From the NCBI RefSeq assembly GCF_023734115.1, contig NZ_AP025737.1, positions 1,054,001 to 1,118,000 of the forward strand: a stretch of 64,000 bases of DNA. Reading direction: 5' to 3'. Numbering within the stretch: the first letter of the stretch is position 1; every line of letters starts with the position of its first letter. A program made the translations under genes and the position numbers. The DNA comes from Herbiconiux sp. L3-i23 (GTDB lineage Bacteria > Actinomycetota > Actinomycetes > Actinomycetales > Microbacteriaceae). Under the pieces are notes generated by a model. That model searched no databases, was not told the DNA's origin, and was given only the letters and a program-made list of their open reading frames with translations. This document shows, piece after piece, positions 1 through 64,000 of the stretch.

Positions 1-889
<889 letters not shown>

Positions 890-893
890 GCCG

Positions 894-1568
894 ATGACCC
901 GCGACGACGCCGGTGAGGCGGAGTGGATCGCTCCGGTCACCTACCTCTTCGGTGCCGCTCCCGAGGCCGCGACGCCTCGCGAGACGACTGACGAGAACGA
1001 CGCCTCACCGCGTCGTCGCGGCGACATCCCTCGATCCGAGGGCGTCCTCCGGCATCAGGACAACTCCCGACACGACAAGGCGTCGAGCGCCGAAAGCACC
1101 CGTCGCATCGAGAACGTCAGCACCGCCGCGCTCGCTCGGCGAGGGCTTTCCGAGTCCGAAGTGCGCACCCGGTTGATGGACAAGGGCTTCACCGACGAGC
1201 AGGTCGCGCCCGAGGTCGAGCGCCTCCGTCGAGCCGGCTACCTCGACGACCGGCGTCTCGCGGAAGAGGTCATCCGCATCGAGGCCGAGCGCAAAGGCAA
1301 GGGGCGCACCGCGATCATCGCCGAGCTCCGCCGCCGAGGCATCGATCAGGACGACTACGCAGACGCCCTCGCCGAACTCGATCAGGAGAGCGAACGGGAG
1401 CGCGCCGAAGAGATCGCGGTGCGCAAGCTCGGCAGCCTGCGGGCACTCGACCCGCGCACGGCCGAGCGGCGTCTGTACGCCCTGCTCGCCCGACGCGGCT
1501 ACTCCGGCGAACTCGCCCGCAATGCGGTCGGCGAGGCCATGCAGCGCTACGCGACAGACGTCGACTAG
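894..1568 (+). CDS. recX: RecA regulator RecX
   Basis: The 224-residue protein binds RecA filaments and limits their extension. The C-terminal 150 residues (from about STAALARRGLSESEVRTRL) show the three-helix RecX repeats, including RRAGYLDDRRLAEEVIR and ALLARRGYSGELARNAV. The first 65-70 residues are charged, low in complexity and not part of the RecX fold; such N-terminal extensions are common in actinobacterial RecX. The ATG lies 4 nt after the recA stop, so the two are almost certainly cotranscribed. The start could be further downstream because the extension carries no recognisable motif. Confidence 0.93.
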   Translation: MTRDDAGEAEWIAPVTYLFGAAPEAATPRETTDENDASPRRRGDIPRSEGVLRHQDNSRHDKASSAESTRRIENVSTAALARRGLSESEVRTRLMDKGFTDEQVAPEVERLRRAGYLDDRRLAEEVIRIEAERKGKGRTAIIAELRRRGIDQDDYADALAELDQESERERAEEIAVRKLGSLRALDPRTAERRLYALLARRGYSGELARNAVGEAMQRYATDVD

Positions 1569-1619
1569 GCGCACTGCGACCCGCGGCTCGACACCGCAGA
1601 GGGCCTGTTCGCCCGCGAT

Positions 1620-1625
1620 TACACT
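1620..1625 (+). promoter_or_regulatory. Candidate -10 element of miaB
   Basis: TACACT lies 9 nt before the miaB ATG, with no Shine-Dalgarno between them. This matches the leaderless-promoter geometry seen repeatedly in this window. Confidence 0.45.
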
Positions 1626-1634
1626 GGCCGAATC

Positions 1635-3131
1635 ATGACCGACCTGCTCGCGCCGCCCCGCACCTATTCGGTGCGCACCTACGGCTGCCAGATGAACGTG
1701 CACGACTCCGAACGCCTGAGCGGATCCCTCGAAGCGGCCGGCTACATCCGATCCGAGAGCGACGACGCCGACGTCGTCGTCATCAACACCTGCGCGGTGC
1801 GCGAGAACGCCGACAACAAGCTCTACGGCAACCTCGGACACCTCGCATCGGTCAAGCGCCAGCGGTCGGGCATGCAGATCGCGGTCGGCGGCTGCCTCGC
1901 CCAGAAGGACAAGAACGTCATCCTCGAGAAGGCGCCCTGGGTGGACGTCGTCTTCGGAACCCACAACATGGGCTCCCTGCCGAGCCTGCTCGAGCGGGCA
2001 CGTCACAACGACGAGGCCCAGATCGAGATCCTCGAATCGCTCGAGGTGTTCCCCTCCACCCTTCCGACCAAACGCGACTCCACGTACAGCGGATGGGTCT
2101 CCATCTCGGTCGGCTGCAACAACACCTGCACCTTCTGCATCGTCCCCGCCTTGCGTGGCAAGGAGAAGGACCGTCGGCCGGGCGAAGTGCTGGCCGAGAT
2201 CCAGTCGCTCGTCGACGACGGCGCCATCGAGGTCACCCTGCTCGGGCAGAACGTCAACTCCTACGGCGTCGAGTTCGGCGACCGGCAGGCGTTCGGCAAG
2301 CTCCTCCGCGCGGCCGGCGCGATCGAGGGCCTGCAGCGCATCCGTTTCACGAGCCCGCACCCCGCCGCCTTCACCGACGACGTGATCGACGCGATGGCCG
2401 AGACGCCGAACGTCATGCCTCAGCTGCACATGCCGCTGCAGTCCGGATCCGACCGGATCCTCAAGGCCATGCGCCGTTCGTACCGCTCCGAGAAGTTCCT
2501 CGGCATCCTCGACAAGGTGCGCGCACGCATTCCGAACGCGGCGATCTCGACCGACATCATCGTGGGGTTCCCGGGCGAGACCGACGCCGACTTCGAGGAC
2601 ACCCTGCGGGTCGTCGAGCAGGCCCGATTCGCGACGGCCTTCACCTTCCAGTACTCCATCCGCCCGGGCACCCCCGCGGCGACGATGCCCGACCAGCTCC
2701 CGAAGGAGGTCGTGCAGGAGCGCTACGAGCGGCTCATCGCGCTGCAGGAACGCATCTCCTGGGAGGAGAACATGGCGCAGATCGGCCGCCCGGTCGAGAT
2801 CCTCGTTGCCACCGGTGAAGGGCGCAAAGACGGAGAGACCCACCGGATGAGCGGCCGCGCCCGAGACAGCCGACTCGTGCACTTCGAGGTGCCCGCCGGT
2901 TCGCCGATCCCGCGACCGGGCGACCTCGTCGACGCCGTCGTCACTCAGGCGGCCCCGTTCTACCTCATCGCCGACGCCGAGAACGTCGCGCCGCTGCGGA
3001 TCACCCCGACCCGCGCCGGAGACGCCTGGGACCGCGCCGAGGCCGACTCGTGCGCCGTGCCCGCGGCGCCGAGCGCAGGCGGTGCGCGCACCGTGTCGCT
3101 CGGTCTGCCCACGCTCCGCGTCGGGCGGTGA
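1635..3131 (+). CDS. miaB: tRNA-2-methylthio-N6-dimethylallyladenosine synthase MiaB
   Basis: A radical-SAM methylthiotransferase that adds the 2-methylthio group to i6A37 of tRNAs reading UNN codons. The N-terminal UPF0004 domain contributes three cluster cysteines (C18 in YGCQMN, C53 in NTCAVR, C87 in GGCLAQ). The radical SAM cluster is C161/C165/C168 in GCNNTCTFC, and a TRAM domain closes the fold. At 498 aa it is somewhat longer than E. coli MiaB because of an Ala/Pro-rich tail. The stop overlaps the GTG of miaA by 4 nt. MiaA makes the i6A substrate, so the pair forms one modification pathway. Confidence 0.97.
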
Positions 3132-4072
3132 CCGCACCGCCCCTCGTCGTCATCGGCGGCCCGACCGGTACCGGCAAGAGCGCCCTCTCGCTCGAGCTCG
3201 CCGAGACGCTCCGCGACCGCGGCCTCCGCGCCGAGGTGGTCAACGCCGACGCGATGCAGCTCTACCGCGGCATGGACATCGGCACCGCGAAGCTGCCGAT
3301 CGAGGAGCGCCACGGCATCCCGCACCACCTGCTCGACGTACTCGAGGTCACCGACCTCTCCACCGTCGCCGGCTATCAGGAGCTCGCCCGCGCCGCCGTC
3401 GACGACATCAGAGCCCGCGGCGCCGTGCCCCTCCTGGTCGGCGGCTCGGGGCTTTACATCTCCGCGCTGATGCACGACTTCCGATTCCCCGGCACCGACG
3501 ACGTCATCCGCGAACGACTCGAACGGGAGCTCGCCGACCGCGGGTCGGGGGCGATGTGGGAACGCCTCCGCGAGGCCGACCCCACCGCCGCCCTGACCAT
3601 CGACCCCGCCAACGGTCGTCGGGTCATCCGGGCGCTCGAGGTCATCGAGTTCACCGGCGAGCCCTACAGCGCGACCCTGCCGGACGAGGCGCCCTACCGG
3701 GTGCCGACGATCGTCACCCTGCTCGACGTCGACCCCGCCGAGCGGCCGGTGCTCAAGAAGCGGCTCGCCGAGCGCGCGCGGGCGATGTTCGACGACGGGC
3801 TCCTCGACGAGGTCGAGCAACTCCTTCCGCTCGGCCTCGCCGAAGGCCTGACCGCCTCCCGCGCCATCGGTTACGCGCAGGCGATCGACGTGCTCGCGGG
3901 CCGCCGCACGCGGGCTGACGCGATCGACGACACCACCGCCCTCACCTGGCGGTACGTGCGACGCCAACGATCGTGGTTCGGACGCTACCGGGACGCCCAC
4001 CGGATCCCCGTCGGCGACCCCGCCGCCGCCGGCCGAGTGCTCGCGCTGCTGGAATCTAGACTCGAGACATGA
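3128..4072 (+). CDS. miaA: tRNA dimethylallyltransferase MiaA
   Basis: Transfers dimethylallyl from DMAPP to A37 of tRNAs. The GTG at 3128 is chosen because it overlaps the miaB stop (GTGA) and puts the P-loop GPTGTGKS at residues 11-18, the normal position; the longer upstream reading frame is miaB shadow. Further family blocks are [26 protein letters not shown] and the C-terminal RQRSWFGR motif. The predicted length is 314 aa, normal for the family. It ends in an ATGA overlap with dapF, so miaB-miaA-dapF form a coupled unit. Confidence 0.97.
4057..4062 (+). promoter_or_regulatory. Candidate internal -10 element of dapF
   Basis: TAGACT inside the 3' end of miaA ends 6 nt before the dapF ATG; dapF has no Shine-Dalgarno. 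An internal leaderless promoter is possible in addition to read-through from miaA. Confidence 0.45.
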
Positions 4073-4944
4073 CCACGATCGCGTTCACCAAAGGCCACGG
4101 CACGGGCAACGACTTCGTGCTCGTCGCCGACCCCGACGGCGAACTCGACCTCACGCCCGCCGACGTCGCCGCACTCTGCGACCGCCATTTCGGAGTCGGT
4201 GCCGACGGTCTGCTCCGGGCCGTCCGCTCGCGCAGCATCGACGTCGGCGCCGACGCTCTCGCCGAGGATGCCGATGCCGAGTGGTTCATGGACTACCGCA
4301 ACGCCGACGGCAGCATCGCGGAGATGTGCGGCAACGGCATCCGCGTGTTCACCCGCTTCCTGATCGACGAGGGGCTCGCCGAGCTCGCCTCCGGTGACAC
4401 GCTCGCGATCGGCACTCGCGGGGGAGTGCGCGACGTCCAGCGCACCACCGACGGGTTCGCCGTCGACCTCGGCCGGTGGCGACTCGAGGGCGGCGAGCCG
4501 CTCGTGCACGTCAAGAGCCTCCCCGTCGCCCGGCCCGGCGTCGCGATCACCGTCCCCAACCCGCACGTCGTGATCGCGGTCGCCGACGAGAGCGAGCTCG
4601 AGAACGCGGATCTCGCCTACATCCCCGTCGTCGAACCCGACCCCCAGGGCGGCACCAATGTCGAGCTGGTGCTCCCCGCCGACCCGCTCGTCAAAGACGC
4701 CGTCGGGCGCATCCGCATGCGGGTGCACGAGCGCGGCGTGGGAGAGACGCTCTCCTGCGGCACCGGCGCGGCCGCCGCCGCCCTCGCCACCCGACACTGG
4801 GCGGGCGCGAGCGCGCCCAACGACTGGCGCGTCGAGGTGCCGGGTGGCGTCGTCGGCGTGCGGATGTTCCCCGCCGAGGACGGCGAGCACGTCTCCCTGA
4901 GCGGCCCGGCGGAGCTGGTGTTCCGCGGCACCGCCGAAATCTGA
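4069..4944 (+). CDS. dapF: Diaminopimelate epimerase DapF
   Basis: Converts LL- to meso-diaminopimelate for lysine and peptidoglycan synthesis, using two catalytic cysteines. Both are visible: C87 in EMCGNGIR and C230 in SCGTGAAA. The N-terminal [13 protein letters not shown] block is diagnostic. The length, 291 aa, is typical. The gene overlaps miaA by 4 nt upstream and faces the next gene, which is convergent, with only 4 nt between the two stop codons. Confidence 0.97.
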
Positions 4945-4948
4945 CGGC

Positions 4949-5563
4949 TCAGCCGAGACGGCGCCGCACCCGCAGCACCCTGAAGCCCCGGTTCGTCGCC
5001 GAGCGCGTCGTCGTGTAGTCGGGCGGCAGCGTGGACTCGAGCCAGCGCTGCAGCGAGTCCGACCCGAGGTTCTTCTGCACCACGAGCCAGGCGTCCCCGC
5101 CCGGCGCCAGACGGGGCAGCCAGGTCTCGAGAATGCCGTGCAGCTCGCTCTTGCCCACCCGGATGGGCGGGTTCGACCAGATGGTGCGGAACGAGACGTC
5201 GTCGGGAACATCCGCGGCCAGGCTGGCGTTGACATTGGTGAGCCCGAGATCGGCCGCGTTGCGGCGGGTGAGTTCGAGCGCGCGTTCGTTGACGTCGACG
5301 GCCCAGACCGTCGCGTGAGGAGATTCAAGTCCGAGGCTCAGCGCGATCGGACCCCAGCCGCAGCCGAGATCGAGGAGGTCGCCGCCCGGAGGAGGCGGCG
5401 GAACGTGCGACAGCAGAACGCGGGTGCCCCAGTCGATGTGATCGGGGCTGAAGATGCCCGCCGCCGTCGTCACCTCGACATCACGGCCGGCGAGGGACAC
5501 GGTGATCCGGCGTGGACGGAGCTCGCTCGCGGGATCGACCGAGAAGTAGTGGTCCCCCGTCAT
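4949..5563 (-). CDS. Class I SAM-dependent methyltransferase, RsmC type
   Basis: A 204-residue protein with SAM motif I DLGCGWGPIALSLG, an acidic motif II (VWAVDVNERALEL) and motif IV SNPPIRVGKSELH. The NPP plus downstream G-K/H pattern is typical of the RsmC/RlmG family that methylates guanine N2 in rRNA. It corresponds to only the catalytic half of E. coli RsmC, as is normal in Actinobacteria. I chose the ATG at 5563 (MTGDHYFSVDP); the open frame to 5632 is non-coding in character and runs into the hflX promoter. The rRNA site modified is not determinable here. Confidence 0.85.
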   Translation of the reverse strand: MTGDHYFSVDPASELRPRRITVSLAGRDVEVTTAAGIFSPDHIDWGTRVLLSHVPPPPPGGDLLDLGCGWGPIALSLGLESPHATVWAVDVNERALELTRRNAADLGLTNVNASLAADVPDDVSFRTIWSNPPIRVGKSELHGILETWLPRLAPGGDAWLVVQKNLGSDSLQRWLESTLPPDYTTTRSATNRGFRVLRVRRRLG

Positions 5564-5616
5564 TGGAGGGCACCTGCCGACCGGAACATAGAGGCAACTT
5601 AGCGGAAACCAGGAGA

Positions 5617-5622
5617 TAGTGT
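5617..5622 (+). promoter_or_regulatory. Candidate -10 element of hflX
   Basis: TAGTGT ends 8 nt before the ATG at 5631, the leaderless spacing seen elsewhere in the window. An AGGAG at 5611-5615 overlaps it and would instead suit a GTG start at 5619 poorly (3-nt spacing). Confidence 0.4.
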
Positions 5623-5630
5623 TACAGCCC

Positions 5631-7130
5631 ATGATCGAACGACCCGAGACACCGACAGCCGACGAGGACGTCGTCGCGCGCGTGCTCGGTGCCGCCGAGC
5701 GCCGCTCGGCGGACTACGCGCTGTTCCCCGCACGGACCGGCATCGTGTCGACCCCGCGCGTCGACCACGACGGCGAGCAGTTCGACCTCGAAGAGCGGCA
5801 GGCGCTTCGTCGCGTCTCCGGACTCTCGACCGAACTCGAAGACGTCACCGAGGTCGAGTACCGACAGCTGCGCCTCGAGCGCGTCGTGCTGATCGGCGTG
5901 TACTCGCAGGGCAACGCCGCCGACGCGGAGAACTCGCTGCGTGAGCTCGCGGCGTTGGCCGAGACCGCGGGCGCCTCGGTGCTCGACGGCCTGCTGCAGC
6001 GTAGGCCGCACCCCGACCCCAGCACCTACTTCGGTCGCGGCAAGGCCGAGGAACTCCGCGACACCGTCGCCGCACTCGGCGCCGACACCGTCATCGCCGA
6101 CACCGAACTGGCGCCCAGTCAGCGACGCGCCCTCGAGGACGTCGTCAAGGTGAAGGTGATCGACCGCACCGCGGTGATCCTCGACATCTTCAGCCAGCAC
6201 GCCAAGAGTCGCGAAGGCAAGGCGCAGGTCGAACTCGCCCAACTCGAGTACCTGCTCCCGCGACTGCGCGGTTGGGGTGAGTCGATGTCCCGCCAGGCCG
6301 GTGGCCAGGTGAGCGGTGGCGCGGGTATGGGCTCGCGCGGACCCGGTGAGACGAAGATCGAGCTCGATCGTCGTCGCATCCACTCCCGCATGGCGAAGCT
6401 GCGCAAGCAGATCGCCGCGATGAAGCCGGCCCGCGACGCGAAGCGCGCCAACCGTCGCCGCAACGAGGTCCCGTCCGTCGCGATCGTCGGATACACGAAC
6501 GCGGGCAAGTCGAGTCTGCTGAACCGCATCACACGGGCCGGTGTGCTGGTCGAGAACGCACTGTTCGCCACGCTCGACGCGACGGTGCGCCGCTACGAGA
6601 CCTCCGACGGACGCTCGTTCACCCTCGCCGACACGGTCGGCTTCGTGCGCAACCTGCCGCATCAGCTGGTGGAGGCGTTCCGTTCGACACTCGAGGAGAC
6701 GGCGGATGCCGACGTGCTCGTGCACGTCGTCGACGCGTCCCATCCGGATCCGGGTGCGCAGCTCAGCACCGTCCGCGGTGTCGTCGGCGAGCTGGGTGCG
6801 CGAGAGATACCCGAGCTGGTCGTCTTCAACAAGAGCGACCTGGCGTCCCCGGACGACCGGTTGGTGCTGCGCGGGCTCGAGCCCGACTCGATCTTCGTCT
6901 CGGCGCGCACCGGAGAGGGCATCGACGAGCTGCTCGAGCGCATCGCGACGCTGCTGCCGAAGCCGCGCCACGAGGTCCGCGCCGTCGTCCCCTTCGACCG
7001 GGGCGAGCTGATCGCCCAGGTCCACGAGCGCGGCCAGGTGCTGAGCCTCGACTATCGCGAAGACGGCACCCATCTGCACGCGAACGTGGGCGAAGAGGAA
7101 CTCGCGGCGCTCACTCCGTTCCTGCGCTGA
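5631..7130 (+). CDS. hflX: Ribosome-associated GTPase HflX
   Basis: HflX binds 50S subunits and rescues stalled or heat-damaged ribosomes. The N-terminal nucleotide-binding-like domain includes GRGKAEEL, followed by the Gly-rich GGQVSGGAGMGSRGPGETK linker. The GTPase domain has G1 GYTNAGKS (287-294), G3 DTVGF and G4 NKSD. The ATG at 5631 is favoured, giving 499 aa; a GTG at 5619 in the same frame would add four residues. A long hairpin separates it from the convergent lexA. Confidence 0.96.
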   Translation: MIERPETPTADEDVVARVLGAAERRSADYALFPARTGIVSTPRVDHDGEQFDLEERQALRRVSGLSTELEDVTEVEYRQLRLERVVLIGVYSQGNAADAENSLRELAALAETAGASVLDGLLQRRPHPDPSTYFGRGKAEELRDTVAALGADTVIADTELAPSQRRALEDVVKVKVIDRTAVILDIFSQHAKSREGKAQVELAQLEYLLPRLRGWGESMSRQAGGQVSGGAGMGSRGPGETKIELDRRRIHSRMAKLRKQIAAMKPARDAKRANRRRNEVPSVAIVGYTNAGKSSLLNRITRAGVLVENALFATLDATVRRYETSDGRSFTLADTVGFVRNLPHQLVEAFRSTLEETADADVLVHVVDASHPDPGAQLSTVRGVVGELGAREIPELVVFNKSDLASPDDRLVLRGLEPDSIFVSARTGEGIDELLERIATLLPKPRHEVRAVVPFDRGELIAQVHERGQVLSLDYREDGTHLHANVGEEELAALTPFLR

Positions 7131-7153
7131 GCCCGCCGGCGGTGACGGCGCCG

Positions 7154-7213
7154 TCGAGGTGCCCGGTTCTGCGCGTGCGAGCGCCTCAGCACCCGCGGAA
7201 CCGGGCACCTCGA
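7154..7213. terminator. Bidirectional terminator hairpin between hflX and lexA
   Basis: A perfect 16-bp inverted repeat (TCGAGGTGCCCGGTTC at 7154-7169, its complement at 7198-7213) encloses a 28-nt loop. It sits exactly in the gap between two convergent genes. No T-run follows on either strand, as is usual for high-GC Actinobacteria. Confidence 0.75.
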
Positions 7214-7220
7214 GCGCGGC

Positions 7221-7886
7221 TCAGACGGAGCGGAGCACCGCGGTAACGACGCCCAGCACCTGGGCCTCGTCGCCGAGGATCGGCTCGAACGCCGAGTTGC
7301 GCGGCAGCAGCCAGGTGTGGCCGTCGCGCTGCTTGAAGACCTTGACGGTCGCCTCCTCGTCGAGCATCGCCGCGACGATGTCGCCGTTCTCGGCGGTGCT
7401 CTGCGAGCGGACGACCACCCAGTCGCCGTCGCAGATGGCGGCATCGATCATCGACTCGCCGACGACCTTCAGCATGAACAGCTCGCCCTTTCCGACGAGC
7501 TGGCGGGGGAGGGGGAACACCTCTTCGACCTGCTGCTCGGCGGTGATGGGGATGCCGGCCGCGATCCGACCGACGAGCGGCACCATCGCCGCATCGCCGA
7601 CGGGCGTCGCCGTCTCACCGGTGTGGGACGAGCTGGAGGGCAGGTCGATGAGCACCTCGAGTGCACGCGGCCGATTGGGGTCGCGGCGCAGGTAGCCCGA
7701 CAGCTCGAGCTGACCCAGCTGATGGGTGACGCTCGAGAGCGAGGAGAGGCCGACGGCGTCGCCGATCTCGCGCATGCTCGGCGGGTAGCCGCGCGTCGAC
7801 ACGGACTGCTGGATCGTTTCGAGGATCGCCATCTGCTTCTCGCTGAGGCTCTTCCTCCGGCGCGTTCCCGTGCGCTCCACCGTCAT
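7221..7886 (-). CDS. lexA: SOS repressor LexA
   Basis: Repressor of the DNA-damage response that cleaves itself when bound by RecA filaments. The winged-helix DNA-binding domain covers roughly residues 13-78 ([21 protein letters not shown]). The autocleavage bond is A110-G111 in GRIAAGIP, and the Ser-Lys dyad is S145 (GESM) and K182 (ATVKVF). The ATG at 7886 has GGGAG 4 nt upstream; in-frame ATGs at 7898 and 7919 are alternatives. A LysM gene is divergent, as in mycobacteria and bacilli. Confidence 0.97.
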
Positions 7887-7945
7887 GACGTCTCCCATTC
7901 CCCCCGAGCCCCGACCCACCCGCGGAGGCGATGTCGGAGGCTGCT

Positions 7946-7971
7946 GTTTCGATGTACCCGAACATCGAAAC
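7946..7971. promoter_or_regulatory. 26-bp palindrome over the lexA transcription start
   Basis: A perfect 10-bp inverted repeat (GTTTCGATGT / ACATCGAAAC) with a 6-nt centre ACCCGA. It abuts the candidate lexA -10 (TACAGT on the minus strand, 7975-7970), which pairs with TTGCTC at 7999-7994, spacer 18. The position fits an operator. The sequence does not match the actinobacterial LexA box TCGAAC-N4-GTTCGA, so the binding protein is unknown. Confidence 0.6.
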
Positions 7972-7999
7972 TGTATCCGCCCGGGCGGATCGGGAGCAA
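7970..7999 (-). promoter_or_regulatory. Candidate lexA promoter
   Basis: On the minus strand TTGCTC (7999-7994) and TACAGT (7975-7970) are spaced by 18 nt. Transcription would begin near 7963 and leave a leader of about 75 nt with a Shine-Dalgarno before the ATG at 7886. Confidence 0.45.
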
Positions 8000-8006
8000 C
8001 GCCTGT

Positions 8007-8022
8007 TCGAGCTTGTCTTCGA
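8007..8022. promoter_or_regulatory. Imperfect LexA box 1
   Basis: TCGAGC-TTGT-CTTCGA matches 10 of 12 informative positions of the actinobacterial LexA box TCGAAC-N4-GTTCGA. It lies between the divergent lexA and LysM gene promoters. Confidence 0.5.
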
Positions 8023-8056
8023 ATGACTCGCGAGAATCAGGCCTTCGCCTCACTGG

Positions 8057-8085
8057 TTGACGTGTTCGACATTCGAAGATACATT
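8057..8085 (+). promoter_or_regulatory. Promoter of the LysM gene
   Basis: TTGACG (8057-8062) and TACATT (8080-8085) are separated by the ideal 17 nt. The start of transcription would be near 8092, leaving about 33 nt of leader with AAAGG at 8111-8115. Confidence 0.6.
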
Positions 8086-8088
8086 CGG
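8073..8088. promoter_or_regulatory. Imperfect LexA box 2 overlapping the LysM-gene -10
   Basis: TCGAAG-ATAC-ATTCGG matches 9 of 12 positions of the actinobacterial LexA consensus and covers the -10 hexamer, the expected place for repression. Confidence 0.45.
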
Positions 8089-8124
8089 AACACAGCTTCG
8101 TTCCGGAACGAAAGGTTGAGACTC

Positions 8125-8475
8125 ATGAGCACCATCACCGTCGGTCACCTGGCCGCCCCGGCTCGTCCCCACCTGCGCATCACCCGCCGTGGACGGGTCG
8201 TTCTCGGCGCGCTTCTCACCCTTCCCACAGTCGCGGTCATCACCGCGATCGCGATGTCGTCCGCACCCGCCGTCGCGTCGAACGAGAGCTCGACGCAGCA
8301 GTTCGCGTACGTCACCGTCGAGGCGGGGGAGTCGCTCTGGTCCGTCGCCGAGCGCGTCGCTCCGGCTTCCGACCCCCGCGACGTCATCGCCGACATCGAG
8401 CGGTTCAACGGGCTCGACTCGTCGGCCGTCGCCGCCGGCCAGTCGCTCGCGATCCCCGCCACGTACACCGACTGA
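8125..8475 (+). CDS. LysM-domain membrane protein, probable SOS-induced cell-division inhibitor
   Basis: A 116-residue protein with a basic N terminus, one transmembrane segment (about residues 24-45, VVLGALLTLPTVAVITAIAM) and a C-terminal LysM fold (YVTVEAGESLWSVAERV to AAGQSLAIPATY). The LysM domain binds peptidoglycan on the outer face. Small LysM membrane proteins divergent from lexA are SOS-induced division suppressors in Bacillus (YneA) and mycobacteria (Rv2719c/ChiZ). Here the LexA-like boxes in the promoter support the same role. It could instead be an unrelated LysM protein, since sequence similarity outside the domain is weak. Confidence 0.8.
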   Translation: MSTITVGHLAAPARPHLRITRRGRVVLGALLTLPTVAVITAIAMSSAPAVASNESSTQQFAYVTVEAGESLWSVAERVAPASDPRDVIADIERFNGLDSSAVAAGQSLAIPATYTD

Positions 8476-8553
8476 CGCCCACACCGACTGGCACCTGCAT
8501 CGACTGGCGCGCACCGCACTGGTCATGGGGCGGGCAGCTCGGGAGCGGGCTCC

Positions 8554-8559
8554 TAGACT
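8554..8559 (+). promoter_or_regulatory. -10 element of hisC
   Basis: TAGACT ends 7 nt before the GTG of hisC; no Shine-Dalgarno is present. Predicted leaderless start. Confidence 0.55.
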
Positions 8560-8566
8560 CGATCGG

Positions 8567-9661
8567 GTGACTTCGCTCGACGACCTCCCCATCCGCGACG
8601 ATCTCCGCGGCCGTGAACCCTACGGCGCACCGCAGCGCACGGTGAAGGTCGCGCTCAACGTCAACGAGAACAGCCACGGCGTCCCCGAGGACGTCGCGCA
8701 CGACATCGTCCGCCAGGTCGCCGAGGCGATCCTCACCATCCACCGGTACCCCGATCGCGAGTTCACCGTCCTCCGCGAACGGCTCGCCGGGTACCTCGGC
8801 CATGGGCTCTCCGCCGCGAACATCTGGGCGGCCAACGGTTCCAACGAAGTCACTCAGCAGGTGCTGCAGGCCTTCGGCGGTCCCGGGCGCAGCGTGCTGG
8901 GCTTCCCGCCCACCTACTCGATGCACTCCATCCTCGCGGGCGCCACGGGCACCGAATGGGTCGAGGGCCGCCGCGACGAAGGCTTCCGCATCTCACCCGA
9001 GACCGTCGTGGCCGAGATCGACCGCACCCGCCCCGACATCGTCTTCCTCTGCGCTCCGAACAACCCCACGGGCACCGGGGTGCCGCTCGAGACGATCGCC
9101 GCCGCCTACGACGCCTTCGACGGCATGGTCTTCGTCGACGAGGCGTACGCCGAATTCATGCCGAGCGGCGCACCGAGCGCACTGACCCTGCTGCCCGACC
9201 GCCCGCGCCTCATGGTCTCGCGCACGATGAGCAAAGCGTTCGCCTTCGCGGGGGCGCGCGTCGGCTACCTCGCGTCGGACCCCGCCGTCGCCGACGCCCT
9301 GCGGCTGGTGCGCCTGCCGTACCACCTCTCGGCGCTCACGCAGGCGGCGGCGATCGCCGCACTCGGCCACGCCGACGAGATGCTCGGCATGGTGGAAGAG
9401 ATCAAGGTGCAGCGCGATCGGCTGATGGCCGAGCTGCCCGGGCTCGGCTACTCGCCGTGGCCGAGCGAGGCGAACTTCGTGCTCTTCGGCGGCGTCGCCG
9501 ACCCGCACGCGACCTGGCAGCACCTGCTCGACCACGACGTGCTCGTCCGCGATCTCGGCATCCCGAACACGCTACGGGTGAGCGCCGGCACCGAATCGGA
9601 GACGACCGCGTTCCTCGCCGCCCTTTCTGGGGCTGACGGCGCCCTCGGCGCCCGCTCGTAG
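8567..9661 (+). CDS. hisC: Histidinol-phosphate aminotransferase HisC
   Basis: PLP enzyme converting imidazole-acetol phosphate to histidinol phosphate. Fold-type I landmarks include [39 protein letters not shown] and the PLP lysine in [17 protein letters not shown]. The GTG at 8567 gives 364 aa with the correct N-terminal block; the open frame upstream is a shadow of the LysM gene region. Its TAG stop doubles as part of the hisB -10 hexamer. hisD and hisG are not in the window. Confidence 0.96.
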
Positions 9662-9664
9662 ACT
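9659..9664 (+). promoter_or_regulatory. -10 element of hisB overlapping the hisC stop codon
   Basis: TAGACT, whose first three bases are the hisC stop, ends 7 nt before the hisB GTG. Same spacing and hexamer as at hisC, again with no Shine-Dalgarno. Confidence 0.5.
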
Positions 9665-9671
9665 GGGACCC

Positions 9672-10295
9672 GTGACTTCAGAAGGCTTCCCCGTCGGCTC
9701 GCGGACCGCGCACATCGAGCGCGCGACCAGCGAGTCCTCGATCGACCTGCGGCTCGACCTCGACGGCACCGGTACGGCCGACATCAGCACCTCGGTGCCG
9801 TTCTTCGACCACATGCTAACCGCCTTCGCGAAGCATTCCCTCACCGACCTCACCGTCCGCGCGACGGGGGACATCGAGATCGACGTGCACCACACGGTCG
9901 AGGACACCGGAATCGTGCTCGGAACGGCGATCCGTCAGGCGCTCGGAGACAAGGTGGGCATCGCCCGGTTCGGTGACGCCACCGTGCCGCTCGATGAGGC
10001 GCTCGCCCGTGCGGTCGTCGACATCTCGGGGCGCCCGTTCCTCGTCCACGACGGCGAGCCGTCCGGCTTCGAGTTCCACCTCATCGGTGGCCACTTCACG
10101 GGCTCGATGGTGCGGCACTTCTTCGAAGCGCTCGTCTTCGCCGCCGGCCTGACGGTGCACCTCGACGTGCTGCGGGGACGCGACCCGCATCACATCGCCG
10201 AGGCCGAATTCAAGGCGTTCGCGCGCGCATTCCGCGTCGCGAAGGAACTCGACCCGCGCGTGCAGGGCGTGCCGTCCACGAAGGGTGCGCTGTGA
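9672..10295 (+). CDS. hisB: Imidazoleglycerol-phosphate dehydratase HisB
   Basis: Dehydrates IGP to imidazole-acetol phosphate, using two manganese ions. Both metal motifs are present: HHTVEDTGI near residue 75 and [16 protein letters not shown] near 175. The single-domain form of 207 aa is normal for Actinobacteria (no fused phosphatase). The GTG start follows a -10 hexamer by 7 nt. The stop overlaps the GTG of hisH. Confidence 0.97.
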
Positions 10296-10924
10296 CGCGA
10301 CCCACGGTCGCGGTGCTCGATTACGGCAGCGGCAACGTCCACTCGGCGGTCAAGGCCCTCGAGCTGGCGGGAGCCGACGTCGAACTGACCGCCGACCGCG
10401 CCCGCATCCAGGGCGCCGACGGCCTCCTCGTTCCGGGCGTCGGTGCCTTCGCTGCCGTGATGGCGGCTCTCGACGCCGCACGCGGTGCGGAACTGATCGA
10501 CCGTCGCCTCGCAGGAGGGCGACCGGTCCTCGGCATCTGCGTCGGCATGCAGGTCATGTTCGAACGCGGGGTCGAGCGCGGCGAGGGAGTCGACGGACTC
10601 GGCGAATGGCCGGGCACGGTCGACCAGCTGCGCGCCCCGGTGCTCCCGCACATCGGCTGGAACACCGTCGACGTCCCCGACGAGACGGTTCTCTTCGACG
10701 GCATCCGCGACGAGCGCTTCTACTTCGTGCACTCCTACGGCGCCCGAGAGTGGAGCCTCGACGTGCAGAAGCCCCATCGGGAGCCGTCGGTGACCTGGGC
10801 GACCCACGGCGAGCCGTTCGTCGCCGCCGTCGAGAACGGGCCGCTCTCCGCGACCCAGTTCCACCCCGAGAAGTCGGGCGCCGCCGGCATCCGGCTGCTC
10901 TCCAACTGGATCCGCTCGCTCTGA
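10292..10924 (+). CDS. hisH: Imidazole glycerol phosphate synthase glutaminase subunit HisH
   Basis: Class I glutamine amidotransferase that supplies ammonia to HisF. The nucleophile lies in [11 protein letters not shown] and the His-Glu pair in QFHPEKSG; the N-terminal [10 protein letters not shown] block is typical. Length 210 aa. It is translationally coupled to hisB by a GTGA overlap. Its partner HisF is not encoded in this window. Confidence 0.97.
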
Positions 10925-11038
10925 CGCGCGAAGCGCCTCGCGGGTGAAGGATATGCTCGTTGGCGTTTTGCCCCGTCGATCGTCCCGCAGCCCGGGAGAC
11001 GCGACGCCCGCCACCCGAGAAGAAGGAACCATCCGAGC

Positions 11039-11785
11039 ATGAGCGAGTTCATGAAGACCCCGAAGCTCACCCTGCTTCCCGCGGTCGACATCGCCGACGG
11101 CAAGGCCGTGCGACTCGTGCAGGGCGAGGCCGGCTCCGAGACGAGCTACGGCGACCCGACCGATGCGGCCGCCGACTGGGTGCGGCAGGGCGCGGAGTGG
11201 ATCCACCTCGTCGACCTCGACGCCGCCTTCGGCCGCGGCAGCAACGGCGCCGCCCTCAAGCGCGTCATCCGTGCCGCACGGGGTGTGAACGTCGAGCTGT
11301 CGGGCGGCATCCGCGACGACGCCTCCCTCGAGCAGGCCCTCGAGTCCGGCGCGAAGCGCATCAATCTCGGCACCGCGGCGCTCGAGAACCCGGAATGGGC
11401 GGCGAACGTGATCGCGCAGTACGGCGAGGCGGTCGCGGTCGGGCTCGACGTGCGCGGCACCACCCTCGCGGCGCGCGGATGGACGAAGGAGGGCGGCGAC
11501 CTCTGGGCGGTGCTCGACCGTCTCGAAGACGCCGGCTGCGCACGATACGTGGTCACCGACGTGACCAAGGACGGCACCTTGCGCGGTCCGAATCTCGAGC
11601 TGCTGCAGCAGGTCATGGACCGCACCGAGCGTCCCGTCATCGCATCGGGCGGCGTGTCCACCCTCGACGACATCGCGGCGCTGCGCGAACTCGTTCCCCA
11701 GGGGCTCGAAGGCGCCATCGTCGGTAAGGCGCTCTACGCCGGCAACTTCACCCTCGCCGAGGCCCTCGACGTCGCAGGACGCTGA
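11039..11785 (+). CDS. priA: Phosphoribosyl isomerase PriA (bifunctional HisA/TrpF)
   Basis: A (beta-alpha)8 isomerase that in Actinobacteria usually serves both histidine (ProFAR) and tryptophan (PRA) synthesis. Catalytic aspartates occur in [15 protein letters not shown] and [12 protein letters not shown], and the phosphate loops are ELSGGIRDD and IASGGVSTL. Length 248 aa. The ATG at 11039 follows AAGGA by 11 nt; an in-frame ATG at 11051 is possible. The dual function is inferred from phylogenetic context; HisA alone cannot be ruled out by reading. Confidence 0.92.
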
Positions 11786-11792
11786 GCCGCGG

Positions 11793-12551
11793 GTGAGCGC
11801 CGGCGACCGATCCGCCGACTCGGCCGGGCAGCCGTGGGCGGGGCGACACTTCGAAACCACGCCGTTCGCGGATGACGACGGGTCGGCGCCCGAACGGCTC
11901 ATCGAGGCGATCCGGCGCTTCCGGTCGCACGAGGTGCGCGAGGCCGAGGTCATCGACGCCCTCCGAGGCACGCGACTGCTGGTGCCCATGCTCGCGATGC
12001 TGGGTGAGGCGGCCCCCGGGCCGCACGGTGCGCTCGTCGACAAGAGCGCGGATCTCGCCATCGTCACGGTCGCGACCCGCGACGGCCGCCGCGTGCTTCC
12101 CGCCTTCTCGTCGGTCGGCGCGATGACGGCCTGGAATCCGAAGGCACGTCCGGTGCCGGTCGAAGCCGAGCGCGTCGCACTGGCCGCCGCGTCGGAGGGC
12201 ACCGACCTCGTCATCCTCGACCCCGTCTCCGACACCGAGTTCGGGCTCCGCCGCTCCATGCTCGAGTCGCTCGCGACCGGAGCCGCATGGCGCGGATGCT
12301 GGAGCGATCCCGACGTCGTCGGCGCGTTCGCGTCGAGCGGGTTCGGTGAGGACGCCGTGCAATCCGTCGAACTCCTGCCGGGGGACCCGGACGCCCGCTT
12401 GCAGAGCCCCGAGCTGCGCGTGCGGCTCACCCTCGCGCCCGGGCTCGACCGCGCCGGGCTCGATGCGGTGCTGGCGCGGCTGGGGCAGCGCTGGGCCGCG
12501 GATCCGGTCATCGCCGCGCGGGTCGATTCGCTCGCCGTCTCGGTGGAGTGA
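11793..12551 (+). CDS. SseB-domain protein
   Basis: A 252-residue protein whose central part (LLVPMLAMLGEA to GTDLVILDP) matches the SseB N-terminal domain, with the ADLAIVTVATRDGRRVLPAFSS signature. The GTG is 7 nt after the priA stop, so the two are cotranscribed. The same pairing with priA is conserved in Actinobacteria. Biochemical role unknown; no signal peptide or membrane segment. Confidence 0.8.
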   Translation: MSAGDRSADSAGQPWAGRHFETTPFADDDGSAPERLIEAIRRFRSHEVREAEVIDALRGTRLLVPMLAMLGEAAPGPHGALVDKSADLAIVTVATRDGRRVLPAFSSVGAMTAWNPKARPVPVEAERVALAAASEGTDLVILDPVSDTEFGLRRSMLESLATGAAWRGCWSDPDVVGAFASSGFGEDAVQSVELLPGDPDARLQSPELRVRLTLAPGLDRAGLDAVLARLGQRWAADPVIAARVDSLAVSVE

Positions 12552-12614
12552 GACCGCCTTCCGCGGGCGACGCCAGGCCTTGACGGGACCCGTCTCGAGG
12601 TCGACCATGGCGGC

Positions 12615-14009
12615 GTGAACGGGCGAGAGAACGACCTCACGGCCATCGACGATGCGGTCGAGCGCGCACTCGACTGGCTCTCCGTCGTACCGACGCGCGA
12701 GGTGCCCTCGCGCCTCACCCCGGAGGAGGTGATCGCCTCGCTCGGCGACCTGAGCGAGCGCGGCAGACCCGCGCCGGAGGTGATCGACTCGCTCGACGAG
12801 GCGGTGCGGCCCGGCTTGATGGCGAGCGGATCGGGACGCTTCTTCGGCTGGGTGATGGGCGCGACCCTGCCCGTCGCGATCGGGGCCGACTGGCTGGTGA
12901 CCGCCTGGGATCAGAACGCGGGGATGCGCGACTCGACCCCTGGCGTCGTCGGCGTCGAAGAGACCGCCGCGCGATGGCTGCTCGACCTCCTCGGCCTGCC
13001 CGAGGACTCAGCGGTCGGCTTCACCACCGGCGCGACCATGGCGAACTTCACCGGCCTCGCCGCCGCACGCGGGGCGGTGCTCTCCCGTCTCGGCTGGGAT
13101 GTCGAGACGCAGGGGCTCATCGGCGCCCCTCCGGTGCGGGTGCTGGTCGGCGAGGAGCGGCACGGGTCCATCGATCTGGCGCTGCGCTACCTCGGGTTGG
13201 GACGCGCCGAGACGGTGCGGGTGGACGACCAAGGGAGGATCGACGTCGCCGATCTCGCGTCTCGCCTCGCGGAGCCGTCGGAGACGCGCGGCGGGACGAT
13301 CGTGTGCCTGCAGGCGGGCAACATCCATTCGGGTGCGTTCGACGACTTCGCCGGCGCGGTCGAGGCCGCCCACCGGCACGGCGCGTGGGTGCACGTCGAC
13401 GGCGCGTTCGGACTGTGGGCGGCGGTCGTGCCGGACCTCGCCGACCTGACCGCGGGGCTCGCCGGAGCGGACTCGTGGGCGACCGACGCGCACAAGACGC
13501 TCAACACCCCGTACGACTGCGGCATCTCCGTCGTCGCGGACGCGAAGGCGGCGCTCGCGGCGACGTCCTCGCACGCCAGCTACCTGCTGACCTCGAGTCG
13601 CGTCGATCCCCATGAACTCGTGCCCGAGATGTCGCGGCGCGCCCGCGGCGTGCCGGTCTGGGCGGCGCTCGCCTACCTGGGGCGCGACGGGGTGCGGAAC
13701 CTCGTCGCCGGACTCGTCGAAGCGGCACGGGGCATCGCCGACGGGATCTCCGCGATCCCCGGCACGACGGTGCTCAACGACGTCGTCTACACGCAGGTCA
13801 GCGCCACGTTCGGCGACCGGACGGGGGAGGTGTTCGGGCGCATCATCGAAGACGGCACGATCATGCCGTCGGCGAGCGTCTGGCACGGCCAGCCGGTCAT
13901 CCGCTTCTCGGTGAGCTCGTGGCGCACCGGCACGGAGGAGGTCGCTCAGACCGTCCGCGCGGTCCGGACGGCGGCGGAAGGCGCCGACGTGCTGTCGCCC
14001 GTCAGTTGA
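12615..14009 (+). CDS. PLP-dependent group II decarboxylase-like protein
   Basis: A 464-residue member of the aromatic-L-amino-acid/glutamate decarboxylase fold. The PLP lysine is in SWATDAHKTLNTPYDCG, with GFTTGATMANFTGLAAARG, RHGSIDLALRYLG and VHVDGAFGLWAAVVP as supporting blocks. The N-terminal FFGWVMGATLPV segment resembles the FFG motif of this family. The substrate is not predictable; aromatic amino acids, glutamate or a non-decarboxylating aminolyase activity are all open. The GTG start lacks a clear Shine-Dalgarno. Its 3' end overlaps the convergent DUF1844 gene by 8 nt. Confidence 0.85.
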   Translation: MNGRENDLTAIDDAVERALDWLSVVPTREVPSRLTPEEVIASLGDLSERGRPAPEVIDSLDEAVRPGLMASGSGRFFGWVMGATLPVAIGADWLVTAWDQNAGMRDSTPGVVGVEETAARWLLDLLGLPEDSAVGFTTGATMANFTGLAAARGAVLSRLGWDVETQGLIGAPPVRVLVGEERHGSIDLALRYLGLGRAETVRVDDQGRIDVADLASRLAEPSETRGGTIVCLQAGNIHSGAFDDFAGAVEAAHRHGAWVHVDGAFGLWAAVVPDLADLTAGLAGADSWATDAHKTLNTPYDCGISVVADAKAALAATSSHASYLLTSSRVDPHELVPEMSRRARGVPVWAALAYLGRDGVRNLVAGLVEAARGIADGISAIPGTTVLNDVVYTQVSATFGDRTGEVFGRIIEDGTIMPSASVWHGQPVIRFSVSSWRTGTEEVAQTVRAVRTAAEGADVLSPVS

Positions 14010-14388
14010 CCGGGCCGGTCCACTTCTCGCCGGGCCCCTTGCCGATCGGGTCGGGGTACGGCGACGCCTCGCGGAACGCGAGCTGCACCGACCGGAGCCC
14101 GTCGCGCAGGGCGCGCGCGTGGTGGTCGCCGAGGTAGGGGGCGCTCGCGGTGACGAGCCCCGCGAGGGCGTCGATCAGCTTGCGGGCCTCATCGAGGTCG
14201 ACGCGCGGGGTCGCCGGGCCGTCGTCGATGCCGAGACCGCACTGCACCGCGGCGGCCGAGAGCAGGTGCACGGCGACCGTGTTGATCACCTCGACCGCGG
14301 GAACTTCGCCGATGTCGCGGACGTAGTCGCCCTCGTACGTCGCGTCGTAGGGCTGCGCTCCGCCAAAGGAATGGGTGTGCTCGCTCAT
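14002..14388 (-). CDS. DUF1844 family protein
   Basis: A 128-residue soluble protein with the DUF1844 pattern [25 protein letters not shown] and [16 protein letters not shown]. Proteins of this family sit next to infC in many Actinobacteria, divergently oriented as here, but no function is established. It shares 8 nt at its 3' end with the PLP decarboxylase gene on the other strand. Confidence 0.85.
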
Positions 14389-14447
14389 ACCGGGAAATCC
14401 TTCCGCGAGGACGCGCCGTAGGATTCGGGCGCCGCCTCTGCTAACAT

Positions 14448-14677
14448 TGTCGGGTTGTCCGCGGCCGAAGGCTGATGCCTCACGCCCCGCGACACAGGAA
14501 AGTGGAGTTCGACTCCCACCCGCGATAACCGCCTCAACAGGTTACCGGGTCGAAGACACCCCGTCGCGGGCCGCGAGGCCCCGCTCGAGATCGAGCAGGG
14601 GGAGACCGGCGCGCCGGTCGTGTCGGAGATGCGCCCCACTTCCTCGAGAACGTTTCAAACGAGTGAAGGAGCAGCGC
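14448..14677 (+). promoter_or_regulatory. Long structured leader of the infC-rpmI-rplT operon
   Basis: A TAACAT hexamer at 14442-14447 would start a transcript with about 225 untranslated nt. The leader contains clear hairpins, for example GACCGGCGCGCCGGTC at 14604-14619 and GCTCGAGATCGAGC at 14583-14596. infC leaders in other phyla bind L20 or carry attenuators; whether this one does is not known. Confidence 0.5.
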
Positions 14678-15325
14678 ATCAGCGATCCCCGTACCAACGA
14701 CCGCATCCGTGTCCCCGAGGTCCGACTCGTCGGACCGAGCGGTGAGCAGGTCGGTGTCGTCTCCATCGACGTCGCCCTCCGTCTCGCACGTGAGGCGGAC
14801 CTCGACCTCGTCGAGGTGGCACCCAACTCGCGGCCCCCGGTCGCGAAGATCATGGACTACGGGAAGTTCAAGTACGAGACGGCGCAGAAGGCGAAAGAGG
14901 CCCGTCGCAATCAGACGAACACCATCCTCAAAGAGGTGCGTTTCCGTCTGAAGATCGACAACCACGACTACGAGACCAAGCGCAAGCGCGCCGAGGGCTT
15001 CCTCAAGGCGGGCGACAAGGTCAAGGCGATGATCCTCTTCCGCGGACGCGAGCAGTCGCGCCCCGAGCAGGGCGTGCGTCTGCTGCAGCGTTTCGCCGAG
15101 GACGTCAGCGAGTTCGGCACGGTCGAGTCGACCCCGACCATCGACGGCCGCAACATGGTGATGATCATCGGGCCGCTCAAGAACAAGGCGGACGCCAAGG
15201 CCGAGGCCCAGGCGCGAGCGAAGGCCAACAGCAGCAGGACCGAGGCGCCGAAGGGCGACGAGGCCGCTGCAGACCAGACCACCGGACCCGCCGCCGCGGA
15301 GTCCGAGACCCCCAAGGAGAAGTAA
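14678..15325 (+). CDS. infC: Translation initiation factor IF-3, probable ATC start
   Basis: IF-3 keeps ribosomal subunits apart and proofreads start codons. Visible blocks are [39 protein letters not shown] and [13 protein letters not shown] perfect AAGGAG at 14666-14671 stands 6 nt before an in-frame ATC at 14678. The nearest upstream GTG (14663) has no Shine-Dalgarno and would overlap the ATC's own one. Rare ATT/ATC starts are characteristic of infC, where IF-3 represses its own synthesis. The protein would be 215 aa; the last 40-45 residues are an Ala/Glu/Lys tail beyond the folded domain. Confidence 0.9.
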
Positions 15326-15519
15326 TGCCCAAGCAGAAGACGCACTCCGGTGCGAAGAAGCGGTTCAAGCTCACCGGCTCCGGCAAGCTCATGAAGCAGC
15401 AGGCCGGCATGCGCCACAACCTCGAGGGCAAGTCCAGCGTCCGCACCCGTCGCCTCAACCAGGACCAGGTCCTGTCGCCGGCCGACGCCAAGGTCGCCAA
15501 GAAGCTCCTCGGCCACTGA
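15325..15519 (+). CDS. rpmI: 50S ribosomal protein L35
   Basis: A 64-residue, Lys/Arg-rich protein beginning [20 protein letters not shown], diagnostic for bL35. Its ATG overlaps the infC TAA by one base, so translation is coupled. The order infC-rpmI-rplT is universal in bacteria. Confidence 0.98.
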
Positions 15520-15552
15520 GCCGACGCCACGAGAGTTAAGGAAGAAACCTAA

Positions 15553-15939
15553 ATGGCAAGAGTCAAGAGGGCCGTCAACGCCCACAAGAAGCGTCGGGTC
15601 ATCCTCGAGCGCGCCGAGGGCTACCGCGGCCAGCGTTCGCGCCTCTACCGCAAGGCGAAGGAGCAGGTCACCCACTCCCTCGTCTACGCGTACCGCGACC
15701 GTCGTGCACGCAAGGGCGACTTCCGCCGCCTGTGGATCCAGCGCATCAACGCCGCGGCCCGTGCCGAGGGCATGACCTACAACCGCTTCATCCAGGGCCT
15801 CGGCCTCGCGGGTGTCGAGGTCGACCGTCGCATCCTCGCCGAACTCGCCGTGAACGAGCCCGCGACCTTCGCCGGCCTCGTCGCGACCGCCAAGGCCGCC
15901 CTTCCCGCCGACACGTCGGCGCCGAAGACCGCCGCCTGA
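15553..15939 (+). CDS. rplT: 50S ribosomal protein L20
   Basis: A 128-residue bL20 with the hallmark [15 protein letters not shown] start, [16 protein letters not shown] and [20 protein letters not shown] at 15539-15545 lies 7 nt before the ATG. The protein binds 23S rRNA early in assembly and in some bacteria represses its own operon. A long hairpin follows the stop. Confidence 0.98.
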
Positions 15940-15953
15940 GGCTTCCGCTCCAC

Positions 15954-16011
15954 CGAACTGCCCACTTCACCCCGTCCCGCAAGGGAAGAACGGGGCGAAG
16001 TGGGCAGTTCG
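15954..16011 (+). terminator. Terminator hairpin after rplT
   Basis: Arms of 22 nt at 15954-15975 and 15990-16011 pair with a single mismatch around a 14-nt loop. The hairpin fills the gap between rplT and the next promoter. Only a weak T-tract (TCGTTTC) follows. Confidence 0.75.
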
Positions 16012-16021
16012 TCGTTTCACG

Positions 16022-16027
16022 TAGGCT
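16022..16027 (+). promoter_or_regulatory. -10 element of the SpoU methyltransferase gene
   Basis: TAGGCT ends 7 nt before the GTG at 16035, directly after the rplT terminator; no Shine-Dalgarno. Predicted leaderless start. Confidence 0.5.
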
Positions 16028-16034
16028 CGACGCC

Positions 16035-16835
16035 GTGCTCGAGAACCCCCGCGCCGCGCGCGTGAAGACCGTCGCGAGGCTCGCGTCGAAGAACACCCGC
16101 TCCGAGACCGGCGCCTTCCTGCTCGAAGGTCCGCAAGCGGTCGGCGAGGCGCTCGCATGGCGCCCCGAACTGCTCGTCGAGCTGTTCGCGACTCCCACGG
16201 CGCTCGAACGCTACCCCGACGTCGCCGAGGCGGCGCGGAACGCAGACATCGAGATCGAGTACGTCAGCGAGCCGGTGCTCGACGCGATGGCCGACACGGT
16301 CACCCCGCAGGGCTTCGTCGCCGTGTGCCGCCAGTTCCCGACCTCGATCCGCGACATCTTCGGCGGCTCCCCGCAGCTCGTCGCCGTGCTCGAAGAGGTA
16401 CGCGACCCCGGCAACCTCGGCACCATCATCCGGGCCGCGGACGCCGCCGGTGCCGACGCCGTCGTGCTGAGCGGCCGAGCCGTCGACCTCTACAACCCGA
16501 AAGTCGTGCGCGCCACGACCGGGTCGCTCTTCCACCTGCCCGTCGCGGTCGGTGCCGACCTCGGCGACGTGCTCGGCCGTGCCCGCGCCGCCGGCCTTCA
16601 GACCCTCGCCGCCGATGTCAAAGGCGACGACCTCCGTGCCCTGTCGGTCGACGGGTCGCTGCGCCGGCCGACCGCGTGGATCTTCGGCAACGAGGCCCGA
16701 GGGCTCGAAGACGGCGACCTCGCCAAGGTCGACGGGGTCGTCGCCGTGCCGAACTACGGCAAGGCCGAGTCGATGAACCTCGCGACCGCCGCGTCGGTCT
16801 GCCTCTACCAGAGCGCGTTCGCGCAGCGCGGCTGA
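16035..16835 (+). CDS. SpoU/TrmH-family RNA 2'-O-methyltransferase
   Basis: A 266-residue SPOUT methyltransferase. An N-terminal substrate-binding domain (ETGAFLLEGPQAVGEAL) is followed by the knotted catalytic domain with LEEVRDPGNLGTIIRAADAAG, WIFGNEARGL and the C-terminal MNLATAASVCLYQ. The location after rplT matches the tsnR/Rv1644 position in mycobacteria, so the target is probably 23S rRNA, but a tRNA target cannot be excluded. The GTG at 16035 is chosen from its -10 element; longer frames run back through rplT. Confidence 0.92.
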   Translation: MLENPRAARVKTVARLASKNTRSETGAFLLEGPQAVGEALAWRPELLVELFATPTALERYPDVAEAARNADIEIEYVSEPVLDAMADTVTPQGFVAVCRQFPTSIRDIFGGSPQLVAVLEEVRDPGNLGTIIRAADAAGADAVVLSGRAVDLYNPKVVRATTGSLFHLPVAVGADLGDVLGRARAAGLQTLAADVKGDDLRALSVDGSLRRPTAWIFGNEARGLEDGDLAKVDGVVAVPNYGKAESMNLATAASVCLYQSAFAQRG

Positions 16836-16837
16836 GC

Positions 16838-17062
16838 TCAGTCGACCCGGCGGAAGCGGGGGACCGGTACCCCGTCGATCTCGACCGTCTCGGCGAACAT
16901 CGCCGTGGGGCGGACCCAGACGCCGCCCGCGCCGTAGAGCGCGCGGTAGACCACGAGCTGCTCCTCGGTCTCGCTGTGCCGGGCGTTGTGCAGCACCTCG
17001 TAGCGGCCGCCCTTGTAGTGCTGGTAAAGGCCGGGGGCGATGTTCTCCTCGTCAAGGCTCAC
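16838..17062 (-). CDS. DUF1653 family protein
   Basis: A 74-residue protein with the DUF1653 pattern PGLYQHYKGGRYEVLHNARHSETEEQLVVYRALYG. No enzymatic residues are evident and the function is unknown. It converges on the methyltransferase gene with 2 nt between stops. Confidence 0.85.
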   Translation of the reverse strand: MSLDEENIAPGLYQHYKGGRYEVLHNARHSETEEQLVVYRALYGAGGVWVRPTAMFAETVEIDGVPVPRFRRVD

Positions 17063-17137
17063 GACGGGACAGCGTAGCCAGGTGTTTCGGCACGGTTACG
17101 ATTCGGGCCTCAACTGGCGACTTGGGGACACTCAACC

Positions 17138-17143
17138 TAGGGT
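17138..17143 (+). promoter_or_regulatory. -10 element of the glutamate importer operon
   Basis: TAGGGT ends 6 nt before the ATG at 17150, without a Shine-Dalgarno. Predicted leaderless start for the ATPase gene. Confidence 0.45.
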
Positions 17144-17149
17144 CGAACC

Positions 17150-17935
17150 ATGGCCACGTCCAAGGAAAGCGGCGCGACCACCCCGACGACGAAGTCCGGC
17201 GAGCCCCTCGTCGTCGTCGAGGGCGTCGACAAGCACTTCGGAAAACTGCACGTCCTGAAGGACATCACGACCACCGTCGCCCGCGGCGAGGTCGTCGTCG
17301 TGATCGGTCCGAGCGGCTCCGGCAAGTCGACCTTCTGCCGCACCATCAATCGACTCGAGACGATCGACGCCGGTTCGATCACCATCGACGGCAAGCCGTT
17401 GCCCGCCGAAGGACGTGAGCTCGCGAAGCTGCGCGCCGACGTCGGCATGGTGTTCCAGTCGTTCAACCTCTTCGCCCACAAGACGGTGCTCGAGAACGTC
17501 ACCCTCGGGCCCATGAAGGTGCGCCGGCTCGGCAAGGCCGAGGCCGAGAAGGAGGCGATGGTCCTCCTCGAACGGGTCGGCGTCGCCAACCAGGCGAAGA
17601 AGCTGCCCGCGCAGCTCTCAGGCGGGCAGCAGCAGCGCGTCGCGATCGCCCGCGCCCTCGCGATGCAGCCGAAGCTGATGCTGTTCGACGAGCCGACTTC
17701 GGCGCTCGACCCCGAGATGATCAACGAGGTCCTCGACGTCATCACGGGTCTCGCCCGCGACGGCATGACCATGATCGTCGTGACCCACGAGATGGGCTTC
17801 GCCCGCAAGGTCGCCGATCGGGTGCTGTTCATGGCCGACGGGCAGATCCTCGAGGACGCCGCGCCGTCCGAATTCTTCGACGCTCCGAAAACGGGGCGCG
17901 CCAAAGACTTCCTCTCCAAGATCCTGACTCACTGA
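17150..17935 (+). CDS. gluA: Glutamate-type ABC transporter, ATP-binding protein
   Basis: A 261-residue polar-amino-acid ABC ATPase: Walker [15 protein letters not shown]-loop [18 protein letters not shown], signature [16 protein letters not shown], Walker [15 protein letters not shown] and H-loop VTHEMGFA. It energises the two permeases encoded downstream. About 20 N-terminal residues precede the first beta strand. The gene order ATPase, binding protein, two permeases equals gluABCD of Corynebacterium; glutamate as substrate is inferred from that. Confidence 0.93.
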
Positions 17936-17994
17936 TCTGCCCACGAGGCATGAGGAAGACCCCACCGCACATTGCACGAGAGATGGGACACACG

Positions 17995-18912
17995 ATGAAG
18001 ATCACGCGAATCGCGGCCGCAGCAGCCGCGGCGTTGACGGTCGTCGCACTGACGGCCTGCGGCGCACCGGGGAGCGCCGGCAGCGGCGGCTCCGCGGCGC
18101 CGGAGGAGAGCGGAGGTGACGGCCCGTACGGGCTCGAGATCGCGGAGAACCCCGAGTTCGAAGCGGGTACCACCATGGCGACCCTCGCCGATGCGGGCAC
18201 CATCACGATCGGTACCAAGTTCGACCAGCCGCTGTTCGGCCTGCTCGGCCCGGGTGACATCCCCGAAGGCTTCGACGTCGCCATCGGCGCGCTCGTCGCC
18301 TCGAAGCTCGGCATCCCGTTCGACTCGATCGAGTGGACCGAGACCCCGTCGAACATCCGTGAGACCGCGATCCAGAACGGCGACGCGTCGCTCGTGGTGG
18401 CGACCTACACGATCAACGACAAGCGCAAGGAGCTGATCGACTTCGCGGGACCGTACTTCGTCGCCGGCCAGGCCATCATGGTGCTCTCGGATAACGACGA
18501 CATCACCGGCCCCGACGACCTCGAAGGCCAGCCGACCTGCTCCGTCGAGGGCTCGACCCCGGCGGCGAACATCGTCGACAACTACGGCGCCCAGCTGTTC
18601 GCGACCGATGTCTACAGCAACTGCCTCGACCCGCTGCGCAACGGCCAGGTCGTCGCGGTCACGACCGACAACGTGATCCTCTCGGGCTTCGTCGCCCAGA
18701 ACGAGCCCGAGTTCAAGCTCGCCGGCGACGGTGAGACCTTCACCGAGGAGCCCTACGGCATCGGTCTCAAGAAGGACGACCAGGCGTTCCGCGACTTCGT
18801 CAACGATGTCCTCGAGGAGGCCTTCGAGGACGGCACGTGGGCCCGCCTGTTCGAGCAGACCGCAGGCCAGGTGCTGCCCGTCCCGGACCCGCCGACGGTC
18901 GACCGGTACTGA
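17995..18912 (+). CDS. gluB: Glutamate-type ABC transporter, substrate-binding lipoprotein
   Basis: A family 3 solute-binding protein. The signal peptide ends in lipobox LTAC with the lipidated cysteine at residue 22, followed by a Gly/Ser linker. The binding fold includes ITIGTKFDQPLFGLL, EGFDVAIGALVASKLG and LIDFAGPYFVAGQAIMV. The ATG at 17995 gives a normal signal peptide and 305 aa; upstream ATGs at 17983 and 17950 would only lengthen it. A strong hairpin follows the stop. Confidence 0.92.
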   Translation: MKITRIAAAAAAALTVVALTACGAPGSAGSGGSAAPEESGGDGPYGLEIAENPEFEAGTTMATLADAGTITIGTKFDQPLFGLLGPGDIPEGFDVAIGALVASKLGIPFDSIEWTETPSNIRETAIQNGDASLVVATYTINDKRKELIDFAGPYFVAGQAIMVLSDNDDITGPDDLEGQPTCSVEGSTPAANIVDNYGAQLFATDVYSNCLDPLRNGQVVAVTTDNVILSGFVAQNEPEFKLAGDGETFTEEPYGIGLKKDDQAFRDFVNDVLEEAFEDGTWARLFEQTAGQVLPVPDPPTVDRY

Positions 18913-18932
18913 TCCACCACACCACCGGATCC

Positions 18933-18965
18933 GCGCGGCGCCCCTGAGCCTCAGGGGCGCCGCGC
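18933..18965 (+). terminator. Intra-operon hairpin between binding protein and permease genes
   Basis: A perfect 15-bp inverted repeat (GCGCGGCGCCCCTGA and its complement) with a 3-nt loop. It lies between gluB and gluC and is not followed by a T-run. Such hairpins usually stabilise the binding-protein mRNA or partly terminate, making the binding protein more abundant than the permeases. Confidence 0.8.
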
Positions 18966-18984
18966 CCACCGACGAGGAGAGACG

Positions 18985-19632
18985 ATGGGCGCCGTTTTCG
19001 GCAACCTCGACCTGTTCTGGCAGGGCTTCGGCAACACGCTGTTGATGCTCGGCGGAACGCTGCTGTTCGCGCTGCCGCTCGGCATCGTGGTCGCCGCGAT
19101 GCGCATCAGCCCGTTCGGCAGCCTGCGCGTCGCCGCGACGGTCTACACCGAGTGGCTGCGCAACACCCCGCTCACCCTCGTCTTCTTCTTCATGGTCTTC
19201 GTGATGCCGCGTCTCGGCGTGACGATCGACTTCATCCCCTCCGCGATCCTCGCCCTCACCCTCTACACGGCGCCGTTCTTCGCCGAGGCCATCCGGTCGG
19301 GCATCAACTCGGTGCCCGTCGGGCAGGCGGAGGCGGCGCGCAGCATCGGCCTCGGGTTCGGCCAGACGGTGTCGCTCGTAATTCTGCCTCAGGCCATCCG
19401 CAGCGTCATCCCGCCGCTGATCAACGTGACCATCGCGCTCACCAAGAACACCTCGGTGGCGACCGGGTTCTTCGTCTTCACGCTCGTCAGCGTGCTCACC
19501 CGCCTGATCCGCAACAACCCCGCGGACCTCGCGATGCTGTTCCTCGGCATCGCGTTCTGCTACCTCCTCATCACCATCCCGCTCGGTCAACTGGCCGACC
19601 GGCTCGAGAAGCGTCTGGTGGTCACCCGATGA
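18985..19632 (+). CDS. gluC: Glutamate-type ABC transporter permease 1
   Basis: A 215-residue polytopic protein of the His/Glu/Gln/Arg/opine permease family with about five membrane segments. The EAA-type coupling loop is GQAEAARSIGLGFGQTVSLVILPQAIRSVIPP. GAGGAGA stands 5 nt before the ATG. It overlaps the second permease gene by 4 nt. Confidence 0.93.
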   Translation: MGAVFGNLDLFWQGFGNTLLMLGGTLLFALPLGIVVAAMRISPFGSLRVAATVYTEWLRNTPLTLVFFFMVFVMPRLGVTIDFIPSAILALTLYTAPFFAEAIRSGINSVPVGQAEAARSIGLGFGQTVSLVILPQAIRSVIPPLINVTIALTKNTSVATGFFVFTLVSVLTRLIRNNPADLAMLFLGIAFCYLLITIPLGQLADRLEKRLVVTR

Positions 19633-20471
19633 GCTCGGTCCTGTACGACGCCCCCGGCCCGCGGACGAGACGGACTTCGCGGGTCATCTCGACCGTGATC
19701 GGCGCGATCCTCATCGTCGCCGTCGGCTACGTCCTGCTCACCCTCGGCGGCCAGGGGCTGTTCGACTACGAACGGTGGGACATCTTCAACGACCCGCTGG
19801 TGTGGCTCGACCTGCTCGGCGCGCTCGGCACGACGCTGCGGCTCGCGCTCATCTCGTCGGTGCTCGCCATCCTGCTCGGCATGGTCATCTCGCTGCTACG
19901 CATGGCGGACCACTCCGCCATCCGCATTCCCACCACGATCGTGCTCGAGTTCCTGCGCGGTCTGCCCGTGCTGCTCATGATGGTGTTCTTCTGGGCGGTG
20001 CTCGGCCTCGATCAGGAGATCGCGGTCATCATCGCGCTGAGCCTCTACAACGGTGCGATCATCGGCGAAGCGCTGCGTTCCGGACTCGTCGCACTACCGC
20101 GCGGTCAGCGCGAGTCCGGTCTCGCGATCGGCCTCGGCAGCCTGCAGACCCGGCTCGCGATCGAGTTCCCGCAGGCCTTCCGCAACATGCTGCCGATCAT
20201 CGTCGCTCAGCTGGTCGTGCTGCTGAAGGACACCTCGCTCGCGTACGTGCTCGGCGGCGTCATCGAGCTGATCCGTCGCGGTCGCCTCACCGCCGAATTC
20301 TTCGGAGCCTCGCAGTACTCCTTCTCGATCTTCGTCGTCGTCGGCGCCATGTACCTCGCCGTCAACCTCACGGTGTCGGCGATCGCCCGCCGCCTCGCGA
20401 AGCGGCGCGGCTACAGGGAGGACCCGGTGACCGCGAACACGGACCAGTCCTTGCAGGCGCCGTCGATCTGA
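19629..20471 (+). CDS. gluD: Glutamate-type ABC transporter permease 2
   Basis: A 280-residue partner permease with an N-terminal membrane segment, a periplasmic-side loop and a His/Glu permease core. Its coupling loop is GQRESGLAIGLGSLQTRLAIEFPQAFRNMLP. The ATG at 19629 overlaps the gluC stop. The C-terminal 35 residues are hydrophilic. Confidence 0.93.
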   Translation: MSSVLYDAPGPRTRRTSRVISTVIGAILIVAVGYVLLTLGGQGLFDYERWDIFNDPLVWLDLLGALGTTLRLALISSVLAILLGMVISLLRMADHSAIRIPTTIVLEFLRGLPVLLMMVFFWAVLGLDQEIAVIIALSLYNGAIIGEALRSGLVALPRGQRESGLAIGLGSLQTRLAIEFPQAFRNMLPIIVAQLVVLLKDTSLAYVLGGVIELIRRGRLTAEFFGASQYSFSIFVVVGAMYLAVNLTVSAIARRLAKRRGYREDPVTANTDQSLQAPSI

Positions 20472-20504
20472 CCGCCGTCCGCTCGGTAGCCGTCTGAGCC
20501 GCGG

Positions 20505-20636
20505 CTAGCGGCGACGGCCGCGGCGCCGCTCCTCCGGCAGAGGCTTCAGGCGGAGCGTCTCCCTCACCTTCTTGTTGCGCAGCACCTGCCGCGCGACCGG
20601 GATGAGAAACGGCAGGAAACGGATCAGACGGAGCAT
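20505..20636 (-). CDS. Small basic protein, 43 aa
   Basis: Reads MLRLIRFLPFLIPVARQVLR, then a Lys/Arg-rich tail ending [15 protein letters not shown] precedes the ATG by 5 nt, a better Shine-Dalgarno than most genes here. The first half could form an amphipathic or membrane-associated helix; the tail may bind nucleic acid. I do not recognise the family. The frame extends upstream to 20717 but that part looks non-coding. Confidence 0.65.
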   Translation of the reverse strand: MLRLIRFLPFLIPVARQVLRNKKVRETLRLKPLPEERRRGRRR

Positions 20637-20758
20637 GGTGCCTTCCTTCGGCCGCGGGCGCGGAGTCCGACGATCCTGACCCACGCCACCTGAGGCTCCG
20701 CCCGGTTCCGGCTCCACGGCGCCGATCCTCCGCCCGATTCACAGCCCACGCTCGTCGG

Positions 20759-20764
20759 TAGACT
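20759..20764 (+). promoter_or_regulatory. -10 element of pheS
   Basis: TAGACT ends 8 nt before the pheS GTG, without a Shine-Dalgarno. No Phe-rich leader peptide is present upstream. Confidence 0.5.
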
Positions 20765-20772
20765 TGCCAACC

Positions 20773-21813
20773 GTGTCAGAAGCCTCCCCGATCACCGAGT
20801 CCGCGGTCGGCGACGCGGTCGACGCGGCGCTCGCCGCCGCCGCAGCCGCCACCTCGCTCGCAGAACTCAAGGCCGCCCGCTCCGCGCACGCCGGCGAGGC
20901 CTCCGCGCTCGCCAAGCTGAACGCGAAGATGCGCGAGGTCCCCTCCGATCAGAAGGCCGCCGCCGGCAAGCTCGTCGGCCAGGCCCGAGGGCGGGTCAAC
21001 GGCGCGTTCGCCTCGCGCGAGGGCGAGCTCGAGGCGGCTGAGACCGCTGCTCGCCTCGCGGCCGAGACCGTCGACGTCACGGCGGCCTCGAGCACCTGGC
21101 GCTCGGGTGCGCGACACCCCCTCACCCTGCTGCAGGAGGAGGTCAGCGACATCTTCGTCGGCATGGGATGGGAGATCGCGGAGGGCCCCGAACTCGAGCA
21201 CGAGTGGTTCAACTTCGACGCCCTCAACTTCGACGAGGACCACCCCGCCCGCGCGATGCAGGACACCTTCTTCATCGACCCGCCTGAGCGGCACCTCGTG
21301 CTGCGCACCCACACCTCGCCGGTGCAGGTGCGCTCGCTGCTCGAGCGCGACCTGCCCGTCTACGTGCTCTGCCCCGGCCGGGTCTACCGCACCGACGAGT
21401 TCGATGCCACGCACCTGCCCGTCTTCTCGCAATTCGAAGGACTCGCGATCGACAAGGGCCTCACCATGGGGCACCTGCGCGGCACCCTCGAGCACTTCGC
21501 CCGCATCATGTTCGGCGACGAGGCGCGCATCCGCCTGCGCCCCAACTACTTCCCCTTCACCGAGCCCTCCGCCGAGATGGACGTGTGGCAGCCGGGCGCC
21601 AAGGGCGGGCCGCGCTGGGTCGAATGGGGCGGCTGCGGCATGGTCAACTCGAACGTGCTGCGCGCCGCGGGCATCGACCCCGACGAGTACCAGGGCTTCG
21701 CGTTCGGCATGGGCATCGAACGCACCCTTCAATTCCGCAACGGCCTGAACGACATGCGCGACATGGCCGAAGGCGACATCCGTTTCAGCGAGCAGTTCGG
21801 GCAGGTCCTCTAA
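20773..21813 (+). CDS. pheS: Phenylalanine--tRNA ligase alpha subunit
   Basis: Catalytic class II subunit of the (alpha beta)2 synthetase. A coiled-coil arm (residues 1-100) precedes class II motifs: motif 1 HPLTLLQEEVSDIFVGMGW, motif 2 LRTHTSPVQVRSLL and motif 3 GFAFGMGIERTLQFRNG. The GTG at 20773 gives 346 aa; a TTG at 20764 lies in the same frame but inside the -10 element. pheT begins 2 nt after the stop. Confidence 0.97.
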   Translation: MSEASPITESAVGDAVDAALAAAAAATSLAELKAARSAHAGEASALAKLNAKMREVPSDQKAAAGKLVGQARGRVNGAFASREGELEAAETAARLAAETVDVTAASSTWRSGARHPLTLLQEEVSDIFVGMGWEIAEGPELEHEWFNFDALNFDEDHPARAMQDTFFIDPPERHLVLRTHTSPVQVRSLLERDLPVYVLCPGRVYRTDEFDATHLPVFSQFEGLAIDKGLTMGHLRGTLEHFARIMFGDEARIRLRPNYFPFTEPSAEMDVWQPGAKGGPRWVEWGGCGMVNSNVLRAAGIDPDEYQGFAFGMGIERTLQFRNGLNDMRDMAEGDIRFSEQFGQVL

Positions 21814-21815
21814 CA

Positions 21816-24347
21816 ATGCGCATCCCACTCAGCTGGTTGGCCGAGTACGTCGACCTCCCGGAGGGCACGACGATCGCCGACGTGCACGCCGCCCTCGTCA
21901 AGGTCGGCCTCGAGGAGGAGGACGAGCACGGCTTCGACGTGACCGGTCCGGTCGTCGTCGGCGAGGTGCTCGAATTCACGCCCGAGCCGCAGAGCAACGG
22001 CAAGACGATCCGGTGGTGCCGGGTGCGGGTCGCCCCCGACGGTGAGACCGCGGCCGACGGCGGCGCCGACGTGCGCGGCATCGTCTGCGGCGCGTCCAAC
22101 TTCGAGGTCGGCGACAAGGTCGTGGTGACCCTGCCGGGCTCGGTCCTGCCGGGTCCGTTCCCGATCGCCGCCCGCAAGACCTACGGCCACGTCTCCGACG
22201 GCATGATCGCCTCGACCAAGGAATTGGGGCTCGGCGACGACCACGACGGCATCCTGCGTCTCGTGACCCTGGGTCTCGACCCCGAGCCGGGCACCGACGC
22301 GATCGCGCTGCTCGGACTCGACGACACCGCCGTCGAAGTCAACGTGACGCCCGACCGCGGCTACGCGTTCTCCATCCGCGGCATCGCGCGCGAATACTCG
22401 CACTCGACCGGCGCGGTCTTCCGCGACCCCGCGGCGCTGCCCGCCCCGATCCCCGCCGGCGGCTTCAGCGTCACGATCGACGACCAGGCGCCGATCCGCG
22501 GCAACATCGGCGCCAGCGCCTTCGTCACCCGCGTGGTGCGCGGCATCGACGCCACGCGTCCGACCCCGCCGTGGATGGTCGCGCGCCTCCGCCTCGCCGG
22601 GGTCCGCTCCATCTCGCTGCCGGTCGACGTCACCAACTACGTGATGTTCGAGCTCGGCCAGCCGATCCACGCCTACGACCTCGAGAAGCTCACCGACGGC
22701 ATCACCGTGCGTCGGGCCGCGAAGGGCGAGACCCTCGTCACGCTCGACGACCAGACCCGCACCCTCGACCCCGAGGACCTGCTGATCACCGACGGATCGG
22801 GCCCCATCGGGCTCGCCGGCGTGATGGGCGGCGCGAGCACCGAGGTGGGCGCGTCCACTCGCGACGTGCTCATCGAGGCCGCGAACTTCGATCCCGTCTC
22901 GATCGCCCGCACCGCCCGCCGGCACAAGCTGCCGAGCGAGGCGTCCAAGCGCTTCGAGCGCGGCGTCGACCCCGCTGTCGCCGAGGCCGCCGCCGCGCGC
23001 GTGGTCCAGCTGCTCGTCGATCTCGCCGGCGGAACCGTCGACAATCTCGGCTCGACCCACACCACCGCGGTCGAGCGCACCCCGATCGAACTGCCCGAGG
23101 GCTACGTCGCCGCGCTCATCGGCGTCGACTACGCGCCCTCCGAGGTGCTCGCGGCGCTCACCGCGCTGGGAGCGCAGGTGCAGGCGGTCGCCACCGGGCT
23201 GCTCGTCACCCCTCCGAGCTGGCGACCCGACCTCACCGACAAGGCGACCCTCGCCGAAGAGGTGGCGCGGCTCGCGGGCTACGACCGCATCCCATCGATC
23301 CTCCCGGTAGCGCCTCCCGGGCGCGGACTCACCCGCAGCCAGAAGCTCCGGCGCGCGGTGGCTCGCGCGCTGGCGGCGGCCGGGGGAGTCGAGGTGCTGC
23401 CCTTCCCGTTCCTCGCCAAGGAGCAGAACGATCTCTTCGGCGCCCCGATCGCGGGAGACGTCGCCGCGGTGAAGCTCGCCAACGCACTCGACGCGTCGGC
23501 GCCCTACCTGCGCACATCGCTGCTGCCCGGGCTCCTCGAGGTGGCCAAGCGCAACCGTTCGCGCGGGCAGGTCGACCTCGATCTCTTCGAAGTCGGCCAG
23601 GTGTTCCGGCCCGAACCCGGTGTCACGTACGGCACCGACTACGTGCCGCCGATCGCCGCGCTGCCGAGCACCGAGACGCTCGTGGACCTGAACGCGAGCC
23701 TCCCGCCGCAGCCGCGCCACGCGGCGGTGCTGCGCACCGGGGAGAAGGTCGCGAAGCAGCCGGGTCAGGACGCCGTCGCCTACGACTGGCGCGACGCGAT
23801 CACCGGCGCCCAGCAGATCGCCGCGGCCGTGCGCGTGCCCCTCCGGATCGTGCAGGGTTCGCACCAGGCCTTCCACCCGGGCCGCACCGCCGAACTCGTC
23901 GTCGACACCGACGAGGGCGTCGTCTCCGTCGGCTTCGCCGGAGAGCTGCTGCCGTCCATCGCGCAGGAGGCTGACCTCGGCGCCGTCGTCGCCGTCACCG
24001 AGGTCGACCTCGACCTGCTCATCCGCCTCGCCGACCCCGACGCGCACGCGGCGCTCATCGCGGGCGTACCGGCGGCGACGCAGGACCTGTCGTTGGTGGT
24101 CGACGCGTCGGTGCCGGCGGGCGACGTGCTCGCGGCGGTGGCAGAGGGAGCGGGATCGCTCCTCGAGCGGATCGCGCTGGTCGACGACTACCGCGGCACC
24201 GGTCTCGAGCCGGGCACCAAGTCGCTGACCTTCGCGCTGCGTTTCCGCGCTCCCGACCGCACCCTGACCGCGGCGGAGGCGACCGAGGCGAAGCTCGCGG
24301 GCGTCGCCGTGGCCGCGGAGCGCACGGGCGCCGCGCTCCGCGAGTAG
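21816..24347 (+). CDS. pheT: Phenylalanine--tRNA ligase beta subunit
   Basis: An 843-residue subunit that recognises tRNA-Phe and edits mischarged tyrosine. The order is a starting segment RIPLSWLAEYVDLPEG, an EMAP-type tRNA-binding domain (about 40-150), B3/B4 editing (about 210-380), B5 (about 400-475), a catalytic-like core and a C-terminal ferredoxin-fold anticodon-binding domain. The ATG at 21816 is chosen because it starts exactly at the conserved N terminus. Confidence 0.97.
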   Translation: MRIPLSWLAEYVDLPEGTTIADVHAALVKVGLEEEDEHGFDVTGPVVVGEVLEFTPEPQSNGKTIRWCRVRVAPDGETAADGGADVRGIVCGASNFEVGDKVVVTLPGSVLPGPFPIAARKTYGHVSDGMIASTKELGLGDDHDGILRLVTLGLDPEPGTDAIALLGLDDTAVEVNVTPDRGYAFSIRGIAREYSHSTGAVFRDPAALPAPIPAGGFSVTIDDQAPIRGNIGASAFVTRVVRGIDATRPTPPWMVARLRLAGVRSISLPVDVTNYVMFELGQPIHAYDLEKLTDGITVRRAAKGETLVTLDDQTRTLDPEDLLITDGSGPIGLAGVMGGASTEVGASTRDVLIEAANFDPVSIARTARRHKLPSEASKRFERGVDPAVAEAAAARVVQLLVDLAGGTVDNLGSTHTTAVERTPIELPEGYVAALIGVDYAPSEVLAALTALGAQVQAVATGLLVTPPSWRPDLTDKATLAEEVARLAGYDRIPSILPVAPPGRGLTRSQKLRRAVARALAAAGGVEVLPFPFLAKEQNDLFGAPIAGDVAAVKLANALDASAPYLRTSLLPGLLEVAKRNRSRGQVDLDLFEVGQVFRPEPGVTYGTDYVPPIAALPSTETLVDLNASLPPQPRHAAVLRTGEKVAKQPGQDAVAYDWRDAITGAQQIAAAVRVPLRIVQGSHQAFHPGRTAELVVDTDEGVVSVGFAGELLPSIAQEADLGAVVAVTEVDLDLLIRLADPDAHAALIAGVPAATQDLSLVVDASVPAGDVLAAVAEGAGSLLERIALVDDYRGTGLEPGTKSLTFALRFRAPDRTLTAAEATEAKLAGVAVAAERTGAALRE

Positions 24348-24367
24348 CCCGGCCCTCCGCCACTGGA

Positions 24368-24493
24368 GGTACACGGATCAGGAGTTCGTGCACGGATCAG
24401 GACGATCGGCCGGATCGGTCCTGATCCGTGTGCGAGTCGCCCGATTTCGGGCCGCATCTCCTGATCCGCGCACATTCTCCTGATCCGTGTACC
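24368..24493. repeat. Nested inverted repeats built from a 13-bp motif
   Basis: The core CACGGATCAGGA occurs twice forward (24372, 24391) and three times inverted (ending 24430, 24473 with one change, and 24489). The outermost copies form a perfect 17-bp inverted repeat, 24368-24384 with 24477-24493. Copies two and three form an inner hairpin at 24391-24430 with one bulge. It fills the pheT-arg gap. The arrangement resembles REP/BIME elements rather than CRISPR. Confidence 0.7.
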
Positions 24494-24526
24494 CGGGGCT
24501 GGTACGGGCAGTTGCTGGGAGTGCGC

Positions 24527-24532
24527 TAGGGT
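24527..24532 (+). promoter_or_regulatory. -10 element of the arginine leader peptide
   Basis: TAGGGT ends 8 nt before the ATG at 24541. This puts the transcription start at or next to the leader peptide start codon. No clear -35. Confidence 0.5.
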
Positions 24533-24540
24533 TGCGGGCT

Positions 24541-24603
24541 ATGGGTGTCCGTCGGATCGAGATCGCGCGTCGTCGCGACCGCCGACGCGCGCGCCGAAGC
24601 TAG
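24541..24603 (+). CDS. Putative arginine leader peptide (20 aa) of the arg operon
   Basis: An ATG-initiated frame [20 protein letters not shown] ends at TAG. Ten of twenty residues are arginine, in clusters RR, RRR, RRR and RR. It lies 88 nt before argC on the same strand, behind its own -10 hexamer. The composition is what an amino-acid attenuator needs: ribosomes would stall when charged tRNA-Arg is scarce. The GC-rich sequence favours Arg codons by chance, but the start, stop and position all fit. No database comparison was possible. Confidence 0.6.
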
Positions 24604-24651
24604 GCGACGTCCTTCCTCGACCGGTCAGCCGGATCGTCAGCGGGCGTCGCC
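24603..24651 (+). promoter_or_regulatory. Candidate attenuator structure before argC
   Basis: GGCGACG (24603-24609, beginning in the leader stop codon) pairs with CGTCGCC (24645-24651), enclosing a hairpin at 24618-24636 with loop TCAG. Bases 24604-24609 can instead pair with CGTCGC at 24571-24576, which are Arg codons 11-12 of the leader peptide. The two pairings exclude each other. A GTTTC follows the structure. Whether it terminates transcription is not resolved. Confidence 0.45.
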
Positions 24652-24678
24652 GTTTCAGGCCACGTCCATCCCTGTCGC

Positions 24679-24684
24679 TAAGGT
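24679..24684 (+). promoter_or_regulatory. Candidate second promoter, -10 of argC
   Basis: TAAGGT ends 7 nt before the argC ATG with no Shine-Dalgarno. If active, it would give leaderless argC mRNA that bypasses the leader peptide. Confidence 0.4.
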
Positions 24685-24691
24685 TGAATCC

Positions 24692-25738
24692 ATGCCTTTG
24701 TCCGTTGCCGTAGCCGGAGCATCCGGCTACGCGGGCGGTGAGCTCCTGCGGTTGCTCGCGGGTCACCCGGAGTTCGAGATCCGCACCGTCACGGCCCATT
24801 CGAACGCCGGGCAGAAGCTCGGCGCCGTGCAGCCCCACCTGCGCTCGCTCGCATCGCTCGACCTCGTCGACACGACGCCCGAGACCCTCGCCGGCCACGA
24901 CGTCGTGTTCCTCGCCCTCCCGCACGGCGCATCGGGCGCCATCACGGAGCAGCTCGGCGACGAGGCGCTCGTCGTCGACTGCGGCGCCGACCACCGGCTC
25001 GCGTCCGAGGCCGACTGGGCGGCCTTCTACGGCGGCGACTTCTTCGGCGCATGGGCGTACGGCGTCCCCGAACTGCCGATCGGCGGCGCCCGGAAGCAGC
25101 GCGAGCTGCTCGTGGGCGCACGGCGCATCGCGGCCCCCGGCTGCAACGCGAGCACCGTCGCCCTCTCGCTCGCGCCCGGTATCGCCGCCGGTGTGATCCT
25201 TCCCACCGACATCGTCTCGGTGCTCGCCGTCGGGCCCTCCGGCGCGGGCAAGGCGCTGAAGACCAACCTCCTCGCCGCCGAGATCCTCGGCAGCGCGAAC
25301 CCGTACGCGGTCGGCGGCACCCACCGCCACATCCCCGAGATCCAGCAGGCACTGCGGTGGGCGGGCGCAGCCGAGCCGACGATCTCCTTCACTCCTGTGA
25401 TCGTGCCGATGTCACGCGGCATCCTCGCCACCTCGACCGCGGTCCTCGCCCCTGGCGTCACCGCCGCAGAGGTCAGGGCCGCGTGGGAGGCGGCCTACGC
25501 GGGCGAGCCCTTCGTCGAGCTGCTGCCCGAGGGCCACTTCCCACGCACCGCCGACGTGCTGGGCGCCAACACCGCGCTTCTCGGACTCGCCGTCGACGAA
25601 GCGGCCGGCCGGGTCGTCGTGCTCGCCGCCGTCGACAACCTCGTCAAGGGCACCGCCGGTGCCGCCATCCAGTCCGCGAACATCGCGCTCGGACTCCCCG
25701 AGCGCGCCGGACTCGCAACGAACGGAGTGGCTCCGTGA
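24692..25738 (+). CDS. argC: N-acetyl-gamma-glutamyl-phosphate reductase ArgC
   Basis: NADPH-dependent reduction of N-acetylglutamyl phosphate. The dinucleotide-binding motif is [15 protein letters not shown] at the N terminus; the catalytic cysteine is in [23 protein letters not shown] and [17 protein letters not shown] complete the pattern. The ATG at 24692 gives 348 aa. The stop overlaps the argJ GTG by 4 nt. Confidence 0.97.
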
Positions 25739-26892
25739 GCGTGACCGTCCCCGCAGGTTTCGAGGCGGCGGGCGTCGCGGCCGGCTTGCGGTCGGGCGAC
25801 GGCCCCGACGTCGCCCTCGTCGTCAACCGAGGTCCCCTGAACCACGCTGCCGCCGTCTTCACCAGCAACCGGTCCAAGGCGAATCCGGTGATCTGGAGCC
25901 AGCAGGTCATCGCCGACGGCACGGCCGCGGCCGTCGTCCTCAACGCGGGCGGCGCGAACTGCTTCACCGGCGCGTTCGGCTTCCAGACCACCCATCAGAG
26001 CGCCGAAGCCGTCGCAGCCGAGCTCGGCGTCAGCGCCGGTGACGTCCTCGTCTGCTCCACCGGCCTCATCGGCGTCGGGGGAGAGGAGTTCCGCGCGGGC
26101 GTGCTGAAGGGCATCGCTCTCGCCGCGCCCGCCCTGTCCGCCGAGGGCGGCGACGACGCGGCGAACGCGATCCTCACCACCGACACCCACTCGAAGACCG
26201 CCGTCGTCCACGGCGACGGATGGAGCATCGGCGGCATGGCGAAGGGCGCAGGCATGCTCGCCCCCGGACTCGCCACCATGCTGGTCGTGCTCACGACCGA
26301 CGCCGTGCTCGACTCCCCGCAGCTCGATCGGGCGCTCCGCGCCGCGACCCGGGTCAGCTTCGACCGGCTCGACTCCGACGGCGCGATGTCGACGAATGAC
26401 ACCGTGACGCTGCTCGCGAGCGGCGCCTCCGGCGTCGACGCCGACGAGTCCGCCTTCACCACCGCGCTGATCGCCCTCTGCGCCGACCTGGCGAAGCAGC
26501 TGCAGGGCGACGCCGAGGGGGCGAGCCACGACATCGACATCCAGGTGATCGGTGCCGCGAGCGAGGACGACGCCGTCACGGTCGGCCGTGCCGTCGCGCG
26601 CAACAACCTCTTCAAGGCGGCGATCTTCGGCAACGACCCCAACTGGGGCCGCGTGCTCGCCGCGATCGGCACCACCGATGCCGCGTTCGACCCGTACGAC
26701 GTCGACGTCAGCATGAACGGAGTGCGGGTCTGCAGCGGCGGCGGCCCCGACCGGCCGCGCGAAGACGTCGACCTGACCGGCCGCGCCACCCACGTGCTCA
26801 TCGACCTGCGCACCGGCGATGCCGAGGCGACCATGTACACCAACGACCTCACGCACGACTACGTGCATGAGAACAGCGCGTACTCGAGCTGA
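25735..26892 (+). CDS. argJ: Glutamate N-acetyltransferase ArgJ
   Basis: Moves acetyl from N-acetylornithine to glutamate, closing the acetyl cycle; many bacterial ArgJ also use acetyl-CoA. The precursor cleaves itself before the threonine in [10 protein letters not shown], giving alpha and beta chains. [14 protein letters not shown] and [15 protein letters not shown] are present. The GTG at 25735 overlaps argC and gives 385 aa. Confidence 0.96.
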
Positions 26893-26896
26893 ACCG

Positions 26897-27853
26897 ATGA
26901 CCGACACCTCGTCCACCGACGCCGCTCCGACGGACGCCGGGAGCCCCCGCGCCGCCGCGCTGCCCGTCCAGACGACCACCCGTGACGAGGCCGCGGTGAA
27001 GGCCGCGACCCTCATCGAGTCGCTGCCCTGGCTGCAGCGCTTCGCCGGGCAGATCATCGTCGTGAAGTACGGCGGCAACGCCATGGGCGACGAGGACACC
27101 CTCCGCGCCTTCGCCGAAGACATCGTCTACCTGCGCTACGCCGGCATCAGGCCGGTCGTCGTGCACGGCGGCGGCCCCCAGATCTCCGCGATGCTCGATC
27201 GGCTCGGCATCGAGAGCGAGTTCCGCGGCGGCTACCGGGTCACGACCCCCGCGGTCATGGAGGTCGTGCGCATGGTGCTCACCGGACAGGTGAGCCGCGA
27301 CATCGTCGGCCTCATCAACGAGCACGGACCGCTCGCCGCGGCCGTCTCCGGCGAGGACGCGGGCCTGTTCTCGGGTCGCCGTCGCACCGCGATGGTCGAC
27401 GGGGTCGAGGTCGACCTCGGACAGGTCGGCGACGTCATCGCCGTCGACCCGGCGGCGGTGCTCGCTCAGCTCGACGCCGGACGCATCCCCGTCGTCTCGT
27501 CGATCGCGCCGGACATCGATGCCTCGGGTCAGAGCCTCAACGTCAACGCCGATTCGGCGGCCGCGTCGCTCGCTGTCGCTCTCGGTGCCGCGAAGCTCGT
27601 CATCCTCACCAATGTGGCCGGTCTCTACAGCGACTGGCCGAACACGGACTCGTTGGTCTCCCAGATCACCGCGGCCGAGCTCGCGGCGCTGCTGCCCGGG
27701 CTCGACTCGGGGATGATCCCCAAGATGACCGCGTGCCTCGCCGCGGTCGAGGGCGGGGTCGAGAAGGCCGCGGTCATCGACGGGCGCATCCCGCACTCGA
27801 TCCTGCTCGAGATCTTCACGGGCAGCGGAATCGGAACGGAGGTCGTGGCATGA
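26897..27853 (+). CDS. argB: Acetylglutamate kinase ArgB
   Basis: Phosphorylates N-acetylglutamate. Kinase blocks are [31 protein letters not shown] and [18 protein letters not shown]; the C-terminal [20 protein letters not shown] is typical. An N-terminal extension of about 40 residues, low in complexity, precedes the kinase core; arginine-sensitive forms often have an N-terminal helix, so feedback inhibition is plausible. Length 318 aa. It overlaps argD by ATGA. Confidence 0.97.
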
Positions 27854-29100
27854 GCGCCGCGCAACAGGAGTCACCCCACCCGTCGGCATCGTCGGTGACC
27901 GGTTCATCGCCGACCGGGTCGTCGGCCGCGGAGCTCACCGCCCGTCACGGCTCGGCTCTGATGCGCACCCTCGGCACCCCTCTGCTGGTGCTCGAGCGGG
28001 GCCAGGGGTCGTGGGTCTGGGACATCGAGGGCAACCGATACCTCGACTTCCTCGCCGGTATCGCCGTCAACTCGCTCGGCCACGCCCACCCGGTCATCGT
28101 CGAAGCCGCGGCGCGGCAGGCGGCGACGCTCGTGCACGTCTCCAACTACTTCGCAACACCTCCGCAGATCGAGCTCGCCGAGCGGCTGCGCCGCATCACC
28201 GGCGCCGGCGACGAGGGGCGCGCCTACTTCGGCAACTCGGGCGCCGAGGCCATCGAGGCCGCGTTCAAGCTCGCCCGCCGCAACGGCGGACCGGGCAAGA
28301 ACAGAATCCTCAGCCTCAAGAACGCGTTCCACGGACGCACGATGGGGGCCCTCGCCCTCACGGGCAAGCCGGCGCTGCAGGAGCACTTCGGGCCCATGGT
28401 CCCCGGCGTCGAGCACATCGACTCCACCATCGAGGCGCTCGAGGCGGCGATCGACGAGACCGTCTCGGCGCTCGTGCTCGAACCCATCAAGGGCGAGGCC
28501 GGGGTGCTGCCGCTGCCCGAGGGCTATCTCGCCCGCGCCCGCGAGCTCACCGCCAAGCACGACGCGCTGCTCATCATCGACGAGATCCAGACCGGGGTCG
28601 GCCGCACCGGCAAGTGGTTCGCCTACCAGCACGAGGGCATCGTCCCCGACGCGGTCGCGATCGCGAAGGGCATCGCGGGCGGCATCCCGATCGGTGCGCT
28701 CGTCACCTTCGGCCGCGCGAGCGAACTGCTGAAGCGCGGCGACCACGGCAGCACCTTCGGCGGCAACCCGTTCGCGACGGCGGTCGCCAACGCGGTTCTC
28801 GAGGAGATCGAGCAGTCGCAGCTCATCGACAACGCGCGGGTGCGCGGCCGCCAAGTGCGCGCCATCATCGAGGACGTCGACTCCCCGGCCATCACCGCGG
28901 TCCGCGGCAAGGGCCTCATGGTCGGCGTCGGCATCGCCGACGGCAACGCCGCCGAGGTCGCCTCCGCAGCGCTCGCTCAGGGCCTCATCATCAACGCACC
29001 GAACCCCGACAATCTGCGGATCGTCCCGCCGCTCACCATCGGCGACGACGAGATCGCCGAGTTCGAGACCCGTTTCCGGGCCGCGCTCGCATCTCTCTGA
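27850..29100 (+). CDS. argD: Acetylornithine aminotransferase ArgD
   Basis: Class III PLP aminotransferase making N-acetylornithine. The PLP lysine lies in [48 protein letters not shown] and [19 protein letters not shown] are diagnostic. The first 30 residues are a Ser/Pro-rich extension, so a downstream start is possible. Length 416 aa from the ATG that overlaps argB. Confidence 0.96.
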
Positions 29101-29140
29101 TCACCGCCGCCACTTCCGCCACGATCCGAAAGCCTCCCTC

Positions 29141-30064
29141 ATGACCCGGCACTTCCTCCGCGACGACGACCTCACCCAGGCCGAGCAGAGCGAGATCCTC
29201 GATCTCGCGCTGACGATGAAGAAGGACCGCTGGGGCGAGAAGCCGCTCGCCGGCCCCCAGACCGTGGCCGTCATCTTCGACAAGTCCTCGACGAGGACCC
29301 GGGTCTCGTTCGCGGTCGGGATCGCCGACCTCGGCGGAAGCCCCCTCATCATCTCGACCGCCAACTCGCAGCTCGGCGGCAAGGAGACCCCCGCCGACAC
29401 GGCGCGGGTGCTCGAGCGCATGGTCTCGGCGATCGTCTGGCGCACCTACGCGCAGGCCGGCCTCGAAGAAATGGCTGACGGCACCACGGTGCCCGTCGTC
29501 AACGCCCTCTCCGACGACTTCCACCCCTGCCAGCTGCTCGCCGACCTGCTGACCATCCGCGAGCACCGCGGCGAGCTCGCGGGCCTGACGGTGGCGTTCC
29601 TCGGCGACGGCGGCAGCAACATGGCGCAGTCCTACCTGCTGGCCTGCGCGCTTGCCGGTATGAACATCCGCATCGGCGCGCCGATCGACTACGAGCCCGC
29701 GCAGCAGGTCGTCGACGACGCGTGGGCGCTGGCCGAGAAGAACGGCGGCTCCGTCGCGGTGCTCGCCGACCCGATCGCCGCGGTCGGAGGCGCCGACATC
29801 GTCGTCACCGACACATGGGTCTCGATGGGGCGCGAAGACGAGAAGGCCGCGCGCATCACCGCGCTGTCGGACTACAAGGTGACGCCCGAGCTGATGACGC
29901 ACGCCGCCGACGACGCCCTGTTCCTGCACTGCCTTCCCGCCGACCGCGGCTACGAGGTCGACGCCGCCGTGATCGACGGGCCGCAGAGCGTCATCTGGGA
30001 CGAGGCGGAGAACCGCCTGCACGCCCAGAAGGCCCTGCTCACCTGGCTGCTGCGCCAGCAGTGA
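29141..30064 (+). CDS. argF: Ornithine carbamoyltransferase ArgF
   Basis: Forms citrulline from ornithine and carbamoyl phosphate. The carbamoyl-phosphate loop is KSSTRTRVSFAVG, with FHPCQLLADLLTI, DTWVSMG and the ornithine/catalytic FLHCLPADRGYEV. Length 307 aa, normal. It lies 40 nt after argD. Confidence 0.97.
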   Translation: MTRHFLRDDDLTQAEQSEILDLALTMKKDRWGEKPLAGPQTVAVIFDKSSTRTRVSFAVGIADLGGSPLIISTANSQLGGKETPADTARVLERMVSAIVWRTYAQAGLEEMADGTTVPVVNALSDDFHPCQLLADLLTIREHRGELAGLTVAFLGDGGSNMAQSYLLACALAGMNIRIGAPIDYEPAQQVVDDAWALAEKNGGSVAVLADPIAAVGGADIVVTDTWVSMGREDEKAARITALSDYKVTPELMTHAADDALFLHCLPADRGYEVDAAVIDGPQSVIWDEAENRLHAQKALLTWLLRQQ

Positions 30065-31665
<1,601 letters not shown>

Positions 31666-31695
31666 GTCCCCGCCGTCGATGAGCCCCGCCCACCC

Positions 31696-32337
31696 GTGAG
31701 CACGATGCCGTCGCCGCGCTCCGTGTTCGACCGGCCGGCCGAGGAGGCGGCGCCGCTGCTGCTCGGCGCCGTGCTGCGCCGGGCGGGGGAGCACGGCACC
31801 GTCGCGGTGCGACTGACGGAGGTCGAGGCCTACTCGGGTGAAGGGCTCGACCCCGGCTCGCACGCCCACCGGGGGAAGGGCAAACGCAACGCGGTGATGT
31901 TCGGACCCTCCGGCCATCTGTACACCTACTTCACCTACGGCATGCACGTGTGCGCGAACGTCGTCTGCCTTCCGGAGGGACGCGCCGCGGGGATCCTGCT
32001 GCGCGCCGGCGAGATCATCGAAGGCGAGGAGGCGGCACGCGAGCGCCGGGGGAGCGCCGTGCCCTTCCGCGACCTCGCGCGAGGCCCGGCCCGGCTCGCG
32101 ACCGCGCTCGGCATCCCGCTCTCCGATGGCGGCGCCGACCTCTTCGCGGAGCCCTACGACCTCGAGCTGCCCTGGCACGCGCCGGCGCATGCCACCAGCG
32201 CGCGCACCGGGGTGAGCGGCGAGGGCGGTTCCGACGCGTTCCCATGGCGCTTCTACCTCCCGGGCGACGCGACCGTCTCGCCCTACCGGGCGCACATCCC
32301 GAAGCGTCGGAGCCTGCCGCCCCTGTGGCAGGAGTGA
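31696..32337 (+). CDS. 3-methyladenine DNA glycosylase, Mpg/AAG family
   Basis: Removes alkylated purines from DNA. The active-site glutamate is in LTEVEAYSGEG, followed by GSHAHRGK, NAVMFGPSGHLYTYFTYGMH, CANVVC and GPARLATALGI. Length 213 aa from the GTG. It converges on the next gene with one base between the stops. Confidence 0.93.
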   Translation: MSTMPSPRSVFDRPAEEAAPLLLGAVLRRAGEHGTVAVRLTEVEAYSGEGLDPGSHAHRGKGKRNAVMFGPSGHLYTYFTYGMHVCANVVCLPEGRAAGILLRAGEIIEGEEAARERRGSAVPFRDLARGPARLATALGIPLSDGGADLFAEPYDLELPWHAPAHATSARTGVSGEGGSDAFPWRFYLPGDATVSPYRAHIPKRRSLPPLWQE

Positions 32338-32338
32338 G

Positions 32339-32896
32339 TCAGCCGCGTGCGAGCAGCGCGACGCCCGTCGCGGCGCAGGCCCAGATGAGGCTGACGAGCG
32401 AGCCGATGATGAACCGTTCGCGGGTCGCCGAGTCGTCGAGTTCCGAGAAGCGGCCGACGCCCTTGACCGCCACGATGACGGCGAGGCCTTCGGGGAATCC
32501 GGCGAGCAGCGTTCCCGCGACCGCGAGTCGCTCGAGCAGACCGATGGCCGTCCCTCCGCGGAGCACCTCGTCGGCGCCGCGGATGATGCCACCGTGCTCG
32601 CCGTCGCGCACGCTGCCCTTCGACGCGAAGCCCAGCGCGAGCGCGGCGGCGGGGCCGCCGCCCGCGACCGCGACGACGAGGGCGAGGATCGTGATGAGCG
32701 CCTGCACGGCGAAGCCCGCGCCCTCGATCGGCACCCATGCCAGCAGCAGAGCGAGGCCGAGGCCGCCGGTCGCCCCGTAGACGAGGACGGCGCTCGCGCG
32801 TCGCCAGGCGAGCACCGCGACCGCGGCGGTGCCCGCGAGGGTCAGGATCAGGGCGATCCAGTAGAGCACCGCGAGAACGGGATGCACGGGGATCAC
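32339..32896 (-). CDS. Polytopic membrane protein, DUF3307-like, coupled to the SatD gene
   Basis: A 185-residue protein with about five hydrophobic segments. The C-terminal block GTAIGLLERLAVAGTLLAG, AVIVAVKGVGRFSEL and ERFIIGSLVSL resembles DUF3307 membrane proteins, which often neighbour satD. The GTG at 32896 overlaps the SatD stop by 4 nt, so the two are made together. No catalytic motif is seen. It may be an effector, sensor or partner of SatD. Confidence 0.75.
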   Translation of the reverse strand: MIPVHPVLAVLYWIALILTLAGTAAVAVLAWRRASAVLVYGATGGLGLALLLAWVPIEGAGFAVQALITILALVVAVAGGGPAAALALGFASKGSVRDGEHGGIIRGADEVLRGGTAIGLLERLAVAGTLLAGFPEGLAVIVAVKGVGRFSELDDSATRERFIIGSLVSLIWACAATGVALLARG

Positions 32897-33540
32897 GAGT
32901 CCAGGGCCCCTTCCTGATCGCGATTCCCGCGATCGAGTCCGTCCAACAGTAGAACGAGCGCGGGCCTCGCGCGCTCCTCGAGTCGCCATCCGCTCGCCTT
33001 GAGCCGAAGGCTGACGGCCTGCGGGGTGACGCCGAGCAGCTCGGCGATCTCGCGCTGCGAGCGGCCCGCGGCGAGGAGATCGCTCACCTCCCACCCCTCA
33101 GGGGTTCGCCGCGACCGGAGCGAGAGCTGCAGGTCGACGAGAGCCTCGACCTGTTCGGCAGTCGGGTCCGCCTGCGCATCGGGCTCGGCGTCCAGGGGAG
33201 GGCCCACCAGAGCGAAGCGGGTGACGCGACGACGGGCCGCGTCGACCGCTTCACGGGCGCGGACGAACGCGTCCCCTGTCGCTTCGCTCGCCGTGGCGGG
33301 CAGCGGGGTGGTCGCCGCGCCGACGCCAAGCCCCACCCGCCAGTGCTCACCGCGGGTGAGGCGCTCGACGACGGTGAGGGCGGTCGAGGCGTCGCGGGCG
33401 ACGACCTGGATCTCGTCGCCCGCGTACCGCTCGATCGGGAAGACGAGATCGCGCGCTATGTCGTCGAGCGCGCGCAGCACGTCGGGGACTCTGTCGCGAT
33501 CGTGTCGACTGCCGACCTGGTCGGCGGTGAGGACGAACAT
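32893..33540 (-). CDS. SatD-family protein with C-terminal helix-turn-helix
   Basis: A 215-residue protein. The N-terminal 115 residues follow the SatD pattern: LTADQVGS (D7), YAGDEIQVV (D42), RVGLGVGAA and GDAFVRAREAVDAA. This order of an Asp strand, a GDE strand, a (V/I)GLGVG strand and an AR helix resembles class III nucleotide cyclase or GGDEF palm domains, an inference only. The C-terminal region SQREIAELLGVTPQAVSLRLK is a DNA-binding HTH. SatD was named for acid tolerance in Streptococcus mutans; no molecular function is established. Confidence 0.8.
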   Translation of the reverse strand: MFVLTADQVGSRHDRDRVPDVLRALDDIARDLVFPIERYAGDEIQVVARDASTALTVVERLTRGEHWRVGLGVGAATTPLPATASEATGDAFVRAREAVDAARRRVTRFALVGPPLDAEPDAQADPTAEQVEALVDLQLSLRSRRTPEGWEVSDLLAAGRSQREIAELLGVTPQAVSLRLKASGWRLEERARPALVLLLDGLDRGNRDQEGALDS

Positions 33541-33546
33541 GCGTCA

Positions 33547-33575
33547 AGTCTGAAGGCTGAATCGGGCGGAATCAA
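33547..33575 (-). promoter_or_regulatory. Promoter of the satD-membrane protein operon
   Basis: On the minus strand TTGATT (33575-33570), 17 nt, CAGACT (33552-33547), then 6 nt to the ATG at 33540. Spacing is ideal and the transcript would be leaderless. Confidence 0.6.
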
Positions 33576-33643
33576 GCTTCTAGGCAGAAGTACCACTGCG
33601 GCGTGCGAGGCACGCCCCGCCGTCGACGCCTGCCCCGCCCGAC

Positions 33644-33649
33644 TAGCGT
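33644..33649 (+). promoter_or_regulatory. -10 element of tyrS
   Basis: TAGCGT ends 6 nt before the tyrS GTG; no Shine-Dalgarno. Predicted leaderless start. Confidence 0.45.
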
Positions 33650-33655
33650 AGAGGC

Positions 33656-34954
33656 GTGTCCGAATCCGTACTCACCCGTCAGCGCAACGATCCCGCCTTC
33701 GAGAACGTCTGGGACGAACTGCGCTATCGCGGGCTGGTGCATGTCTCGACCGACGAAGACGCTCTCCGCGAGCTCCTCGGCGGCGAGCCCATCGTCTTCT
33801 ACAGCGGTTTCGATCCGACAGCGCCGTCGCTGCACATCGGCAACCTGGTCCAGCTGCTCGTGATGCGCCGACTCCAACTGGCGGGGCATCGCCCGCTCGG
33901 TCTCGTCGGCGGGTCGACGGGATTGATCGGCGATCCGAAACCGACCGCGGAGCGAACCCTCAACACGCCAGAGACGGTCGCCGACTGGGTGTCCCGGCTC
34001 CGCGGTCAGATCGAGCGATTCCTCGATTTCGGCGGGGACGGTGCGGCGAGGATGGTGAACAACCTCGACTGGACGGCGTCGCTGTCGGCCATCGACTTCC
34101 TCCGTGACATCGGCAAGCACTTCCGCGTCGGGACGATGATCAAGAAGGACGCGGTGAGCGCCCGCCTCAACTCGGACGCCGGCATCAGCTACACCGAGTT
34201 CAGCTACCAGATCCTGCAGGGGTACGACTTCCTGCAGCTGTACCGGGACCACGGCTGCATCCTGCAGACCGGCGGCAGCGATCAGTGGGGCAACCTGACG
34301 AGCGGCACCGATCTCATCCACCGCGTCGAAGGGGTCGGGGTGCACGCGATCGGCACTCCGCTGATCACGAACTCCGACGGCACCAAATTCGGCAAGAGCG
34401 AGGGCAACGCAATCTGGCTCGATCGCGAGCTCACCTCGGTGTACGCGTTCTACCAGTTCTGGCTCAATGCGCAGGACGCCGATGTCGTCGCTCGGCTCAA
34501 GGTGTTCACCTTCCTCGACACCGCCGAGATCGACCGGCTCGAGCAGGCGACCGCCGAGGCACCGTTCCGGCGCGAGGCCCAGCGGGTGCTCGCACGCGAG
34601 GTGACCTCCCTCGTGCATGGCGACGCGGCGACCGATGCGGTGATCGCCGCCTCCGAGGCGCTGTTCGGTGGGGGAGATCTCGCAGAACTCGACGCCGGCA
34701 CCCTCATTGATGCCCTCCGGGAGACGCCGAACACCACCGCGCCCGCCTCGATCACCGTCGCGCAGGCGCTCGTCGACACCGGCCTGACCGCCAGTCTCGG
34801 CGAGGCTCGGCGCGCGATCGCGCAGGGCGGCGTCTCGCTCAACAACACCAAGGTCGAGTCCGATTCGCAGACCCTCGCCGATGCGGTGCTGCCCGCCGGG
34901 GTCGCCGTGCTGCGTCGGGGCAAGAAGACCCTCGCCGGAGTATTCGTCGAGTAG
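33656..34954 (+). CDS. tyrS: Tyrosine--tRNA ligase
   Basis: Class I synthetase of 432 aa. HIGH appears as PSLHIGNLVQL, KMSKS as KFGKSEGN; YSGFDPTAPS and SYQILQGYDFLQLY form the tyrosine pocket. The C-terminal 70 residues are an S4 RNA-binding domain (LGEARRAIAQGGVSLNN). No T-box is visible upstream. It is the first gene of a block conserved with mycobacteria, where the TPR, HAD and tlyA genes follow directly; here an rRNA operon intervenes. Confidence 0.97.
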   Translation: MSESVLTRQRNDPAFENVWDELRYRGLVHVSTDEDALRELLGGEPIVFYSGFDPTAPSLHIGNLVQLLVMRRLQLAGHRPLGLVGGSTGLIGDPKPTAERTLNTPETVADWVSRLRGQIERFLDFGGDGAARMVNNLDWTASLSAIDFLRDIGKHFRVGTMIKKDAVSARLNSDAGISYTEFSYQILQGYDFLQLYRDHGCILQTGGSDQWGNLTSGTDLIHRVEGVGVHAIGTPLITNSDGTKFGKSEGNAIWLDRELTSVYAFYQFWLNAQDADVVARLKVFTFLDTAEIDRLEQATAEAPFRREAQRVLAREVTSLVHGDAATDAVIAASEALFGGGDLAELDAGTLIDALRETPNTTAPASITVAQALVDTGLTASLGEARRAIAQGGVSLNNTKVESDSQTLADAVLPAGVAVLRRGKKTLAGVFVE

Positions 34955-35127
34955 CGCCCGATCGATCTCCCGCACGGCGACACGCCCGGGATGCACGGCC
35001 CGTCGGAGAACTTCCGCCGGGCCGTCGTCATCGCCGGATCCGCGGAAATCCGCCACGAACGGCACTCGATCCGCGTCCGTGACGGGGCATTCCGGCGGTC
35101 GTCGGAGCCGAGGGCAGGACCGTCGAG

Positions 35128-35157
35128 TTGCGCACCTGCCGGAACCGGACGTAATGT
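35128..35157 (+). promoter_or_regulatory. rRNA promoter P1
   Basis: TTGCGC (35128-35133) and TAATGT (35152-35157) with an 18-nt spacer, about 470 nt before mature 16S. Confidence 0.5.
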
Positions 35158-35248
35158 ATTCCTCGTTGCCCCAAACGGTGCGGAGGAGCTGAGAAGCTCT
35201 GGCCCTCAAGCGGGAACATCGAGAGCCTCCGACCTGGCTCTGATCCAC

Positions 35249-35277
35249 TTGCTGGATCAGCGGTGAAGGTCTAAGGT
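35249..35277 (+). promoter_or_regulatory. rRNA promoter P2
   Basis: TTGCTG (35249-35254) and TAAGGT (35272-35277) with a 17-nt spacer. Tandem promoters are normal for actinobacterial rrn operons. Confidence 0.55.
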
Positions 35278-35423
35278 AATCAAGTCGCTCCGAAGAGTTC
35301 AGCTCTTCACGGCGCGCCTCCCAGTGAGGAGCGTCAGAGCTGGTATCTACCGGCTCCATCCGAGCGGCGCAAGAAGCCCGCATGAACCCTGCCCGTGTGG
35401 TGGGGAGTGTGGAGCGTCCGATC

Positions 35424-35443
35424 CTTGAGAACTCAACAGCGTG
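35424..35443 (+). promoter_or_regulatory. boxA-like motif in the rRNA leader
   Basis: CTTGAGAACTCAACAGCGTG; a related copy, TTTGAGAACTACACAGTGG, recurs in the 16S-23S spacer at 37431-37449. The pair of positions, leader and spacer, is that of antitermination/processing signals. Confidence 0.6.
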
Positions 35444-35622
35444 CACTAAGTCAATGCCAAATTACCTCGGCCTCTGCTTTGTAGGGGTTTGAGATTCCTT
35501 TGGTTAGATGGATTGTCAGTAGACAGTCTTTTTAGTCAGTATCAACTCGCTCGTGTCTCCGGTTTTCCCCGGGGTGCGGGTATATGGTTTGCCTCCTGCT
35601 TTTGTGGGGGTGCAGTCAGACA

Positions 35623-40707
<5,085 letters not shown>

Positions 40708-40830
40708 TCACCACCTCGAGTGGTAGTGAGTATGAATCGCAACGACTGTTGCTCGCGTCCACTTTGTGGTTCCCGATGTACGGGAACAAGAATCGTCCAT
40801 TCGTGGACGGTCAGGCGAAACATCGATAGT

Positions 40831-40948
40831 GTTTCGGCGGCCATAGCGAGAGGGAAACGCCCGGTCACATTCCGAACCCGGAAGCTAAGACTCTCAGCGC
40901 CGATGGTACTGCAGGGGGGACCCTGTGGGAGAGTAGGACACCGCCGGA
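40831..40948 (+). rRNA. rrf: 5S ribosomal RNA
   Basis: GTTTCGGCGGCCATAGCG pairs with the 3' ACACCGCCGGACT to form helix I; GAACCCGGAAGCTAAG and GATGGTACTGCAGGGG are the conserved interior. About 118 nt. It lies about 120 nt after 23S. Confidence 0.95.
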
Positions 40949-40960
40949 CTCCTTTTCAAG

Positions 40961-40999
40961 AAAAGAGGCCACCCAGTGATGGGTGGCCTCTTTTCGTTT
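40961..40999 (+). terminator. Rho-independent terminator of the rRNA operon
   Basis: A perfect 15-bp stem AAAAGAGGCCACCCA / complement with loop GTGA, ending in TTTTCGTTT. It is the only textbook intrinsic terminator with a T-tract in the window. Confidence 0.95.
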
Positions 41000-41124
41000 A
41001 ACGCATGCAACGCGCCCTGGCCTGCGGACCCCCTTCCGGTAGTCCGTACAGGCGGCGCACCCGTCCGCGGGTTATACAAGTCAAGAGCGAAGAACCCGAC
41101 GAGTGTCGGGCGGTAGGAGTGATG

Positions 41125-42363
41125 ATGAGCGATTCAGAAGGGTCCGCCCCTCGCGACCGTGATGAGCGACGCCCCGACGGCGATCGTCGGCCCCGCGCCG
41201 ATCGGTCGGGCGGCGGCCGTCCCCGCGACGGTGAACGCACTGAGCGTCCACGCTCCTCCGGCGACCGCTCGTCGTACCAGCGCTCCGACCGGCCGCGCTC
41301 CGACGGACAGCGCTCCGACCGACCCCGTTCGGACGGTCAGCGTTCGGATCGCCCGCGTTCCGAAGGTCAGCGGACCGAGCGGCGCTACCGCGACGACCAA
41401 CCGCGCGATTCGCGCCGCCAGCACGCCGAGCGTGCCGGCCGCGGTCGGGACAAGCCTGAGCGCGGCAGCACGCCGTGGCGCCCCGGCGGTCGACGCCCTA
41501 CGGACGACCGCGCACCGCGTGAAGAGCGCGAAGGTCCCGATCTTCGTTCCGTCCGCACACGTCACGACGACCCGGTCATCGCGGAGGACGTGACGGCGAA
41601 TCAACTCGACAAGGGGGCGCGCATCCAGCTCAAGACCCTCGAGAAGCAGAACGCCGACGAGGTCGCGAAGCACCTCGTGATGGCGGCGCGGCTCATCGAC
41701 GACGACCCCGAGCTCGCCCACCGTCACGCCGTGTCGGCGTCGAGGCGGGCGGGACGCATCGCCGTCGTACGCGAGAGCCTCGCGATCACCGCCTACGCGA
41801 CGGGCGATTTCGCGCTCGCGCTGCGTGAACTGCGCACCTACCGCCGCATCTCGGGGTCCAACGACCAGCTGCCGCTCATGGTCGACAGCGAGCGCGGCAT
41901 CGGACGCCCCGACCGCGCTCTCGAACTCGGTCGTTCGGTGCCCCGCGACTCCCTGCCCGTCGGCGCGCGGGTGAGCCTCGCGATCGCGATGTCCGGCGCG
42001 AGGCTCGACCTCGGCCAGCCCGACGCGGCGCTGGCGGAACTCGAGATCCCGGAGCTCGACCCGACCACCGCATTCAGCTACAGCCCGCCGCTGTTCCGCG
42101 CCTACGGGGACGTGCTCGAGGAGCTCGGCCGGACCGATGACGCGGCGATGTGGTGGGATCGCGCCGACCTCGCCGAAGAGGCACTCGGGGCCGACGAGGA
42201 CGACGACGAGATCGAGATCGTCGAGATCGACGACGACGAGACCACTGGTGCCGAGCCCGACGACGCCGCGCCCGTCGACGCCGCGGAGACCGACAACACG
42301 TCGGCCCCCGCGCGAGGCGACGGCGAATCGGAGTCCCGCCGCCGCTCGGACGTCGAGGAGTGA
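41125..42363 (+). CDS. TPR-type conserved protein with charged Arg/Asp/Ser repeat region
   Basis: The 412-residue protein has three parts. Residues 1-145 are extremely rich in Arg, Asp, Ser, Gly and Pro and include three 10-residue tandem repeats, RSDRPRSDGQ, at 41281-41370. Residues 150-335 form a helical TPR-like domain (KHLVMAARLIDDDPELAHRHAVSASRRAGRIAVVRE). The last 60 residues are acidic. It corresponds in position to the Rv1691-type gene between tyrS and tlyA. The ATG at 41125 follows AGGAG by 5 nt. Role unknown; RNA or ribosome association is only a guess from composition. Confidence 0.8.
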   Translation: MSDSEGSAPRDRDERRPDGDRRPRADRSGGGRPRDGERTERPRSSGDRSSYQRSDRPRSDGQRSDRPRSDGQRSDRPRSEGQRTERRYRDDQPRDSRRQHAERAGRGRDKPERGSTPWRPGGRRPTDDRAPREEREGPDLRSVRTRHDDPVIAEDVTANQLDKGARIQLKTLEKQNADEVAKHLVMAARLIDDDPELAHRHAVSASRRAGRIAVVRESLAITAYATGDFALALRELRTYRRISGSNDQLPLMVDSERGIGRPDRALELGRSVPRDSLPVGARVSLAIAMSGARLDLGQPDAALAELEIPELDPTTAFSYSPPLFRAYGDVLEELGRTDDAAMWWDRADLAEEALGADEDDDEIEIVEIDDDETTGAEPDDAAPVDAAETDNTSAPARGDGESESRRRSDVEE

Positions 42364-43385
42364 GCCCGCTGCGTGGACGAGCCGCATCGACGCCGCTCGA
42401 CGGTGTCGACGTGCTGCTCGCAGACCTCGACGGGGTCGTCTACAAGGGCGCCGACGCGATCCCCTACGCCGTCGACGCGCTGAACGGCGCGGCCGACGCG
42501 GGAGTGCGGGTGGCCTACATCACCAACAACGCCTCCCGCAGTGACGCGGTGGTCGCCGGGCACCTCTCCGAGTACGGGCTGCGGGTCGTACCCGAGGACG
42601 TCGTCACCTCGCCGCAGGCGGCGATGACGCTCCTGCGGGGGCTCGTGCCCGACGGGGCGCTGCTCCTCGTCGTCGGCGGGGAGGGGCTCGTCACCGAGGT
42701 CGAGAAGGCCGGCTATCGGGTGACCCCGAAGGCATCCGACGGCCCCGACGCCGTCGTCCAGGGCTTCGCGCCGGACGTGAGCTGGCGAGAGCTCGCGGAG
42801 GCGTCGTTCGCGCTCGCCCGGGACTCCGACGGCGGAGGCATCCCGTGGGTGGCCACCAACACCGACTGGACCATCCCCGTGGCGGGCGGCATCGCCCCCG
42901 GAAACGGCACCCTCGTCTCCGCGGTGCACACCGCCGTCGGGATCCTGCCGCAGGTCGCGGGCAAGCCCGAGAAGGCGATCTTCGACGAAGCGGTGAAACG
43001 GTTCTCGGCGCGGTCGCCGCTGTTCATCGGCGACCGGCTGGACACCGACATCCTCGGAGCGAGCCGCGCCGGCATCCCGTCGGTGCACGTGCTCACCGGC
43101 ATCGACCGCGCGAAGCAGCTGCTCGCCGCCGACAAGACCATGCGCCCGAACTACATCCTCGAGGACCTCCGCCAGCTCTCCGAACCGTATCCGGAGACGG
43201 TGCACAAGCGCGGAGCGACGACGGTGGGAAGAGCACGCGTCGGGATCCGCTCGAACCGTGTCGAGATCGACTCGGAAGGGGATCGGCCGATCGATCTGCT
43301 GCGCGCGGCGTGCGCGGCCATCTGGGAGTCGGGGATCCCGATCTACGCGCTCGACGTGCCGGAAAGGCTCTACGCCCGGCGGTGA
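42360..43385 (+). CDS. HAD-IIA family phosphatase (NagD type)
   Basis: The HAD nucleophile motif is LLADLDGVVYKG, motif 2 is YITNNASRS, and the acidic motif is PLFIGDRLDTDILGA. The cap block GKPEKAIFDEAVKRF is typical of subclass IIA. The C-terminal 80 residues extend beyond the domain. Length 341 aa from the GTG that overlaps the TPR gene stop. Matches the Rv1692 position. Possible glycerol-phosphate or aryl phosphatase activity is not decided by sequence. Confidence 0.9.
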   Translation: MSPLRGRAASTPLDGVDVLLADLDGVVYKGADAIPYAVDALNGAADAGVRVAYITNNASRSDAVVAGHLSEYGLRVVPEDVVTSPQAAMTLLRGLVPDGALLLVVGGEGLVTEVEKAGYRVTPKASDGPDAVVQGFAPDVSWRELAEASFALARDSDGGGIPWVATNTDWTIPVAGGIAPGNGTLVSAVHTAVGILPQVAGKPEKAIFDEAVKRFSARSPLFIGDRLDTDILGASRAGIPSVHVLTGIDRAKQLLAADKTMRPNYILEDLRQLSEPYPETVHKRGATTVGRARVGIRSNRVEIDSEGDRPIDLLRAACAAIWESGIPIYALDVPERLYARR

Positions 43386-43407
43386 CCGGGCGCCCGCTCG
43401 GCCCGGC

Positions 43408-44217
43408 TCAGCGGCTCTCGGCGGAGTGGTGGCGACCGATGGGCAGCACCAGCGGGGTGCCCGAGACATCGTCGGCGACGACGCGCGACTCCATGCCGAA
43501 GACCTCGCGCACCATCTCGGGCGTGACCACCTCTGCGGGCGCGCCGTGCGAATGCAGTCGGCCCGACTTCACCGCGAAGAGGTGATCGGCGTAGCGGGCG
43601 GCGAGGTTCAGGTCGTGCAGCACCATGACGATCGTGGTTCCGCGCTCGAGGTTGAGGTCGGTGAGTAGATCGAGCACTTCGATCTGGTGGGTGACATCGA
43701 GGAACGTCGTCGGCTCGTCGAGGAGCAGGATGTCGGTCTGCTGCGCGAGCGCCATCGCGATCCACACCCGCTGGCGCTGACCGCCGGAGAGCTCGTCGAC
43801 CGATCGGTCGGCCAGCTCGGCGACGTCCGTCATCGCCAGCGCACCGGAGACCGCCGCCTCATCCTCGCGGGTCCACGACTGAAGGAACGAGCGGTGCGGG
43901 TAGCGCCCGCGGGCGACGAGGTCGGCGACCGCGATGCCCTCGGGGGCGACGGGCGTCTGAGGCAGCAGGCCCAGGACCTTCGCGACCTCGCGCGTCGGCT
44001 GGTCGGCGATCGCCTTGCCGTCGAGCAGCACCGCTCCGGCCTTCGGCGGAAGCAGCCGCGCCATCGAGCGCAGCAGCGTCGACTTGCCGCACGCGTTGGC
44101 CCCGACGATGACGCTGATCCGGCCGGCAGGGATGCTGAGGTCGAGGCCGTCGAGGACGGTGCGGTCGTCGTAGCCCACGGTGAGGGCCTCGACGGCGAGG
44201 GAACGGGACTGCGTCAC
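43408..44217 (-). CDS. Iron-siderophore ABC transporter ATP-binding protein
   Basis: A 269-residue FepC/FhuC-type ATPase: Walker A VGANACGKSTLLR, Q-loop LLPQTPVAPEGIAVADLVARGRYP, signature ELSGGQRQRVWIAMALAQ, Walker B ILLLDEPTTFLD and H-loop VLHDLNLAARYADH. The RGRYPH block is typical of siderophore importers. The GTG at 44217 overlaps the permease stop. Last gene of the operon. Confidence 0.93.
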   Translation of the reverse strand: MTQSRSLAVEALTVGYDDRTVLDGLDLSIPAGRISVIVGANACGKSTLLRSMARLLPPKAGAVLLDGKAIADQPTREVAKVLGLLPQTPVAPEGIAVADLVARGRYPHRSFLQSWTREDEAAVSGALAMTDVAELADRSVDELSGGQRQRVWIAMALAQQTDILLLDEPTTFLDVTHQIEVLDLLTDLNLERGTTIVMVLHDLNLAARYADHLFAVKSGRLHSHGAPAEVVTPEMVREVFGMESRVVADDVSGTPLVLPIGRHHSAESR

Positions 44218-45251
44218 AGTCGACCTCCGTTGCGGTTGGAACGCGCGATGAGCCAGAGCAGGTAGGGCGCGCCGACGGCGCCGGTCACGACCCCGACGGG
44301 GAAGGTGGTCGGCAGCAGGTTGGCGCCGACGAGGTCGGCCCCGAGGACGAGAGCCGACCCGACGAGGGCGGCGGGCAGCATCCGCGGGGCGCCGGGGAGC
44401 AGACGCGTGGAGATCGGGCCGGCGAGGAACGCCACGAAGGCGATGGGCCCGGCGACAGCGGTGGCGACCGAGGTGAGCCCGACACCGACGAGTACGATGA
44501 GCAGTCGGGCGCGCTCGGGGCGCACGCCGAGGCCCGCGGCGAGGTCGTCGCCGAGCTGCAGGATCGACAGCTGCCGCGAGAGGGCGAAGGCCGCCGGCAG
44601 CAGCAGTGCCATCGCGATGACCAGCGGGAGGACGTCGCCCCAGAACGCGCTGTTGAGGCTGCCGGTGATCCACCGCAGCGCCTCGGCCGCCTTGTACACC
44701 TCGGTGCGCGTGAGCACTAATTGGATGACGGCGAGCAGCACGGCGCCGACGGCGATACCGACGAGGATCAGGCGGGATCCGTGCACTCCGCCGCGCCAGG
44801 ACAGGCCGTAGATGAGGAGGGCGACGACGAGGCCACCGACGATCGCGACGGGGGAGACGGCGGCTCCTCCGAGATCGAAGAAGGCGATCGCGGTGACCGC
44901 CGCGGCGCTCGAGCCGTAGCTGATGCCGATGATGTCGGGGCTCGCGAGCGGATTGCGGAGCATCCCCTGGAACATCATCCCCGCGATGCCGAACGCCGCA
45001 CCGACGAGCAGGCCGACGATCGCGCGGGGGAGCCGCAGACGCCCGACGGTGAAGGACGCTCCGGGGACGTCCTGGCCGGTGATGACCGCGAACACGTCGC
45101 CGAGGGAGTAGAAGCGCTCGCCCACCACGAGGGTGGTGAGGAACAGGGCGACGACGAGGAGCGCCAGCACGAGCGTGACGACGGTGCTGCGCGTCGCGCG
45201 CCGGCGCCGACCGATGACGATGGAGCCGGGATGCAGCCGTTCGGTCGTCAC
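44214..45251 (-). CDS. Iron-siderophore ABC transporter permease (FecCD family), second
   Basis: A 345-residue FecCD permease with about nine or ten membrane helices. LRLPRAIVGLLVGAAFGIAG, FQGMLRNPLASPDIIGIS and VAGPIAFVAFLAGPISTRLL are family blocks. The GTG at 45251 overlaps the first permease stop by 4 nt; the longer open frame reading further upstream is a shadow. Confidence 0.92.
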   Translation of the reverse strand: MTTERLHPGSIVIGRRRRATRSTVVTLVLALLVVALFLTTLVVGERFYSLGDVFAVITGQDVPGASFTVGRLRLPRAIVGLLVGAAFGIAGMMFQGMLRNPLASPDIIGISYGSSAAAVTAIAFFDLGGAAVSPVAIVGGLVVALLIYGLSWRGGVHGSRLILVGIAVGAVLLAVIQLVLTRTEVYKAAEALRWITGSLNSAFWGDVLPLVIAMALLLPAAFALSRQLSILQLGDDLAAGLGVRPERARLLIVLVGVGLTSVATAVAGPIAFVAFLAGPISTRLLPGAPRMLPAALVGSALVLGADLVGANLLPTTFPVGVVTGAVGAPYLLWLIARSNRNGGRL

Positions 45252-46303
45252 AGCTCGCGCACCTTCGCGCGGCGGATCAGCCAGATGAAGAACGGCGCGC
45301 CGATGACCGCGGTCATGATTCCGACCGGGATGTCGGCGGGACGCGCGATGACCCGGCCGAGGACGTCGGCGGTGACCATCAGCACGGCGCCGAGCATGGC
45401 GGAGTAGGGGATCAGCCAGCGGTGCGCGGGACCGGTGAACACGCGGGCGGCGTGGGGCACGACGAGTCCCGCGAAGGCGATGGGGCCGGCGACCGCGGTG
45501 GCGGAGGCGGAGAGCAGCACGGCGGCGATGCCGGCCACGGCGCGCGAGGGGCCGACGCGTCCGCCGAGCCCTTTCGCGACATCGTCGCCGAGGGCGAGGA
45601 CGTCGAGTCCGCGGGCGGAGAAGAGCGCGAGCACCGCGCCAACGAGGAAGAAGGGGAGGACGGGCAGCATGTCCTCGAACCGTGCGCCGCCGACACCGCC
45701 GACCTGCCAGAACCGGAACACGTTGTAGACGTCGGTGCGCACGAGGAGTACCGCGGAGACCAGCGACGACAGCGCGGCCGAGGTCGCGGCTCCGGCGATC
45801 GCGAGCTTGAGCGGGGTCGCGCCGGCCCGTCCGAGCGACCCGATCGCGTAGACGACGAGCGCGGCGAGCACACCTCCGACGAGCGCGAACCAGATGTACT
45901 GGCTCGTCATCGAGATGGAGAACGCGGCGATGCCGATGACGACGCCGAGCGAGCTGCCGAGGTTGATGCCGAGGAGGCCGGGGTCGGCGAGCGGGTTGCG
46001 GGTGATGCCCTGCATCACCGCTCCCGCCACCCCCAGGGCCGCGCCGACGAGGATCGCGAGCAGTGTCCGCGGCACGCGGGAGGCGACCGCCTGCTCCGCG
46101 AAGTTCTCGGGGCGGGGAGCGACGAGGCCGCCGACGATCTCGTCCCAGCTGACGATGCGGGAGCCGAAGGCCAGCGACGCGATCGAGGCGATCAGCAGCG
46201 CGGCGATGCCGATGCCGAGGCCGATCAGCAGGCGCCGACGCCGATGCGCCGGCCCGACCGCGGAGGGTCGGGCCGGCGCACCGGTCGTCGGCGTCTGCGT
46301 CAC
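45248..46303 (-). CDS. Iron-siderophore ABC transporter permease (FecCD family), first
   Basis: A 351-residue FecCD permease. It has VPRTLLAILVGAALGVAGAVMQ, GITRNPLADPGLLGINLGSSLG and AGPIAFAGLVVPHAARVF. An N-terminal 25 residues precede the first helix. The GTG at 46303 overlaps the binding-protein stop. Pairs with the second permease. Confidence 0.92.
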   Translation of the reverse strand: MTQTPTTGAPARPSAVGPAHRRRRLLIGLGIGIAALLIASIASLAFGSRIVSWDEIVGGLVAPRPENFAEQAVASRVPRTLLAILVGAALGVAGAVMQGITRNPLADPGLLGINLGSSLGVVIGIAAFSISMTSQYIWFALVGGVLAALVVYAIGSLGRAGATPLKLAIAGAATSAALSSLVSAVLLVRTDVYNVFRFWQVGGVGGARFEDMLPVLPFFLVGAVLALFSARGLDVLALGDDVAKGLGGRVGPSRAVAGIAAVLLSASATAVAGPIAFAGLVVPHAARVFTGPAHRWLIPYSAMLGAVLMVTADVLGRVIARPADIPVGIMTAVIGAPFFIWLIRRAKVREL

Positions 46304-47334
46304 TGGACCTTGGCGGCCGCGGCGGCGAGGAGCGCGCTGTAGTCGTCGAGACCCCACGCGATCGAGAGCACGGTCGGCGTGCTGAAGGCGGAGGCCATCG
46401 GCTGCGACTCGTCGATGATCGCGACCGCACCGTTCTGCACGGCGGGCAGTGCGCCGAGCAGCGGGTCGGCCTGCATGGCCTCGAGCGTGCCGGCGCCGCC
46501 GTAATTGATGATGATGTCCGCGTCGGCGAGGATGTCGAAGTTCTCGGCCGACACCGTCGCGAAGAAGGCGCCGTCGTTCTCAGTGGCGAGCTGCTTCACT
46601 CCCTCGGAGTCCTCGAGACCGAGCTCGTGCAGGAACGACACCCGGGCGTCGCCGCTCAGGTAGACGTAGTTGGTGCTCGTGTCGCTCGGGTCGACCCACA
46701 GGTACGCGAAGGTCTTGCCGGCGAGCTCGGGGTGCGCCGCGGCCGCGTCGGCGATGGTCTGCTCCGTCTCGGTGACGAGCTCATCCGCTTCGTCGGCGAG
46801 GCCGAGCGCGGCGCCGTTCATGGTGGTGGCTTCGCGCCACGTCGTGAACCAGGGGATCGAGGGGTAGGCGATGGTCGGCGCGATCTCGCTGAGCGTCGTG
46901 TAGTCCTCGTCGGACAGGCCCGAGTTCGCGGCGAGCACGACGTCGGGGGCGGTGTCGGCGACCTGCTCGAAGTTGATGCCGTCGACCTCGTCGTACAGCA
47001 CGGGCGTCTCGCCGCCGAGCTCGTCGAGGGCGTCCTGAGCCCAGGGGAGGATGCCGTCGCCGTTGTCGTCGGCGTAGGTGATGAACGGCATGCCGACGGG
47101 GACGACGCCGAGGGCGAGAGCAACGTCCTGGTTGCCCCAGGCGACGGCGGCGACGTTCTCGGGCTTCGCGTCGATCTCGGTGGTGCCGAACGCCGTCTCG
47201 ATGGAGACGGGGAAGCCCTCGGTCGAGCCTCCGCCTGCGGTGCCTTCGGAGCCGCCCGAGGCGCAGCCGGCCAGAACGAATGCTGCCGCTCCTGCCATGG
47301 CGATGGCGGGCAGAACGGTACGGCGGAATCTCAC
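46300..47334 (-). CDS. Iron-siderophore ABC transporter substrate-binding lipoprotein
   Basis: A type III periplasmic-binding fold lipoprotein. The signal peptide RFRRTVLPAIAMAGAAAFV leads to lipobox LAGC with the cysteine at residue 24. TEIDAKPENVAAVAWGNQDVALALGVVPVGM and EQVADTAPDVVLAANSGL are typical of FepB-like proteins. The GTG at 47334 has AGGAG 10 nt upstream; a GTG at 47343 is too close (1 nt). It is the first gene of the operon, behind an iron box. Confidence 0.9.
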   Translation of the reverse strand: MRFRRTVLPAIAMAGAAAFVLAGCASGGSEGTAGGGSTEGFPVSIETAFGTTEIDAKPENVAAVAWGNQDVALALGVVPVGMPFITYADDNGDGILPWAQDALDELGGETPVLYDEVDGINFEQVADTAPDVVLAANSGLSDEDYTTLSEIAPTIAYPSIPWFTTWREATTMNGAALGLADEADELVTETEQTIADAAAAHPELAGKTFAYLWVDPSDTSTNYVYLSGDARVSFLHELGLEDSEGVKQLATENDGAFFATVSAENFDILADADIIINYGGAGTLEAMQADPLLGALPAVQNGAVAIIDESQPMASAFSTPTVLSIAWGLDDYSALLAAAAAKVQ

Positions 47335-47364
47335 GATCGACACTCTCCTAGTAGGTGATTGGTG

Positions 47365-47383
47365 CCAGGTGAGGCTAACCTAA
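47365..47383 (-). promoter_or_regulatory. DtxR/IdeR iron box of the siderophore operon
   Basis: On the minus strand TTAGGTTAGCCTCACCTGG agrees at 16 of 19 positions with the DtxR/IdeR consensus palindrome. It lies 31 nt before the binding-protein start. Iron-loaded DtxR/IdeR should repress the operon. Confidence 0.85.
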
Positions 47384-47432
47384 CTTGCCCCGCGGTGCCA
47401 CCTGCATCGCCGTCGGTGTCCGATGCGGGCAG

Positions 47433-47438
47433 TACCCT
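47433..47438 (+). promoter_or_regulatory. -10 element of the tlyA operon
   Basis: TACCCT ends 7 nt before the GTG at 47446, with no Shine-Dalgarno. Predicted leaderless start. Confidence 0.45.
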
Positions 47439-47445
47439 CGAAGGC

Positions 47446-47574
47446 GTGGACGACGACGCTGGCCGGTACTCGGTGGAGGAGATCGACGCGCTTCCGCTCG
47501 CCGACCGCGCCGGCGCGTACGCGCGGCTCCTCGAAGACCTGAAGCGCGATCTCGAGGCCGATGGCCGTCAGTGA
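47446..47574 (+). CDS. Small acidic protein upstream of tlyA, 42 aa
   Basis: The product VDDDAGRYSVEEIDALPLAD and so on is acidic and probably helical (AGAYARLLEDLKRDLE). A small gene holds the same position before tlyA in mycobacteria (Rv1693). It overlaps tlyA by 14 nt, so translation of the two is likely coupled. Function unknown. Confidence 0.75.
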   Translation: MDDDAGRYSVEEIDALPLADRAGAYARLLEDLKRDLEADGRQ

Positions 47575-48370
47575 CCCGCAGGCGGAGCGTCTCGACGCCG
47601 CCATGGTGCTCCGCGGGCTCACCCGGTCCCGCACCCACGCCGCCCGTCTCATCGCCGACGGCGTCGTCCTCGTCGGCGGACGCCCGGTGACCAAGGCGTC
47701 TCACAAGGTCGTCGGCTCGGACACGATCGAGGTGACGGCCGTCGACGACTGGGTCAGTCGCGGCGCCCTCAAGCTGCTCGCGGCGCTCGACTCATTCGCG
47801 GTCGACCCGGCCGGGAGGCTGGCGCTCGACGCGGGCGCCTCGACCGGCGGTTTCACCCAGGTGCTGCTCGCGCGGGGAGCCGGTCGGGTGATCGCCGTCG
47901 ACGTCGGTCACGGTCAGCTCGCCGGGGAGCTCGCCCTCGATCCGCGAGTCGACTCCCATGAGGGGGTGAACGTCCGCGAGCTCGATGCCGACGGGCTCGC
48001 GCGGCTGACCGGCTCGTCCGAACGCCCGTCGCTGGTCGTCGCCGACCTGTCGTTCATCTCCCTCCGCCAGGTCCTCGCCCCGCTCGCGTCGATCGCCGCC
48101 GACGGCGCCGACCTCATCGTGCTCGTCAAGCCGCAGTTCGAAGTGGGGCGGGTGAAGCAGGGCGTCGTGCGCAACGCCGGTCTTCGCGCCGACGCGCTCG
48201 CCGGCGTGCTGTGGGCGGCATGGGATGCGGGTCTCGGAACCCTCGGCGTCATCTCCTCCCCGATCGCGGGAAGCGCCGGGAACCTCGAGTACCTGGTGCA
48301 TCTCAGGGCATCGGGAGGGTCGAATCCGACAGAATGGGAAGCCCGACTTCCCGGAATCGCAGGAGCGTGA
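47561..48370 (+). CDS. tlyA: TlyA-family 16S/23S rRNA 2'-O-methyltransferase (hemolysin-like)
   Basis: An N-terminal S4 RNA-binding domain (ERLDAAMVLRGLTRSRTHAARLI) is joined to an FtsJ-type methyltransferase (LALDAGASTGGFTQVLLARG). In mycobacteria TlyA methylates C1409 of 16S and C1920 of 23S rRNA and sets capreomycin sensitivity. K, D and K residues at RGALKLL, VADLSF and LVKPQFE fit the catalytic set. Length 269 aa. Its stop region overlaps the next start. Confidence 0.93.
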   Translation: MAVSDPQAERLDAAMVLRGLTRSRTHAARLIADGVVLVGGRPVTKASHKVVGSDTIEVTAVDDWVSRGALKLLAALDSFAVDPAGRLALDAGASTGGFTQVLLARGAGRVIAVDVGHGQLAGELALDPRVDSHEGVNVRELDADGLARLTGSSERPSLVVADLSFISLRQVLAPLASIAADGADLIVLVKPQFEVGRVKQGVVRNAGLRADALAGVLWAAWDAGLGTLGVISSPIAGSAGNLEYLVHLRASGGSNPTEWEARLPGIAGA

Positions 48371-48372
48371 CA

Positions 48373-49301
48373 GTGACCGATCCCGATTCGCCGCAGCCCG
48401 GTTCCACGCGGTACATGCTCGTGGTCTCGCACACCGGTCGACGGGAGTCGCTCGAAGCGGCGTGCGAAGTCATCACCCGGCTGCGCGCCGAGGGCGTCGT
48501 CCCCGTGCTGATCGAGAGCGAACGCCGCGACCTGTTGGGCTTCGAACCGGCGCTCGACGGACTCGCCAGCTTCGGCGAGGTCGCGCCCGAGGACATCGAG
48601 CTCGTCATCGTGCTCGGCGGCGACGGCACGATCCTGCGCTCCGCCGAGCTGGTGCGCGGTGCGTCCGTTCCCCTGCTCGGTGTCAACCTCGGCCACGTCG
48701 GCTTCCTCGCCGAAGCCGAGCGCGACGATCTCGGCGAGACCCTCCGCCGGGCGCTCGCCCGCGACTACGCCGTCGAGGAGCGCATGACGGTCGACGTGCG
48801 CGTCAGCGTCGACGGCGAGGTGACCTACGAGAGCTGGGCGCTCAACGAGGCGACCGTCGAGAAGGCGAGCCGCGAGCGGATGCTCGAGGTCGTCATCGAG
48901 GTGGGTGGGCGTCCGCTGTCGAGCTTCGGCTGCGACGGTGTGGTGGTCGCCACACCGACGGGGTCCACCGCGTACTCCTTCTCGGCCGGAGGGCCGATCG
49001 TGTGGCCCAACATCGACGCGATGCTCGTGGTGCCGCTCGCTGCGCACGCCCTGTTCGCCCGGCCGTTGGTCGTCGCGCCCACCACGATGCTGGCCATCGA
49101 AGTGCAGCGCCGCACCGACGGCACCGGGGTGCTGTTCTGCGACGGTCGCCGCACCCATGAGCTCCTTCCGGGCTCCCGCGTCGAGCTGTCGCGCTCCGCG
49201 ACGCCGGTGCGCCTCGCCCGCCTGCAGCGCGGCGCGTTCACCGACCGGCTGGTGCGCAAGTTCGACCTGCCGGTCGCCGGCTGGCGAGGACCGGTGCACG
49301 A

Positions 49302-49305
<4 letters not shown>
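48373..49305 (+). CDS. nadK: NAD kinase
   Basis: Phosphorylates NAD to NADP. The diacylglycerol-kinase-like GGDGTILRSAEL motif, LGVNLGHVGFLAE and TPTGSTAYSFSAGGPIVWP are diagnostic. The GTG at 48373 has AGGAG 7 nt upstream; a GTG at 48367 overlapping the tlyA stop is the alternative. Length 310 aa. Confidence 0.95.
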
Positions 49306-53424
<4,119 letters not shown>

Positions 53425-53442
53425 CCGCCGGCCGCCGGTGAG

Positions 53443-54339
53443 ATGACCCCCGACGTCGCGGCGGCGCGCTACCTGCGGCATGTCACCGTGGAGCGCGGTC
53501 TCGCCGCGAACACTGTCGCTGCCTACCGTCGCGACCTCTCCGCGTACACCGAGTTCCTGGCGGGCGAGGCGGTCGACGACGTCGCCGCCGTCCGCCCGGC
53601 GGACATCGCCGCGTTCTCCCGGGCTCTCGCCGAGCAGGGCAAGTCGGCGGCGAGCGTCGGGCGCATGCTCTCGAGCGTGCGCGGTCTGCACCGCTTCCTG
53701 GTCGACGACCGGGTGACCGACGCCGATCCCGCGTCCGACATCGCGCCGCCGAAGCTCGGAATGCGCCTGCCCAAGGCGCTCACCATCGACCAGATCGGCC
53801 GGGTGCTCGACGCGGTGCAGGGGGACGACCCCGTGCGGATGCGCGACCGCGCCCTCCTCGAACTCCTCTACGCCACCGGCGCCCGCATCAGCGAGGCGGT
53901 GTCGCTCGACGTCGACGATCTCGAGGGCGACCGCAGCGTGCGGCTGCGCGGCAAGGGCGGCAAGCAGCGCGTAGTGCCCGTCGGAAGCGTGGCGCTCCGC
54001 GCGATCGACGAGTACCTCGTGCGGGTTCGCCCCGAATGGGCGCGACAGGGTCACGCCACCCCGGCGCTGTTCCTCGGCCCGCGCGGGGCACGGATGTCCC
54101 GCCAGAGCGCGTGGCTTGCGATCCGTGCCGCCGCCGAACGGGCGCAGCTCGACATCGCCCTGTCGCCGCACACGTTCCGACACTCGTTCGCGACGCACCT
54201 CCTCGCGGGCGGCGCCGATGTGAGGGTCGTGCAGGAGCTGCTCGGGCACTCGTCGGTGTCGACGACGCAGATCTACACGCTGGTGACGATCGACACCCTG
54301 CGCGACGTGTACGCGGCGAGCCACCCGCGGGCGCGATGA
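53443..54339 (+). CDS. xerD: Site-specific tyrosine recombinase XerD
   Basis: Resolves chromosome dimers at dif together with XerC. The core-binding SAM-like domain covers residues 1-85. Catalytic residues visible are R148, K171, H243, R246, H269 and Y278 (HTFRHSFATHLL, LGHSSVSTTQIYT). Length 298 aa. Its location next to parA and scpAB marks it as a chromosomal recombinase, not an element integrase. Confidence 0.95.
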   Translation: MTPDVAAARYLRHVTVERGLAANTVAAYRRDLSAYTEFLAGEAVDDVAAVRPADIAAFSRALAEQGKSAASVGRMLSSVRGLHRFLVDDRVTDADPASDIAPPKLGMRLPKALTIDQIGRVLDAVQGDDPVRMRDRALLELLYATGARISEAVSLDVDDLEGDRSVRLRGKGGKQRVVPVGSVALRAIDEYLVRVRPEWARQGHATPALFLGPRGARMSRQSAWLAIRAAAERAQLDIALSPHTFRHSFATHLLAGGADVRVVQELLGHSSVSTTQIYTLVTIDTLRDVYAASHPRAR

Positions 54340-54347
54340 CGCCCCTC

Positions 54348-54353
54348 TACACT
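54348..54353 (+). promoter_or_regulatory. Candidate -10 element upstream of parA
   Basis: TACACT, 12 nt before a small 13-codon frame (54366-54407) whose stop overlaps the parA start. Confidence 0.35.
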
Positions 54354-54365
54354 GGGGGATCGGGG

Positions 54366-54407
54366 ATGGCCGGAGGCGGCCGCGAGCTCAAAGGGACGTC
54401 GGGATGA
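54366..54407 (+). CDS. Possible 13-aa upstream reading frame of parA
   Basis: ATG at 54366 opens MAGGGRELKGTSG and stops at TGA 54405-54407, which overlaps the parA ATG by the usual 4 nt. CGGGG precedes it. The overlap suggests translational coupling to parA, but a frame this short may be chance. Confidence 0.3.
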   Translation: MAGGGRELKGTSG

Positions 54408-55294
54408 CGCACAGCAGTGAAGTGAAGGGTCGAGCGACCGTGGGTACCGAAGGCGAAGTGCTCGGCCCGACCGGAAGACCCAAGCGGGAGTTCCCCGAAC
54501 CGCCGCCGCTGCGCGGACACGGCCCCGCCCGGATCGTGTCGCTGTGCAACCAGAAGGGCGGCGTCGGTAAGACGACCACCACGATCAACCTGGGCGCCGC
54601 GCTCGCGGAGTACGGCCGCAAGGTGCTCGCCATCGACTTCGACCCTCAGGGTGCGCTGTCGGCGGGTCTCGGCGCGGACACCCACGACGTCGTCACGATC
54701 TACGACCTGCTGATCGGCACGGTCCGCGACCCGTTCGAGGCGATCCAGCAGACCAGCATCCCGGGCTTCGACGTCATCCCGGCGAACATCGACCTCTCGG
54801 CGGCCGAGGTGCACCTCGTCAACGAGGTCGCTCGCGAGCAGACCCTCGCCCGGGTGCTGCGCCGCGTCACCGACGCGTACGACGTCATCCTCATCGACTG
54901 CCAGCCGTCGCTCGGTCTGCTGACCGTCAACGCGCTCTCGGCCAGCCACGGCGTGCTCATCCCGCTCGAGTGCGAGTTCTTCGCCCTCCGCGGCGTGGCG
55001 CTGCTCGTCGAGACGATCGAGAAGGTGCAGGACCGGCTCAACCCGGCGATCCAGCTCGACGGCATCCTGCCGACCATGTTCGACGCCCGCACCCTGCACG
55101 CCCGCGAGGTGCTCGAACGGGTCGTCGAGGCCTTCGACGAGAAGGTGCTCGACACCGTCATCGGGCGCACGATCAAGTTCCCGGACGCGTCGGTGGCGGG
55201 CGTCCCGATCATCCAGTTCGCGCCCGAGCACGCCGCCGCGCAGGCCTATCGGCAGCTGGCGCGGGAGCTGGTGGTCCGCGGCGCCGTTGCCTGA
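54404..55294 (+). CDS. ParA/Soj-family chromosome-partitioning ATPase
   Basis: A 296-residue protein with the deviant Walker A CNQKGGVGKTTTTINLGA, Walker A' VLAIDFDPQGALS and Walker B DVILIDCQPSLG. About 45 residues, variable, precede the ATPase. No parB follows; scpA and scpB do. This matches the Rv1708-Rv1710 arrangement, so it is the second, non-oriC ParA. It probably acts with ScpAB in chromosome organisation. Confidence 0.92.
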   Translation: MTHSSEVKGRATVGTEGEVLGPTGRPKREFPEPPPLRGHGPARIVSLCNQKGGVGKTTTTINLGAALAEYGRKVLAIDFDPQGALSAGLGADTHDVVTIYDLLIGTVRDPFEAIQQTSIPGFDVIPANIDLSAAEVHLVNEVAREQTLARVLRRVTDAYDVILIDCQPSLGLLTVNALSASHGVLIPLECEFFALRGVALLVETIEKVQDRLNPAIQLDGILPTMFDARTLHAREVLERVVEAFDEKVLDTVIGRTIKFPDASVAGVPIIQFAPEHAAAQAYRQLARELVVRGAVA

Positions 55295-55298
55295 GGCC

Positions 55299-56183
55299 GT
55301 GGCGGTCCCTGCGGGCTCGGTCGTCCCGCCGCTTCGCGCCGCGCCGGTACCGGCGCCCATGGGCCCGGCCACGGAGACGAAGCCGGCCGGTTTCACGGTG
55401 AGCGTCGGCTCGTTCGACGGGCCGTTCGACCTGCTGCTCAGCCTCATCGCGAAGCACGAGCTCGATATCACCGAGATCGCGCTGTCGAGCATCACCGACG
55501 AGTTCCTCGCCTACCTGCGCGCGCTCGAGGCCGATGCGGCGAGCGGCGACCTGTCGAGCGTCGACGAGGCCAGTGAGTTCCTCGTCGTCGCTGCGACCCT
55601 GCTCGACCTCAAGATCGTCGGGCTCCTGCCTCAGGGGGAACTCGTCGACGCCGAGGACGTCGCCCTGCTCGAAGCCCGTGATCTGCTCTTCGCGCGGCTG
55701 CTGCAGTACCGGGCGTTCAAGGAGGTCGCGCGGCACCTCGGCGAGCGCCTCGAGGTCGAGTCGGCCCGCCGCTTCCGATCGGTGAAGCTCGAAGAACGTT
55801 TCCGCGCCCAGACGCCCGAGCTCGTGTGGACGACCTCCCTCGCCGAGTTCGCGGGCATCGCCGCGCTCGCGCTCGCGCCGAAAACCCTGCCGTCGGTGGG
55901 CCTCGCGCACCTCCACGCCCCCCGGGTGAGCATCCGCGAGCAGGCCGCGACGGTCGTCGCGATGCTGCGCCGCGGCGAGCCGCTGAGTTTCCGGCAGCTC
56001 ATCGTCGGAGCATCGAGCACCGGAGTGGTGATTGCCCGGTTCCTCGCCATCCTGGAGCTGTACCGCGGCGACTGCGTCGCGTTCGAGCAGATCGAACCGC
56101 TCGGCGAACTGACCCTGCGCTGGACGGCGTCCGACTGGAACGACGACCGGCTCGCGAGCCTCGGGGGCGACTATGGCGACTGA
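55299..56183 (+). CDS. scpA: Segregation and condensation protein A
   Basis: The kleisin of the SMC-ScpAB condensin. FDGPFDLLLSLIAKHELDITEIALSSITDEFLAYL is the N-terminal SMC-binding helix bundle. FLVVAATLLDLKIVGLLP and the C-terminal winged helix (LGELTLRWT) follow. The GTG at 55299 is chosen, 5 nt after the parA stop (294 aa); a TTG at 55287 and an ATG at 55359 are alternatives, the last just before the conserved part. Confidence 0.93.
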   Translation: MAVPAGSVVPPLRAAPVPAPMGPATETKPAGFTVSVGSFDGPFDLLLSLIAKHELDITEIALSSITDEFLAYLRALEADAASGDLSSVDEASEFLVVAATLLDLKIVGLLPQGELVDAEDVALLEARDLLFARLLQYRAFKEVARHLGERLEVESARRFRSVKLEERFRAQTPELVWTTSLAEFAGIAALALAPKTLPSVGLAHLHAPRVSIREQAATVVAMLRRGEPLSFRQLIVGASSTGVVIARFLAILELYRGDCVAFEQIEPLGELTLRWTASDWNDDRLASLGGDYGD

Positions 56184-56883
56184 TGGACGTGCAGCGACCG
56201 ATGGACCCGCGGCACCCGACGGACAGCGCGAGCCCGTCGCCGTGCTGCTCGGGCTCGGTTCTCCCGCCGCCAAAGCGTCTGCAGCGACCTCGACGCCCTT
56301 GGATGGTGCGTCTCCGGCGGCCGGACTGCCGCTCGAACGGGCCGTCGAGGCCATCCTGATGGTCGCCGACGAGCCGCAGTCGCTCGTCGGGCTCGCCGCC
56401 GCGCTCGACCGGCCGGTCGCCGCGGTGCGCCAGGCCGTCGCGCGCCTCGTCGACGACTACGACGGGGTCGGCGGATCCGTGCGCCGCGGCTTCGAGCTGC
56501 GCGAGGTCGGGGGAGGGTGGCGGGTCTACTCCCGCTCCGAGTTCGACGGCGTCGTCCGAGACTTCGTGCTCACCCAGAACCCGTCGCGCCTGTCCCCGGC
56601 GGCGCTCGAGACCCTCGCGGTCATCGCCTACAAGCAGCCGATCAGCCGCGGCCAGATCGCCGCGATCCGCGCCGTGAACGTCGACGGAGTCGTGCGGACC
56701 CTCCTCGCCCGCGGGCTCATCTCCGAGGTCTACACGGACAGCGAGACGGGTGCCATCCACTACGGCACGACCGACCTCACCCTCACCCAGCTCGGTATCA
56801 ACTCCCTCGACGAGCTCCCCCCGATTTCCCCGCTCCTCGCGGACCCCGACGACATCTCGGAGGCGACGACCGATGGTCGATGA
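56173..56883 (+). CDS. scpB: Segregation and condensation protein B
   Basis: Two winged-helix domains that dimerise and hold ScpA: LERAVEAILMVADEPQSLVGLAAAL and ALETLAVIAYKQPISRGQIAAIRAVN. The RGLISEV and HYGTTDLTLTQLGI blocks are typical. The first 50 residues are Ala/Pro-rich and variable. Length 236 aa. It overlaps scpA and rluB by 11 nt each. Confidence 0.94.
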   Translation: MATDGRAATDGPAAPDGQREPVAVLLGLGSPAAKASAATSTPLDGASPAAGLPLERAVEAILMVADEPQSLVGLAAALDRPVAAVRQAVARLVDDYDGVGGSVRRGFELREVGGGWRVYSRSEFDGVVRDFVLTQNPSRLSPAALETLAVIAYKQPISRGQIAAIRAVNVDGVVRTLLARGLISEVYTDSETGAIHYGTTDLTLTQLGINSLDELPPISPLLADPDDISEATTDGR

Positions 56884-57703
56884 ACACGGCGAACCCACCG
56901 GGGTCCGCCTGCAGAAGGTGCTCGCTGCGGCGGGAGTCGCCTCGCGTCGCGTCTCCGAGGACATGATCGGCGCCGGCCGGGTGTCGGTGAACGGGTCGGT
57001 GGTCACCGAACTGGGCACCCGGATCGACCCCGAGAACGACCTCGTCTCGGTCGACGGGGTCGCCGTGCAGCTCGACGTGACCAAGCGGTACGTCATGCTC
57101 AACAAGCCGACCGGCGTCGTCAGCTCGCTCCGCGACGAGCAGGGGCGGCCCGACCTGCGCCGATGGACCGACGTCGAGGAGGAGAGGCTGTTCAACGTCG
57201 GCCGACTCGACGCGGACACCTCCGGTCTGCTGCTGCTCACCAACGACGGCGCCCTCGCCCACGTACTCGCGCACCCGTCGTTCGGCGTGACGAAGACCTA
57301 CATCGCCCTCGTCCGCGGACAGGTCGCGCCGCGCACCGTCGCCCAGCTCACGAAGGGCGTCGAGCTCGACGACGGTCCCATCGTCGCCGACCGGGCGCGG
57401 CTGCTGCCGGAGTCGAAGGCGAGCGGCGGCAACAGCCTCGTCGAGGTGACCCTGCACTCCGGACGCAACCGGATCGTGCGTCGCATGCTCGACGCGGTCG
57501 GACACCCCGTCATCGAACTGGTGCGACGCAGCTTCGGTCCGCTGCAGCTCGGAGCCCTGCCGGTGGGAGCGGCGCGCGAGCTCACTAAGGTTGAGCTCGG
57601 CCAGCTCCTCACGCTGTCCCGCGGCGCAGTGGACCCCGACCGGGCCGCGAGCGGATCGGCGCCGACCACGCGACAGGGCGGGCCCGGAGGGACGGACACG
57701 TGA
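56873..57703 (+). CDS. rluB: RsuA/RluB-family rRNA pseudouridine synthase
   Basis: An S4 domain (VRLQKVLAAAGVASRRVSEDMI) precedes the catalytic domain with the nucleophile aspartate in NVGRLDADTSGLLLLTNDG. GRNRIVRRMLDAVGHPV is the C-terminal signature. Target is probably 23S rRNA U2605 by analogy with RluB; RsuA/RluE specificity is not excluded. Length 276 aa. Confidence 0.92.
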   Translation: MVDEHGEPTGVRLQKVLAAAGVASRRVSEDMIGAGRVSVNGSVVTELGTRIDPENDLVSVDGVAVQLDVTKRYVMLNKPTGVVSSLRDEQGRPDLRRWTDVEEERLFNVGRLDADTSGLLLLTNDGALAHVLAHPSFGVTKTYIALVRGQVAPRTVAQLTKGVELDDGPIVADRARLLPESKASGGNSLVEVTLHSGRNRIVRRMLDAVGHPVIELVRRSFGPLQLGALPVGAARELTKVELGQLLTLSRGAVDPDRAASGSAPTTRQGGPGGTDT

Positions 57704-58791
57704 GCGACAGACGGCTCGAGGGCAGCGTCCGCATCGTCGGATCCGGCCTCCTCGGCGCGAGCATCGGGCTCGGGCTGACCGCCCGCGGCGTCGACGTGAT
57801 CGTCGACGACGCCTCGCCCTCGAACGCGCGCCTTGCGATCGACTACGGCGCCGGTCGTGCGCCGCGCGACGACGACGCCCCCGCGCTCATCGTGGTCTGC
57901 GTGCCGCCGGATGTGACCGCCCAGGTCGTCGGCGCCGAGCTCGCCGCGCACCCCGATGCCCTCGTGACCGACGTGGCGAGCGTCAAGCTCGCCCCCCTGC
58001 GCGAACTCGAGAGCGCCGGCGCCGACCTGTCGCGCTACCTCGGCACGCACCCCATGGCGGGACGCGAGATCGGCGGTCCCGCCGCCGCGCGGGCCGACCT
58101 CTTCCTCGGACGCCCGTGGGTGCTCGCCGGTCACGACGCCATCAGCTACCGCCGTGCGGCGGCGATCGAGGACATGATCCTCGACCTCGGCGCCGTCCCG
58201 GTCGAGATGACCGTGGCGCAGCACGACGCGAGCGTCGCGCTCGTCTCGCATGCGCCCCAGGTCGTCTCGTCGCTGCTCGCCGCGCGGCTGACCGACGGTG
58301 ACAACGCCGCGCTCGCCCTCGCGGGGCAGGGGGTTCGCGACGTCACCCGCGTCGCCGGCAGCGACCCGGGGCTGTGGTTGCAGATCCTGTCGGCGAACGC
58401 CGTGCCCGTCGCAGCGATCCTCCGAGCCCTCCGCGACGATCTCGACGTCGTCGTCGACGCGCTCGAGCGCATCGGCGACGAACGACCCGACGGGGCCCGA
58501 CGAGCGATCGTCGACGCGCTGGCGGCCGGTAACGCGGGAGTCGCCCGTCTGCCCGGCAAGCACGGCAAGGACGCTCGGTACGCGAGTCTCGTCGTGCTGA
58601 TCGACGATCGGCCGGGGCAGCTCGCCCGCCTGTTCGCCGAGATCGGCGACCTCGGGGTGAACCTGGAGGACCTTCGTCTCGAGCATTCGCCGGGGGCGCC
58701 CATCGGCATCGTCGAGGTGTCCGTGCTGCCCGAAGCGGTCGCGGCCCTCGAACGCGACCTGATCGAACGAGGATGGAGGATCGCCGGATGA
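57700..58791 (+). CDS. tyrA: Prephenate dehydrogenase
   Basis: Oxidises prephenate to hydroxyphenylpyruvate in tyrosine synthesis. The NAD motif is GSGLLGASIGLGL, with LVTDVASVK, LGTHPMAGREIGGP and HDASVALVSHAPQ. Residues from about 293 (YASLVVLIDDRPGQLARLF) form a C-terminal ACT domain, a likely feedback site. Length 363 aa. It overlaps rluB and cmk by 4 nt each. Confidence 0.93.
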   Translation: MSDRRLEGSVRIVGSGLLGASIGLGLTARGVDVIVDDASPSNARLAIDYGAGRAPRDDDAPALIVVCVPPDVTAQVVGAELAAHPDALVTDVASVKLAPLRELESAGADLSRYLGTHPMAGREIGGPAAARADLFLGRPWVLAGHDAISYRRAAAIEDMILDLGAVPVEMTVAQHDASVALVSHAPQVVSSLLAARLTDGDNAALALAGQGVRDVTRVAGSDPGLWLQILSANAVPVAAILRALRDDLDVVVDALERIGDERPDGARRAIVDALAAGNAGVARLPGKHGKDARYASLVVLIDDRPGQLARLFAEIGDLGVNLEDLRLEHSPGAPIGIVEVSVLPEAVAALERDLIERGWRIAG

Positions 58792-59462
58792 GGGCGTGGA
58801 CACGGACGGTGGTCGCCGTCGACGGGCCTGCGGGCAGTGGCAAGTCGAGCGTCAGCCGCGCCGCCGCGAAGAGCATGGGGTTCGCCTTCCTCGACACCGG
58901 CGCCGCCTACCGCGCCCTAGCCTGGCTCGTCCTCGAGCGGGGCATCGACGCGACCGACGCCGACGCCGTGACGGCGCTGCTCGACGACTGGGACTTCCGC
59001 ATCTCGACGCACCCGACCGACACCGTGGTGCGGATCGGCGAGCACGACGTGACGGCCGCGATCCGCGAGCCTCGGGTCACCGCGGCGGTCAGCTCGGTCG
59101 CCCGCATCCCCACCGTGCGTCGCCGCCTCAACGAGCAGTTCCGCGACCTGCTCGACGCGCCAGGGGAGCCCGGGGTCATCGCCGAAGGCCGCGACATCAC
59201 GACGGTCGTCGCCCCCGACGCCTCCGTCCGGGTCCTTCTCACCGCCGACCCCGAGATCCGCGCCGCTCGCCGCGCGGGGGAGCTCACCGGGGTGTCGGCC
59301 GAGGAGGTCGCCCGTCAGGTGAGCGAACGCGACCGGGTGGATGGCCAGGTCGTCGACTTCATGACCGCGGCGGAGGGCGTGACCACCCTCGATTCGTCGG
59401 CGCTCGACTTCGAGGGCACCGTCGAGGCGCTCGTCGACCTGGTCCGCGCGGGAGAGCGCTGA
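58788..59462 (+). CDS. cmk: Cytidylate kinase
   Basis: Phosphorylates CMP and dCMP. The P-loop is DGPAGSGKSSVSR; LDTGAAYRALAWLVL binds the nucleotide, and AEGRDITTVVAPDASVRVLLTA is family-specific. GGAGG at 58775-58779 lies 8 nt before the ATG that overlaps tyrA. Length 224 aa. In most Actinobacteria der follows at once; here a kinase gene intervenes. Confidence 0.96.
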   Translation: MRAWTRTVVAVDGPAGSGKSSVSRAAAKSMGFAFLDTGAAYRALAWLVLERGIDATDADAVTALLDDWDFRISTHPTDTVVRIGEHDVTAAIREPRVTAAVSSVARIPTVRRRLNEQFRDLLDAPGEPGVIAEGRDITTVVAPDASVRVLLTADPEIRAARRAGELTGVSAEEVARQVSERDRVDGQVVDFMTAAEGVTTLDSSALDFEGTVEALVDLVRAGER

Positions 59463-59478
59463 CGTCATCCGACGTATT

Positions 59479-59495
59479 CGTGAGCATCGCTCACG
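59479..59495. promoter_or_regulatory. Inverted repeat upstream of the kinase-GAF gene
   Basis: CGTGAGC and GCTCACG, 7-bp arms around ATC, lie about 20 nt before a TAGTCT hexamer at 59517-59522. It may be an operator for the kinase gene or the end of the cmk transcript. Confidence 0.45.
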
Positions 59496-59545
59496 CATGC
59501 GGGAATCGTTTTCACTTAGTCTGAACGCGACGAGAGTGAGCGCGC

Positions 59546-60919
59546 ATGCCTCTTTCCTTCGCCACCAATGGCGTCATGCACGGCCGCTACCACCTCATCG
59601 AGAGAATCGGTTCCGGGGGGATGGCGACCGTCTGGCGCGCCCACGACGACGCCCTCGGCCGCGACGTCGCCATCAAGGTCTTCACCGCGGCGGCCACGAC
59701 GCCCGAGGCGGTGCAGCAGCAGGAGCGGGAGGCGAAGATCACCGCCGGGCTCACGCATCACGGCCTGGTGACGCTCCTCGATGCCGGTGTCGACGAGGAC
59801 GCCGCGCACGGAGACCGGATCTTCCTCGTGATGGAGCTGGTCGACGGCGCCGACCTCAAGGTCAAACTCGAGGAAGACGAGCTGACTCCGCGCGATATCG
59901 CCTACCTCGGGCACGACCTCGCCGAGGCGCTCGAGTTCCTGCACCACCACGGACTGGTCCACCGCGATGTCAAGCCCGCGAACATCATGATGACCCACTA
60001 CCGCAGCGGGGGGATGCGGCCACGAGCCAAGTTGCTCGACTTCGGTATCGCCCGCCCGGCCGACCGTCAGCTCCCCGACGAAGGAACGACCACCGGAACC
60101 GCCGCCTATCTGAGCCCCGAACAGGCGAACCTCGAGCTCGTCGGTCCACCGAGCGACATCTACTCGCTGGGGCTCGTGCTCCTCGAGTGCTTCACCCGCA
60201 GGATCGCCTTCCCCGGCGACGTTGTGCACTCGGCGATCGCGAGGCTCATGCGCGATCCCGAGATTCCCGAAGACCTCGAGCCGGAATGGCGCGCGTTGCT
60301 CGGCGCCATGACGGCCCGCGACCCCGCGGCGCGTCCGTCGGCGTCCGAGGCCATGCTGACTCTGCGGGACCTCGTCATCTCGAGCATCGGTCGGCGTCGG
60401 CGCCAGGTGGACCCGGCGGTCACTGCATCGGGTGAGGCGTCGCGGCTCGCGGCGGTGCGGCGGCTCGCCGTACTCGATACTCCGGCCGACAGCGAACTCG
60501 ATCGCGTCACAGCACTGGCCGCCCGTGTGCTCGGGACGCCGATCTCGCTCCTCGGGATCGTCGACGCCGATCGCGTCTGGTTCAAGTCCAAGCACGGCGT
60601 GGACATCGAGCAGATCGACCGAGACCCGGCATTCCTGGCCTGGTCGACCGATCCGGGTGAGCCCTGGATCATCGAAGACGCCCTGTCGGACCCGCGCTCG
60701 TCGGCGAACTCGCTCGTGACCGGAGGCCTCGGCCTGCGCTCGGGCGCCGGTGTGCCGCTCATCACGTCGGACGGTCACAGCTACGGCACCCTCTGCGTGC
60801 TCGACTTCCGTGAACGCTCGTTCAGCGACGACGACATCGCCACGCTCGCCGACCTGGCGGCCCTCGCGGCGGTCGTCGTCGAGAAGTACGCCGTGGCCGC
60901 GGGGCCCGCCGGAGACTGA
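59546..60919 (+). CDS. Ser/Thr protein kinase fused to a GAF domain
   Basis: A 457-residue soluble protein. Residues 15-275 are a Hanks-type kinase: Gly loop IGSGGMATVW, VAIKVF (K44), HRDVKPANIM (D141), LLDFGIA and GTAAYLSPEQA. Residues 305-445 form a GAF domain (AAVRRLAVLDTPADSELDRVTALAARVLGTPISLLGIVDADRVWFKSK, LCVLDFRERSFSDDDIATLADLAALAAVVV). Unlike PknB-type kinases it has no transmembrane or PASTA region. The GAF part likely binds a small molecule or senses redox state. Substrates unknown. Confidence 0.9.
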   Translation: MPLSFATNGVMHGRYHLIERIGSGGMATVWRAHDDALGRDVAIKVFTAAATTPEAVQQQEREAKITAGLTHHGLVTLLDAGVDEDAAHGDRIFLVMELVDGADLKVKLEEDELTPRDIAYLGHDLAEALEFLHHHGLVHRDVKPANIMMTHYRSGGMRPRAKLLDFGIARPADRQLPDEGTTTGTAAYLSPEQANLELVGPPSDIYSLGLVLLECFTRRIAFPGDVVHSAIARLMRDPEIPEDLEPEWRALLGAMTARDPAARPSASEAMLTLRDLVISSIGRRRRQVDPAVTASGEASRLAAVRRLAVLDTPADSELDRVTALAARVLGTPISLLGIVDADRVWFKSKHGVDIEQIDRDPAFLAWSTDPGEPWIIEDALSDPRSSANSLVTGGLGLRSGAGVPLITSDGHSYGTLCVLDFRERSFSDDDIATLADLAALAAVVVEKYAVAAGPAGD

Positions 60920-60952
60920 ACCGCCGCGCGGGTACGGCAGACTAGAGGGACC

Positions 60953-62464
60953 ATGGCAGACCCAGACCGCGAGTTCCTTCCCGACGGCGACGACGATCTG
61001 AGCGATCGTCTCGCCTCGATCGACGAGGCCGCGGCCACCCAGAGGGCGTCGACCCTCCGTGCGGGTCTCGGCGAGTACGAGCTCGACGACGACGACCTCG
61101 ACATCCTCGACCTCTCCATCGACGACCCCGACGAGGTGCGGTACCTGCCGGCGCTGCCGGTGCTCGCGATCGTGGGCCGCCCCAACGTCGGCAAGTCCGC
61201 GCTCGTCAACCGCATCCTCGGCCGCCGCGAGGCGGTCGTCGAAGACGTGCCGGGCGTCACCCGCGACCGTGTCTCGTACCGCGCGGAGTGGAACGGCCGC
61301 TTCTTCACCCTCGTCGACACCGGGGGCTGGGAGCCCGACGCCCGCGGAATCGACGCGTCCGTCGCCGCTCAGGCCGAGGTCGCCGTCGACCTCGCCGACG
61401 TGGTGCTCTTCGTCGTCGACGCCGTCGTGGGCGCCACCTCCACCGACGAGCGCGTCGTGCGGATGCTGCGCCAGAGCGGCAAGCCCGTCCTGCTCGTCGC
61501 CAACAAGATCGACGACCTGGTGCAGGAGCCGCTCGCCGCGGAGCTATGGTCGCTCGGCCTCGGCGAACCGCATCCCGTCTCGGCGGTGCACGGTCGCGGC
61601 GTGGCCGACATGCTCGACGCCGCCCTCGCCGTGCTCCCCGAGGTGTCGGCCGTCGCCAAGGAGGAGTTCGGCGGGCCGCGCCGCGTCGCCCTCCTCGGGC
61701 GACCGAACGTCGGCAAGTCGAGCCTTTTGAACAAGGCGGCCCGCGAGGACCGGGTCGTCGTCAACGAGCTCGCCGGCACCACCCGCGACCCCGTCGACGA
61801 GCAGATCGAACTCGGCGGCCAGGTCTGGCGCTTCGTCGACACCGCCGGCATCCGTCGCCGGGTCCACATGGCTCAGGGCGCCGACTTCTACGCCTCGCTG
61901 CGCACCACCGCTGCGCTCGAGAAGGCGGAGGTCGCGGTCGTGCTGCTCGACGTGAGCCAGCCGATCAGCGAGCAGGACGTGCGCATCATCGACCTCGTGC
62001 TCGAATCGGGTCGCGCCCTCGTCCTGGCCTTCAACAAGTGGGACCTGCTCGACGACGAGCGCCGCCGCTACCTCGAGCGTGAGATCGAGCAGGATCTCGC
62101 GCACGTGTCGTGGGCGCCGCGCGTCAACATCTCGGCCCGCACCGGCCGCCACCTCGAGAAGCTCGTCCCGGCCCTGCAGCTCGCGCTCGAGAGCTGGGAC
62201 ACCCGCATCGGCACCGGCAAGTTCAACGCCTTCCTCGCCGAACTCGTCGCCGCCCACCCGCACCCCGTGCGCGGCGGACGTCAGCCGCGCATCCTCTTCG
62301 GCACCCAGGCGTCGACGCGCCCGCCGACCTTCGTGCTGTTCACGACCGGCTTCCTCGACCCCGGCTACCGTCGCTACATCCAGCGCCGGCTCCGCGAGAT
62401 CTACGGCTTCGAGGGCACCCCGATCGTGCTCAACATGAGGGTCCGCGAGCGCCGCAAGAAGTGA
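60953..62464 (+). CDS. der: Ribosome assembly GTPase Der
   Basis: Two tandem GTPase domains and a KH-like domain. The first G1 is [14 protein letters not shown] (about residue 76), the second [14 protein letters not shown] (about 250); G3 DTGGWEPD and DTAGIRRR; G4 NKID and NKWD. The C-terminal [19 protein letters not shown] is the KH end. An acidic N-terminal extension of about 70 residues is normal for Actinobacteria. Length 503 aa; AGAGGGA lies 2 nt before the ATG. Confidence 0.97.
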
Positions 62465-62766
62465 CGGACGACGCGGGCGGGAGCGCGGACGAGCGGGAGG
62501 TCGCGGCCGAGTACCTCGCGGCGCGGCTCGAGCCGCGCAGACTGAACCCGCTCCGGGTGCTCTGGGCCACCGTGCTCGCCGCGGGAGGCGCGGGAGAGGG
62601 CGACGATGTCGGCACCTACGACCTCGTCGTCGAGCGTCTGGACAGCGGACGCGAGGTGATCAGGACGCGCGCCGACATCGGCGACCCTCACCATCTCCTC
62701 GGCCAGGTGGAGCTCGACCTCGAGACGAAGAGCGTCGAGGAGTTCCTCGCCGAGTGGCGGGTCTAG
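62461..62766 (+). CDS. Conserved hypothetical protein coupled to der
   Basis: A 101-residue protein from the GTG that overlaps the der stop. It is acidic, with an alpha-helical start ([20 protein letters not shown]) and a probable beta-rich end ([22 protein letters not shown]). I do not recognise the family. Its TAG stop shares CTAG with the stop of the convergent regulator gene. Confidence 0.7.
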
Positions 62767-63350
62767 TCGGCGCCCTCGGAGGAACGACTGCGGAGGTGGG
62801 CGATCTCGCCGTCCCGATCGAAGATGGTGAGGATCTCGACCGGCCCTCCGTGTGGCTCGATCGAGTGCGGCGTCATCGTCGAGAACTCAGCGGCGTCGCC
62901 CGGGTGCACGAGCATGGTCCGCTCGCCGAGGCGCAGCATGACGACGCCGCTGAGCACGGTGAACCACTCCCGGCCCGGGTGCACGCGCAGCGAGCCGCCC
63001 GACTCCCATCCGCCGGGCTCGATGCGCATCTTCGCGACCGAGACGCCGTTCATCGCCCGCTCCCGGGACAGCACCCACGTCGTGCGACCCCGTGACGTGG
63101 TCGCCTGCGGGTGGATCACGACGTCGTCGTCGCCCGCCGGGTCGAGCAGCTGCTCGAGCGTCGTGTCGAGTGCCCGGGCGATCGGCACCAGCTGATCGAG
63201 AGCGATCCGGCGCTGTCCCGTCTCGATCCGGCTGAGGGTCGACGGGCTGAGGAAGCAGCGCGCGGCCACCGCATCGAGCGACAGCCCGCGGGACAGGCGG
63301 AGCCCGCGGATCCGTTGTCGGATGGCCGCGTCGATCGAGTCTTGCGTCAT
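62763..63350 (-). CDS. XRE-family regulator with cupin domain
   Basis: A 195-residue protein. Residues 10-65 are an XRE HTH (LRLSRGLSLDAVAARCFLSPSTLSRIETGQ); residues 100-185 are a cupin (HPGREWFTVLSGVVMLRLGERTMLVHPGDAAEF). The cupin probably binds a small ligand that controls DNA binding. The ATG at 63350 lies inside a palindrome and 7 nt after a TAGAAT. It is divergent from the flavoprotein gene, its likely target. Confidence 0.88.
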   Translation of the reverse strand: MTQDSIDAAIRQRIRGLRLSRGLSLDAVAARCFLSPSTLSRIETGQRRIALDQLVPIARALDTTLEQLLDPAGDDDVVIHPQATTSRGRTTWVLSRERAMNGVSVAKMRIEPGGWESGGSLRVHPGREWFTVLSGVVMLRLGERTMLVHPGDAAEFSTMTPHSIEPHGGPVEILTIFDRDGEIAHLRSRSSEGAD

Positions 63351-63363
63351 ACGCAAGATTCTA
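63340..63363 (-). promoter_or_regulatory. Leaderless promoter and overlapping operator of the XRE-cupin gene
   Basis: TAGAAT (63363-63358) ends 7 nt before the ATG at 63350. An 8-bp inverted repeat, TCTTGCGT / ACGCAAGA with a 3-nt centre, spans 63340-63358 and so covers the transcription and translation start. Autorepression is the simplest reading. Confidence 0.65.
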
Positions 63364-63431
63364 TGCGGTAGGCGCACGCGCTTTGTACGGTGGATATCGC
63401 GGCCTCATTAGGTCCGGACGGAGGAGCCATC

Positions 63432-64000
63432 ATGTCGAACGCATCCGCAGCACACGTGAACCCGGAGAGGGAGTTCGACGTGGTCGTCGTCGGGGGAGGG
63501 ATCGCCGGCCTCGCCGCGGCGGTGGCGCTCGGACGCTCGCTCCGCCGCGTGCTCGTGATCGACTCGGGCGAGCCGCGGAACGCGACATCGCCATCGGCCC
63601 ACAACCTGCTGGGACATGAGGGGATCGCGCCGCGGACGCTGCTGGCCGACGGACGCCGCGAGGCCCTCTCGTACGGAGTCGAGATCCGTGACGACACCGT
63701 CCTGACTGCTCGGCCAGGCGCCGACGGCGTCGTCGTCGTCGACTCGCTCTCCGGAGGGCGAGCGCACGCCCGTCAGCTCGTGCTCGCCCAAGGAGTGCGC
63801 GACGAACTGCCGGCGATCGACGGGCTCAGGGCCTTCTGGGGCACCTCGGTGCTGCACTGCCCGTACTGCCACGGCTGGGAGGTGCGGGGGAAGCGGATCG
63901 GGGTCATCGCCACCGGGTCGAACGCGTCGCATCAGGCGCACCTGTTCCGGCAACTCAGCGACGACGTCACCGTCGTGCTGCACGACGCCCCCGCCCCGAC
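63432..64000 (+). CDS. Thioredoxin-reductase-like FAD-dependent oxidoreductase (3' end outside window)
   Basis: The first 189 codons are visible. FDVVVVGGGIAGLAAAVALG is the FAD-binding Rossmann motif; LHCPYCHGWE holds the redox-active CxxC pair, in the position used by thioredoxin reductases. GGAGG at 63420-63424 lies 7 nt before the ATG. Related small flavoproteins often have a neighbouring regulator gene, as here. True thioredoxin reductase activity is not certain; the AHNLLGHEG and CPYC pattern points to the TrxR-like NAD(P)/FAD subgroup. Confidence 0.88.
   Translation, partial: MSNASAAHVNPEREFDVVVVGGGIAGLAAAVALGRSLRRVLVIDSGEPRNATSPSAHNLLGHEGIAPRTLLADGRREALSYGVEIRDDTVLTARPGADGVVVVDSLSGGRAHARQLVLAQGVRDELPAIDGLRAFWGTSVLHCPYCHGWEVRGKRIGVIATGSNASHQAHLFRQLSDDVTVVLHDAPAP

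Follow-up and report, generated by a model that had tools for sequence, protein, structure and literature searches.

A candidate arginine-sensing leader peptide ahead of argCJBDFH in Herbiconiux and other Microbacteriaceae

The DNA analyzed here, referred to below as the window, is a stretch of 64,000 nucleotides from Herbiconiux sp. L3-i23 (NZ_AP025737.1, positions 1,054,001 to 1,118,000), whose arginine biosynthesis genes argCJBDFH all lie on the forward strand. The first gene, argC (24692..25738), encodes N-acetyl-gamma-glutamyl-phosphate reductase; it is followed by the close-packed argJ, argB, argD, argF, and argH (approximate outer limits, 25735..31555), names that were assigned from gene order together with the Pfam families found downstream of argC (ArgJ, AA_kinase, Aminotran_3, OTCace, and Lyase_1/ASL_C2). 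Ahead of argC and on the same strand, translation of open reading frames (ORFs) predicts an Arg-rich leader (24541..24603), which starts with the ATG at 24541, comprises 20 codons, 10 of them for Arg, and has a TAG stop ending at 24603, leaving a gap of 88 nt to the argC ATG at 24692. A TAGGGT hexamer (24527..24532), with 8 nt between it and the leader ATG, is the candidate -10 box of a leader promoter, the mRNA start being predicted at or adjoining the ATG. These features had been described in an earlier note on this DNA, and all of them hold. Codon 19 of the leader is the Arg codon CGA (24595..24597), the proposed stall codon, situated 8 nt ahead of the base of a forward-strand hairpin (24603..24651), in which the 5' arm GGCGACGTCC (24603-24612) and the 3' arm GGGCGTCGCC (24642-24651) flank an inner stem. 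The first base of the hairpin is the G of the leader stop codon, and its predicted folding energy, when it is folded alone, is -29.2 kcal/mol. The spacer between the hairpin and argC (24652..24691) contains TAAGGT (24679..24684), which includes the Shine-Dalgarno (SD) sequence AAGG and fits the -10 box TANNNT too.

Within the window, ORFs of 12 to 50 codons that start with ATG number 141 and 235 on the two strands. Five of them reach 45% Arg, two of these being nested, and among the 376 the argC leader is the only one to have both an Arg content of at least 45% and a TANNNT box 6 to 9 nt upstream. The leader RNA folded alone showed no unusual stability (z -0.62; 53 of 200 shuffles were as good), and a promoter/terminator consensus scan returned nothing above chance. 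Rfam, searched over positions 20001-32000 of the window at E values up to 1 with T-box and other regulatory families included, gave no match at the leader; there were five miRNA-model matches, all under gathering scores, on the upstream repeat. That repeat lies between pheT and the leader (24368-24493) and is a dispersed palindrome with 47-nt arms, 81% complementary, made of CCTGATCCGTG-like units. It has 80 matching stretches in its own genome, where 20 other places match it over at least 100 nt at 70-90% identity, and to judge by this organization it is a MITE- or REP-like element.

Upstream regions of argC were compared in two sets. The first held 88 loci, namely, the argC loci of the best 80 of 300 relatives and 8 loci of the same genus (its own included), four pairs of which share identical upstream DNA. 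A leader was called where a start codon with TANNNT 6 to 9 nt upstream opened a frame of 12 to 50 codons with at least 5 Arg. By this rule a leader was present at 60 of the 88 loci, with 56 distinct peptides; the 28 loci without one were 11 from Leucobacter, 7 from Cryobacterium, 3 from Naasia, 4 of the same-genus loci, which cluster with Naasia, and one each from Glaciibacter, Frigoribacterium, and Agromyces. The Agromyces contig (L024) is truncated 169 nt upstream of argC, and its negative call may be false. To lessen best-match bias, the second set took one genome per genus for 68 of the 81 genera with argC, chosen among the matches listed for 189 genomes. A leader was called in 40 of these 68 Microbacteriaceae genera; 30 rounds of dinucleotide shuffling gave 1.1 on average and never more than 4. 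For the other families of the order, 36 regions upstream of argC were taken, of which 34 could be read (L139 and L237 were dropped for lack of an argC start), and no leader was called in any of the 34 (shuffled mean, 1.0). Because the two sets overlap by peptide (for example, L183 = L027, L191 = L017, and L203 = L049), they are not independent. The comparison shows that the predicted Arg-rich frame, with its promoter box, is conserved before argC in many relatives, a point that the earlier note had proposed to check. A cluster of upstream Arg codons is common among these leaders, and the N-terminal half of the peptide is variable between genera.

A search with an RNA model of the element, to be read as a lower bound with a model built from some of the surveyed strains, gave a match at an E value of 0.001 in 61 of 199 Microbacteriaceae genomes, 35 of them above the best outgroup score (41.3 bits); 10 of 184 outgroup genomes reached an E value of 0.001 as well. 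In its own genome the single match at this E value was the one at argC, among 23 candidates scored.

The leader transcript should be leaderless, since the -10 box stands mostly 6 nt ahead of the start codon: among the 40 genera, the distance allowed by the caller (6 to 9 nt) was 6 nt in 31, 7 nt in 8, and 9 nt in 1, and it is 8 nt in the window. When the 56 distinct leaders were aligned on the -10 box, for which the caller demanded TANNNT, each base of a -35-like TTTGC was conserved in 42 to 50 of the 56. This element is weaker in the 40 genus-level leaders, and the corresponding place in the window (24502-24507) reads GTACGG, with no match to it. At argC itself, an SD-like AAGG, GAGG, AGGA, or AGGG is present in 39 of the 40 genera with a leader, while the 28 genera without one divide into 18 with a -10 box only, 5 with an SD only, 4 with both, and 1 with neither. 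In 29 of the 40 leader-bearing genera and at 51 of the 56 distinct leader loci, argC is also preceded by a TANNNT at a distance of 5 to 9 nt; no conserved -35 was seen ahead of this box. Given that TAAGGT (24679-24684) fits a -10 box too, it could be a second promoter for argC that bypasses the leader.

In 18 of the 68 genera (e.g., L163, L166, L173, L177, L179, and L185), which have neither ArgR nor a called Arg leader, a bare TAGATT-type -10 box without an SD lies directly before argC, and in several genera that lack the leader argC appears to be driven by a leaderless promoter of its own. The argG gene of the window strain (L104, G000:C1:1540023-1540466), apart from the cluster and with a low family score, shows TAGGGT 7 nt upstream of its ATG; it thus looks leaderless and devoid of a leader peptide. 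Among 24 argG loci, the start was found by motif in 11; an ORF with at least 4 Arg codons occurred in two of these (L098 and L099), by eye with no -10 box, and in none of the other nine.

By comparison across relatives, the strongest signal is a CGA codon at a fixed distance from the hairpin, a codon that the earlier note missed. The element search, which required CG at -11 or -8 and GGCGRC, succeeded in 54 of the 56 distinct leaders (L049 and L087 failed), and all 54 elements have an in-frame CGA exactly 8 nt before the GGCG at which the hairpin begins. The same spacing was found in 39 of 40 genera, where the last CGA before GGCG stands at 8 nt in 36, at 5 nt in 3 (a second CGA follows), and at 11 nt in 1. 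CGA accounts for 109 of 440 Arg codons in the 56 distinct leaders versus 19 of 918 in their argC genes. The codon before CGA varies (CGC in 25 genera, GAG in 8, and others in 7; CGC in 49 of 54 in the closer set), as does the stop codon relative to the hairpin base (-2 in 23 genera, +16 in 15, and otherwise +13 or +22), so that what is conserved is one codon at one distance, neither a dipeptide nor a stop. The last two Arg codons, CGCCGA, could pair with GGCG in many leaders; such pairing was rejected as the reason for CGA, since CGA is kept while CGC precedes it in only those 25 genera. In a Salmonella leader-peptide assay, CGA was decoded more slowly than CGU and CGC, all of which are read by the same tRNAs (PMC4046918). 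The bare CGA-GGCG pattern occurs without a called leader in two Microbacteriaceae regions (L164 and L182), so the caller may miss some leaders. One outgroup region (L137) also has it, along with a partner, at a distance of 281 nt from argC and with no leader.

Comparison also shows the predicted hairpin in the relatives, where it starts at GGCG, extends over about 40-67 nt, and closes with CGCC. Its interior differs between genera and is more stable than shuffled sequences in 53 of 54 elements (mean z, -1.9). RNAalifold kept 8 outer pairs, 3 of which changed on both sides, and 95.5% of cells pair in the consensus versus 27-72% when the partner is slid; in the genus-level hairpins the 3' arm was set to CGCC, which gives the first four pairs by construction, and L162 and L172 are at a non-leader site. 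Pair 5 is noncanonical in 13 of 40 genera. Column shuffles equaled the real data in 78 of 500 trials for changed pairs, in 96 of 500 for pair types, and in 17 of 500 for the covariation score, and the covariation of the hairpin appears modest. From the end of the hairpin to argC the distance is 36-87 nt in the 54 elements. In three Agromyces loci (L021, L022, and L042), the hairpin 3' arm, the spacer, and the SD-like region seem to be tandemly duplicated, which would place the hairpin end 85-87 nt before argC.

The earlier note had proposed a different switch. It observed that the strand at 24604-24609 (GCGACG) is complementary to CGTCGC both at 24571-24576, within Arg codons 11 and 12, and at 24645-24650, which is correct, and it supposed that the two pairings compete under the control of the translating ribosome. 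The conserved hairpin includes the pairing with 24645-24650. For the other, we asked how often the upstream ORF of the 54 leaders holds six nucleotides able to form Watson-Crick pairs with the 5' arm; 11 did, versus 13.2 expected from shuffled codons. Codons 11 and 12 were accordingly rejected as an antiterminator. On the downstream side, the 3' arm with the spacer was more stable than with shuffled spacers in 21 of 54 cases (P = 0.67), and a terminator formed between the 3' arm and the spacer was rejected for want of a stability gain. Mutually exclusive antiterminator and terminator helices of the trp type are not supported by these two tests. From the proposal that an Arg leader attenuates argCJBDFH, the leader peptide and the ribosome-controlled logic are retained, with recurrence in relatives and the absence of ArgR in their favor, and the particular switch is abandoned.

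No U-tract follows the hairpin in any of the 54 elements, the longest T run within 20 nt being 1-3; the manner in which transcription would be terminated is therefore something we infer. Across genera, the 28 nt from -42 to -14 of argC contain 47% C and 20% G where a leader is present versus 33% C and 36% G where it is not. The spacer, C rich, G poor, and weakly folded in relatives, may be a Rho loading region, and such an open, C-rich stretch would suit Rho; the genome encodes rho. The stop could be either a U-less intrinsic one or Rho dependent.

The repressor ArgR, acting at the ARG box, is the usual means of arginine control. Searches with PF01316 and PF02863, which matched 9 and 8 of 14 control genomes, respectively, found ArgR in none of 199 Microbacteriaceae genomes, that of the window strain included, so that the absence of argR, noticed earlier for the cluster, extends to the whole genome and to all of the relatives searched. 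Among 198 sampled genomes of the order, 181 have ArgR, and the 17 without it are 14 Microbacteriaceae and 3 others; outside Microbacteriaceae it is encoded in 181 of 184 genomes, two of the three exceptions being smaller than 1 Mb. The motif TGTA[TA][AGC] resembles part of an ARG box, and we read it as part of the ArgR operator; it was seen no more than 28 nt from argC in 26 of 34 outgroup regions versus 1 of 68 Microbacteriaceae regions. The repressor gene for ArgR/ARG-box control is carried by nearly all sampled genomes of the other families and was found in none of the Microbacteriaceae, the 28 of 68 genera without a called leader included. Many Microbacteriaceae probably sense arginine shortage by means of a stalled ribosome, and on this comparative evidence it is very likely that the short ORF is an arginine-sensing leader peptide of argCJBDFH.

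The slow reading of CGA and the position of the hairpin base in the ribosome entry channel together suggest that a stall opens the hairpin and that arginine supply closes it. The Arg leader peptide would be translated, leaderless, from the 5' end of the argCJBDFH transcript. When charged tRNA-Arg is ample, the ribosome would pass CGA, terminate at the stop codon, and depart, upon which the hairpin would close and RNA polymerase would halt before argC or early in it. When arginine is short, the ribosome would wait with the slowly read CGA in its A site, and its entry channel would cover GGCGAC, so that the hairpin base would stay open and transcription would proceed into argC. With CGA in the A site, the hairpin base lies 8-13 nt downstream of the first A-site base, a position that, by the ribosome footprint, would be in the entry channel. 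That a ribosome at CGA masks the hairpin, and that the formed hairpin is the off state, seems to us reasonably probable; the response to arginine, its direction, and termination of transcription are what we infer from the arrangement. Folding of the window sequence with a ribosome masking codon 10 leaves the predicted hairpin intact. A stall at the earlier Arg codons would thus leave the hairpin free, and the upstream Arg codons are unexplained by masking alone. When the ribosome is placed at CGA instead, which by the design of the fold removes the hairpin, some of the region around the argC SD pairs up in this one sequence.

Judging from the title of Canestrari 2020, leaderless poly-Cys short ORFs reportedly attenuate mycobacterial operons; these would share with the argC leader the leaderless short ORF, the codons for the end product, and an actinobacterial host, and they would differ in sensing cysteine. 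In the Actinobacteria surveyed by Seliverstov 2005, Leifsonia xyli included, leader elements were described for Trp, Cys, and Leu/Ile genes; the authors give no terminator hairpin for the Mycobacterium cys leaders and report having seen no conserved RNA structure ahead of arginine operons (PMC1262725). Its trp, ilvB, leuS, and leuA elements resemble the argC leader in placing a peptide with regulatory codons before amino acid genes. By the same account, trp and leuS have an antiterminator and a terminator with poly-U, and in the LEU element the Leu codons pair with the leuA SD, whereas the argC leader has one hairpin and no poly-U (PMC1262725). In the accessible text of RNA surveys of Corynebacterium glutamicum, leader peptides are named for trpE, leuA, ilvB, and aroF and none for arginine genes, and one survey lists arginine among the pathways with long 5' untranslated regions (PMC4046766 and PMC3890552). 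Among known bacterial leaders that sense arginine, Salmonella orf34-speF comes closest; it is alike in that the Arg codons of a short upstream ORF sense arginine and ribosome pausing changes a hairpin beside the stop codon, with Rho involved. It controls ornithine decarboxylase, whereas the argC leader precedes genes for arginine synthesis; orf34 has an SD, and speF starts at nucleotide 516 of the mRNA; and orf34 uses the consecutive codons AGG-CGG (codons 12 and 13), with CGACGA or CGCCGC also serving, whereas the argC leader keeps one fixed CGA (PMC6386406).

The likeness to orf34-speF also raises a post-transcriptional explanation, in which the stalled ribosome or the hairpin alters argC translation or mRNA decay without premature termination. 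The absence of a U-tract fits it, as do the argC SD in leader-bearing genera and the pairing of part of the SD region in the masked fold of the window sequence, and control in orf34-speF itself depends partly on RNase G and on how accessible the ribosome-binding site is (PMC6386406). Against it, in genera with a leader the 38 nt preceding argC fold less strongly than in genera without one (-4.6 versus -8.4 kcal/mol; P = 2.6e-5), so that the SD looks open, and the spread of hairpin-to-argC distances is ill suited to direct SD blocking by the hairpin, which this distance and the open region at argC both disfavor. We consider the post-transcriptional explanation unlikely. Somewhat less likely again is a classical trp-type arrangement, in which the hairpin is the on state: a stall in the upstream Arg cluster would let it form, and a ribosome at the stop codon would mask it, allowing a further structure to terminate transcription. 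The two prevailing stop positions, -2 and +16, which cover 38 of the 40 genera, would have a pausing ribosome cover the 5' arm, the upstream Arg cluster is common, and GGC, which might serve the 3' arm as a short pairing partner, is present in 25 of 54 spacers. Yet GGCG is present in only 2 of the 54 spacers, the 3' arm and spacer gained nothing over shuffled ones, and a CGA at -8 would stall the ribosome just where it masks the on hairpin. An arrest peptide, with the nascent Arg-rich chain acting inside the ribosome tunnel as a sensor of arginine or of a metabolite related to it, has a precedent in the fungal arginine attenuator peptide, as a review describes (PMC11550727); we hold it to be very improbable here, because the N-terminal half of the peptide differs from genus to genus and because conservation is restricted to one synonymous codon, CGA, instead of extending to Arg codons in general, a restriction for which a peptide sensor would have no use. 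Chance, whereby GC-rich DNA with its many CGN codons yields an Arg-rich ORF (as in the four other such ORFs of the window) beside a hairpin without a regulatory role, is scarcely credible given 40 of 68 genera with a leader versus 1.1 after shuffling, none in the 34 regions outside Microbacteriaceae, and the kept CGA spacing.

In a tree of ArgC proteins with 110 rows (59 with a leader, 28 without, and 23 outgroup), the leader label needs 6 changes versus a mean of 36.8 when shuffled. The outgroups fall on one side of a supported branch, the root being drawn at the midpoint, and the window strain groups with Amnibacterium flavum and Naasia (argC only). This pattern would fit one gain of the leader near the root of the Microbacteriaceae, with losses in Cryobacterium, Leucobacter, Naasia, and a Frigoribacterium row. 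The chances seem to us evenly balanced that ArgR was lost at or near that root and was replaced by a minimal cis attenuator, consisting of a leaderless ORF, a single slowly decoded CGA as the arginine sensor, and a U-less hairpin at a fixed 8 nt, with no antiterminator, which was later lost, e.g., in Cryobacterium, Leucobacter, and Naasia.

The finding bears on the control of arginine synthesis in the Microbacteriaceae, where no ArgR was found, and the kept distance between CGA and the hairpin makes the idea of one slow codon as a sensor directly testable. No leader peptide for bacterial arginine biosynthesis was found among the titles and beginnings of abstracts listed from the open literature; if the proposal is true, this would be an arginine biosynthesis attenuator in bacteria of which that search found no report. 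It would also mean that a bacterial family has swapped a DNA-binding repressor for an RNA- and ribosome-based sensor of the same amino acid.
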